This document shows, in pieces, positions 1 to 39,703 of a stretch of 39,703 nucleotides of DNA (the first letter of the stretch is position 1; each line of letters starts with the position of its first letter). Under the pieces are notes generated by a model, which did no database searches, was not told the DNA's origin, and was given only the letters and a program-made list of their open reading frames with translations. Source of the DNA: a virus. The stretch lies in the IMG/VR virus record IMGVR_UViG_3300034066_001287, positions 1 to 39,703 of that record; one strand, written 5' to 3'. Both the position numbers and the translations under genes were made by a program.

Positions 1-2
1 TT

Positions 3-71
3 GGTTATGTTGTGATCAAAGACAACAGCAATCTTCCTCAACTTGGCAATCCTATGGCAGGTGCATGTTGA
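3..71 (+). CDS. C-terminal end of an upstream gene (partial)
   Basis: An open frame runs in from the window edge for 22 codons and ends with residues NPMAGAC and TGA. Its stop overlaps the start region of the next small gene, a layout seen repeatedly in this region. Too little is visible to identify it, and another frame is also open here, so the call rests mainly on the stop/start overlap. Confidence 0.3.
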   Translation, partial: GYVVIKDNSNLPQLGNPMAGAC

Positions 72-271
72 TAGAAATGGATAAAGAACTTCTCACCTCA
101 AAACTGAATAGAATGGCAACCACATGTTCAACTGCAATCTATGAATCAGTCATGGCAGTTGATGATAAGAAGAAAGGTTATGCTTATGCTGCTGGATATA
201 GCAGAGCAGCACTGAAGGAGTTACTTAATGACATTCAATTTCTTTTGGAGGAAGTAAACAATGTGGGATGA
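65..271 (+). CDS. small hypothetical protein, 68 aa
   Basis: I do not recognise this protein. It is helix-rich, with a central stretch GYAYAAGYSRAALKELL and an acidic C-terminus. The ATG at 65 overlaps the upstream stop; a second in-frame ATG at 77 (protein MDKELL...) is an equally good start, and neither has a strong Shine-Dalgarno. Its 3' end overlaps the next gene by 11 nt, and its last codons contain the GGAGG ribosome binding site (about 247-251) for that gene, which suggests translational coupling. It is the first complete member of the early small-gene cluster. Confidence 0.55.
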   Translation: MLIEMDKELLTSKLNRMATTCSTAIYESVMAVDDKKKGYAYAAGYSRAALKELLNDIQFLLEEVNNVG

Positions 272-398
272 GATTCAAGATATGGAAGCAGAAATCTTTG
301 ATATTGATGATAACACTGGATGGACATTGTTCCCCAGTGAGGAATCAATCTCTGAGAAAGAAATTGATGCTATGATGGCACAATTCTGCACCCAGTAA
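261..398 (+). CDS. small acidic hypothetical protein, 45 aa
   Basis: ATG at 261 lies about 9 nt downstream of a GGAGG (about 247-251) inside the preceding gene, the best ribosome binding site in this part of the window. The product starts MWDEIQDMEAEIFD, is strongly acidic, and ends FCTQ at TAA 396-398, just before the hairpin at 409-430. The overlap with the upstream gene and the good ribosome binding site make it likely to be real despite its length. No family is recognised. Confidence 0.55.
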   Translation: MWDEIQDMEAEIFDIDDNTGWTLFPSEESISEKEIDAMMAQFCTQ

Positions 399-408
399 GT
401 TATACCAT

Positions 409-430
409 GTGCCACCTGAGGAAGTGGCAC
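409..430 (+). repeat. inverted repeat GTGCCAC-N8-GTGGCAC, copy 1
   Basis: Perfect 7-bp arms (409-415 and 424-430) with an 8-nt loop lie between a stop codon and a sigma70-type promoter. The same arms with a different 8-nt loop recur at 1194-1215 in the same position relative to another promoter. It could be an operator or a terminator hairpin of the preceding gene; there is no U-tract after it, so a terminator alone is less convincing. Confidence 0.7.
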
Positions 431-438
431 AAGACCCC

Positions 439-467
439 TTGCAAAACCCCCAAACCTGTGCTACCAT
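439..467 (+). promoter_or_regulatory. sigma70-type promoter (TTGCAA-17-TACCAT)
   Basis: -35 TTGCAA at 439-444 and -10 TACCAT at 462-467 are separated by 17 bp. The spacer ends in TGTGC just as in the promoter at 1223-1251. The ATG of the ArdA-like gene starts 7 nt after the -10, which is where transcription should start, so the transcript may be leaderless. Confidence 0.6.
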
Positions 468-473
468 ACATGT

Positions 474-905
474 ATGGAAAATCAAACTACTGAAATGACT
501 CAAGTTCTTGTCAACACCTACCCTGCAAATGTTCAGGCAAAGATTGATGAACTGAAGGAACAAAACTATCATGATGAGGATATGTTTGACTTCATCAGTG
601 TCTATGGAAATGACAACTTCATTCAATTCTATGAAGAATATGTCAACTATGGTGAAGACTATTCTTATGAAGCAGTTGATGCTTTTGTAGATGAGTTTGG
701 TATTGATTGCATCTCAAACTTCTGTGATGCCTATTATGGACAGTTTGACAGTGAGGAACAATTTGCAGAGCAATTTGTTTCTGATTGCTATCCTATCAAT
801 CTGAATGATACTCCTATTGTTGTAGATTGGACTAAGACTTGGGAATGCAATCTTTACTATGATTTTGCATTTAATGATGGTTTTGTGTTCACCAAAAACT
901 TCTGA
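474..905 (+). CDS. ArdA-like antirestriction protein, 143 aa
   Basis: ArdA proteins are elongated acidic DNA mimics that bind type I restriction-modification enzymes in the cytoplasm and block them. This product is very rich in Asp and Glu. Its second half matches the ArdA layout as I remember it: an acidic AVDAFVDEFG / FCDAYYGQFDSEEQFAEQ section, then a C-terminal VDWTKTWECNLYYDF and NDGFVF resembling the ArdA ending (YIDYEAxxRDLxx...dGxxF). At 143 residues it is somewhat shorter than classical ArdA (about 165), so the N-terminal domain is reduced. The ATG at 474 sits at the predicted transcription start of its own promoter; a second in-frame ATG at 495 is possible. An antirestriction role is inferred from similarity only. 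Confidence 0.6.
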   Translation: MENQTTEMTQVLVNTYPANVQAKIDELKEQNYHDEDMFDFISVYGNDNFIQFYEEYVNYGEDYSYEAVDAFVDEFGIDCISNFCDAYYGQFDSEEQFAEQFVSDCYPINLNDTPIVVDWTKTWECNLYYDFAFNDGFVFTKNF

Positions 906-941
906 TAGTTGCACTGAGTCCTTCCATTTAGGTGGATTCTC

Positions 942-958
942 TGCAACCTTCTGTTGCA
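942..958 (+). terminator. weak hairpin after the ArdA-like gene
   Basis: TGCAAC-CTTCT-GTTGCA forms a 6-bp stem followed by a pyrimidine-rich CCTTTCCTTT stretch. It lies between the ArdA-like gene and the next small gene and could be a weak intrinsic terminator or just a leader hairpin. Confidence 0.25.
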
Positions 959-984
959 CCTTTCCTTTACACTAACTACCACAA

Positions 985-1176
985 ATGACTGCTACTCTGA
1001 ACATGCCTAAAGTTGTTGCTCTGTCTATGCTTGCCAAAGCACAAGATGGTGCACAACTTCTGGAGATTCTTGATGCTGTAGTTGATACTCAAGAGGATCA
1101 AGTTCCTACTGTTGATGAGTATCCTAGTGATGCCTACATCATGGAAAATGATTATGATGATAGCATGGATGTGTGA
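985..1176 (+). CDS. small hypothetical protein, 63 aa
   Basis: The N-terminal half (residues about 8-34, containing VVALSMLAKAQDGAQLLEIL) looks like a short helical segment I associate with small cyanophage proteins. The C-terminal half is acidic and low-complexity, ending DYDDSMDV. No Shine-Dalgarno precedes ATG 985; the leader is pyrimidine/CA-rich, as for other genes nearby. The gene ends 17 nt before the second copy of the hairpin-promoter module. Function unknown. Confidence 0.55.
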   Translation: MTATLNMPKVVALSMLAKAQDGAQLLEILDAVVDTQEDQVPTVDEYPSDAYIMENDYDDSMDV

Positions 1177-1193
1177 CCTCTAAATGATATCAT

Positions 1194-1215
1194 GTGCCAC
1201 TAATCAAAGTGGCAC
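1194..1215 (+). repeat. inverted repeat GTGCCAC-N8-GTGGCAC, copy 2
   Basis: The arms at 1194-1200 and 1209-1215 are identical to those at 409-430, but the 8-nt loop differs (TAATCAAA against CTGAGGAA). Stem sequence and loop length are therefore kept while loop bases vary. It lies 7 nt upstream of a consensus -35 hexamer. Confidence 0.7.
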
Positions 1216-1222
1216 AATACAC

Positions 1223-1251
1223 TTGACAAATCCCCAAAAATGTGCTACCAT
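1223..1251 (+). promoter_or_regulatory. sigma70-type promoter (TTGACA-17-TACCAT)
   Basis: A consensus TTGACA at 1223-1228 and TACCAT at 1246-1251 are separated by 17 bp. The promoter is near-identical in layout to the one at 439-467, including the final TGTGC of the spacer and 6 nt between -10 and ATG. Confidence 0.7.
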
Positions 1252-1257
1252 ACTTGT

Positions 1258-1548
1258 ATGGAAAAACAAATGACAATCACTCAACCCCAAACTTATAATG
1301 GTTGGGCAAACTATGAGACCTGGAATGTATCCCTGTGGATTCAAAATCAACCCTTCCTGTATAACACTGCTATTGCATGTGTAGAGTATGTTTCTGATGA
1401 TGAAACTCCCTATCAAAAGTTCATCAGAAACATGCACAATGTAGATAAGTTCACCACTGCTGATGGTGTTGCTTGGGATGATGAATTGATCAATCATGAT
1501 GAAATCAATGAGATGATGTTTGATCATCACCAAGAGGAGAATGTTTGA
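1258..1548 (+). CDS. small conserved phage protein with NGWANYETWNV motif, 96 aa
   Basis: Near the N-terminus is the motif NGWANYETWNVSLWIQN, which I recognise from a family of short phage proteins (NGWTNxxTWNVxLWI type) of unknown role. The remainder is acidic and ends in a Glu/Asp-rich tail. Starts upstream of 1258 are excluded because the -10 box occupies 1246-1251. ATG 1258 lies at the expected transcription start; ATG 1270 with an upstream GGAA is the alternative (87 codons excluding stop would shift slightly to 92 aa). The 3' end contains GAGGAG for the following gene, whose ATG overlaps this stop. Confidence 0.65.
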   Translation: MEKQMTITQPQTYNGWANYETWNVSLWIQNQPFLYNTAIACVEYVSDDETPYQKFIRNMHNVDKFTTADGVAWDDELINHDEINEMMFDHHQEENV

Positions 1549-1697
1549 TGAAGAAATATATTTTTCAACATTGCAACACTAATCACATCAAGACCATCAT
1601 TGCCACATCTGAGTATAAAGCACTGACTCAGAACTTTGGTAATCTTGCTGGATACACTTTCACCCATTCTCAACAACTCAACTCCCCTCATGGATAA
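1548..1697 (+). CDS. small hypothetical protein, 49 aa
   Basis: ATG 1548 overlaps the preceding TGA (TGATG) and follows GAGGAG at about 1534-1539 with good spacing. The product begins MKKYIFQHCN and contains a stretch (HIKTIIATSEYKALTQNF) reminiscent of small phage proteins with a beta strand followed by a helix. It ends at TAA 1695-1697, overlapping the next ATG at 1690. Function unknown. Confidence 0.5.
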   Translation: MKKYIFQHCNTNHIKTIIATSEYKALTQNFGNLAGYTFTHSQQLNSPHG

Positions 1698-1869
1698 AAT
1701 GATTAACCAAATTGCAGAAATGATTGCTGATGCTGCTAATGATCCTCGCACTGCAGATAACATTCGTGAAATGCACAAACAACCTCAAGGTGCTGAAACT
1801 CTGCGTCTGATTGTGCGTGATAATGTAGCAGGTGCTGGTGATGTAGTTGCTAATGCACTCTGGAATTGA
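1690..1869 (+). CDS. small hypothetical protein, 59 aa
   Basis: Helical protein beginning MDKMINQIAEMIADAAND and ending DVVANALWN. The frame is open back to 1636, but ATG 1690 is preferred because it overlaps the previous stop in the usual way and the upstream residues belong to the frame of the preceding gene. No Shine-Dalgarno is present; instead a CAACTCAAC-type leader shared with the next gene lies just upstream. Function unknown. Confidence 0.5.
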   Translation: MDKMINQIAEMIADAANDPRTADNIREMHKQPQGAETLRLIVRDNVAGAGDVVANALWN

Positions 1870-1912
1870 TTGTACATTTTCACCCATTCACTACAACTCA
1901 ACAACTAACTCA

Positions 1913-2038
1913 ATGACCATTAAGTATACTTTTGACATCAACACTAAGCAACCTGTGTATGCTGTCTTCAACAATGATACATGTATTCTCCTGACCACAT
2001 CTATCACCACTGCAGTTAACAAAGTCAAAGAGAAGTGA
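1913..2038 (+). CDS. small hypothetical protein, 41 aa
   Basis: Starts MTIKYTFDINTKQPVYAVFN and reads like a small beta-sheet protein with a final helix (TTAVNKVKEK). ATG 1913 is preferred over the in-frame ATG at 1847, which lies inside the previous gene. The stop TGA 2036-2038 overlaps the GTG start of the next gene. The leader repeats the TTTCACCCATTC...AACTCAAC sequence seen before the 1690 gene. Confidence 0.5.
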   Translation: MTIKYTFDINTKQPVYAVFNNDTCILLTTSITTAVNKVKEK

Positions 2039-2250
2039 CACACAAAAGTAACAAAGTTTTCCAACTTGAGTTATGTCCAGAGGATGCACAAAGAATACTC
2101 AATGGACTAGAACATCTCAAAGATCAGTTACACAAACAAATTGATGACTGTATAACTGAAGATCAGAAAAGTGTTGCCTGGTTAGAATGGTCTTATGTCA
2201 GTGAGTTACACTATGATCTAGAGACTAAGTTTAGACTTGATGTATGGTAA
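2035..2250 (+). CDS. small hypothetical protein, 71 aa
   Basis: The GTG start at 2035 overlaps the preceding TGA (GTGA) and follows a purine-rich AAAGAGAA. The product is mostly helical: residues about 15-45 (EDAQRILNGLEHLKDQLHKQ) could form an amphipathic helix or short coiled coil, and the end is FRLDVW. It is the last gene of this early run; 299 nt without a convincing gene follow. Function unknown. Confidence 0.55.
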   Translation: MTHKSNKVFQLELCPEDAQRILNGLEHLKDQLHKQIDDCITEDQKSVAWLEWSYVSELHYDLETKFRLDVW

Positions 2251-2549
2251 CTGCGGATGAACTATGTGTAAATTAAGACATTTATAAATGGTTAAAAAAA
2301 TATAGTTGAGTTTTCAACAGTTTTGTGTATATCTGGGGAAAAAGTGTGAATCATATGTATTATCTACTGTAAATCCTTGTTTTATAGTTATTGTGTCTAG
2401 AAATGGTGCATCTTATTGTGATCTTGGCCCCCATTGTATCACAAACCCTCCCAAAAGTCAAGACACCCAGGACACCAAGATTAGTGGCACAAGTTGACAA
2501 AAACCAGTGAGGGACAGTATAATTGACTGTGAGTATTGTGAGTTATATT
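2251..2549 (+). other. intergenic region with one promoter
   Basis: No convincing gene: a 63-codon frame at 2306-2497 lacks a standard start and reads poorly. The stretch holds a sigma70-type promoter (2494-2523), a GTGGCACAA half-site (2484-2492), and at 2327-2352 a near-copy of the sequence at 2613-2637 inside the GIY-YIG gene. No tRNA-like fold was seen. Confidence 0.5.
2494..2523 (+). promoter_or_regulatory. sigma70-type promoter (TTGACA-18-TATAAT)
   Basis: Both hexamers are exact consensus with 18 bp between them (2494-2499 and 2518-2523). The GTGGCAC arm at 2484-2490 precedes it as in the two upstream modules, but the GTGCCAC partner arm is missing. It drives the GIY-YIG gene with a leader of about 20 nt. 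Confidence 0.75.
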
Positions 2550-2897
2550 ATGAGTGAAGATGTGAGGATAGTGTATACTTATACCATTACAAATAAACTC
2601 AATGGAGAAGTGGTATATGTGGGCAAAAGTGTGAATCCTGAGAGTAGGTGGAGTGTTCACAAATCAGCAGTGAAGTGTGTAGGAAAGTATAATGAAAGGT
2701 TTTTGTGTCAATATATACACTACTACATGGGCAATTGTGGTATTGATAATTTCCAATTTGATGTGGTCAGTGATACAGACTGTGAGGCACAGTTAATAGA
2801 AGAACTGAGACCAATGTGCAATATAAAAACTGAAAGAATTGGAGAGGCACTAAGTGAAATCATTATTCCACCTGTTCAGTTATCCTTACCACTGTGA
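2550..2897 (+). CDS. GIY-YIG family nuclease, 115 aa
   Basis: GIY-YIG enzymes cut one DNA strand per active site; free-standing phage copies include homing and repair nucleases. Visible here are a variant first motif YTYTI (residues 9-13), VYVGKS (22-27), Arg33 and His37 in the first helix, the catalytic-type Glu79 in EAQLIEEL, and Asn91 in MCNIK. It is essentially one catalytic domain with a short hydrophobic tail and no separate DNA-binding domain. ATG 2550 is chosen because starts further upstream fall inside the -10 box. A GTG for a possible 40-codon gene overlaps its stop. Whether it acts in homing, repair or host DNA degradation cannot be told from sequence. Confidence 0.7.
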   Translation: MSEDVRIVYTYTITNKLNGEVVYVGKSVNPESRWSVHKSAVKCVGKYNERFLCQYIHYYMGNCGIDNFQFDVVSDTDCEAQLIEELRPMCNIKTERIGEALSEIIIPPVQLSLPL

Positions 2898-3016
2898 ACA
2901 ATAAGTATAATTACCCTGTGGAAATTGTGGATTTTGGGGAAATTCAGTGCTTCACAGTGGGTATACTCAGTGAATGTATGTGTGATCCTGTGAGTATTCT
3001 TGTGAAAACACAGTGA
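2894..3016 (+). CDS. possible small protein, 40 aa
   Basis: The GTG overlaps the GIY-YIG stop as GTGA, the same start/stop style as the 2035 gene. The product begins MNNKYNYPVEIVDFGEI and ends ILVKTQ. Its composition is plausible, but the 3' part coincides with a direct repeat (2953-2984), which weakens the call. Confidence 0.35.
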   Translation: MNNKYNYPVEIVDFGEIQCFTVGILSECMCDPVSILVKTQ

Positions 3017-3040
3017 GGTATACTTAGCAGTGTATGTGTG
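2953..3040 (+). repeat. two near-identical 32-nt direct repeats
   Basis: Copies at 2953-2984 and 3009-3040 share CACAGTG, GGTATACT and TGTATGTGTG in order, with a few differences between those blocks. Start-to-start distance is 56 nt. The second copy ends 19 nt before the -35 box of the next promoter, so they are candidate regulator-binding sites. Confidence 0.55.
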
Positions 3041-3059
3041 GGTCTCAGTGATACAGGGG

Positions 3060-3088
3060 TTGACAAAATGCAGTGTGTATGATATAGT
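3060..3088 (+). promoter_or_regulatory. sigma70-type promoter (TTGACA-17-TATAGT)
   Basis: Consensus TTGACA at 3060-3065 and TATAGT at 3083-3088 with a 17-bp spacer, immediately downstream of the direct repeats. It precedes the putative winged-helix gene with a leader of about 40 nt. Confidence 0.7.
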
Positions 3089-3133
3089 GAATTGGCAGGT
3101 GTTATGTTATATTTTGTGGGGGGTTTTGTGGTA

Positions 3134-3382
3134 ATGCGAAAACTCCAAACATCCCTAACCTACAAAACTTTGAAAACAAGAGAGTTATTTCAAGTGTTAA
3201 AAAAAATTTTCTGGGGTCAAAAAATGCCTGTAAGGTTGCTCTATGAGAGGGTGTGGGGGACAAGTATAAGTCCTTTAGATGAGGTGAGTTATATTGTGAG
3301 TTGTTTAGGAGAGACCTTAAATATACTTAAATCCCATATTAGAAAAAAATTTTCCCAGGGTAAAAAATGGAATATAAGTTAA
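3134..3382 (+). CDS. small basic protein, possible winged-helix DNA-binding, 82 aa
   Basis: Basic protein whose layout loosely resembles the OmpR/PhoB-type winged helix: a first helix RELFQVLKKIF, then MPVRLLYERVWG like the (V)SREQLLERVWG turn of that family, then a helix ending in SHIRKKF where the family has VHISRLRKKL, and a final short strand. That would make it a transcriptional regulator without a receiver domain, but the resemblance is weak. ATG 3134 is preferred; upstream codons in the frame lie in or next to the promoter at 3060-3088. It overlaps the next gene by 16 nt. The direct repeats upstream of its promoter would suit autoregulation (inference). Confidence 0.45.
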   Translation: MRKLQTSLTYKTLKTRELFQVLKKIFWGQKMPVRLLYERVWGTSISPLDEVSYIVSCLGETLNILKSHIRKKFSQGKKWNIS

Positions 3383-3522
3383 TTGCAAGGGACAGGGTAT
3401 TTTGTGAGGGAACTTTGAATGAGTGTCAAAAGACTCTCACAGGTATATCCCAGATGATTAGTGCAGGATTATCTACAGATTTCCAGGTAGAGGAATTTGT
3501 GATTGTATGTGATAAGAAATAA
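3367..3522 (+). CDS. small hypothetical protein, 51 aa
   Basis: ATG 3367 follows CAGGG at a suitable distance inside the end of the preceding gene. The product begins MEYKLIARDRVFCEGTLNEC, and its strand-helix-strand feel (ending FVIVCDKK) is that of a compact folded mini-protein. It ends where a late-promoter motif begins. No family recognised. Confidence 0.5.
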   Translation: MEYKLIARDRVFCEGTLNECQKTLTGISQMISAGLSTDFQVEEFVIVCDKK

Positions 3523-3525
3523 ATA
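3519..3525 (+). promoter_or_regulatory. late promoter motif ATAAATA
   Basis: ATAAATA 15 nt before the start of the capsid-targeting-sequence gene, matching the T4-type late promoter core read by the gp55/gp33/gp45 system. It overlaps the stop codon of the preceding small gene and marks the change from early to late-type genes. Confidence 0.5.
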
Positions 3526-3539
3526 TCTAAAAAAGGATT

Positions 3540-3755
3540 ATGAAAAGTTTCAGAGAATTTTTAAATGAGGCTGGGGATTGGTGGGATCCAGATCCTAAGA
3601 AGGATCGTAAGATTAGTGGATCTGCCAATAAGATGAGAGCACGTGAAGATCGTGGGGATGATACATCAGTACAGAAGAAACCAGATTATAGTAAAAGATT
3701 AATGCCAGGTGAGACTTATCTACAATTTGCTAATCGTAAGAAAGCAGGAAAATGA
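3540..3755 (+). CDS. putative internal head protein with capsid-targeting N-terminus, 71 aa
   Basis: The N-terminus MKSFREFLNEAGDWW matches the capsid-targeting sequence of T4 internal proteins (MKTYQEFIxEA), which sends proteins into the prohead core before the gp21 protease trims them. Residues 8-10 and 11 read L-N-E followed by A, which fits the T4 protease preference for cleavage after (L/I)-x-E. The product would be about 60 residues, Lys/Arg-rich, with PGETYLQFANRKKAGK at the end, suitable for packaging with DNA. AAAAGGAT upstream serves as ribosome binding site, a late motif precedes it, and its stop overlaps the next ATG (ATGA). Packaging is inferred from the N-terminus alone. Confidence 0.55.
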   Translation: MKSFREFLNEAGDWWDPDPKKDRKISGSANKMRAREDRGDDTSVQKKPDYSKRLMPGETYLQFANRKKAGK

Positions 3756-4057
3756 ATTGGTTTGAGTATTGGATTGGTCATTGTTGGATGAGTGGGTGGC
3801 AATCTATCAGAGGGGCATATAGAATATGGTCTGATTTAATGACAGGGAATTATAAGGATTATGCATTACTCAAAGAGGATGACCCTTACACAGAATGTCT
3901 AGAATGGTTCTGGGTGTCACTTGGTGAGGACAATACTTATCCCAGGGAGTTTCTGGAATATCTGCAACAGATGGTTGAAGATATTGAATCTGGTAAGGTA
4001 GAAACAATACCTTTTACAGAGGATACTATGAAAGAATTGGAAGATCTTATAGATTAA
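3752..4057 (+). CDS. hypothetical protein, 101 aa
   Basis: ATG overlaps the TGA of the internal-head-protein candidate. The N-terminal 30 residues are rich in Trp, Tyr and Phe (MNWFEYWIGHCWMSGWQSIR) but too polar for a confident membrane segment. The C-terminal half is acidic (MVEDIESGKVETIPF). Cotranscription with the preceding late-type gene suggests a virion or assembly role, but no family is recognised. Confidence 0.6.
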   Translation: MNWFEYWIGHCWMSGWQSIRGAYRIWSDLMTGNYKDYALLKEDDPYTECLEWFWVSLGEDNTYPREFLEYLQQMVEDIESGKVETIPFTEDTMKELEDLID

Positions 4058-4095
4058 GTATTGTGTTGGGCGGTTAATCTCTTACAATAGGGGTA

Positions 4096-4124
4096 TTGAC
4101 TCAGAATAAATAAGGTAGTATCAT
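4096..4124 (+). promoter_or_regulatory. sigma70-type promoter overlapping a late motif
   Basis: TTGACT at 4096-4101 and TATCAT at 4119-4124 are 17 bp apart, and the T4-like late core ATAAATA (4106-4112) lies within the spacer. The same site could be used by host-type polymerase and by the late apparatus. Confidence 0.5.
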
Positions 4125-4131
4125 TGACTTG

Positions 4132-4143
4132 ATACACGTGTAT
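4132..4143. promoter_or_regulatory. 12-bp perfect palindrome ATACACGTGTAT
   Basis: The palindrome sits at the expected start point of the promoter at 4096-4124 and 20 bp before the glycosyltransferase ATG. Flanking TGAT...ATCA extends the symmetry with one slip. Placement suits an operator or a 5' RNA hairpin. Confidence 0.4.
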
Positions 4144-4162
4144 ATCAAACATTGAAAATTTT

Positions 4163-4924
4163 ATGGCAAAAGGATTTACAGTAAAGGCAAAGAATCCTCC
4201 TGAAGATGTAGAAGAACCCCTTTATAATCTTGAGGAGTGTAAGGAACGCATTAGGGGTAAGAAAATTGTATTTTGTTTACCAGGACGTGGGGTATCATAT
4301 ATCTTTTTGAAGAACTTTGTGCAACTTTGTTTTGATTTAGTTCAAACAGGTGCCAGTATTCAAATCTCACAAGATTATAGTTCAATGGTGAACTTTGCAA
4401 GATGTAAGGTACTTGGTGCCAATGTTCTTGCAGGACCAGATCAAATTCCTTGGCAAGGACGTCTGGAGTATGATTATCAACTCTGGATTGATAGTGACAT
4501 TGTATTCAATGCTGATGCCTTCTGGGGACTGGTACAGATGGATAAGGACATTGCTTGTGGTTGGTATGCAACAGAGGATGGTAGAACTACTTCAGTTGCT
4601 CATTGGTTGGATGAAGATGATTTCAAGAACAATGGTGGTGTCATGAATCATGAGATGGTTGATACTATCTCTAATAGAAAGAAACCATTCACTGTTGATT
4701 ATACTGGATTTGGTTGGGTACTGATTAAGAAAGGTGTGTTTGAGCATCCTGAAATGAAGTATCCTTGGTTTGCTCCTCAGATGCAAGTCTTTGATTCTGG
4801 TGAGGTTCAAGATATGTGTGGTGAAGATGTATCATTCTGTCTTGATGCAATTCGTAAATGTGACTTTGAAATTTGGTGTCATCCAAAAATTAGAGTAGGA
4901 CATGAAAAAACAAGAATTATATAA
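4163..4924 (+). CDS. GT-A type glycosyltransferase, 253 aa
   Basis: Likely transfers a sugar from a nucleotide sugar to phage DNA, a virion protein or a host glycan. Seen in the sequence: a Rossmann-like opening KIVFCLPGRGVSY (about residues 34-46), SQDYSSMVNFAR, and YQLWIDSDIVF with the metal-binding DSD at residues 110-112. Further on are TGFGWVLIKKGVF and CGEDVSFCLDAIR, where glycosyltransferase family 2-like enzymes carry acceptor-side acidic residues (GEDxxFC), then a late His (VGHEKT). There is no membrane segment or signal peptide. The start is ATG 4163 without a Shine-Dalgarno, behind the overlapping sigma70/late promoter. Its 3' end overlaps the next gene by 23 nt. The acceptor is unknown. 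Confidence 0.7.
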   Translation: MAKGFTVKAKNPPEDVEEPLYNLEECKERIRGKKIVFCLPGRGVSYIFLKNFVQLCFDLVQTGASIQISQDYSSMVNFARCKVLGANVLAGPDQIPWQGRLEYDYQLWIDSDIVFNADAFWGLVQMDKDIACGWYATEDGRTTSVAHWLDEDDFKNNGGVMNHEMVDTISNRKKPFTVDYTGFGWVLIKKGVFEHPEMKYPWFAPQMQVFDSGEVQDMCGEDVSFCLDAIRKCDFEIWCHPKIRVGHEKTRII

Positions 4925-5072
4925 TATTCTTTGTGAAGGAAGAATCATTTACAAAGATTTAACAGAAGAAAATATGTTTGAGGTAATGGATGAACTGTCT
5001 CAACAATATTATGAGACAGGGGTTCCCAAACCAGAGGACATTATGGTAGAATTAGTAAGTATTGAGGATTAA
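4902..5072 (+). CDS. conserved small cyanophage-type protein, 56 aa
   Basis: Begins MKKQELYNILCEGRIIYKDL and continues TEENMFEVMDELSQQYYETG with a PKPEDIMVEL ending, a pattern I recall from small conserved proteins of marine T4-like phages. Two helices rich in Glu and Tyr are expected. ATG 4902 lies inside the end of the glycosyltransferase gene, so translation may be coupled. It ends 5 nt before the next ATG. Function unknown. Confidence 0.6.
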   Translation: MKKQELYNILCEGRIIYKDLTEENMFEVMDELSQQYYETGVPKPEDIMVELVSIED

Positions 5073-5077
5073 AAATT

Positions 5078-5221
5078 ATGGCAAAGCGTCCTTCTCTCAC
5101 TGGTGGTCAGAAGATTGAATCAAAACCCAAGACAACTCGTCAGGGTCGTTCTAAAAATACTAATCTTTCTGCAACTTCTAGAAATGGTGCAAAGAAAAGA
5201 TATAGAGGTCAAGGAAACTAA
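5078..5221 (+). CDS. conserved small basic protein, 47 aa
   Basis: Strongly basic and disordered-looking: MAKRPSLTGGQKIESKPK, then TTRQGRSKNTNLSATSRNG and KKRYRGQGN. I recall this composition and ending (SATSRNGxxKRYRGQG) as a recurrent small protein of T4-like marine phages near the gene 25 region. The charge suggests nucleic acid binding, but no function is established. Its codon use contains more CG dinucleotides than the structural genes. The TAA is part of the following late promoter motif CTAAATA. Confidence 0.65.
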   Translation: MAKRPSLTGGQKIESKPKTTRQGRSKNTNLSATSRNGAKKRYRGQGN

Positions 5222-5224
5222 ATA
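5218..5224 (+). promoter_or_regulatory. late promoter motif CTAAATA
   Basis: CTAAATA 20 nt upstream of ATG 5245, the same variant seen before gp15 and gp20. It overlaps the stop of the 47-aa gene. Confidence 0.45.
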
Positions 5225-5244
5225 AACCAAGAAGGGTTGTTCTT

Positions 5245-5844
5245 ATGTATTGTCTAGACTCTAAAGATGAGTGGGCAATTATACATGAGGATGACCTTTG
5301 GGTTTATAATAAACTAATCATTGCAAAGAAATCTGGGCATCTCTGTGGACCTACAGGGGTGCCTGTTTCACGTAAGGGGTATTATGTAGTCAGACCTATC
5401 TTCAACCTCCTAGGAATGGGACGACATGCTAGAATAGAGTGGATTGATGGATATACAGATCACTTTCATCCATCAGAATTTTGGTGTGAAGTGTTTCATG
5501 GAGAGCATCTTAGTGTTGATTTCTACCATAAAGAGAGTAAACTAGTTGTAAAGGGTGAAAGGCATCCAACAGATCCGCTCTATAAGTGGTTAAAGTGGGA
5601 AAAAATTGATAAGGAAGTAGAATTTCCTGAAATTTTGAACAATTTAAGCGGAAACTATGAGTGGATTAACTGCGAGTTCATTGGAAATAAGTTAGTAGAG
5701 GTTCATTTTAGACAAAATCCTGATTTTAGATACGGAAATAGTATTGCATACCCTATCTGGGATGAGGAAATTGAGCAAGAAACAACCAATTATAGATATG
5801 TTAAGGATGGAGACTATCTAAGAAAGGGATTTTATATTGATTAA
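5245..5844 (+). CDS. conserved hypothetical protein of marine T4-like phages, 199 aa
   Basis: I recall similar proteins (GPTGVPVSRKGYYVVRPI, LLGMGRHARIEWI, GEHLSVDFY, YEWINCEFIGNKLVEVHF) from marine myoviruses without an assigned role. It is beta-rich with many aromatics and His, and has no signal peptide or membrane segment. The layout (RPI...GMG...EWxCEVFxGEHLSVD...NCEFIGGxLIEVH) faintly resembles an ATP-grasp-like fold, but I cannot identify the nucleotide-binding residues, so no function is claimed. A late motif precedes it and two hairpins follow it. Confidence 0.65.
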   Translation: MYCLDSKDEWAIIHEDDLWVYNKLIIAKKSGHLCGPTGVPVSRKGYYVVRPIFNLLGMGRHARIEWIDGYTDHFHPSEFWCEVFHGEHLSVDFYHKESKLVVKGERHPTDPLYKWLKWEKIDKEVEFPEILNNLSGNYEWINCEFIGNKLVEVHFRQNPDFRYGNSIAYPIWDEEIEQETTNYRYVKDGDYLRKGFYID

Positions 5845-5862
5845 GGGATAGCAACCCCTTAA
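5841..5862 (+). terminator. hairpin TTAAGGG-N8-CCCTTAA
   Basis: A perfect 7-bp stem (5841-5847 with 5856-5862) begins at the stop codon of the 199-aa gene. It is followed by AAAAAG rather than a T-tract on this strand, so it is not a textbook intrinsic terminator. Confidence 0.35.
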
Positions 5863-5868
5863 AAAGTT

Positions 5869-5888
5869 CTAATTCACACTAGAATTAG
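5869..5888 (+). repeat. inverted repeat CTAATTC-N6-GAATTAG
   Basis: Perfect 7-bp arms 7 nt upstream of ATG 5896, directly after the previous hairpin. It could be an operator or an mRNA hairpin over the ribosome binding region; no Shine-Dalgarno is visible for the following gene. Confidence 0.4.
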
Positions 5889-5895
5889 TAAATTT

Positions 5896-6138
5896 ATGTC
5901 AAACTTACCTGTAGATAGAGACAAAAATTACATGTATCAAATGTGGGGGACCACAAATTTAGTCACTGATTACAATGCAAACATTGAAAAGAGAACAATT
6001 CAAGAAATTATGCATGATGACATTGGAAAAAGACATCTTTTAAAGGAGCAAACAGAACTTCATCAGAAAATTCGTAATGATGAGGACTATGATGATTGGG
6101 AATATGGTACTGAGCCAACATATGGCAAACCACAATAA
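5896..6138 (+). CDS. hypothetical protein, 80 aa
   Basis: Hydrophilic protein: Trp/Tyr/Asn-rich N-terminus (NYMYQMWGTTNLVTDYN), central helix (KRHLLKEQTELHQKIRNDED) and acidic aromatic tail (DYDDWEYGTEP). No family recognised. It lies just upstream of the gene 25 late promoter and may be an assembly accessory protein by position only. Confidence 0.55.
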   Translation: MSNLPVDRDKNYMYQMWGTTNLVTDYNANIEKRTIQEIMHDDIGKRHLLKEQTELHQKIRNDEDYDDWEYGTEPTYGKPQ

Positions 6139-6145
6139 ATAAATA
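6134..6145 (+). promoter_or_regulatory. double late promoter motif (ATAAATA twice)
   Basis: Two overlapping ATAAATA cores (6135-6141 and 6139-6145) about 22-25 nt before the gp25 start. They open the long baseplate operon. Confidence 0.55.
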
Positions 6146-6166
6146 TAACCTATTTACTGGTGTAAA

Positions 6167-6571
6167 GTGCCTGTACAGAATGTATCCAGATCATTCAAAG
6201 ATATCAGTTTGTCATTTTTAAGACATCCTGTTACAAATGACATTGCTGTGCTTAAAAATGAGGATGCTATTAAAAGATCAGTGGTCAATTTAGTCAGAAC
6301 TAAAATTGGCGAAAGATTTTTTAACTCTTTATTAGGTTCTAATGTTGAAGGATATCTGTTTGAATTAGCAAATTCTGATTTGGTTGATCCAATTCAAGAA
6401 GAAATCACAATATTAATCAATAACTTTGAACCTAGAGTTAATTTGAGGTCAGTTAATGTGGAATTATTGATAGATGATAATGAATTGAATGTTAGCATAG
6501 TCTATGACATAGTAGGTCTGCCAGTTCCAACACAAGCAATTTCCTTTATATTACAACCAACAAGGTACTAA
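6167..6571 (+). CDS. gp25: baseplate wedge subunit gp25, 134 aa
   Basis: gp25 belongs to the GPW/gp25 family; in T4 it forms the conserved core bundle of the baseplate wedge together with gp6 and gp53. Length and pattern fit: an N-terminal SFLRHPVTNDIAVLKNEDAI, the helix VVNLVRTKIGERFF, and the family's NNFEPRV (conserved EPR) before the C-terminal beta sheet. The start is GTG 6167, as no suitable ATG exists; no strong Shine-Dalgarno is visible. The TAA overlaps the ATG of gp6 (TAATG), so the two wedge proteins are probably coupled. Confidence 0.9.
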   Translation: MPVQNVSRSFKDISLSFLRHPVTNDIAVLKNEDAIKRSVVNLVRTKIGERFFNSLLGSNVEGYLFELANSDLVDPIQEEITILINNFEPRVNLRSVNVELLIDDNELNVSIVYDIVGLPVPTQAISFILQPTRY

Positions 6572-8454
6572 TGGCATTTACACAGTTTACAAATCTGGAT
6601 TTTGACCAGATTAAGACATCTATTAAAGATTACCTGAGAGCAAACTCAACCTTCACTGACTTTGACTTTGAAGGTTCAAACCTTTCTATCTTAATTGATA
6701 TCTTAGCCTATAATTCCTATTTGGTTTCCTATAATACCAATATGGTTGCCAATGAGGCATTCTTGGATGGGGCAACATTAAGAGAGAATGTTGTCTCATT
6801 AGCAAGAAACATTGGTTATGTTCCCCTCTCCAGAAGGGCAGCAAGGGCATCCATATCCTTTACCCTCACAGGTATCCCAAATACTGTTCAGGATGCCATT
6901 CTAAAGGCAGGAATTGTATGTACAGGTAATCTTAATAATACAAATTATATCTTTGCTATTCCAGAAGATGTTACTGCTGGTGTTGTGGATGGATCTGCAA
7001 CATTTTCTAATATTGAAGTTTATGAAGGAACTTTACTGACTAAGAAATTTGTCGTAGATACATCACAACCAAATCAAAAATATATCTTACCCAATGCTTT
7101 TATAGACACATCAACTATAAGAGTTAAAGTTAAAAACACTCCATCAGACACCACAACAGAAGAATATAAACTTGTAGATAATATTATTGATATTGATAAT
7201 GAGTCTCAAATCTTCTTAATCCAAGAGATTGCAGATGAAAAATATGAATTATTCTTTGGAGATGGTATATTTGGCAAAAAATTAGAAAATAATAATGAAA
7301 TTACAGTAACCTATATTACTACTAATGGTAGGGAAGGAAATGGTGCAACATCATTTACTTTCTCAGGAACAGTCTTAAGTTCAGATGGTGATAACTTATC
7401 AAGATATGCTTCTACTGTAATTACAGAGGAAGCAGCATCTAATGGCGATGAGATTCAAACCATTGATTCTGTAAGGTATTATGCTCCTAGACTTTATGCT
7501 TCTCAGTACAGAGCAGTAACAGCAAATGATTATGAAGCAATTTTAGCATCAATCTATCCAAACATTGAATCAGTAACTGCATATGGTGGAGAAGAAATGT
7601 CTCCTCCTCAATTTGGAAAGGTATTTCTTGCAGCAAAACCAAAGAATGCAGAGTTTCTTTCTGAATATACAAAAGAAACTTTAGTAGAATCTCTTAAAAA
7701 ATATTCAGTTTCAGGCATACAAGTTGAATTTGTTGATGTTAATGTAGTTTATATTGAATTAGAATCATCTGTTTATTATAACAACAATCTAACAAACTCT
7801 CCAAGTGATCTAAGAGGTTTGGTAATATCTTCACTAGATAAGTTTGCATCCTCTACAGACCTCAATAAGTTTGGAGGAAGATTTAAATATAGTAGGTGCT
7901 CAAGTACAATAGACAACACTAGTTCTGCTATAACATCAAACATCACAAAAGTAAGAATTAGAAGGAATGTAGGGGTCACATTAAATGAACCTACAAAGTA
8001 TACTGTGTGCTTTGAGAATGCTTTTAATGTAGCAAATAAAAGTCATAATATAAGATCTAGTGGATTCAGAATAAATGGATCAAATAGAACTCATTATATT
8101 GGGGATTCTCCCAATTCAAATCTAAAGAAAGGAAGATTATTTTTGTTTAGATATAGAAATGAAAAGGTAGAAATTGTTTCTAATAATATTGGTAGTATAA
8201 ATTATGAGACAGGTGAAATTAATATAGATAATATAAATGTTTCTTCTACTGCAGTTCCCAATAATATCATACAGATTGATGCAATTCCACTATCCAATGA
8301 TGTGATTGCCAAAAAGACAGTTTATTTAAAACTGGATGTTGGATCTAGTAATATATCAATGGTAAAAGATTTAATTTCTTCTGGTGAAAATTCTTCAGGC
8401 AGTAGATTTATTGTAGAATCAAGTTATTTTTCTGATACAAAGATAAGAGTCTAA
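6571..8454 (+). CDS. gp6: baseplate wedge subunit gp6, 627 aa
   Basis: gp6 forms the dimeric wedge backbone joining neighbouring wedges in the T4 baseplate. The N-terminus FTQFTNLDFDQIKTSIKDYL, then NMVANEAFLDGATLRENVV and ARNIGYVPLSRRAARASI, is the classical gp6/baseplate-J-like segment. The central FFGDGIFGKKL and TYITTNGREGNGA, followed by YYAPRLYASQYRAVTANDY, complete the J-like core. The length is close to T4 gp6 (660). It overlaps gp25 by one base and is 1 nt from the next gene. Confidence 0.93.
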   Translation: MAFTQFTNLDFDQIKTSIKDYLRANSTFTDFDFEGSNLSILIDILAYNSYLVSYNTNMVANEAFLDGATLRENVVSLARNIGYVPLSRRAARASISFTLTGIPNTVQDAILKAGIVCTGNLNNTNYIFAIPEDVTAGVVDGSATFSNIEVYEGTLLTKKFVVDTSQPNQKYILPNAFIDTSTIRVKVKNTPSDTTTEEYKLVDNIIDIDNESQIFLIQEIADEKYELFFGDGIFGKKLENNNEITVTYITTNGREGNGATSFTFSGTVLSSDGDNLSRYASTVITEEAASNGDEIQTIDSVRYYAPRLYASQYRAVTANDYEAILASIYPNIESVTAYGGEEMSPPQFGKVFLAAKPKNAEFLSEYTKETLVESLKKYSVSGIQVEFVDVNVVYIELESSVYYNNNLTNSPSDLRGLVISSLDKFASSTDLNKFGGRFKYSRCSSTIDNTSSAITSNITKVRIRRNVGVTLNEPTKYTVCFENAFNVANKSHNIRSSGFRINGSNRTHYIGDSPNSNLKKGRLFLFRYRNEKVEIVSNNIGSINYETGEINIDNINVSSTAVPNNIIQIDAIPLSNDVIAKKTVYLKLDVGSSNISMVKDLISSGENSSGSRFIVESSYFSDTKIRV

Positions 8455-8455
8455 A

Positions 8456-11400
8456 ATGAATAAAGAAAATAAAGTAGTAAAAATTAGTGATGTAATTGAA
8501 AATCACATACCAGAATTTTTAGTATCAGAAAATCCAAATTTAGTAGAATTTCTAAAGCAGTTTTATATTTCTCAAGAATTTCAATCTGGTCCAATTGACC
8601 TAGTTGAAAATCTTTTAGACTATAAAAATATTGAAAGTTTTGACAATACTAATCTAAAGTCTGAAACTACTTTAACTGAAGATGTAGGTTATTTTGACGA
8701 TACAATTTACGTAGAGTCTACTCATGGTTGGCCAGATTCATATGGCCTGTTGAAAATCAATAACGAGATAATTACATATACCCAAAAGACTAATACTTCT
8801 TTCATTGGATGTGTAAGAGGATTTAGTGGTATAGACTCTTTACATCAAGATATTAATAAAGAGTTTTTAAATTTCACTCAGTCTGATATAGAGGAGCATA
8901 AGGGACCAACCTCAGAAAACAACATCCAAACTCCTGGTGATACTGTTACTAATTTAAGTATTTTATTCTTACTTGAATTCTTTAAGAAAATTAAGTATCA
9001 ATTTGCTCCAGGATTTGAAGAAGTAGAGTTCTCTCCAGAAATTAATGCTCCAAACTTTATTTCTAATTTGAGATCTTTTTATGAATCAAAGGGAACTGAT
9101 AGTGCATATAAAATCTTATTCAAAATTCTTTTCAATGAAAAGGTAGAAGTAATTAATCCATTTGATTACACATTCAAAACTTCAGACGACAGATGGGTTG
9201 TATGTGAAACTTTTGTATGTGAACCAGTAAGTGGCGATCCTACAAAAATACAAGGTCAGACTTTGTATCAAGATGCTACTGCAGATAATAGAATTTTAGA
9301 AGCAAATGGATCAATTTATAGTATAAGCAAGTTTTCTTATAAAGAGCAAAATTTCTATAAAATCAATATTTTCTCAGGATATTCAAATAACCTCAATCCT
9401 AAAGGTGCTATTAGTGGCGAGTTTGTTTCTACTCCAAAGACATATTTGGTAGAACCCACTGCTTCTGGATCAGAAACTATATTTGTCAACTCTACTATAG
9501 GATTTGAATCATCAGGAACAATTTTTATTAATGGATTAGAAGTATCCTATTCAGATAAAACTAATAATCAATTTTTAAATTGCTCAGGAATAACTGAGGA
9601 CATCCCCACAAAAACTGCAATTTATGGGGAAAACTATGTTTATTCCTATGAGAATGGAGATTCAAACTTACCAGTAAAATTAAGAATTTTAAATGTTTTA
9701 TCAGATTTAGATGAAACTAATGCAAGATATGCCTATAATGGAGATGAATTTGAAATAGAAAATTTAGGAAATCTTAAAGAGAATACTTTTACAGGATCTT
9801 TACTTTACAATTTACCATCAACAGTATACTGTGGAAAAATTGTTAGGAGATTGAGAGATGGTAGAGTTGGAGTAGGTGTAAATGATGGTGTATGTAGATC
9901 AAACTATAAGCATCACTTAAGAGATAAAGATCGTGTAGATCTTTATATTTTAAACACAAAAGAAGTAGTAGCAACAGATGTTTTAGTTACAGTATCATCT
10001 AATCAACAGTATCAATTCTCATTCGATACTTCTACACTGAATGACTATATTGGAAAAAATTTAATTGCAAGAAGAAAATTATTTAAGTCAAATTCCCTTA
10101 CCTATCCTGAAATTCAATCTAAATTTATAGCAGATGTACAGGATTCTTACACTGACTCAAAAAATAATTACATTACCTCAAATGGATTCCCAAGATTTTC
10201 AATAGAACCATATAAAAGAGAATTTAATTTTACCATAAATTCTTCTGATTATCAAACTTTAGTAGGAAATCATAATTTTTATGATGGTGAGGAGATTAGT
10301 GTAGTAGATTTTACAATATTTGGCACCTATGATAACTTAGTTGGTATTAATACTGGAGTATCATATTTTGTCAAAAAAGTAAATGAATCATCAATAAAAT
10401 TAGCATACTCTAAAGAAAATGTAGGTCTATCAGATTTTCTAAGCTTTGTAGAATTAGTCAATCCTCCAGTAGATAATACAGTTTCTGGGTATGTAGAAAC
10501 ATTCAGATTAATAGACAACGATTTATATGCTAATGATCTAACATCAAGCAAGTCCTTAAAGTCTATTCCAAAAGAATTATCTTCTGGAACATCTCCAGTA
10601 GAAACTTCTCCTGGTCCAATAGGAATATTTGCAAATGGAATAGAGATACAAAATTATAAATCTTATGACAGAATTTATAATGGTAAGATTGAAAAAATAA
10701 ATGTTTTAAATCCTGGAGAAAATTATGATTTAAATAATCCCCCAAGATTTACTATATCTGGAGATACTGAAACTATATTACTTCCACAATTAACTGGAAA
10801 AATTGAAGAGATTGTAGTAAAAGATGGTGGTTATGATTATGACAATAACACCATCCCATCATTTAAAATTCTTGGTGGAGGATCTAATGAAAAGTTGAAT
10901 TTAAATGTAACTATGAGGGCTCTTCCAAGAGAAATTGATTTTAATTCTTCTTCTGTTGGTGGAGTAGTTGATACCGCAAACAATAAATTTATCTTTAGCA
11001 GTCCTCATGGATTAGTTCAAGGGGAAGGAGTTGTTTATAATAATTTCAATTATACTGGTGTTGGTATAGGATCAACTAGTGGAGATGGAACTCTATCTAA
11101 TGGAGCAATTTACTATATTTCTGGAATATCAACTACTGGAGCAGGAACTTCTTTTAGTTTAGCATTTACAAAGAATGATGCAAACCAAGGAATCAATACT
11201 ATCAATTTAAGAGAATATGGATTGGGTATCCATAGATTTACTACATTAGAAAAGAAAAATAAAATTGAGTCCATTACTGTATCTAATAAAAACAATAATT
11301 TTAAGTATAAGAAAATTTTCTGTGATTATACAGGTGTCAATCATTATGATAATGTTTTCATAATTCAAAATCATAAATTTGATGAAAATGATGAGGTGTT

Positions 11401-14400
11401 GTACTCATATACTGGATCACAGTTATCTGGAATAAGCACTTCATCATATTACTATATCAAACTTATTGATGAAAATCAATTCCAAATAAAAACATCAAAA
11501 ACTTCTACAAGTGCTGTTAATTTTGGATCTTCAAATGAAACTTCTATTCATTACTTTGAGTACTCACCAATCAGAGTAGAAATTTCTTCTAGAAGGTTTA
11601 AGAAAGGTGCTGTTGGTAAGGATGCAGTCTTAGTGCCAGTTGCATTAGGTTCAGTAACTGATGTTTTAGTAGCAAAGTCTAAAGATGGATATGGTTACAG
11701 TGAAATTTTAAATTTCAATGATGCTCCAGAAGTAAAGGAATTAGTTGGATCTCAAGCAAATATTCAAGTTATAGTCAACAATGGTGTTATTCAGAAAACT
11801 ATAATTAAGAATAAAGGTAAAAATTATTATAATAGAATTTCTTTACAAATTAATGGAACTGGATATGGTGCTATTTTAGAACCAGTTATTCAAAATGGGG
11901 AAATAATTGAAGTTAAAGTGTTGAATGGTGGATTGGGATACTCCAACAATACTGCAGTAAAAGTAGTTCCTCTAGCAAAAGGATTAAAAGTTTCTTCCAC
12001 AATTCAATCTTGGACAGTAAATGAAATTGACAAGTTGGGAGTAGAGAATTCAATTAAAGGAACTTTATTAGGTAAAGGATATTCATTATTTGGAAACATT
12101 TATGGACTGTTTTTCTTAAATAAAGATATTTGTGATTATTATGGTATACCTGCATTAAGATTAAATCAAAATCCATCAAGGCACTCTCCAATTGTTGGTT
12201 GGGCATATGATGGTTGTCCAATTTATGGTCCAGATGGATACAAAAATTCAGATGGAACTGGAGGATTTAAGAGATTAAAATCTAGTTATAAAGAAATTAA
12301 GTCTGCTTCTAGTCCATCTACATTCTTATTTGTAGAAGATCACCAATTCATAAAGGGATTGGGAGACTTAGATGAGCATAATGGAAGATTTTGTATAACA
12401 CCAGAGTATCCAGATGGTGTTTATGCTTATTTCTGTACTATGGACAGATTTAGAGCACCTGTGTTCCCATATGTTATAGGAAATTCATTTAAATATATTC
12501 CAGACACAGAAAACTTCAATTTAAGAAGAAATCAAACTTTAGATTTTAACTCACTAGATTTGATTAAACATACTGCATACTACAACTTAGAAAATAAAGA
12601 AAATTATTATGAATTTATAGATTTTAATAGTAAATTCTATGAAAAGGATGGCATAGTAGTAGATGCATCTTCTGGATCCATTGATGAGTTATTAGTTGCT
12701 GAGGGAGGATCATCCTATAAAATAGGAAATTCAATTTCATTCAATAATGAAGGCACAAATGGTTTTGGTGCTTTAGGAAAAGTATCTGAACTGCAGGGTG
12801 TAGGAATTAATAGCATTACTTCAGAAACTTTTACATTGTCAGATGTTCCATTTACTTACTCTTCTGGAAGAGTTTATGGTTATGTCTCAGATGCAACTTC
12901 ATTAGTAGAAGATAGTTTTGTCAATATTAGTTCAATATCAACTTCTGGATATTCATCATTAAAAGGATATCATAAGATTAACTTGGCGAATAAAAATTCA
13001 TCACTAATTGCAACTTTACCAAACTATGCTACAACTGGAGTAACAACTTCTATCCAGATTGATAAGGCAATCAGTTCCTTTGAGATAGGAGATACATTTA
13101 TGCTGGAAAGTGAAACTCTCACTGTCATAGGATTAGATTATGATAATAATTTAATTAATGTGTCTAGAGAATCTGGATCTCCAAGTTATTCCATAGGAGA
13201 ACCATTAGTACCAATTTCTAATAAATTTTACTTTGAAAGTAACAAAAAATTAGATTTACCAAGAACAAATACATCTTATTATTTCAATCCATCTCAATCA
13301 GTATCTTCAGGATTAGATTTAAATCAAACAAACCTGCTTACAATATATCCATTGGGACCAGGAATAGAAAAAATAAAAGATGTCAAGTGTGGATTAATAT
13401 ACCTGCCAAATCATAAATTTGTTACTGGGGATAAGATTGTTTATACAACAGATGGTCTTCCATTAGAAACTCAAGAATCTTATAATCTTAATGATACCTC
13501 ATATTATCCAAACCTATTTGCAATTAGAGTAAGTAGTGATTTAATAGGATTAGTAAGTGAAAAGAATAAAACTAAATCTATAGACCAAATTTTGTTGTAT
13601 AAAACTTCTTCCATAGAAGATAATCAACTACACAAATTTACTACAGACAGAAATTTTGTAACTGCTGATGTTTCCTTCAATGAAACTACTGTATATACTA
13701 AAAAGGCACATGATTTATCTGTAGGTGATAAGGTTTATCTTACAGTAAAATCTGGCATCACCACTACATTTGATGTTACTTATTCTAGTGCTAATGCAAA
13801 ATTACTAATAAATTCTGAGGAAAATCCAAAAATTAATGTTTATGAAAATGATGTGGTTGTATTTGACTTATCATCTGCAACATTAATCAACTGCGATTTT
13901 AATTTATATTCAGATCCAGAATTTAACAATATCTATGAAGGAAATCAAAAAAATGGATTAGAAGTAGTGAAGGATTCAAATTCTCTCACATTAACTATTT
14001 CAGACAATACTCCAAAAATACTTTATTATAATTTAACTTCAGATATTGAAGATATCTTTATAGATTCTACAGTCAGTAGAAATAATACTATAATTATAGA
14101 TGAAAGTTTCTATTCAAATAAAGTTTTAGGAATTACAACTCATACAAACAGAAATTTTATTATCAATTATCCAGGAACTCCTGAAAGATCCTCATATGGT
14201 TCTACTACATCAGAATTAAATTATTTTGTTACTTCTTCTACAACATATTTTGGACCAATAAGCAAGGCTTCTTTATTGTCTAAAGGAAAAGATTATGAAA
14301 AACTTCCATCTGTAGAAATATTAAGTGATTCTGGAGAAAATGCAGATATTATTCCTTTAAGCAACAGAATTGGAAAAATTCAAAAGTCTAAGATTATTAA

Positions 14401-16741
14401 TAATCAATTTATTTTACCTACAGACAAAACTTTAAAACCATATTCATCATTATACTCTAATTTATTTGTATATGATAATTATACAGTTAGTGGAATATCA
14501 ATTTCCTCTGGAGGAGCAGGATACCTGCAGTCTCCAACCATTTCCCTGTATAGTAAGAATAAAGGGAAATTAATAGACAGTTTTAGTGCTGTATCACAGA
14601 TTAAAAATGGATCAGTTCAAGATATAGTGGTTACTAGTCCTGGATATGGATTAGAGTCTACAGACACTAAAATAGTATTTTTAAACAATACCAATGGAAT
14701 TGATATAATTAATGCTTCTTATAATTCTGGGACAGATGCTGCAACTTTGACATTAAAGACACCATCTACAGGATTTACCACATCAAATCCACTTAGAATT
14801 AAAGTAGGTGATAAAATTTTTGTTGAAGATGTAGTTTCAATTAAGACAGTGGGTGCCACAACATCATTATATGATGGTTACAACTGTTCTGCAAATGATT
14901 ATGAGTATTTTACTGTAGTTGGAGTTAACACTGCTTATGGGTCCAAAGATGCAGCAACAGTGAGTTATTCTATTGATTATGATCCAGGATCTTACAGTTC
15001 TTCAGGATCTTTAGTTAGATCTAAAGATATTCCTAATGTTACAGTATCTTTGGGCAAAAATGTATTTTTACCCAGTGAAAAAATAAAAGATAAAAATGCT
15101 TCTGTACTGGATAATCCAAAAAATGCCCCTATCCAAACTAACATAAAAGTATCAAATTCTGATCAAATTGAATTAGAGGAAGTAATTAAAGGAAAAATTA
15201 GCAACTCAAAAGGAACAGTTAAGAGAATAGAAACTTACTCATCTACATTTAATGCAAAAACTAGTGTATCTACTGAAATTGGATGGAAATCCAATAGAGG
15301 AAATACATCAGAAATTTTACAAAAACTTCAAGACAATGATTACTATCAACTTTTCTCTTATGCACTAAAGAGCAAAGTTCAAATGAGTGATTGGGAATCT
15401 ATTGCATATGAAGTAGCTCACATTGCAGGATTTAAACTTTTTGGAAATATGGTGATTGAGTCTAAACAAGATCAACCATCACAATACACTCCAGTAGATA
15501 GTTCTGTAACTAACATATCACTTTCATCTTATGCTGATGTTAACACAAAATATGATTTTGATTTATGTACTGAAAATGTAGATGACTACAATGGATCTGC
15601 TTCAGATATTATCAATTTAAATTCTAAAATTATTTCAGATTACATACTTTCAAAAGACAATAGAGTTCTTTCTATAGATGATATTTCAAATTTATTTGAT
15701 ACTGATAATCCAGTAATTCCTTTCCCAGTAGATACTGTTCCAGTTTATGGAGCAAAGTATGTATTCTTTGTTCAGTCTTCTGCAACATTCTTAGGAAATT
15801 ATCAATATCCTATGTTCTTTGAAGCATTTGTCACTAAAGATGGTGATAATGTAAGCATAACAACTTATGCGGTTGATGATGATAATGATATGGGAACTAT
15901 ATTAGGAGAAGTTGATTCAAATGATTCTATTATAGTATCTTTCCTGCCTAAGATAGGATCTGTCAGTTACTTGGTCAGAGCAATTAGAGAAGACTTTAAC
16001 CTGAGTGGAATAACTACAAATTATTATGGTAATAATAGAAATGTTGGTCTCACTACAACATATGCTGCTCAAGAAACACCAACACAAAAAACAATCTATA
16101 GTGTTCCAACTTCATCTGTATCTGGAGGAACTTTATTTGTAGGAATTGCTGAAACTTCAGGTTCTATAAAAGATTATAAAGAAATGACATTCTTATATGA
16201 TAATGGAATAGTATCAAAAAATACCTACACTGAAAATATTATTGTAGGATTAGGATCAATTGGAATTAGTACATCTGGATCCAATTTGATAGTAACTTAT
16301 GATGGTATTCCAGACACTGAGGTAATTGTTTACACAAATATGAATTTCATTCATAATACAACAATAAACCCCCAAGAGCAAGAGGCAGATTTTACTAGAT
16401 TAAATAGTGATATAGTAACTTTTACAGGAACTGCATTATCTGATCAAGAAATCTCAAGATTCTCTTCATATTATTCAGCATCAAAATATGTTGCATTAAT
16501 TGAGAAAACAGTTGGAGTAACAACTACAAAATCAATAGTTTCTGTTGATATGATTCATTATTTTGCAGATTCTTATATGAAGGATATTACTTATGGTCAT
16601 CTTGGAGATGTAGATGATATTAATTTTGTAACTTCATATGATTCACTTAATGATGAATATGTAGTTTCATTTACACCAAGTGAAAATGCAGATTATGTAA
16701 TTAAATTCTTTGAGAAAAACATTTCATCAGCACAAATTTAA
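8456..16741 (+). CDS. giant baseplate structural protein with YHYH-like domain (position of T4 gp7), 2761 aa
   Basis: It occupies the T4 gene 7 position but is more than twice the size of T4 gp7 (1032 aa); direct homology to gp7 is not visible. The N-terminal ~270 residues match a segment I recall from marine myovirus structural proteins (IPEFLVSENPNLVEFLKQFY; SFYESKGTDSAYKILFKILF). Residues about 72-125 and 333-380 are two copies of a beta module (TIYVESTHGW...IITYT). From ~745 to ~2070 there are at least eight Gly-Gly-x-Tyr strands (such as VLNGGLGYSNNTAVKV near 1157). Residues about 1243-1326 form a YHYH-like domain: HSPIVGWAYDGCPIYGPDGY, DLDEHNGRF, TPEYPDGVYAYF. The C-terminus (~2290 on) has DNDYYQLFSYALKSKV, also typical of these phage proteins. 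It likely forms peripheral baseplate or fibre structure. Confidence 0.8.
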   Translation: MNKENKVVKISDVIENHIPEFLVSENPNLVEFLKQFYISQEFQSGPIDLVENLLDYKNIESFDNTNLKSETTLTEDVGYFDDTIYVESTHGWPDSYGLLKINNEIITYTQKTNTSFIGCVRGFSGIDSLHQDINKEFLNFTQSDIEEHKGPTSENNIQTPGDTVTNLSILFLLEFFKKIKYQFAPGFEEVEFSPEINAPNFISNLRSFYESKGTDSAYKILFKILFNEKVEVINPFDYTFKTSDDRWVVCETFVCEPVSGDPTKIQGQTLYQDATADNRILEANGSIYSISKFSYKEQNFYKINIFSGYSNNLNPKGAISGEFVSTPKTYLVEPTASGSETIFVNSTIGFESSGTIFINGLEVSYSDKTNNQFLNCSGITEDIPTKTAIYGENYVYSYENGDSNLPVKLRILNVLSDLDETNARYAYNGDEFEIENLGNLKENTFTGSLLYNLPSTVYCGKIVRRLRDGRVGVGVNDGVCRSNYKHHLRDKDRVDLYILNTKEVVATDVLVTVSSNQQYQFSFDTSTLNDYIGKNLIARRKLFKSNSLTYPEIQSKFIADVQDSYTDSKNNYITSNGFPRFSIEPYKREFNFTINSSDYQTLVGNHNFYDGEEISVVDFTIFGTYDNLVGINTGVSYFVKKVNESSIKLAYSKENVGLSDFLSFVELVNPPVDNTVSGYVETFRLIDNDLYANDLTSSKSLKSIPKELSSGTSPVETSPGPIGIFANGIEIQNYKSYDRIYNGKIEKINVLNPGENYDLNNPPRFTISGDTETILLPQLTGKIEEIVVKDGGYDYDNNTIPSFKILGGGSNEKLNLNVTMRALPREIDFNSSSVGGVVDTANNKFIFSSPHGLVQGEGVVYNNFNYTGVGIGSTSGDGTLSNGAIYYISGISTTGAGTSFSLAFTKNDANQGINTINLREYGLGIHRFTTLEKKNKIESITVSNKNNNFKYKKIFCDYTGVNHYDNVFIIQNHKFDENDEVLYSYTGSQLSGISTSSYYYIKLIDENQFQIKTSKTSTSAVNFGSSNETSIHYFEYSPIRVEISSRRFKKGAVGKDAVLVPVALGSVTDVLVAKSKDGYGYSEILNFNDAPEVKELVGSQANIQVIVNNGVIQKTIIKNKGKNYYNRISLQINGTGYGAILEPVIQNGEIIEVKVLNGGLGYSNNTAVKVVPLAKGLKVSSTIQSWTVNEIDKLGVENSIKGTLLGKGYSLFGNIYGLFFLNKDICDYYGIPALRLNQNPSRHSPIVGWAYDGCPIYGPDGYKNSDGTGGFKRLKSSYKEIKSASSPSTFLFVEDHQFIKGLGDLDEHNGRFCITPEYPDGVYAYFCTMDRFRAPVFPYVIGNSFKYIPDTENFNLRRNQTLDFNSLDLIKHTAYYNLENKENYYEFIDFNSKFYEKDGIVVDASSGSIDELLVAEGGSSYKIGNSISFNNEGTNGFGALGKVSELQGVGINSITSETFTLSDVPFTYSSGRVYGYVSDATSLVEDSFVNISSISTSGYSSLKGYHKINLANKNSSLIATLPNYATTGVTTSIQIDKAISSFEIGDTFMLESETLTVIGLDYDNNLINVSRESGSPSYSIGEPLVPISNKFYFESNKKLDLPRTNTSYYFNPSQSVSSGLDLNQTNLLTIYPLGPGIEKIKDVKCGLIYLPNHKFVTGDKIVYTTDGLPLETQESYNLNDTSYYPNLFAIRVSSDLIGLVSEKNKTKSIDQILLYKTSSIEDNQLHKFTTDRNFVTADVSFNETTVYTKKAHDLSVGDKVYLTVKSGITTTFDVTYSSANAKLLINSEENPKINVYENDVVVFDLSSATLINCDFNLYSDPEFNNIYEGNQKNGLEVVKDSNSLTLTISDNTPKILYYNLTSDIEDIFIDSTVSRNNTIIIDESFYSNKVLGITTHTNRNFIINYPGTPERSSYGSTTSELNYFVTSSTTYFGPISKASLLSKGKDYEKLPSVEILSDSGENADIIPLSNRIGKIQKSKIINNQFILPTDKTLKPYSSLYSNLFVYDNYTVSGISISSGGAGYLQSPTISLYSKNKGKLIDSFSAVSQIKNGSVQDIVVTSPGYGLESTDTKIVFLNNTNGIDIINASYNSGTDAATLTLKTPSTGFTTSNPLRIKVGDKIFVEDVVSIKTVGATTSLYDGYNCSANDYEYFTVVGVNTAYGSKDAATVSYSIDYDPGSYSSSGSLVRSKDIPNVTVSLGKNVFLPSEKIKDKNASVLDNPKNAPIQTNIKVSNSDQIELEEVIKGKISNSKGTVKRIETYSSTFNAKTSVSTEIGWKSNRGNTSEILQKLQDNDYYQLFSYALKSKVQMSDWESIAYEVAHIAGFKLFGNMVIESKQDQPSQYTPVDSSVTNISLSSYADVNTKYDFDLCTENVDDYNGSASDIINLNSKIISDYILSKDNRVLSIDDISNLFDTDNPVIPFPVDTVPVYGAKYVFFVQSSATFLGNYQYPMFFEAFVTKDGDNVSITTYAVDDDNDMGTILGEVDSNDSIIVSFLPKIGSVSYLVRAIREDFNLSGITTNYYGNNRNVGLTTTYAAQETPTQKTIYSVPTSSVSGGTLFVGIAETSGSIKDYKEMTFLYDNGIVSKNTYTENIIVGLGSIGISTSGSNLIVTYDGIPDTEVIVYTNMNFIHNTTINPQEQEADFTRLNSDIVTFTGTALSDQEISRFSSYYSASKYVALIEKTVGVTTTKSIVSVDMIHYFADSYMKDITYGHLGDVDDINFVTSYDSLNDEYVVSFTPSENADYVIKFFEKNISSAQI

Positions 16742-16744
16742 AAA

Positions 16745-19510
16745 ATGGCAACAATAGATACAGTTTATATACCAAATGTATTTGGTAGAACTAGTTTTCC
16801 ATTAAGACATCAAAGTGCTCCCATTTTCCATAAGGAATTTGATGCCACAAACAATCTTATAATTGATGTTGACAATGATACTATTAAAATACCAAATCAC
16901 TTTTTTAAGACTGGAGAAAAGTTAACTTATTCAATTCCAGATTTGGGATCAAGAATAGGCATCAGTACTCTTAGTCCTGGTGCTAATGGAACTATATCAC
17001 AGTTGCCTTCCACAGTATATCCAATAGTTGTAGATAAAGATAGAATTAGAGTAGCATTAGCATCATCATTGGCTCTTGAAAATTCTTATGTGGATATAAC
17101 TTCTCTGGGAACAGAATCTCCCCATACATTTACTTGTGATAAGCAAAATGCAAAATGTTTAATTTCTATAGATAATGTAATTCAATCACCAGTTTCAGTA
17201 GGATCTAGCGTTGGTATAACCTCAGTATTTGATAATAATAGCACAAAAATTAGAATAAATTCTATAGACAATATTAAATTAGGAACTATTCTAAAGATAA
17301 ATGAAGAACTTTCTAGAGTTACTTCTATAGATTATACTTATAATACCTCTCCAGATGGATATGATATCAATCTTTATAGAAATGAAAATTTCTTAGGAAC
17401 TCCAAATGCCCAAATTGTAGGAGTACAAACTGCATATATTATGGAGGGCAACTACAATATTGAGAAGGATAAAATATATTTCACAAGTGCTCCATTAGAA
17501 GGGGTAGAATTTACTGCAAGATTAGAAACAAATAGTTTAAATTATGGTACAAATTCATTTGAGTTATTTACTTCAAAGTTAGATACTGGATCTCAGGTTA
17601 TACTATACTCAGTAAATCCTCCCAATGGACTGGAGAATAACAAATCTTACTTTCTTATAAAAAACTATACAAATAACTATAGTTTTGCAAATTCATATTC
17701 AAATGCAATCAATGGAATAAGTTTAGTATTTTCAACTCCAGCTTTAGATGGTGGTCCAGTTTCTCCAATTGATTTAGTACAGGTTCTTCCTATAGATAAC
17801 AGTTCTTTCCATGGAAGAGTATTTTTAAAGTCAAATTATGATGGAAATTTAGTATTTGATGATGTTTCTCAGCAATTTAATGGAATCAGCAGTTCATTTA
17901 CATTAACTTCATCTGGCATTAATACTGTTGGTATTAAATCTGATAATGGAATAGTATTAATTAATAATATTTTTCAATATCCTGAATTTGATGAATCATT
18001 TATTTTTGAAGAGGATTCTGTCAGTGGGATTACTAGTATTTCATTTATAGGAAATAATGAAACTGGAATACTTACTTCAAAATCCTATGACACAAATATT
18101 AGTGGATATCCTAGAGGAGGTGTAATAGTAGGATATGCATTATCTTCTGGAATAAATTATCAACCTTTAAGATCTGCTTCAGCTAATTGTGGAATAACCC
18201 CAGAAGGAACAATCAATACTGTTGGCATTATTACTGGAGGATCTGGATATAGAAGTGGAATTTCTACTTATTATGTTTACTTTGAAGATGAGGACGGAGA
18301 AAGATCTTCTGCATTAGGAGTTGCAAATGTATCTTCAGGAATAGTTACTTCTGTGACTATAGTTACTAATGTTCCTGAGGGAACATATTCTCCATCACAA
18401 GCAATTTCTGTTAGGATAGATCCCCCATTCCCATATGAAAATGTACCTGTATCAGGATCTACATTGGGAATTGGTGCTTCAGTTTCTTTTAATGTGGGAG
18501 AAGATGGAGTTATTAAAAACTTCAAATTTACAAATCCAGGATATGGATACACATCTGGAGAAACTTTAACAATTCCCAATACATTAGGAATATCCACACA
18601 GTCTTCTGGTGATAGGGCAAAAATATTCATCAGCGAAGTTACAAAAGATAGTTTTTCTGCTTGGAATATAGGAATTCTTAGAAAACTTGATGATCTCACT
18701 CCATTTGTAACTGGAACAAGAAAAACATTTACATTAAAAGAAACTATAGATTCAGTTTCTCAAACAATTAGTATTCAAGCAGCAGATGATTCTGAGATAG
18801 ACTTAAGTTATGTTTTATTAATATTTGTGAATGATGTATTGCAAATACCAGGGAAATCCTACAAATTTAATGGAGGTTCACAAATTACTTTCACTGAGGC
18901 ACCTCCTGCAAAATTAAATTCTGAAGGACTTTTAGAAAAAAGCACTGTGAAAGTTTACTTCTATGCAGGATATAATCCAGATACAGAAGAAGTTTCTCCA
19001 AATACTAACTTTAAAGTAGGAGATACTGTATTAATTCCTAAAGATTTGTATGAAACATCTCCTTTAAGGCAATCTTCAAGAACAGTAAAGGAAATTTTAA
19101 CTTCAGATTCATTTAAAACTGAATTATTTAATGGAAGAGGTTTGTCTGATGATTCAGGACAACTCAGATCTATCAATTGGACTCCTCAAAAGAATGATTT
19201 GATCATTTCAGGAAATTATGTTTCAAAATCTAGAAACTTGTACAAGGCAACTGCTGGAATTTATACTGGAATTGGTCAAACTACAGCAACATTTACTGGA
19301 GTATCCACTGTAGGAATAAACACCACTATAGGAATTGGCATTTCTATTGGGGATTACATAGAATCTAGCACAATTGGATATGGAATAAGTATAGTTTCTA
19401 TAGGTTCATCTTATGTTGGAATATCTACATATGATCCAACCATAGTTGGAATTGAAACAGTGAAGATTTGGAGATATGTTTTTGATGCAACTAATAATAG
19501 TTGGGCATAA
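16745..19510 (+). CDS. large virion structural protein of the baseplate operon, 921 aa
   Basis: Starts MATIDTVYIPNVFGRTSFP followed by LRHQSAPIFHKEFDAT, a beginning I recall from structural proteins lying between genes 6 and 8 in cyanomyoviruses. It is beta-rich throughout. Residues ~489-615 carry GG-x-GY strands (GIITGGSGYRSGIS, FTNPGYGYTSGETL). Near 690-730 is a fibre-type module (LLIFVNDVLQIPGKSYKFNG) like those in phage tail fibres. The C-terminus is rich in Gly-Ile-Ser-Thr. It begins 3 nt after the giant gene and ends before a late promoter, so it closes the first late operon. A baseplate or fibre component is likely; the T4 equivalent, if any, is unclear. Confidence 0.75.
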   Translation: MATIDTVYIPNVFGRTSFPLRHQSAPIFHKEFDATNNLIIDVDNDTIKIPNHFFKTGEKLTYSIPDLGSRIGISTLSPGANGTISQLPSTVYPIVVDKDRIRVALASSLALENSYVDITSLGTESPHTFTCDKQNAKCLISIDNVIQSPVSVGSSVGITSVFDNNSTKIRINSIDNIKLGTILKINEELSRVTSIDYTYNTSPDGYDINLYRNENFLGTPNAQIVGVQTAYIMEGNYNIEKDKIYFTSAPLEGVEFTARLETNSLNYGTNSFELFTSKLDTGSQVILYSVNPPNGLENNKSYFLIKNYTNNYSFANSYSNAINGISLVFSTPALDGGPVSPIDLVQVLPIDNSSFHGRVFLKSNYDGNLVFDDVSQQFNGISSSFTLTSSGINTVGIKSDNGIVLINNIFQYPEFDESFIFEEDSVSGITSISFIGNNETGILTSKSYDTNISGYPRGGVIVGYALSSGINYQPLRSASANCGITPEGTINTVGIITGGSGYRSGISTYYVYFEDEDGERSSALGVANVSSGIVTSVTIVTNVPEGTYSPSQAISVRIDPPFPYENVPVSGSTLGIGASVSFNVGEDGVIKNFKFTNPGYGYTSGETLTIPNTLGISTQSSGDRAKIFISEVTKDSFSAWNIGILRKLDDLTPFVTGTRKTFTLKETIDSVSQTISIQAADDSEIDLSYVLLIFVNDVLQIPGKSYKFNGGSQITFTEAPPAKLNSEGLLEKSTVKVYFYAGYNPDTEEVSPNTNFKVGDTVLIPKDLYETSPLRQSSRTVKEILTSDSFKTELFNGRGLSDDSGQLRSINWTPQKNDLIISGNYVSKSRNLYKATAGIYTGIGQTTATFTGVSTVGINTTIGIGISIGDYIESSTIGYGISIVSIGSSYVGISTYDPTIVGIETVKIWRYVFDATNNSWA

Positions 19511-19518
19511 TTGCTATC

Positions 19519-19525
19519 ATAAATA
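19519..19525 (+). promoter_or_regulatory. late promoter motif ATAAATA
   Basis: ATAAATA 21 nt upstream of gp8, in the only gap of note (36 nt) within the baseplate region. Confidence 0.55.
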
Positions 19526-19546
19526 ACTTAAAACTGTCCATAGAAA

Positions 19547-21088
19547 ATGTCAGCAATTATAACTGAAAATTTAAAGATAAGGAATTGTACAAATTTCATT
19601 AATGATGTGGTAACTAATGAAAATTATTACACCTTTATTGGATTGTCTAATTCTAGTGATTATCAAAGTGACTGGAATACCAATACTCCAGATCCAGTAG
19701 ATAATTCTAATTATTTGGATTCTTATAAAAATACAATCCTTGGGGTCAAGAAAATTTCTTCAACAGACATTATTAGGGTCATTCCTAAAATTGTTTGGAA
19801 GACTGGAACAAAATATGATATGTATAGACATGATTATAGTAGATATAATCTGACTCCAAATACAAATTTTACATCTCTTGCTGATAGTAGATATTATGTA
19901 ATGAACAGTGAGTATAGAGTTTATATTTGTATTAATAATGGTGCATCCCCATCAAATCTTAATTTGGGGGTAGCATCAGTTAATGAACCTGTACATACAT
20001 CAGAATCACCAGAAGTGGAAGATGATGGATATATTTGGAAGTACTTATATACTATAACACCAGCAGAGTTTATAAAATTTGATTCTACTGATTATATTTC
20101 AGTTCCAAATTATTGGGACAATGACAATTTTAATACTGAGGAAATTAGAAGAATTAAAGATGCTTCAGTAGATGGAAAGATAGAAACAATTTTAGTAGAA
20201 TCTTCAACTTCATATGCAGTAAGTACAAATTTATTGACTAATATTCAAATTATTGGAGATGGTGTTGGGGGAGAGGCTTCAGTAGAATTTGATGATGAAT
20301 TAAAACCAATAAAAGTAACTGTAACTTCTGGAGGATCTGGATATACTTTTGCTACATTGGATTTAGATTCTGTAGTTTCTCCAATTTCAGAAAAATCAGT
20401 TTTCAATGTAATTATTCCTCCTCCCGGTGGACATGGTAGAAATGTTTATAAAGAATTAAATTGCAATAAGGTTTTAGTTTATTCCAGAATTGAAAATACT
20501 CTTTCTGATCCAGACTTCATAGAAGGAAATCAATTCTCTAGAGTTGGAATAATAAGAGATATAAAGGATTATGCAGGATCCTCCACATTTACCAATAATA
20601 CTGGATCTGGTGTGTTTGCTCTTAAATTAACCACAGATGCAAGTTCCGAAATTGAGGATTCAAAAATATCTCAAGCAAGCACTGGTGCTATTGGAAGTTT
20701 AGTTAGTGTGGTTTCATTGGGAACTTCCTGTGTAATTAAGTACACAAAACCTAGAGAGTGGTATGTGGACACTTATAGTTCAGGAACAATCACTAAGACA
20801 TTTGACCCATATTATGTAAATAGTTCAGGTTTAACAACATCCCAAACTTATAGATATGCAGACTTTGATGGATCAGAAATAGTTATTGATTCCAATACTT
20901 ATTTTGTAGATACCAGCTATGATGGAAGTCAAGTTGGTGAAATTTTCTTGGGACAAACATTTACCAATGGAATATCAACACCAGACATAAATATAAAGAG
21001 TGGTGAGATTGTTTATGTAGATAACAGAGTTTCTGTTACCAGACAATCGCAGCAAAGAGAAGACATTAAAATCATTATAGAGTTCTAA
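19547..21088 (+). CDS. gp8: baseplate wedge subunit gp8, 513 aa
   Basis: gp8 is a wedge protein that dimerises and contacts gp10, gp7 and gp6 in T4. The opening FVNDVVTNENYYTFIG-type pattern (here NDVVTNENYYTFIGLSNSSD), NTILGVKKISSTDIIRVIPK and the segment SPEVEDDGYIWKYLYTITP followed by FNTEEIRRIKDASVDGKI are diagnostic for gp8 of T4-like phages. It is longer than T4 gp8 (334); the extra length includes a GG-x-GY strand near residue 258 (VTVTSGGSGYTFATLDL). It leads a transcription unit behind a late promoter and is 1 nt from the next gene. Confidence 0.85.
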   Translation: MSAIITENLKIRNCTNFINDVVTNENYYTFIGLSNSSDYQSDWNTNTPDPVDNSNYLDSYKNTILGVKKISSTDIIRVIPKIVWKTGTKYDMYRHDYSRYNLTPNTNFTSLADSRYYVMNSEYRVYICINNGASPSNLNLGVASVNEPVHTSESPEVEDDGYIWKYLYTITPAEFIKFDSTDYISVPNYWDNDNFNTEEIRRIKDASVDGKIETILVESSTSYAVSTNLLTNIQIIGDGVGGEASVEFDDELKPIKVTVTSGGSGYTFATLDLDSVVSPISEKSVFNVIIPPPGGHGRNVYKELNCNKVLVYSRIENTLSDPDFIEGNQFSRVGIIRDIKDYAGSSTFTNNTGSGVFALKLTTDASSEIEDSKISQASTGAIGSLVSVVSLGTSCVIKYTKPREWYVDTYSSGTITKTFDPYYVNSSGLTTSQTYRYADFDGSEIVIDSNTYFVDTSYDGSQVGEIFLGQTFTNGISTPDINIKSGEIVYVDNRVSVTRQSQQREDIKIIIEF

Positions 21089-21089
21089 A

Positions 21090-24000
21090 ATGCCTCAGAA
21101 TACTAATCTCAACAAAAGTCCATATTTTGCAGATTTTGACCCTAATGATGATTACTATAAGATTTTATTTAAACCTGGGGTTACAGTACAGACTAGAGAG
21201 TTAACAAACTTACAGTCTACTTTACAGAACCAAATAGAAACTTTTGGAAAAACTGTTTATTCCAATACAATAGCAGTAAATGGGGGTGGATATAAATACA
21301 TCTCTAATTTTGAATGCGTTCAATTAGAAAGTACTTATAATGGTATAGATGTTGAAGATTATTATAATAATCTTGTTGGGGTTGAGTTAAAAGGCAAAAG
21401 ATCTGGTGTTCATGCAGAGGTAGTAAAAGTATTATCTAGAGGAGACTCTGAGAAAAATACTACCACATTATACATAAATTATAAATCATCTTCAGATGAC
21501 AAAGATCTTCCAGAAGATGAAAATAATGTAAGTTCTAGATTTAAATCTGGAGAGGATCTTTTAATTACAAGTTCTCTCAAAATTGGAGAGACTGTTTTAC
21601 CCAGATTAAGTCCAGTAGCAAAAGTATACTCACCAGTTTCTGGAGAACCTACTTTTACAGGATCTGCTACAAAACTTTTGGATGGAGTTTATTTCATAAG
21701 AGGATTTTTTATTAATTATGATTCCCAATTGATCATTTTAGATCAGTATACAAATACTCCATCTTATAGAGTTGGTTTAGAAATAACTGAGAGTCTTGTA
21801 GACTCTAATGAAGATTCATCTTTAAATGATAATGCTCAGGGATTTTCTAACTATGCAGCTCCTGGAGCAGATAGATTAAAAATAGAAATTAATCTAATCA
21901 AAAAATCTTTAGATGATTTAAATGATGACAATTTTATTGAAATCTTCAGAGTTAATGATGGGGCATTAACTGAATTAGGAAGAACAGATCCTTTCAGCAG
22001 CATAGTAGATATCTTAGCAAGAAGAACATATGATGAGTCTGGAAATTATTATGTAAATCCATTTAAGGTTACTGCAGAAGAATCCCTCAATGATTATTTG
22101 GGGAATGATGGAATTTACTACCCAGGACAAAAAACTCCAAAGGGAGAAACACCTTCAGATGATTTAGCTATAATTAAAGTCAATCCTGGAAAAGCTTATG
22201 TGAAGGGGTATGAAATATCCACTGGTAATGTTGTTTTAGAATATGAAAAACCAAGGACAACAAAAACAACTAATTTTTCTTCCAGTGCATTTTATGGAGG
22301 ATCCCCAATAAGAGTTAATAATGTTTCAGGATCTCCAAAATTAGGATTAACAACTTCATACACAGTACAGTTGCATCTCCAAAGATTAGAGGCTGGAGTT
22401 GGAGTAGGAACTGTAATTGGAAATGCAAGAGTTTATGATTTTGAACCTCATAATAATTCATATGAAAATGAGTCAAGTGAGTTTAATATTACTTTATTTG
22501 ATATCCAAACTTACACTACTATAACCCTACAAAGTTCTATAGGAGCTATGTCAGTTGGTTCTCATGTCAGAGGTGAGAGTAGTGGGGCAACTGGATTCGT
22601 TAGAATTAAGGCTGGTGCTAATGTAACTCTATATCAAGTTACAGGAAAATTTGTAATTGGAGAAACTTTATCTGTAGATGGAATTTCTGCTAATCCCCAA
22701 ATCTTAACAATAAGAGATTATTCTGTTAATGATATTAAATCTATCTACTCATCTGATGTTGGATTTGGATGTGATACTGCATTAAATAGAACTAAAAAAA
22801 TATCAGGACCATTTACCATTAAAGTTCAAGATATAGGTGGTGTTGGGGTAGGAAGTGTAACAAGCGATGATGGTGCTGCTTGGGGTGGAGATGTAGTAGT
22901 TGGAGATATTATTGAACTGACAACACCAGATAATACCCTGCCAGTCTTTTCTACTGTTGTAGGATTCAATAACCAAAGAACTAGGGTTAGCGTTGTTGGA
23001 GTCTCTACAGTAAATAATGTTTGCGATGGTAACATAGGTGGTATTGGAACAACTTATTCTAAAGAAAATATTAAATTATTAAGACCAAATATTAGTGTCA
23101 ATCCAGATAAGAACTCCACATTATATTCTCAACTTAGAGATGAGAATATTGCATATGTAGATACTGAGAACTCAAATCTATATGTTAAGAGACAATATTT
23201 TGTGAATAGAAGTGGAACTTCTGTTACTTTACCAACTCTTAGTGCTGATTATGTATATGTTCCATTTGATGAAGAGGATTATTTGGTAGTTAATGAAGAT
23301 GGAACTCATCAAAGTCTTTCAGAGTCTCAATTTGAATTTTCAAATGGATTTAAAAATCTGACCATTACTGGGTTAAGTAACGATGCCACAAGGACTACAA
23401 TAATTACAACACAAATTAAAGGAAATATTACATCTAAAACTAAGAAGTTAAATAGATGTTCCTCTGGAATAGTTTCATTCACAAAATATTCCACTCCAAA
23501 GAATTCTAGTGTGACTTATCAGAAGCCATATGGAACTAGAATTGAAGATATGGAAATTAGTTTAAATGTTCCTGATGCTATTCAATTACATGGTGTATTT
23601 GAGTCTTCAGGAAATTCTGACCCACAACTTCCATACTTAACTTTAACTAATTTAAATAGTTTAAATTCAGTAACTTCTGATTTAATTATTGGAGAACTTG
23701 TTGTAGGAAATGATTCAAAGGCAGTTGCTATTGTTGCAGAAGAGAAGTCTTCTTCACAAATTTCAATTATATATCAGTCCAGAAACAGATTTGCAGAAGG
23801 GGAAATTGTAACATTCCAAGAAAGTGGATACACTGCAGAAGTTTCTTTCTCTGAAAGAGGAGACAAAAATATAATTGATAGATTTAGATTAGATAATGGT
23901 CAAAGAAAAGGTTATTATGATATTGCTAGAATAGTAAGAATTGGAGGTAGAGAACCATCAAGAAGATTAAAAATTATTTTTGATTATTTTTCTTTTGAAT

Positions 24001-27000
24001 CCACTGATGGTGGAGATGTAATTACTGCCAATAGTTATGATGGAGTAGTTGATAGAAAATTAGTACCAATTTTCAATAAAGTTAGAAATACTGACATAGT
24101 TGATGTTAGACCTAGAGTAACAAATTACACACTGTCTACATTAAGTCCATTTGAGTTTTACTCCAGAGATTTCAATACCACTGGAGGTAATGCTACTCAA
24201 ATAATGGCACCAAATAAAAACACATTATTGCAATATGATTTTTATTTGGGAAGAGTTGATAAACTGAAGTTGAATAAGAATGGTGTGATGGATATTAAGT
24301 ATGGAAAACCAAGTGAAAATCCAAAAGCACCCAAGATATCCAAAGAAGTATTAGATATAGCAACAATTTATTCTAAGCCCTATGTTTATGATATAGATCA
24401 AGATATAGAAATTGTCTTGACTGATGGAAAGAGATATACAATGACAGATTTGAGAGATCTTGAATCTAGAGTTGATACTTTAGAATATTATACTTCATTG
24501 AGTTTGTTAGAATTAAATACTAAAAATTTAACTATTGAAGATGCTGATGGTCTTAATAGATTCAAATCAGGATTTTTTGTAGATAATTTTAGCACTAATA
24601 GTCTGAGTGATAGACAGTCTCCAATTTACAGTGCAGAAAGAAAAAATAACACTCTTTCTGCAACTACATTTTCAGATAGAACTGCCCTTTCACCTTATAG
24701 AATCAACCAAACTAGATCTATTGAGGATCTTGAATCAGATTTAACTGACACTAGTTTAGTTAACATAAAGGTAACAGGCAATTCATTATCATTAGATTAC
24801 TCAACTAGTTCTTATATTAGTCAACCTTTTGCTAGCAGATCAACTAGTATTAATCCATTCAATGATGTGTCCTGGAGTGGTGTATTAAAACTAAAACCTC
24901 AAAGAGATGATTGGGAACTTAAGTTCAAAAAGACATCTTCCTCTGGACAATCTAGTGATCAAACTACATACATGAGATCTAGAAATGTTGAGGTTAATGC
25001 ATTTAGATTAAAACCAAATACAAGATTTAAACTTCTTTTTGATAGTATAGAAATTTCTAGAAATTATAGTGTTAATGGAAATGAAAGTTTTTGCTTCCCC
25101 AAACTTTTAGAAATTAATACTCCAAACAAAAAGTTTGAAGTAGGAGAGACTGTAGTTGTATATGATGCAGAAAATACATCAAAGGAAATTGGAAGATTTA
25201 GACTTTGTTCACCCAACCACAAATTTGGAAAGTACAATGATCCAAAGGAAACATATAGTGAAAATCCTTATGATGTAGAAACTACATTACCAGAAGAGTA
25301 CACTAGAAACTCAACAGTTCTGAATGTGGATATTGATTCATTGAAGTTGCCAGGAGCAAGTGATTTCTTTGGAAATGTTAAAAGAGGATCAAAACTTGTA
25401 GGTTTAACAAGTAAAGCAACTACACAAGTAAGTAAGTTAAGATTGATTAGTGATTCTAATGGAACTTTACTTGCAAGTATTTTCATTCCAGATCCAAGGA
25501 AATTTACAACTAAATTTAAAACTGGAACTGTAGAAGTTGAATTGGCAGAATTTTCTTCAGAAATTACTCCAGAAAGTTCAGCATCTGCAAATTATACCTC
25601 CAAAGGACAATTCTCAGGCAAAGTGCCCAAAAATTATTATGATCCAATTGCACAAACATTCTTTGTTAAAGAAGAGGAAGGCATTTTCATATCATCAATA
25701 GATGTGTATTTTAAAAATAAACCTCTAGAAGGTGTTAGCAAGAAAGTTCCAGTTTCTTTACAAATTAGAGAAGTTGTTAATGGATATCCAGGTGGAGCAG
25801 ATAAAATTATTAGAGGATTAGAATCTACTAAGAAATTAAGTGATATTAATATCAGTGAGGATGGAACTGTCGCAACCACATTTACATTTGATTCCTTAAC
25901 AAGACTGGAAGGAAATAATGAGTATGCTATTGTCTTAGTTTCAGATTCTGCAGATTATGAAGCTTGGATATCAAGAGTTGGCGAAACTGAAATAACTACA
26001 GTAAATGAACCAGAAGTTGGTAAAATAATTATATCCAAGCAACCATCTTTGGGATCCTTATTTAGATCACAAAACAATACAACTTGGGTAGCAGCTCAAA
26101 CAGATGACCTGAAGTTCAATATTAACATCTGCAAATTTAGTACAGATGATGGAACTATAAAATTATACAGCACAAGAACTAATATTTTAGATGAGGACAA
26201 TCAACTTCCAAATAATCCAATTGGTGTTACTACAGGAGGTTCTGCTCCAAATGATGGAAATTATATGAAAGTTTTCCATCCTGATCATGGAATGTATTCC
26301 CCAAATTGTAAGGTTAAGATTGTGGGAGTAGAATCCGATACTCCTCCAGCAAAATTAGCAGTAGATTATAATTCAGATTCAACATCTGCTATTATATTGA
26401 ATGATGCTTCTAACTTTACAACTTTTGAAAATACTGCAGTTTCTGTTTCTTATCCAGGATATGTCATTATTGATGATGAAATTATTGAATATACTGAAGT
26501 AGTTTCCAATGAATTAAGAGGAATAACCAGAGAAATTGAAGGAACTTTTGCTGCTGATCACTCTACAAATGGATTCGTTTATAAGTATGAATACAATGGT
26601 GTATCTTTAAGAAAAATTAATAAGCAGCACACAATTTCTTCAGATTATCCTGTAGAAATAGATTCTTATTATGTTGGAGTGACAACTACCTTCAATGCAA
26701 CTATTGCTGCTGGAGGTGGATCTGAGGTATATGCAACTAGAAATAAATTATTCAACTCTATTGAACTTATCAATGAATCTATATTAGTTCCAGATGGAAC
26801 CAATGTTGATGCTACAATTAGAACCATGAGAGGAACTAGTGCTAGTGGAAGTGAGTCTGCTTTTGCTAATACTGGATATTCTAATTTAGATATTTCAAAT
26901 CCAACAACATTTGAAAATCTTAGAATGATAGCATCAGAGCCAAATGAAGAGTTCTTCTTAACATTCACTACATGGCCAGGCAAAAAATCTATAACAGTAG

Positions 27001-27545
27001 ATTTAACATTGTCTACAAATAATGAAAATATTTCTCCAATCATTGACCTTGAAGAGATTTCTGTTAAGACAACTGCTTATAGAATTGACAGACCAATAAA
27101 TTTAAATAACTATTCAACTAATAATTCAGTAAGTTCAAACACAGATGATCCACATACATTTATTCATGTGACAGAAAGAATTAATTTGGTTCAATCTGCA
27201 AATTCATTAAAAGTTATATTTGATGCATATAAACCAAAGGATACTGACATTAGAGTTTTATATAAGATTTATAGAAATGATGTTACAGATGAAGACAAGC
27301 TTTGGGAATTGTTCCCAGGTTACAAAAATCTAGATGCAAGTGGAAATGTCATAGATCCTGACAATAATGATGGAAGACCAGATTCTAATGTTAGATTCAG
27401 CAACAAAAATGAATTCATAGAACATGAATTCACCATTGATAATCTTCCAGATTTTACTGGATTTAAATTAAAGATTGTTGGAAGTAGCACAAATCAAACA
27501 GAATCTCCTTTGATTAGAAACCTTAGAGGAATTGCTTTATTATGA
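21090..27545 (+). CDS. giant DUF4815-type virion structural protein, 2151 aa
   Basis: The N-terminus SPYFADFDPNDDYYKILFKP with VTVQTRELTNLQSTLQNQIE is typical of the DUF4815 structural family. Further family-like blocks are NPGKAYVKGYEISTG (~360), IVLTDGKRYTMTDLRDLE and SRVDTLEYYTSLSLLE (~1110-1145), and SSIDVYFKNKPLEGVSKKVP (~1530) with VSLQIREVVNGYPGG. At ~487-535 there is a VGSHVRGESSGATGF module, and at ~1765-1830 a VIIDDEIIEYTE module like those in the giant protein and the sheath. It sits where T4 has genes 9-12 and wac, so it may supply peripheral baseplate/short-fibre functions. Its stop overlaps the next ATG (ATGA). Confidence 0.8.
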   Translation: MPQNTNLNKSPYFADFDPNDDYYKILFKPGVTVQTRELTNLQSTLQNQIETFGKTVYSNTIAVNGGGYKYISNFECVQLESTYNGIDVEDYYNNLVGVELKGKRSGVHAEVVKVLSRGDSEKNTTTLYINYKSSSDDKDLPEDENNVSSRFKSGEDLLITSSLKIGETVLPRLSPVAKVYSPVSGEPTFTGSATKLLDGVYFIRGFFINYDSQLIILDQYTNTPSYRVGLEITESLVDSNEDSSLNDNAQGFSNYAAPGADRLKIEINLIKKSLDDLNDDNFIEIFRVNDGALTELGRTDPFSSIVDILARRTYDESGNYYVNPFKVTAEESLNDYLGNDGIYYPGQKTPKGETPSDDLAIIKVNPGKAYVKGYEISTGNVVLEYEKPRTTKTTNFSSSAFYGGSPIRVNNVSGSPKLGLTTSYTVQLHLQRLEAGVGVGTVIGNARVYDFEPHNNSYENESSEFNITLFDIQTYTTITLQSSIGAMSVGSHVRGESSGATGFVRIKAGANVTLYQVTGKFVIGETLSVDGISANPQILTIRDYSVNDIKSIYSSDVGFGCDTALNRTKKISGPFTIKVQDIGGVGVGSVTSDDGAAWGGDVVVGDIIELTTPDNTLPVFSTVVGFNNQRTRVSVVGVSTVNNVCDGNIGGIGTTYSKENIKLLRPNISVNPDKNSTLYSQLRDENIAYVDTENSNLYVKRQYFVNRSGTSVTLPTLSADYVYVPFDEEDYLVVNEDGTHQSLSESQFEFSNGFKNLTITGLSNDATRTTIITTQIKGNITSKTKKLNRCSSGIVSFTKYSTPKNSSVTYQKPYGTRIEDMEISLNVPDAIQLHGVFESSGNSDPQLPYLTLTNLNSLNSVTSDLIIGELVVGNDSKAVAIVAEEKSSSQISIIYQSRNRFAEGEIVTFQESGYTAEVSFSERGDKNIIDRFRLDNGQRKGYYDIARIVRIGGREPSRRLKIIFDYFSFESTDGGDVITANSYDGVVDRKLVPIFNKVRNTDIVDVRPRVTNYTLSTLSPFEFYSRDFNTTGGNATQIMAPNKNTLLQYDFYLGRVDKLKLNKNGVMDIKYGKPSENPKAPKISKEVLDIATIYSKPYVYDIDQDIEIVLTDGKRYTMTDLRDLESRVDTLEYYTSLSLLELNTKNLTIEDADGLNRFKSGFFVDNFSTNSLSDRQSPIYSAERKNNTLSATTFSDRTALSPYRINQTRSIEDLESDLTDTSLVNIKVTGNSLSLDYSTSSYISQPFASRSTSINPFNDVSWSGVLKLKPQRDDWELKFKKTSSSGQSSDQTTYMRSRNVEVNAFRLKPNTRFKLLFDSIEISRNYSVNGNESFCFPKLLEINTPNKKFEVGETVVVYDAENTSKEIGRFRLCSPNHKFGKYNDPKETYSENPYDVETTLPEEYTRNSTVLNVDIDSLKLPGASDFFGNVKRGSKLVGLTSKATTQVSKLRLISDSNGTLLASIFIPDPRKFTTKFKTGTVEVELAEFSSEITPESSASANYTSKGQFSGKVPKNYYDPIAQTFFVKEEEGIFISSIDVYFKNKPLEGVSKKVPVSLQIREVVNGYPGGADKIIRGLESTKKLSDINISEDGTVATTFTFDSLTRLEGNNEYAIVLVSDSADYEAWISRVGETEITTVNEPEVGKIIISKQPSLGSLFRSQNNTTWVAAQTDDLKFNINICKFSTDDGTIKLYSTRTNILDEDNQLPNNPIGVTTGGSAPNDGNYMKVFHPDHGMYSPNCKVKIVGVESDTPPAKLAVDYNSDSTSAIILNDASNFTTFENTAVSVSYPGYVIIDDEIIEYTEVVSNELRGITREIEGTFAADHSTNGFVYKYEYNGVSLRKINKQHTISSDYPVEIDSYYVGVTTTFNATIAAGGGSEVYATRNKLFNSIELINESILVPDGTNVDATIRTMRGTSASGSESAFANTGYSNLDISNPTTFENLRMIASEPNEEFFLTFTTWPGKKSITVDLTLSTNNENISPIIDLEEISVKTTAYRIDRPINLNNYSTNNSVSSNTDDPHTFIHVTERINLVQSANSLKVIFDAYKPKDTDIRVLYKIYRNDVTDEDKLWELFPGYKNLDASGNVIDPDNNDGRPDSNVRFSNKNEFIEHEFTIDNLPDFTGFKLKIVGSSTNQTESPLIRNLRGIALL

Positions 27546-27772
27546 TAGATGATTTTAGTAAAGTTGAAAATTTTCCAAATTTAATCAGAGATAGCAAAAC
27601 TAATGCTATATTGAATACAGACTCAACTGAGTACAACAATTATATTAGAACCAAACAAAAAATATCTTCTCAAAAACATCAAATAAAAAAGATGGAAGAA
27701 GATTTATCTGAACTAAAATCATCTATGGATGACATCAAACAACTATTGAGGAAATTGACTAATGGATCATGA
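27542..27772 (+). CDS. small coiled-coil protein, 76 aa
   Basis: Residues 35-74 form an evident coiled coil (KQKISSQKHQIKKMEEDLSE then LKSSMDDIKQLLRKL). The N-terminal part NLIRDSKTNAILNTDSTEYN resembles a conserved start (RDxxSGAILNxD) I recall from small marine phage proteins located after large baseplate genes. It overlaps both neighbours (ATGA with the upstream stop and 11 nt downstream), so the three genes are translated as a unit. It may be a chaperone or trimeric structural clasp; role unproven. Confidence 0.65.
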   Translation: MIDDFSKVENFPNLIRDSKTNAILNTDSTEYNNYIRTKQKISSQKHQIKKMEEDLSELKSSMDDIKQLLRKLTNGS

Positions 27773-27944
27773 AGATTTTAAACTCGAATCAGTGTCTAAA
27801 TTATTCGAATTTGAAAAGATTTCAAGAGAACTTGATACTTGCACTAACATAGATTTAATGAGAAACCTTTGCAAATGCTATGTAAAATTATACTTAGGTC
27901 TTGAAGAAACTATGCAAAAATTGGATCTTTTGTCACCAGAATAA
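27762..27944 (+). CDS. small conserved helical protein, 60 aa
   Basis: All-helical: LFEFEKISRELDTCTNIDLM, then RNLCKCYVKLYLGLEETMQK. I recall similar short proteins (EYEKISRELDxCxDVDxLRxL) in cyanomyoviruses beside the neck genes, with no known role. There is a slight resemblance in size and helix pattern to NblA, but the characteristic NblA residues are not there, so I do not call it so. It ends within the late promoter motif for gp13. Confidence 0.6.
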   Translation: MDHEDFKLESVSKLFEFEKISRELDTCTNIDLMRNLCKCYVKLYLGLEETMQKLDLLSPE

Positions 27945-27947
27945 ATA
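27941..27947 (+). promoter_or_regulatory. late promoter motif ATAAATA
   Basis: ATAAATA overlapping the stop of the 60-aa gene, 19 nt before gp13. Confidence 0.55.
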
Positions 27948-27966
27948 ATTAAAAAATATTAGAATA

Positions 27967-28797
27967 ATGGCAAAACCAGCATCAAGACAAGAATTAATTG
28001 ATTATTGCTTAAGGCAACTTGGTGCTCCTGTATTGGAAATTAATGTTGCTCAGGAACAACTTGATGATAGATTAGATGATGCCCTTCAATATTTTAATGA
28101 AAGGCATTTTGATGGTGTAGAAAAAATGTTCCTGAAATATAAAATTACACAGGAAGACATTGATAGAGGAAGAGCAAGAGGTGGAGATAAGTCTGTAGGG
28201 ATAGTGACTACATATGCTACATCTGGAATTGGAACATTTGGGTGGGAAGAAAACTCAAATTATATTCCAGTTCCAGATGCTGTGATTGGAATAGAAAGAG
28301 TATTTAAATTAGATAATAGAACTATTACATCCAATTTATTCAATGTAAATTATCAGTTGTTCTTAAATGATATTTACTGGTTTAGCTCTACAGAACTCTT
28401 AAATTATTTTGTAACCAAAAGATACCTGGAAGATATTGATTGGATAGTAAACCCTCAGAGGCAAATAAGATTTAATAAGAGGCAAAATAGATTATACTTA
28501 GACATGAGTTGGGATACCCTGAAGGAAGATCAATATTTGATTATGGAATGCTATAGAATTTTAGATCCAACAGATTTTACTAAAGTATATAATGATTCAT
28601 TCTTAAAAATGTATCTAACATCATTGATTAAAAAACAGTGGGGTCAAAATTTAATCAAATTTAATGGAGTTAAACTTCCTGGTGGTGTTGAACTCAACGG
28701 AAGACAAATATATGATGATGCAGTAAAAGAATTAGAAGATATAAGACAAAGAATGATGTCTGAGTATGAAACTGCCCCATTTGATATGATAGGATAA
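27967..28797 (+). CDS. gp13: neck protein gp13, 276 aa
   Basis: gp13 and gp14 form the T4 neck that closes the filled head and accepts the tail. The start ASRQELIDYCLRQLGAPVLE, then VAQEQLDDRLDDALQYFNE and RHFDGVEKMFLKYKIT, is the hallmark of gp13. Near residue 60 the ITQEDIDRGR segment, and later LEDIDWIVNPQRQIRFNKRQ and WGQNLIKFNGVKLPGG, complete the family pattern. The length is near T4 gp13 (309). It is followed after 1 nt by gp14. Confidence 0.92.
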   Translation: MAKPASRQELIDYCLRQLGAPVLEINVAQEQLDDRLDDALQYFNERHFDGVEKMFLKYKITQEDIDRGRARGGDKSVGIVTTYATSGIGTFGWEENSNYIPVPDAVIGIERVFKLDNRTITSNLFNVNYQLFLNDIYWFSSTELLNYFVTKRYLEDIDWIVNPQRQIRFNKRQNRLYLDMSWDTLKEDQYLIMECYRILDPTDFTKVYNDSFLKMYLTSLIKKQWGQNLIKFNGVKLPGGVELNGRQIYDDAVKELEDIRQRMMSEYETAPFDMIG

Positions 28798-28798
28798 T

Positions 28799-30172
28799 AT
28801 GTTAAATCCATTTTTCATACAAGGAACTAGTTCTGAACAAGGTCTTGTTCAAGACCTAATCAACGAGCAGTTGAGAATGTATGGCATAGAAGTTTACTAT
28901 ATGCCAAGACAATACATAACCAAAGGAAAAGTAATTAGAGAAGTTTTGTTCTCTAAGTTCAATCATGCCTTTCCAATAGAAGCATATTTAGTAAACTATG
29001 AAGGATTTGATAATAATAGTATAGCACTATCTAAGTTTGGAATTAGAATTTCTGATGAAATGTCATTAGTCATTTCTAAAGAAAGATTTGAACTTTATAT
29101 TGCAGAATTGGTAAAAGCAATACCAGATGTTCCTCAAACAAAAAGACCTAATGAGGGGGACTTACTTTATATCCCACTGTCTGACAGTGTGATGGAAATT
29201 AAGTATGTTGAAAATAGAAAGCCATTTTTCCAACTTCAAAAGAATTATGTTTATGAACTGAAATGTGAACTGTTTGAATATGAAGATGAGGATATTTCAA
29301 CAGGAATTCTTGATCTTGATGACAACTTTAAAGATCTTGGATATGGTGCAGTAATTAAGGTTGCAGGATTGGGAGCAACTGCAACAGCATATACTGGAAT
29401 TGTCACTGGTGGTGTTCAGTATGTTCAAATGATAAACAATGGTTCTAGATACACATCTGCTCCAAGAATCAGTGTTTCTGGAATTTCTTCAACAAAACCA
29501 TCTTTTGTTGGAGTTTTAACTAGTTCTAGAAGATTAACTTCTGGATATAGTATTGAAAGAATTTTAATTGAAGATGCTGGAAGTGGATATAATCCTCTGA
29601 ATCCTCCTACAGTCACATTTAGTGGTGGAGGAGGATCTGGTGCTAAGGCGATAGTTGGCATTGCAACTGCAGGTAGTATTGGGATAGTAACACTAACATA
29701 TGCTGGACAAGGATATACAACTGTTCCATCAGTAACATTCTCATCTCCAGTTGGAGGAGGTATAACAGCTACTGCTCAGGCATTTATAAGTACTGCAGGA
29801 ACTATATCCACCATTAGAATTACTAATGCTGGTTATGGATATACACAACCTCCAACAATTACAATTTCTGCAGGATCTTCTGTATCTGAAGGCAATTTTA
29901 TCTTTGGCGAAGAAGTAACTGGTTCAATATCAAATGCAGTAGGAATTGTTAAATATTGGGATGAGGCAACTAAGACACTTAAAGTTTCTGGAATGGGAAC
30001 TGATTTTGTTGTGGGAGATTTGATAGTTGGCGAAAATTCTAGTGCAACTTATAGAATATTATCCTATGATACTTATAAATTGGATGATGCATATGATGAT
30101 GCTGATGAAATTCAACAAGAGGCAGATGATATTATAGATTTTACTGAAATAAACCCATTTGGTGAAGTTTAA
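28799..30172 (+). CDS. gp14: neck protein gp14 with inserted beta-repeat domain, 457 aa
   Basis: The N-terminal ~180 residues are gp14: LNPFFIQGTSSEQGLVQDLI, YMPRQYITKGKVIREVLFS and YELKCELFEYEDEDISTG. T4 gp14 has 256 residues; the excess here is an insert at about 185-420. The insert consists of GG-x-GY strands (IEDAGSGYNPLNPPTVTFSG, LTYAGQGYTTVPSVTF, ITNAGYGYTQPPTITIS) followed by a FIFGEEVTGSISNAVG / FVVGDLIVGENSSATY module. The acidic C-terminus DDADEIQQEADDIIDF / NPFGEV is again gp14-like. The insert probably decorates the outside of the neck. It follows gp13 directly. Confidence 0.9.
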   Translation: MLNPFFIQGTSSEQGLVQDLINEQLRMYGIEVYYMPRQYITKGKVIREVLFSKFNHAFPIEAYLVNYEGFDNNSIALSKFGIRISDEMSLVISKERFELYIAELVKAIPDVPQTKRPNEGDLLYIPLSDSVMEIKYVENRKPFFQLQKNYVYELKCELFEYEDEDISTGILDLDDNFKDLGYGAVIKVAGLGATATAYTGIVTGGVQYVQMINNGSRYTSAPRISVSGISSTKPSFVGVLTSSRRLTSGYSIERILIEDAGSGYNPLNPPTVTFSGGGGSGAKAIVGIATAGSIGIVTLTYAGQGYTTVPSVTFSSPVGGGITATAQAFISTAGTISTIRITNAGYGYTQPPTITISAGSSVSEGNFIFGEEVTGSISNAVGIVKYWDEATKTLKVSGMGTDFVVGDLIVGENSSATYRILSYDTYKLDDAYDDADEIQQEADDIIDFTEINPFGEV

Positions 30173-30173
30173 T

Positions 30174-30180
30174 CTAAATA
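30174..30180 (+). promoter_or_regulatory. late promoter motif CTAAATA
   Basis: CTAAATA directly after the gp14 stop, 25 nt before gp15. Confidence 0.45.
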
Positions 30181-30205
30181 ATAAGATATCATAATTGTTT
30201 TTAAT

Positions 30206-31060
30206 ATGCTTGGCAATTATTTCTACCACAAAACCATAAGTAAAACTGTAGTTGCTTTTGGAACTCTATTTAATAATATTCAAATTAGACACAATGATAA
30301 CAATGATAATCCGGTGTCTATATTAAAAGTTCCCCTTGCATATGGACCCATTCAAAAGTTTTTAGCAAGAGTTGAGCAAAATGCAAGTGGAGATAGAAAA
30401 ATTGCTTTGACTCTTCCAAGAATGTCATTTGAAATGACTTCTATTGATTATGACCCAACCAGAAAAGGTTCAGTAATACAAACTTTTAAAGCATCTAAAG
30501 TTGAAGATGGGAAGGCAGTAAATAAAGTTTTTATGCCAGTTCCTTATAATATTGGGTTTGAACTCAATATTTTGGGGAAACTTCAAGATGATGTTTTGCA
30601 GATTGTAGAGCAAATACTTCCATATTTTCAACCATCATTTAATGTAACAGTAAATCTTGTCCCTGAAATTGGAGAAAAAAGAGATATCCCTATTGTTTTG
30701 AATAGAATTGGATTTAGAGATGATTATGAGGATAATTTCAATTCCAGAAGGTTGCTGTATTATACTTTGAATTTTACTGCAAAAACTTATCTCTTTAATG
30801 AAGTTCCTGAAGATAGTCAAGGTCTCATTAAGAAAGTTCAGGTTGATTATGCAACAAATGCAATTATCAATGCTAAGAGGGAAGTCAGATATACAGTTAC
30901 ACCTAAAGCACTTCAAGACTATAATGGTGATGGTGTCATAGATTCTACTGATGATGAATTGATTCCATTTGGAGATGACTTTGGGTTCAATGACGAAATA
31001 GTAGATTTCCAAGACTTTAAGACATATAGCAATTCACAAGGAACTGATGTAGATATTTGA
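30206..31060 (+). CDS. gp15: tail sheath stabilizer and completion protein gp15, 284 aa
   Basis: gp15 caps the finished contractile tail and joins it to the neck. FYHKTISKTVVAFGTLFNNI, VPLAYGPIQKFLARVEQ, LPRMSFEMTSIDYDPTRKG and MPVPYNIGFELNILGKLQDD are strongly characteristic. The length is close to T4 gp15 (272). Residues 238-249 read DYNGDGVIDSTD, a canonical EF-hand/dockerin-type calcium loop (acidic or Asn at 1, 3, 5, 9, 12; Gly at 6; Ile at 8), in an acidic C-terminal extension. It heads the unit 15-16-fusion-17. Confidence 0.92.
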   Translation: MLGNYFYHKTISKTVVAFGTLFNNIQIRHNDNNDNPVSILKVPLAYGPIQKFLARVEQNASGDRKIALTLPRMSFEMTSIDYDPTRKGSVIQTFKASKVEDGKAVNKVFMPVPYNIGFELNILGKLQDDVLQIVEQILPYFQPSFNVTVNLVPEIGEKRDIPIVLNRIGFRDDYEDNFNSRRLLYYTLNFTAKTYLFNEVPEDSQGLIKKVQVDYATNAIINAKREVRYTVTPKALQDYNGDGVIDSTDDELIPFGDDFGFNDEIVDFQDFKTYSNSQGTDVDI

Positions 31061-31062
31061 TT

Positions 31063-31479
31063 ATGAATGATAAAAACTTTAAAGAAATTGAACAGGCTCT
31101 AGACATAGAAACAAAATTGGTTCCTGCAGATCCAGTGGAAATTGAATCTAAACCAGTTCCAAATGATCCCCAAAAGGATTATGAATATAGTAGAGGGCAA
31201 CTTTATAACCTTATAGAAAAAGGTCAGCAAGCTATTGATGGAATTCTAGAAGTAGCAGATAGTTCAAATCATCCAAGAGCATATGAAGTTGCAGGTCAAC
31301 TAATTAAATCTGTGGGGGATGTGACAGATAAATTATTGGATCTTCAAAAGAAGATGAAAGATTTAGATGCTCCTCAGAAAAATGGTCCAACAACTGTTAA
31401 TAATGCTTTGTTTGTAGGTTCTACTGCAGAATTATCCAAACTCCTAAAGCAAGGATTACTAAATAATAACGAAGAATAG
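31063..31479 (+). CDS. gp16: small terminase subunit gp16, 138 aa
   Basis: gp16 forms an oligomer that selects concatemeric DNA and regulates the gp17 motor. The central helix pair NLIEKGQQAIDGILEVADSS and HPRAYEVAGQLIKSVGDVTD, then KLLDLQKKMKDLD, is the T4-like small terminase signature. The C-terminal NNALFVGSTAELSKLLKQG is the conserved end. It is a little shorter than T4 gp16 (164). An in-frame TTG at 31057 overlaps the gp15 stop, but ATG 31063 is preferred. Unusually, the next gene is not gp17 but an inserted multidomain gene. Confidence 0.88.
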   Translation: MNDKNFKEIEQALDIETKLVPADPVEIESKPVPNDPQKDYEYSRGQLYNLIEKGQQAIDGILEVADSSNHPRAYEVAGQLIKSVGDVTDKLLDLQKKMKDLDAPQKNGPTTVNNALFVGSTAELSKLLKQGLLNNNEE

Positions 31480-31492
31480 TATAATCAATAGG

Positions 31493-32377
31493 ATGAAAGA
31501 TCCAAAAGGTCCTGTTAAGGCATATAAATCACCAGAGGAACTTGCAAAAAAGCATAAAGTTTCTTTGGATAAAATTATGAAGCAGGTAAAAATTGGAACT
31601 AAAGTTGAGGGAGAGCACACTACAAGCAAAGGGGATGCTAGAATTACAGCATTGCAGCATGTAGATGAACTTCCAGATTACTATACAAGACTTAAGAAAG
31701 TGGAAAAGAAAGGTCCTATGAAAGAAGAAACTACTGCAGAAAAGCAATACAAAGAAGATACTAAATATTGCCTTCTTTGTAGAAAGAACGAACATAGAGA
31801 AGAGTGTTCTTGGGGACCATCAATGTGGGACAGATATACCATTGCAAAAATTCATCCCACAAATGAATCAAAGATTCAGGAAGATCATAAAGAAATTTCT
31901 AGTGGGAAGAAGAAAGATGATGAAGGATATATGGCAAAAATTGAATTTGATCAAATTGAAAGATCAGTTAGTATTCTAAGAAGACTAATTAAGAAACCAG
32001 ATCAACAATTGCCAGCTTGGGTACAATCAAAAATTACTAGAGCAGCAGATTTTATTGATACTGCAGCAGAATATATGTCTAGTGATGAAGAGGTATCTGA
32101 AGGAAAAACATACTCTGAGTTTATGACTGAAGTTGCTGCTTGGCAACGTAAAGAGGGGAAAAGTGCTTCAGGTGGTCTCAATGAGAAAGGAAGAAAATCC
32201 TATGAAAGGGAGAATCCTGGAAGCGACCTTAAGGCACCTTCAAAGAAGGTTGGAAATCCCCGCAGGGCGTCATTTTGTGCCAGAATGAAGGGCATGAAAG
32301 CAAAATTAACTTCTGCTAAGACTGCTAGAGATCCAGATTCAAGAATCAATAAATCATTAAGAGCTTGGAATTGCTGA
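31493..32377 (+). CDS. multidomain protein between the terminase genes (DUF5661-like, CCHC motif, DUF6321-like), 294 aa
   Basis: Four sections are visible. Residues ~10-72 resemble DUF5661 (VEGEHTTSKGDARITALQHV, then DELPDYYTRLKK). Residues 93-105 hold C-x2-C-x4-H-x3-C (Cys93, Cys96, His101, Cys105), close to a zinc knuckle, followed by WGPSMWDRY. Residues ~143-195 have QQLPAWVQSKITRAADFIDT, a stretch I recall from marine phage proteins. Residues 205-213 (KTYSEFMTE) look like a capsid-targeting sequence, and the rest (AWQRKEGKSASGGLNEKGRK, PGSDLKAPSKK, NPRRASFCARM) resembles DUF6321. It is very basic and has AATAGG upstream. Position suggests packaging or a packaged DNA-binding protein; function not established. 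Confidence 0.75.
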   Translation: MKDPKGPVKAYKSPEELAKKHKVSLDKIMKQVKIGTKVEGEHTTSKGDARITALQHVDELPDYYTRLKKVEKKGPMKEETTAEKQYKEDTKYCLLCRKNEHREECSWGPSMWDRYTIAKIHPTNESKIQEDHKEISSGKKKDDEGYMAKIEFDQIERSVSILRRLIKKPDQQLPAWVQSKITRAADFIDTAAEYMSSDEEVSEGKTYSEFMTEVAAWQRKEGKSASGGLNEKGRKSYERENPGSDLKAPSKKVGNPRRASFCARMKGMKAKLTSAKTARDPDSRINKSLRAWNC

Positions 32378-32383
32378 TAAATT

Positions 32384-34033
32384 ATGAGTGATAATGTTTA
32401 TCTTGGTAATCCTCTTCTAAAGAAAGCCAATACACCTATTCAGTTTACAGAAGAGCAGATTTTAGAATTTGTCAAATGTAAGAATGATCCAGTTTATTTT
32501 GCAAAAAATTATGTCCAGATTGTTACCCTGGATCATGGTTTACAATTATTCAAACCATACCATTTTCAAGAGAAATTAATTAGTAATTTCCATAACAATA
32601 GATTCAACATTTGTAAGATGCCTAGACAGACAGGCAAATCTACAACTGTTGTTTCCTATTTGCTCCACTATGCAATTTTTAATGATAATGTAAATATTGC
32701 TATTCTTGCCAACAAAGCATCTACTGCTAGAGACTTGTTATCAAGATTACAAACTGCATATGAAAACCTACCAAAGTGGTTACAGCAAGGTATACTTGCT
32801 TGGAACAAAGGATCTATGGAGTTGGAAAATGGATCAAAGATATTGGCTGCTTCTACATCTGCATCTGCTGTCAGAGGTGGATCCTATAATATCATCTTCC
32901 TCGATGAGTTTGCATTTATTCCAAACCATATTGCAGACCAATTCTTTGCCTCTGTTTATCCTACTATATCTTCTGGTCAAAGCACAAAGGTAATTATTGT
33001 TTCCACTCCTCATGGAATGAATCATTTCTATAGGATGTGGCATGATGCTGAGAGGGGGATGAATGAATATGTCCCTACTGATGTTCATTGGAGTGAAGTT
33101 CCTGGAAGGGATGATAAGTGGAAAGCACAAACAATCTCCAACACATCAGAACAGCAATTCAAAGTTGAATTTGAGTGCGAATTTTTAGGATCAGTAGATA
33201 CTCTAATTGCTCCAAGTAAATTGAAAAGTTTAGTTTATGATAAACCAATCAAACAAAATAAAGGATTGGATGTGTATGAAGAATCAAAAGAAGATAGGGA
33301 TTATGTAATAACTGTGGATGTTGCCAGAGGAGTTGGTAATGACTACTCTGCATTTGTAGTTTTTGATATAACTACTTTCCCACATAAAATAGTAGCAAAG
33401 TATAGGAACAATGAAATCAAACCAATGCTATTCCCAAGCATTATTCATGAGGTTGCTAAAGCGTACAATAATGCATTTGTCCTTTGTGAAGTCAATGATG
33501 TAGGAGATCAAGTAGCTTCTATCATTCAATATGATTTAGAATATCAAAATTTGCTGATGTGTTCTATGAGAGGTAGAGCAGGGCAGATTGTTGGGCAGGG
33601 ATTTTCTGGGAAGAAGACACAACTAGGACTCAAGATGTCCAAGACAGTTAAAAAGGTTGGATGTCTCAATTTAAAAACAATGATTGAAGAAGATAAACTT
33701 TTCTTCAATGATTATGAGATCATTAGCGAATTAACTACATTTATTCAAAAGCACAATTCATTTGAAGCAGAAGAAGGATGTAATGATGACCTTGCAATGT
33801 GTTTGGTGATATATGCTTGGTTAGTTGCACAAGACTATTTCAAAGAACTCACTGATCAGGATGTTAGGAAAAGATTATATGAAGAACAAAAGAATCAAAT
33901 AGATCAAGATATGGCACCATTTGGATTTATCTTGACTGGAATAGATGATGAGACTCAATTTACAGATGCTGATGGGGATTTGTGGAAGGTAGACGAGTAT
34001 GGTGATAGATCATTTATGTGGGAATACAGGTAA
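32384..34033 (+). CDS. gp17: large terminase subunit gp17 (ATPase/nuclease), 549 aa
   Basis: The DNA packaging motor and headful nuclease. The ATPase domain shows Walker A MPRQTGKST (residues 79-87), Walker B IIFLDEF with Asp174-Glu175, and the coupling motif STPHG near 207. The RNase H-like nuclease domain shows VDVARGVGNDYSAF with Asp312, Glu369 in CEVNDVGDQ and Asp468/469 in CNDDLAMCLVIYAWL, matching the T4 catalytic triad D401/E458/D542. It is slightly shorter than T4 gp17 (610). ATG 32384 is 6 nt after the preceding stop. All key residues are present, so it should be active. Confidence 0.97.
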   Translation: MSDNVYLGNPLLKKANTPIQFTEEQILEFVKCKNDPVYFAKNYVQIVTLDHGLQLFKPYHFQEKLISNFHNNRFNICKMPRQTGKSTTVVSYLLHYAIFNDNVNIAILANKASTARDLLSRLQTAYENLPKWLQQGILAWNKGSMELENGSKILAASTSASAVRGGSYNIIFLDEFAFIPNHIADQFFASVYPTISSGQSTKVIIVSTPHGMNHFYRMWHDAERGMNEYVPTDVHWSEVPGRDDKWKAQTISNTSEQQFKVEFECEFLGSVDTLIAPSKLKSLVYDKPIKQNKGLDVYEESKEDRDYVITVDVARGVGNDYSAFVVFDITTFPHKIVAKYRNNEIKPMLFPSIIHEVAKAYNNAFVLCEVNDVGDQVASIIQYDLEYQNLLMCSMRGRAGQIVGQGFSGKKTQLGLKMSKTVKKVGCLNLKTMIEEDKLFFNDYEIISELTTFIQKHNSFEAEEGCNDDLAMCLVIYAWLVAQDYFKELTDQDVRKRLYEEQKNQIDQDMAPFGFILTGIDDETQFTDADGDLWKVDEYGDRSFMWEYR

Positions 34034-34044
34034 AAGGAGAAATT

Positions 34045-34052
34045 TATAAATA
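34045..34052 (+). promoter_or_regulatory. late promoter motif TATAAATA
   Basis: Exact T4 late consensus TATAAATA, 35 nt before the sheath gene. With a GAGGAG ribosome binding site (34077-34082) this is the strongest expression signal set in the window, fitting an abundant virion protein. Confidence 0.7.
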
Positions 34053-34087
34053 CTTTTAGAGCAAAATGAAGCACTAGAGGAGTTAAA

Positions 34088-36730
34088 ATGGCGTTAAGCT
34101 TAGCATCTCCAGGGATTAAAGTAAGAGAAGTAGATTTGACAAGAGGTGGTATTAACAATACTACCTCCTTATCTGCTGGAATTGCTGGACCTTTTGAAAA
34201 AGGTCCAGTAAATGAAGCTATCACTATTCTTAATGAAAAGGAATTAGTAGATATCTTTGGAAGACCATCAAAGAATGATTACCATTATGAGTACTGGTAT
34301 TCAGCATCAAACTTCATGTCATATGGCGGAAGTTTAAAGGTAGTAAGATGTTCAGGTTCTGGATTAAACAATTCAAATGCTGGTGTTGGAGTAGGAACAA
34401 CAACATCACTTTTGATTGAGAACTATGATGATTATCAAGAAGATCATTCATCTGCCACCAATTTTTATTGGGCAGCAAAGAACCCAGGATATTGGGCTGA
34501 TGGACTCAAAGTTTGTGTAATTGATAACTTTGCAGACCAAACAATTGCTGGTGTAAATACAGCATCAATTCAAGTTGGTTATGCAGTTACTCAGGCACTT
34601 TCAGGAACTGTTGCTGGAGTAGGAACCACAGCAGCAGCATCAGGATTCCTCAAAGGTATTGTCACTGGAGTAGGATCCTCAGAATTTTATGTCAAGATTG
34701 TTTCTAAGGTAAGTGCAGGAACAACCACTGCACAAGAATATACTGAAAATGGAATCTATGCCTTCAATACAGGTTCTTCTCTGTATGTAGATGGTGCATT
34801 ATCCAATGCAGGAAACCCTGTTCTTTCAATCACAAGAAACAGTCCCTCAACTTCATTTGGTGCTAACTCAATTGGTTCAGGTACTTCATTATCAGTTTTA
34901 GATATTGCTGCTACAACAACAATTGATAATGCAGGAAGCACTCCATTACTGAATTCAGATACAACTTTATATGTTGCATCAGCAACTGGTATTACCACTG
35001 CTAAGTATCTCCTTATTGGTAATGAAATCTTAGATGTTATTTCAGTTTCTGGAAATCAAATTGGAGTAGCTAGATCAACATTTGGAACATCTGCTGAAGC
35101 ATCTGTTGCTGATGGAACTACTGTTAAAGTTTTAACTTACAATCAGAATGTTACCACTGCTTCTGCCACTGTAGATAGTTCTTCCACCACTGTAGAAGTT
35201 GCTTCAGTAGCAGGAATCACTGAAGGAGATTATGTAATAAATGAATCTACTGATGAAATTTTCTTAGTCAACTCAATTTCACAATCTGCAGTAGTCACTT
35301 CATCCGCAATTAATGATTGGTATAATACACAAAATATTTTAGATACTGCAAGAGGTGATAGTGCAACAGTTTCTTGGAGAAGCATTGCTCCAAAACCAAG
35401 AACAAACCAATATGTAAGAGATAGAAATGGCAACAATGATGCTCTTCATGTTGTAGTTGTAGATAGTGCAAGATCCAAGAATATTTCAGGTTCATCTCAA
35501 ACAATCTTAGAAAAGTTCACTAACTTGTCTAAGGCAACTGATACTGAAATTTCACCATCACAGGGTGTATACTACAAGGATTATGTTGCTCTCAACTCTG
35601 CATACATTTATGCAGGTAAGTCTATTGGAGATAATGCAACAGATGCTTATTGGGGAATAGATCCTGTAGCAACTAAGTTCTCCTCAGGTAATACACCACA
35701 ATCAGAGAGTTTAGGTGTTTGGGATGTTGAATGTGATAATGTAACATTTAACTCTGTTGGAAATAAGGCATTCACCTTAACAGGTGGAAAGGATTACAGT
35801 GGTGAAAATGGTGTTGGTGGATTTGCAATTACTTTATCTGATATTGTTGATGCCTATGACAAACTTTCCAATGCAGATGAAGTTCCATTGAACTTCTTGC
35901 TCCAGGGAAGTGCTTCATTAGGAAAAGAAATTGAGCAGGCAAAAGCAAATACTATCATCAGTATTGCAGAGAATAGAAAGGATTGTGTTGCTTTCATCTC
36001 ACCATATAGAGAGGGAGTTGTAAATGTTGCACAAACATCAACACAACTGGCAAATATTCTTTCATTCTTCAGTCCATTAACATCTTCATCATATGCAGTG
36101 TTTGATAGTGGATACCAATATGTTTATGATAGATACAACAAAGAGTTTGTTTACATTCCTTGCTCTGGAGATACTGCTGGTCTTTGTGTAAGAACTGATA
36201 TCAATCAGTTCCCATGGTACTCACCCGCAGGAAAGGTCAGAGGTACTTTGAGATTCCCAATTAAACTTTCCTACAATCCCAATCAAGATGATAGGGACAA
36301 ACTTTATTCACAAAGAATTAATCCAATAATTTCCTCACCAGGATCTGGAATTATTCTCTTTGGTGACAAGACTGCACTCTCATACACTTCAGCATTTGAT
36401 AGAATCAATGTCAGAAGACTGTTCATCACCATTGAGCAGGCTATTAAGAGTGCTGCTGATGCTCAACTCTTTGAGTTTAATGATGCAGCAACAAGAGCAA
36501 ACTTTATCAATATTGTTGAACCATACTTAAGAGATGTTCAGGCAAAGAGAGGTATTCAAGACTTCCTCTTAGTTTGTGATGATTCAAACAATACTACAGA
36601 TGTAATTGATAGAAATGAGTTTATTGCAGATATATATGTAAAACCTGCTCGTTCTATTAACTTTATTGGACTTACATTTGTTGCTACAAGAACTGGTGTT
36701 TCTTTTGAAACAGTAGTAGGAACAGTTTAA
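34088..36730 (+). CDS. gp18: tail sheath protein gp18, 880 aa
   Basis: Contractile sheath subunit. The N-terminus SLASPGIKVREVDLTRGGIN with TTSLSAGIAGPFEKGPVNEA and the C-terminus KPARSINFIGLTFVATRTGV are diagnostic. The conserved core includes NQFPWYSPAGKVRGTLRFPI and INVRRLFITIEQAIKSAADA. At 880 residues it exceeds T4 gp18 (659). Much of the excess is an insert at about 280-405 holding two copies of a beta module (DTTLYVASATGITTAKYLLI; TTVEVASVAGITEGDYVI), similar to modules in the giant baseplate proteins. It has GAGGAG 5 nt from ATG, and gp19 follows 20 nt after the stop. Confidence 0.96.
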   Translation: MALSLASPGIKVREVDLTRGGINNTTSLSAGIAGPFEKGPVNEAITILNEKELVDIFGRPSKNDYHYEYWYSASNFMSYGGSLKVVRCSGSGLNNSNAGVGVGTTTSLLIENYDDYQEDHSSATNFYWAAKNPGYWADGLKVCVIDNFADQTIAGVNTASIQVGYAVTQALSGTVAGVGTTAAASGFLKGIVTGVGSSEFYVKIVSKVSAGTTTAQEYTENGIYAFNTGSSLYVDGALSNAGNPVLSITRNSPSTSFGANSIGSGTSLSVLDIAATTTIDNAGSTPLLNSDTTLYVASATGITTAKYLLIGNEILDVISVSGNQIGVARSTFGTSAEASVADGTTVKVLTYNQNVTTASATVDSSSTTVEVASVAGITEGDYVINESTDEIFLVNSISQSAVVTSSAINDWYNTQNILDTARGDSATVSWRSIAPKPRTNQYVRDRNGNNDALHVVVVDSARSKNISGSSQTILEKFTNLSKATDTEISPSQGVYYKDYVALNSAYIYAGKSIGDNATDAYWGIDPVATKFSSGNTPQSESLGVWDVECDNVTFNSVGNKAFTLTGGKDYSGENGVGGFAITLSDIVDAYDKLSNADEVPLNFLLQGSASLGKEIEQAKANTIISIAENRKDCVAFISPYREGVVNVAQTSTQLANILSFFSPLTSSSYAVFDSGYQYVYDRYNKEFVYIPCSGDTAGLCVRTDINQFPWYSPAGKVRGTLRFPIKLSYNPNQDDRDKLYSQRINPIISSPGSGIILFGDKTALSYTSAFDRINVRRLFITIEQAIKSAADAQLFEFNDAATRANFINIVEPYLRDVQAKRGIQDFLLVCDDSNNTTDVIDRNEFIADIYVKPARSINFIGLTFVATRTGVSFETVVGTV

Positions 36731-36750
36731 TTTAAAGGAGACTAAGAAAA

Positions 36751-37407
36751 ATGCCTAATTTTTCAGACAGAACTATTGACAAATTTAAAACAAAATTAAA
36801 TGGTGGTGGTGCTCGTAGCAACCTTTTTGAAGTAAGTTTTGGTTCACAAGTCAGTGGAACTCCCCAAGATGCAGCATCTGAATCTAGTGTTATTTTTACT
36901 AACTTGGGGATTCAATTTGAACAAGATGACCTGATGCTTATTAAGTCAGCAGGTCTTCCTGCATCAACCATCAGTGAAATTCCAGTTCCATTTAGAGGTA
37001 GAACCCTCAAAATTGCTGGAGATAGAACCTTTGATATTTGGTCAATTACAGTAATAAATGATACAGACTTCAAGTGGAGAAGTTTCTTTGAAAGATGGAT
37101 GAATTACATTGTCAAGGTTTCTGATGGAAGTGGTACAATCAATCCATCAGATTATATGGCAGACATGAATGTTGCTCAACTTTCTAGAGGAAACTACACT
37201 GGATTAAACAATTCAAGTGGCGGAAGTACTAGTGCCATTAATCAGTTGAGAAAGTATGTGATTCATGGAGCATTTCCAACTAATGTATCACAGATTGATC
37301 TCTCATACAATAATGAAAATGAAATTGAAGAATTTACTGTAGATCTTCAAGTTCAGTGGTGGGAAGCTATTGATCCTCAAGGAAGATCTAATCGCGAAGT
37401 AGTCTAA
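36751..37407 (+). CDS. gp19: tail tube protein gp19, 218 aa
   Basis: Forms the inner tail tube. The segment ARSNLFEVSFGSQ, then SAGLPASTISEIPVPFRGR and WSITVINDTDFKWRSFFERW, is the gp19 signature. The C-terminal QIDLSYNNENEIEEFTVDLQ fits the final strands. Length is a little above T4 gp19 (163). AAGGAG at 36735-36740 is the ribosome binding site; no separate late motif is seen, so it is probably co-transcribed with gp18. Confidence 0.95.
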   Translation: MPNFSDRTIDKFKTKLNGGGARSNLFEVSFGSQVSGTPQDAASESSVIFTNLGIQFEQDDLMLIKSAGLPASTISEIPVPFRGRTLKIAGDRTFDIWSITVINDTDFKWRSFFERWMNYIVKVSDGSGTINPSDYMADMNVAQLSRGNYTGLNNSSGGSTSAINQLRKYVIHGAFPTNVSQIDLSYNNENEIEEFTVDLQVQWWEAIDPQGRSNREVV

Positions 37408-37410
37408 ATA
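37404..37410 (+). promoter_or_regulatory. late promoter motif CTAAATA
   Basis: CTAAATA overlapping the gp19 stop, 23 nt before the portal gene. Confidence 0.5.
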
Positions 37411-37433
37411 ATTTTATACTTTAAACTTATACA

Positions 37434-39098
37434 ATGGCAAGACTTTTTGGATTTTCCATAGAGGACGAGAATAAATTACCAAAGGATGCATTATCCCCCG
37501 TTCCTCAGAATAATGAGGACGGGGTTGACTATTATCTTACCAGTGGTTTTTATGGTCAATATGTTGATATTGAAGGAGTATTTAGAAATGAGTATGATCT
37601 CATAAAGAGATATAGAGAAATGGCATTGCATCCAGAATGCGATTCTGCCATTGAAAATGTTGTTAATGAAGCTATTGTTTCTGATTTAAATGATTCACCT
37701 GTAGAAATTGAATTAAGTAATTTAAATGCTAGTGATGGTCTTAAAAAGATCATCAGAGATGAATTTAAATATATCAAAGACCTGATGGGATTTGATAAAA
37801 AAGCACACGAAATTTTTAAGAATTGGTATGTTGATGGAAGAATCCTGTATCATAAAGTCATTGACTTAAAGAGACCAGAAGAAGGCATCCAAGATTTAAG
37901 ATTTATGGATGCTTTGAAAGTCAGATATATGAGGCAGGAAAGAAAGAGTAATAAACCAAATAATCTTGGTGGCAATTATATCAATACTATAGATCCAGAA
38001 AAGCCTCAAACATTTAAAGATCCTGAAGTAGATGAGTATTTCATTTACTACCCAATGGGACACGTACAAAGGGTAGCATCTACAAACAAAGGAGTTAGGA
38101 TTGCCAAAGATGCAATTACTTATGTCACTTCTGGATTAGTTGATAGAAATAGACAACTCACTTTATCATATCTGCATAAAGCAATTAAGGCACTCAATCA
38201 ACTTAGAATGATTGAGGATGCTTTGGTAATCTATAGACTTTCCAGAGCACCAGAAAGAAGAATTTTCTACATTGATGTAGGAAATCTTCCTAAGGTAAAG
38301 GCAGAGCAATATCTTCGCGATGTTATGAACAGGTATAGAAATAAACTTGTTTATGATGCTAACACTGGTGAAATGCGTGATGACAAGAAGTTTATGTCTA
38401 TGATGGAAGACTTCTGGTTGCCACGTAGAGAAGGTGGAAGAGGAACTGAAATCACAACACTTCCAGGTGGACAAAATCTTGGAGAACTTACTGATGTTCA
38501 ATACTTCCAAAAGAAACTTTTTAGAGCACTGAATGTTCCTGAGTCAAGAACTGCTTCGGACACTGGATTCAATTTAGGAAGATCATCTGAAATTCTTAGA
38601 GATGAATTGATGTTTGGTAAATTTGTAGGAAGACTGAGAAAGAGATTTAGTAATGTATTCCACGATCTTCTTAAGACACAATTAATCCTCAAGAACATTG
38701 TAACTCCAGAAGATTGGGAAAAGATGAGTGATCATATTCAATATGATTACTTGTATGATGGACATTTTTCAGAACTTAAAGATACTGAATTAATGAACGA
38801 AAGACTCAATCTGATGGTTGCAATTGAACCTTACATTGGTAGGTACTATTCACAAGATTATGTAAGACGTAAGATCCTGAGACAAACTGATCAGGAGATT
38901 GTGGATGAGGATAAGTTGATGAAGAAAGAGATTGATGATGGATTATATCCAGATCCAAAATTAATGCCTATGGTTGGACCAGATGGTATGCCTTTAGAAC
39001 CAATGCCAGGTAATCAACCTATGGGATCAGTTCCAAAAGAACCTGATGTAGATAATAACAAAGATGTCTCAATCAATGCCAAGGCAGCAGAGATATAA
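37434..39098 (+). CDS. gp20: portal vertex protein gp20, 554 aa
   Basis: Dodecameric portal that initiates prohead assembly and forms the packaging channel. EFRNEYDLIKRYREMALHPE-type opening (here residues ~50-65), ECDSAIENVVNEAIV, DGRILYHKVID, SRAPERRIFYIDVGNLPKVK and AEQYLRDVMNRYRNKLVYDA are the regions used for T4-like gp20 typing. WLPRREGGRGTEITTLPGGQ and NLGRSSEILRDELMFGKFV follow. Length is close to T4 gp20 (524), with a Pro/Met-rich C-terminal tail. Intact. Confidence 0.97.
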   Translation: MARLFGFSIEDENKLPKDALSPVPQNNEDGVDYYLTSGFYGQYVDIEGVFRNEYDLIKRYREMALHPECDSAIENVVNEAIVSDLNDSPVEIELSNLNASDGLKKIIRDEFKYIKDLMGFDKKAHEIFKNWYVDGRILYHKVIDLKRPEEGIQDLRFMDALKVRYMRQERKSNKPNNLGGNYINTIDPEKPQTFKDPEVDEYFIYYPMGHVQRVASTNKGVRIAKDAITYVTSGLVDRNRQLTLSYLHKAIKALNQLRMIEDALVIYRLSRAPERRIFYIDVGNLPKVKAEQYLRDVMNRYRNKLVYDANTGEMRDDKKFMSMMEDFWLPRREGGRGTEITTLPGGQNLGELTDVQYFQKKLFRALNVPESRTASDTGFNLGRSSEILRDELMFGKFVGRLRKRFSNVFHDLLKTQLILKNIVTPEDWEKMSDHIQYDYLYDGHFSELKDTELMNERLNLMVAIEPYIGRYYSQDYVRRKILRQTDQEIVDEDKLMKKEIDDGLYPDPKLMPMVGPDGMPLEPMPGNQPMGSVPKEPDVDNNKDVSINAKAAEI

Positions 39099-39101
39099 AT
39101 A
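39094..39101 (+). promoter_or_regulatory. late promoter motif TATAAATA
   Basis: Exact TATAAATA overlapping the gp20 stop, 22 nt before the next gene. It probably starts the prohead core and protease group. Confidence 0.65.
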
Positions 39102-39123
39102 GTGTATAATTTTGAGGTTATAA

Positions 39124-39291
39124 ATGGAATCTACAATTGAATTAATGGATACTATTTTTAGTGGTGGTTCACCAGAAGAAGTTACTGATAAGATTAAAGA
39201 GATTCTTTATGCAAAATCTGCAGAGAACATAGAAAGAATAACTCCTTATGTTGCTCAAGATATGTTTGGTGTTCAAACAGAGCAGGAGTGA
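39124..39291 (+). CDS. small prohead core protein candidate (gp67 position), 55 aa
   Basis: Short acidic helical protein: MESTIELMDTIFSGGSPEEV, then TDKIKEILYAKSAENIERIT and PYVAQDMFGVQTEQE. T4 has gp67 and gp68, prohead core proteins, directly after gene 20; size, acidity and the helix-plus-acidic-tail pattern fit gp67, and I recall similar proteins here in cyanophages. The assignment rests mainly on position. It has its own late promoter, and its last codons hold AGGAG for the next gene. Confidence 0.6.
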   Translation: MESTIELMDTIFSGGSPEEVTDKIKEILYAKSAENIERITPYVAQDMFGVQTEQE

Positions 39292-39294
39292 TAA

Positions 39295-39703
39295 GTGGAT
39301 AAGGAGTTAAAGGACTTCTTTAAAACAATAAAGTCAGCAAAAAAAGAACAAAAAGAATCTATGCAGGAGATTCTTGGAAATTCTTTTTTTGAAGACTTTG
39401 TTAAGCCTTTGGCAAAGGAATATAAAAAACCAAAGGATGTTGAGGTTGTTGAAGAAAAAATAATAGAAGAAGAGGTAATAGAAGAAAAGACTTTAATTGA
39501 AAAGTCTTTAGGACTTCTTTCAGAACCCTCAAATACTAAACAGCAAAAAGATCCACTCACTCCATTAGATCAAAACTTCGCAACACTTGATGATTTACAA
39601 AAACATTACAGTACTTTCCTTTCTCGTATTCAACAACAACTCTCCACATTAGGTGGAGGTGGAGAAACCAGATTAAGATACTTAGATGATATTGTAGGTA
39701 TTG
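39295..39703 (+). CDS. N-terminal part of a virion structural protein (cut by window end)
   Basis: GTG 39295 follows AGGAG (about 39284-39288) with ideal spacing, and the frame is open to the window end (136 codons). The first ~100 residues are charged and helical (IKSAKKEQKESMQEILGN; DVEVVEEKIIEEEVIEEK), probably coiled coil. Around 125 comes a Gly-rich hinge and ETRLRYLDDIVGI. In marine T4-like phages the hinge plus RLRYLDDIV segment introduces repeated structural domains, so this is likely a fibre-like or head-decoration protein. T4 would have gp68/gp21 here. Confidence 0.6.
   Translation, partial: MDKELKDFFKTIKSAKKEQKESMQEILGNSFFEDFVKPLAKEYKKPKDVEVVEEKIIEEEVIEEKTLIEKSLGLLSEPSNTKQQKDPLTPLDQNFATLDDLQKHYSTFLSRIQQQLSTLGGGGETRLRYLDDIVGI

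Follow-up and report, generated by a model that had tools for sequence, protein, structure and literature searches.

A shuffled-module protein encoded between the terminase genes of a T4-like cyanophage as a putative precursor of an internal head protein

The gene P0001 of a T4-like cyanophage probably encodes a precursor that is cut by the prohead protease, with its C-terminal DUF6321 part being released and packed in the head as the internal proteins of T4 are; from the sequence signatures described below, we put the probability of this reading at about three in four. P0001 lies in a window of 39,703 nt (IMG/VR record IMGVR_UViG_3300034066_001287), which is the whole stretch of DNA analyzed and which ends short of the expected gp21 position, so that the protease gp21 of this genome is out of view. 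The reading would give a testable role to a domain found in approximately 550 phage records, mainly of cyanophages, with no stated function (Pfam assigns DUF6321 none, and no mention of it was found in the literature searched). It further suggests that internal proteins are packaged by cyanophages as they are in T4, but through modular precursors.

Location and parts of P0001

The ORF call and PHROG matches bear out the earlier note's claim of a 294-aa ORF between gp16 and gp17 (Table 1); it starts 13 bases after gp16 and ends 6 bases before gp17. The same note described the gene as inserted between the terminase genes, and while the position stands, the idea of a special insertion does not: the gp16-gp17 interval of cyanophages is a known hot-spot (Sullivan 2010, PMC3037559, which cites Millard 2009), and a gene at this place is therefore ordinary. 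The gene is found immediately after gp16 in 86 relatives and immediately before gp17 in 72, and 74 gathered DUF6321 proteins, counted at loci with both markers, have gp16 upstream and gp17 downstream. The hot-spot genes share their genomic location and host group with P0001, but they are presented as variable genes and not as head precursors linked by protease sites (PMC3037559).

Table 1. Coordinates of P0001, its parts, its neighbors, and P0002 in the window
Feature	Position	Strand	Basis or remark
gp16, terminase small subunit TerS (context)	31057..31479	+	phrog_445
P0001, 294-aa precursor	31493..32377	+	ATG start, stop codon included; ORF call
DUF5661 module, residues 14-73	31532..31711	+	Pfam PF18905, E 3e-13
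Three-cysteine motif C93-x2-C96-x8-C105, residues 92-105	31766..31807	+	His101 not conserved
Candidate prohead-protease P1 Glu130 (KIQE/DHKE, cut at the slash) before helical module	31880..31882	+	[ILVM]xE upstream
Conserved helical module, residues 132-196	31886..32080	+	Other orders and combinations in relatives; two helices in model
Candidate P1 Glu203 (EEVSE-GKTY)	32099..32101	+	Alignment; some relatives pass directly into GAAW here
Capsid-targeting-like KTYSEFMTE, residues 205-213, Glu213 the predicted P1	32105..32131	+	28 contexts, T4 IPII/IPIII, stand-alone gene
Predicted mature C-terminal protein, residues 214-294, DUF6321	32132..32374	+	Pfam PF19846, charge, helical model
gp17, terminase large subunit TerL (context)	32384..34033	+	phrog_2
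P0002, second gene of the same style, 71 aa, MKSFREFLNE-AGDWWDPDP...	3540..3755	+	CTS scan, then homology

The DUF5661-like and DUF6321-like parts that had been recognized earlier both exceed the Pfam gathering scores, DUF5661 with 50.2 bits (cut-off, 27) and DUF6321 at residues 222-292 with 79.9 bits (cut-off, 28.5; E 2e-22). P0001 is also basic, as had been stated (net charge of +15, pI 9.4), and the charge resides almost wholly in residues 214-294 (+14), leaving the N-terminal part near neutral (+1). The predicted mature DUF6321 product, rich in Lys and Arg, would have 81 aa, 8.9 kDa, a net charge of +14, and a pI of 10.7.

A C-x2-C-x4-H-x3-C motif had also been proposed. The His occurs in 1 of 35 distinct motifs of relatives, and a zinc-knuckle reading fails for that reason; P0001 moreover has only three Cys and a spacing of x3 where a CCHC knuckle has C-x2-C-x4-H-x4-C. 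What is kept in the family is the pattern C-x2-C-x8-C (41/41 relatives).

AlphaFold2 models the whole protein as separate small helical units (mean pLDDT of 70) with weak linkers at residues 73-85, 119-130, and 198-205; because the pTM is low (0.27), we do not interpret the domain arrangement. The DUF6321 tail alone is modeled as compact and helical (pLDDT of 84). Its profile had no sequence match in the PDB, and a fold search was likewise empty, while a BFVD fold search returned mainly DUF6321 and unnamed phage proteins, with an S-SCSM1 virion protein as the best match. NCBIfam and PADLOC searches gave no match. Weak matches of P0001 to the Pin1 WW domain (E 0.3 and up) were judged to be due to chance.

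Module shuffling and stand-alone relatives

P0001 or its tail was matched by tblastn in 549 phage records, mostly of Synechococcus and Prochlorococcus phages, and IMG/VR scans gave >200 loci. The last 81 residues are 80 to 90% identical in most relatives, and the upstream part is wholly different from one relative to another. Eight modules, four of which are the DUF6321, DUF5661, three-cysteine, and helical parts of P0001, occur in 57 combinations among 228 distinct proteins, with DUF6321 nearly always last. From these sequences it looks as if hundreds of cyanophages carry shuffled modules at the gp16-gp17 spot, joined by apparent cutting sites.

The earlier note had suggested the fusion of a formerly separate head protein, to be checked by searching for stand-alone homologues of residues 205-294, and such homologues were found. 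S-CREM1_179, two genes before TerL at the same locus, begins MKTYNDFITE-VAAWQRKEG and, read as MKTYNDFITE-VAAWQRKEGKNKEGG, corresponds to P0001 residues 205-294 as an independent gene that starts at a Met of its own. Seven stand-alone genes of 92 to 93 aa in metagenomic phages encode the same piece; other stand-alone starts are MKSYSELKNLTE-AAW, MKNYKEFKELAE-AAW, and MKSFKQLRSDITE-AAW.

A targeting-like segment next to the tail

KTYSEFMTE is identical to MKTYQEFIAE of T4 IPII/IPIII at 6 of 9 positions. Of 162 tail proteins, 34 have a strict targeting-like motif beside the tail, and the frequency of such a motif among 15-mers from the remaining ORFs of these loci is 0.01%, which upholds the resemblance to a capsid-targeting sequence (CTS) that had been noticed before. 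Among 28 distinct EVAAWQ contexts, positions 3 (T/S), 4 (Y/F), 7 (F), and 8 (I/M/L) are constrained and positions 5, 6, and 9 are freer, with the Glu at position 10 being fixed by the selection of contexts; in the 83 contexts of the other kind, constraint is limited to position 8 (10 again by selection). In T4 IPIII, targeting is affected by residues 4 and 7 and processing by residues 8 and 10 (PMC9026906). The corresponding residues of P0001 are Y207 (4), F210 (7), M211 (8, with Met replacing Ile), and E213 (10).

The segment is internal in P0001 and N-terminal in the stand-alone relatives. It sits between EEVSE-G and VAAW, and because some relatives without it pass from ..EEYVAE directly into GAAW, it looks like a fusion joint.

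A conserved Glu before DUF6321 as a candidate gp21 site

The first Trp of DUF6321 is preceded by a Glu at a distance of 2 to 6 residues in all 155 distinct T4-type proteins; the surrounding sequence is otherwise variable, and the residues that follow this last Glu are most often G, V, A, or S and then AAW. When upstream contexts were thinned to <50% identity, 55 dissimilar contexts remained. A Glu stands no more than 4 residues from the module in 52 of them, against an expectation of 27% taken from elsewhere in these proteins, and [ILVM]xE is found in 40 (expectation, 8%; binomial p ~1e-32, a calculation that treats the contexts as independent). All 159 T4-type relatives examined (159/159) have the Glu at the site corresponding to 213, usually within [ILVM]xE, which fits the cut that the earlier note proposed after this residue. 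This motif also occurs inside P0001 domains (VDE59 and LNE231) and is thus by itself no proof of cutting. As an alternative cut site, LNE231 was ranked below 213, since its Glu is missing in 14 of the 159 relatives and that of 213 in none.

The cleavage rule of gp21 is L/I-x-E, and T4 prefers Leu or Ile at P3 (PMC9026906). P3 of the predicted P0001 site is Met; among the 28 close contexts, it is Met or Leu in 14 and Ile in 13. By analogy with T4, gp21-like sites can also be recognized in the major capsid proteins of P-SSM2 (NFLSE-A), S-SCSM1 (SFLAE-A), and S-CREM2 (LLTE-A), as well as on relatives' contigs (FLSE-A, FISE-A, FLTE-A, and similar candidates), and gp21 is present on 9 of the 11 longer contigs of relatives.

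As a control, DUF6321 is free-standing and without an upstream Glu in 10/10 phages that, judging by their records, do not belong to the T4 structural type. They comprise the T7-like P-SCSP1u, S-SBP1, S-CBP4, and HTVC119P, together with Greip, HTVC104P, Skadi-2, MEP402, DSL-LC05, and MaMV-CH02, and their proteins, of 78 to 101 aa, begin at the domain. T7-like phages are not known to have a maturation protease. The free-standing copies without Glu argue that the Glu serves a protease and not the fold. In a genome collection, the Glu is kept at 6 of 7 loci with T4 markers, the exception (L286) being a divergent copy with a single gp17 match, and most copies at loci without such markers start at the domain; several of these matches probably represent phage contigs that were binned with MAGs and are loose controls only.

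Other modules and P0002, a further gene of similar style

[ILVM]xE also occurs within 4 residues upstream of other modules in dissimilar contexts, namely, the helical module (11/12), YTVF (19/21), KWF (9/14), DACY (9/19), and CWDGY (15/40), with 7 to 9% expected; module starts were set by eye from few sequences, and that of YTVF was revised once after inspection. The three-cysteine module has such a boundary in 0 of 14 contexts.

A scan of the window for CTS-like starts revealed P0002, which starts MKSFREFLNE-AGDWWDPDPKKDRK and reads MKSFREFLNEAGDWWDPDPKKDRK...; this gene was found by motif first, and homology was established afterwards. Its body, matched in 128 cyanophage records, is homologous to a module fused inside the DUF6321 proteins of other cyanophages, where it follows VVAE-R, LHE-, or LNE-R.

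Small genes beside TerL have starts with a cut-like Glu at three other loci (L083:5702-6016, MKSFQQFLSE-S; L084:5657-5977, MKTFKQFMSE-S; and L234:2394-2723, MKSYKQFLSE-S), and the S-CREM1 gene among these corresponds to the YTVF module that larger DUF6321 proteins contain. A segment WRxELxxxE, as in SWRDDFEFVNE and SWRDELDLQE, recurs before a cut-like Glu at loci L086, L083, and L084 (P-SSM2, S-T4, and S-SCSM1) and is possibly another targeting signal.

Virion detection of relatives and alternative explanations

ORF29 of S-SCSM1, a 517-aa protein with a DUF6321 tail, is labeled as a virion protein in its GenBank record, and 45 virion proteins of this phage are reported from mass spectrometry (PMC9602691). 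In S-CREM2, ORF136, which begins MQTFSMFFSE, and ORF137, which has DUF6321 (E 3.5e-10), both lie between TerS and TerL and are listed among the virion proteins, with 8 and 4 unique peptides, respectively (PMC10665884, Table 3). A picture in which stand-alone pieces do not exist and the protein is absent from virions is thus contradicted, as the pieces exist and two relatives have been detected in virions by mass spectrometry. No mention of the DUF6321 gene of P-SCSP1u was found in the cryo-EM paper on that phage.

Presence of the S-SCSM1 homologue in virions (PMC9602691) weighs against the alternative that survives best, which we nevertheless consider unlikely: that the precursor is a component of the prohead core or scaffold, cut by gp21, with most fragments leaving the head and with a role in assembly rather than as cargo. 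T4 gp22, gp67, and gp68 are fragmented and for the most part lost (PMC9026906), the long propeptides of SPN3US are cut several times (PMC10052503), and the near-neutral N-terminal part of P0001 could be such a propeptide; the reported mass spectrometry coverage of S-CREM2 ORF137 is also low (4.1%; PMC10665884). However, DUF6321 persists as a free-standing protein in T7-like phages, which are without a T4-type core, and hence has a use of its own.

It is quite improbable that the Glu is instead a structural element of the DUF6321 fold and that P0001 is an uncut head or DNA-binding protein. Glu is indeed frequent in these linkers, as the 27% background per 4 residues indicates, but it lies anywhere from 2 to 6 residues before the domain, it is missing in all 10 free-standing copies, and five unrelated modules obey the same rule.

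PHROG, PDB, and fold searches revealed no homology of P0001 to packaging proteins, and terminases are not known to be part of the virion. The earlier note had considered a packaging factor. An accessory role of this kind or as a terminase component, acting with gp16 and gp17 outside the head, would fit the 74 loci with both markers and a basic tail that could bind DNA, but it is the least credible reading, since this interval is a recognized hot-spot for genes (PMC3037559), the position varies (the DUF6321 gene of P-SSM2 precedes gp16, and that of Syn9 has metabolic genes downstream), free-standing copies in some other phages lie near capsid or scaffold genes, and both the virion detection of relatives and the protease-site signature speak against it.

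Proposed mechanism and comparison with known head proteins

Under the preferred reading, a precursor of a packaged internal protein, P0001 would enter the prohead core, where gp21, the prohead protease of T4-type phages, would cut it after Glu213 and probably also after Glu203 and Glu130. This would free the DUF6321 part inside the head as a basic protein of 81 residues, which would remain with the DNA and may be ejected into the host. KTYSEFMTE would have come with the DUF6321 part through fusion of a stand-alone internal-head-protein gene, and it still has the residues for targeting and cleavage. Larger relatives would represent the same principle at a bigger scale, with shuffled modules joined by gp21-type sites.

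By analogy, P0001 is best read as working like the CTS proteins of T4, although it falls outside the strict class because its targeting segment is internal and its cut is a predicted one. It shares with T4 IPI, IPII, and IPIII the key targeting residues, a Glu at the predicted cut position, a small basic (in P0001, predicted) mature protein, and the T4-type phage background, with gp21 being present in relatives. In contrast to the N-terminal segment of the T4 proteins, that of P0001 follows a multidomain part of 204 residues; the mature domain has no detected homology to the T4 internal proteins, and relatives of P0001 carry many modules per chain. T4 Alt and the ejection proteins of SPN3US and phiKZ are likewise packaged substrates of the prohead protease, with several cuts in some of them (PMC10052503), but each yields one mature product and a propeptide, whereas the P0001 family has several conserved, shuffled modules that are apparently joined by sites. 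The DUF6321 proteins that Pfam lists for cyanophages and pelagiphages have the same domain (PF19846), as do the free-standing proteins of T7-like phages, which are without the targeting segment and site.

A further-reaching proposal, which we hold tentatively and with slightly more doubt than confidence, is that the gp16-gp17 hot-spot encodes a true head polyprotein of interchangeable modules, most of which follow a gp21-type site, so that several would be loaded per targeting event for delivery with the DNA. Recombination would reshuffle the cargo, and single modules could leave as stand-alone genes with a targeting sequence. If each chain sets several modules free, the head would be loaded from a single gene with a varying set of proteins, and the phage would have a new means of changing what it may inject.

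Other features of the window

An ORF at 474-905 (+) matches phrog_36653 (E 1e-29), whose annotation is anti-restriction protein. A GTG-started, Glu/Lys-rich ORF at 39295-39702 (+), open at the window end and located between gp20 and the place where gp21 is expected, has partial similarity to phrog_28992 and phrog_28263. The tail sheath protein of 880 aa (34088-36730, +) seems to hold a large insertion, since its whole length aligns to a sheath profile of 496 positions.
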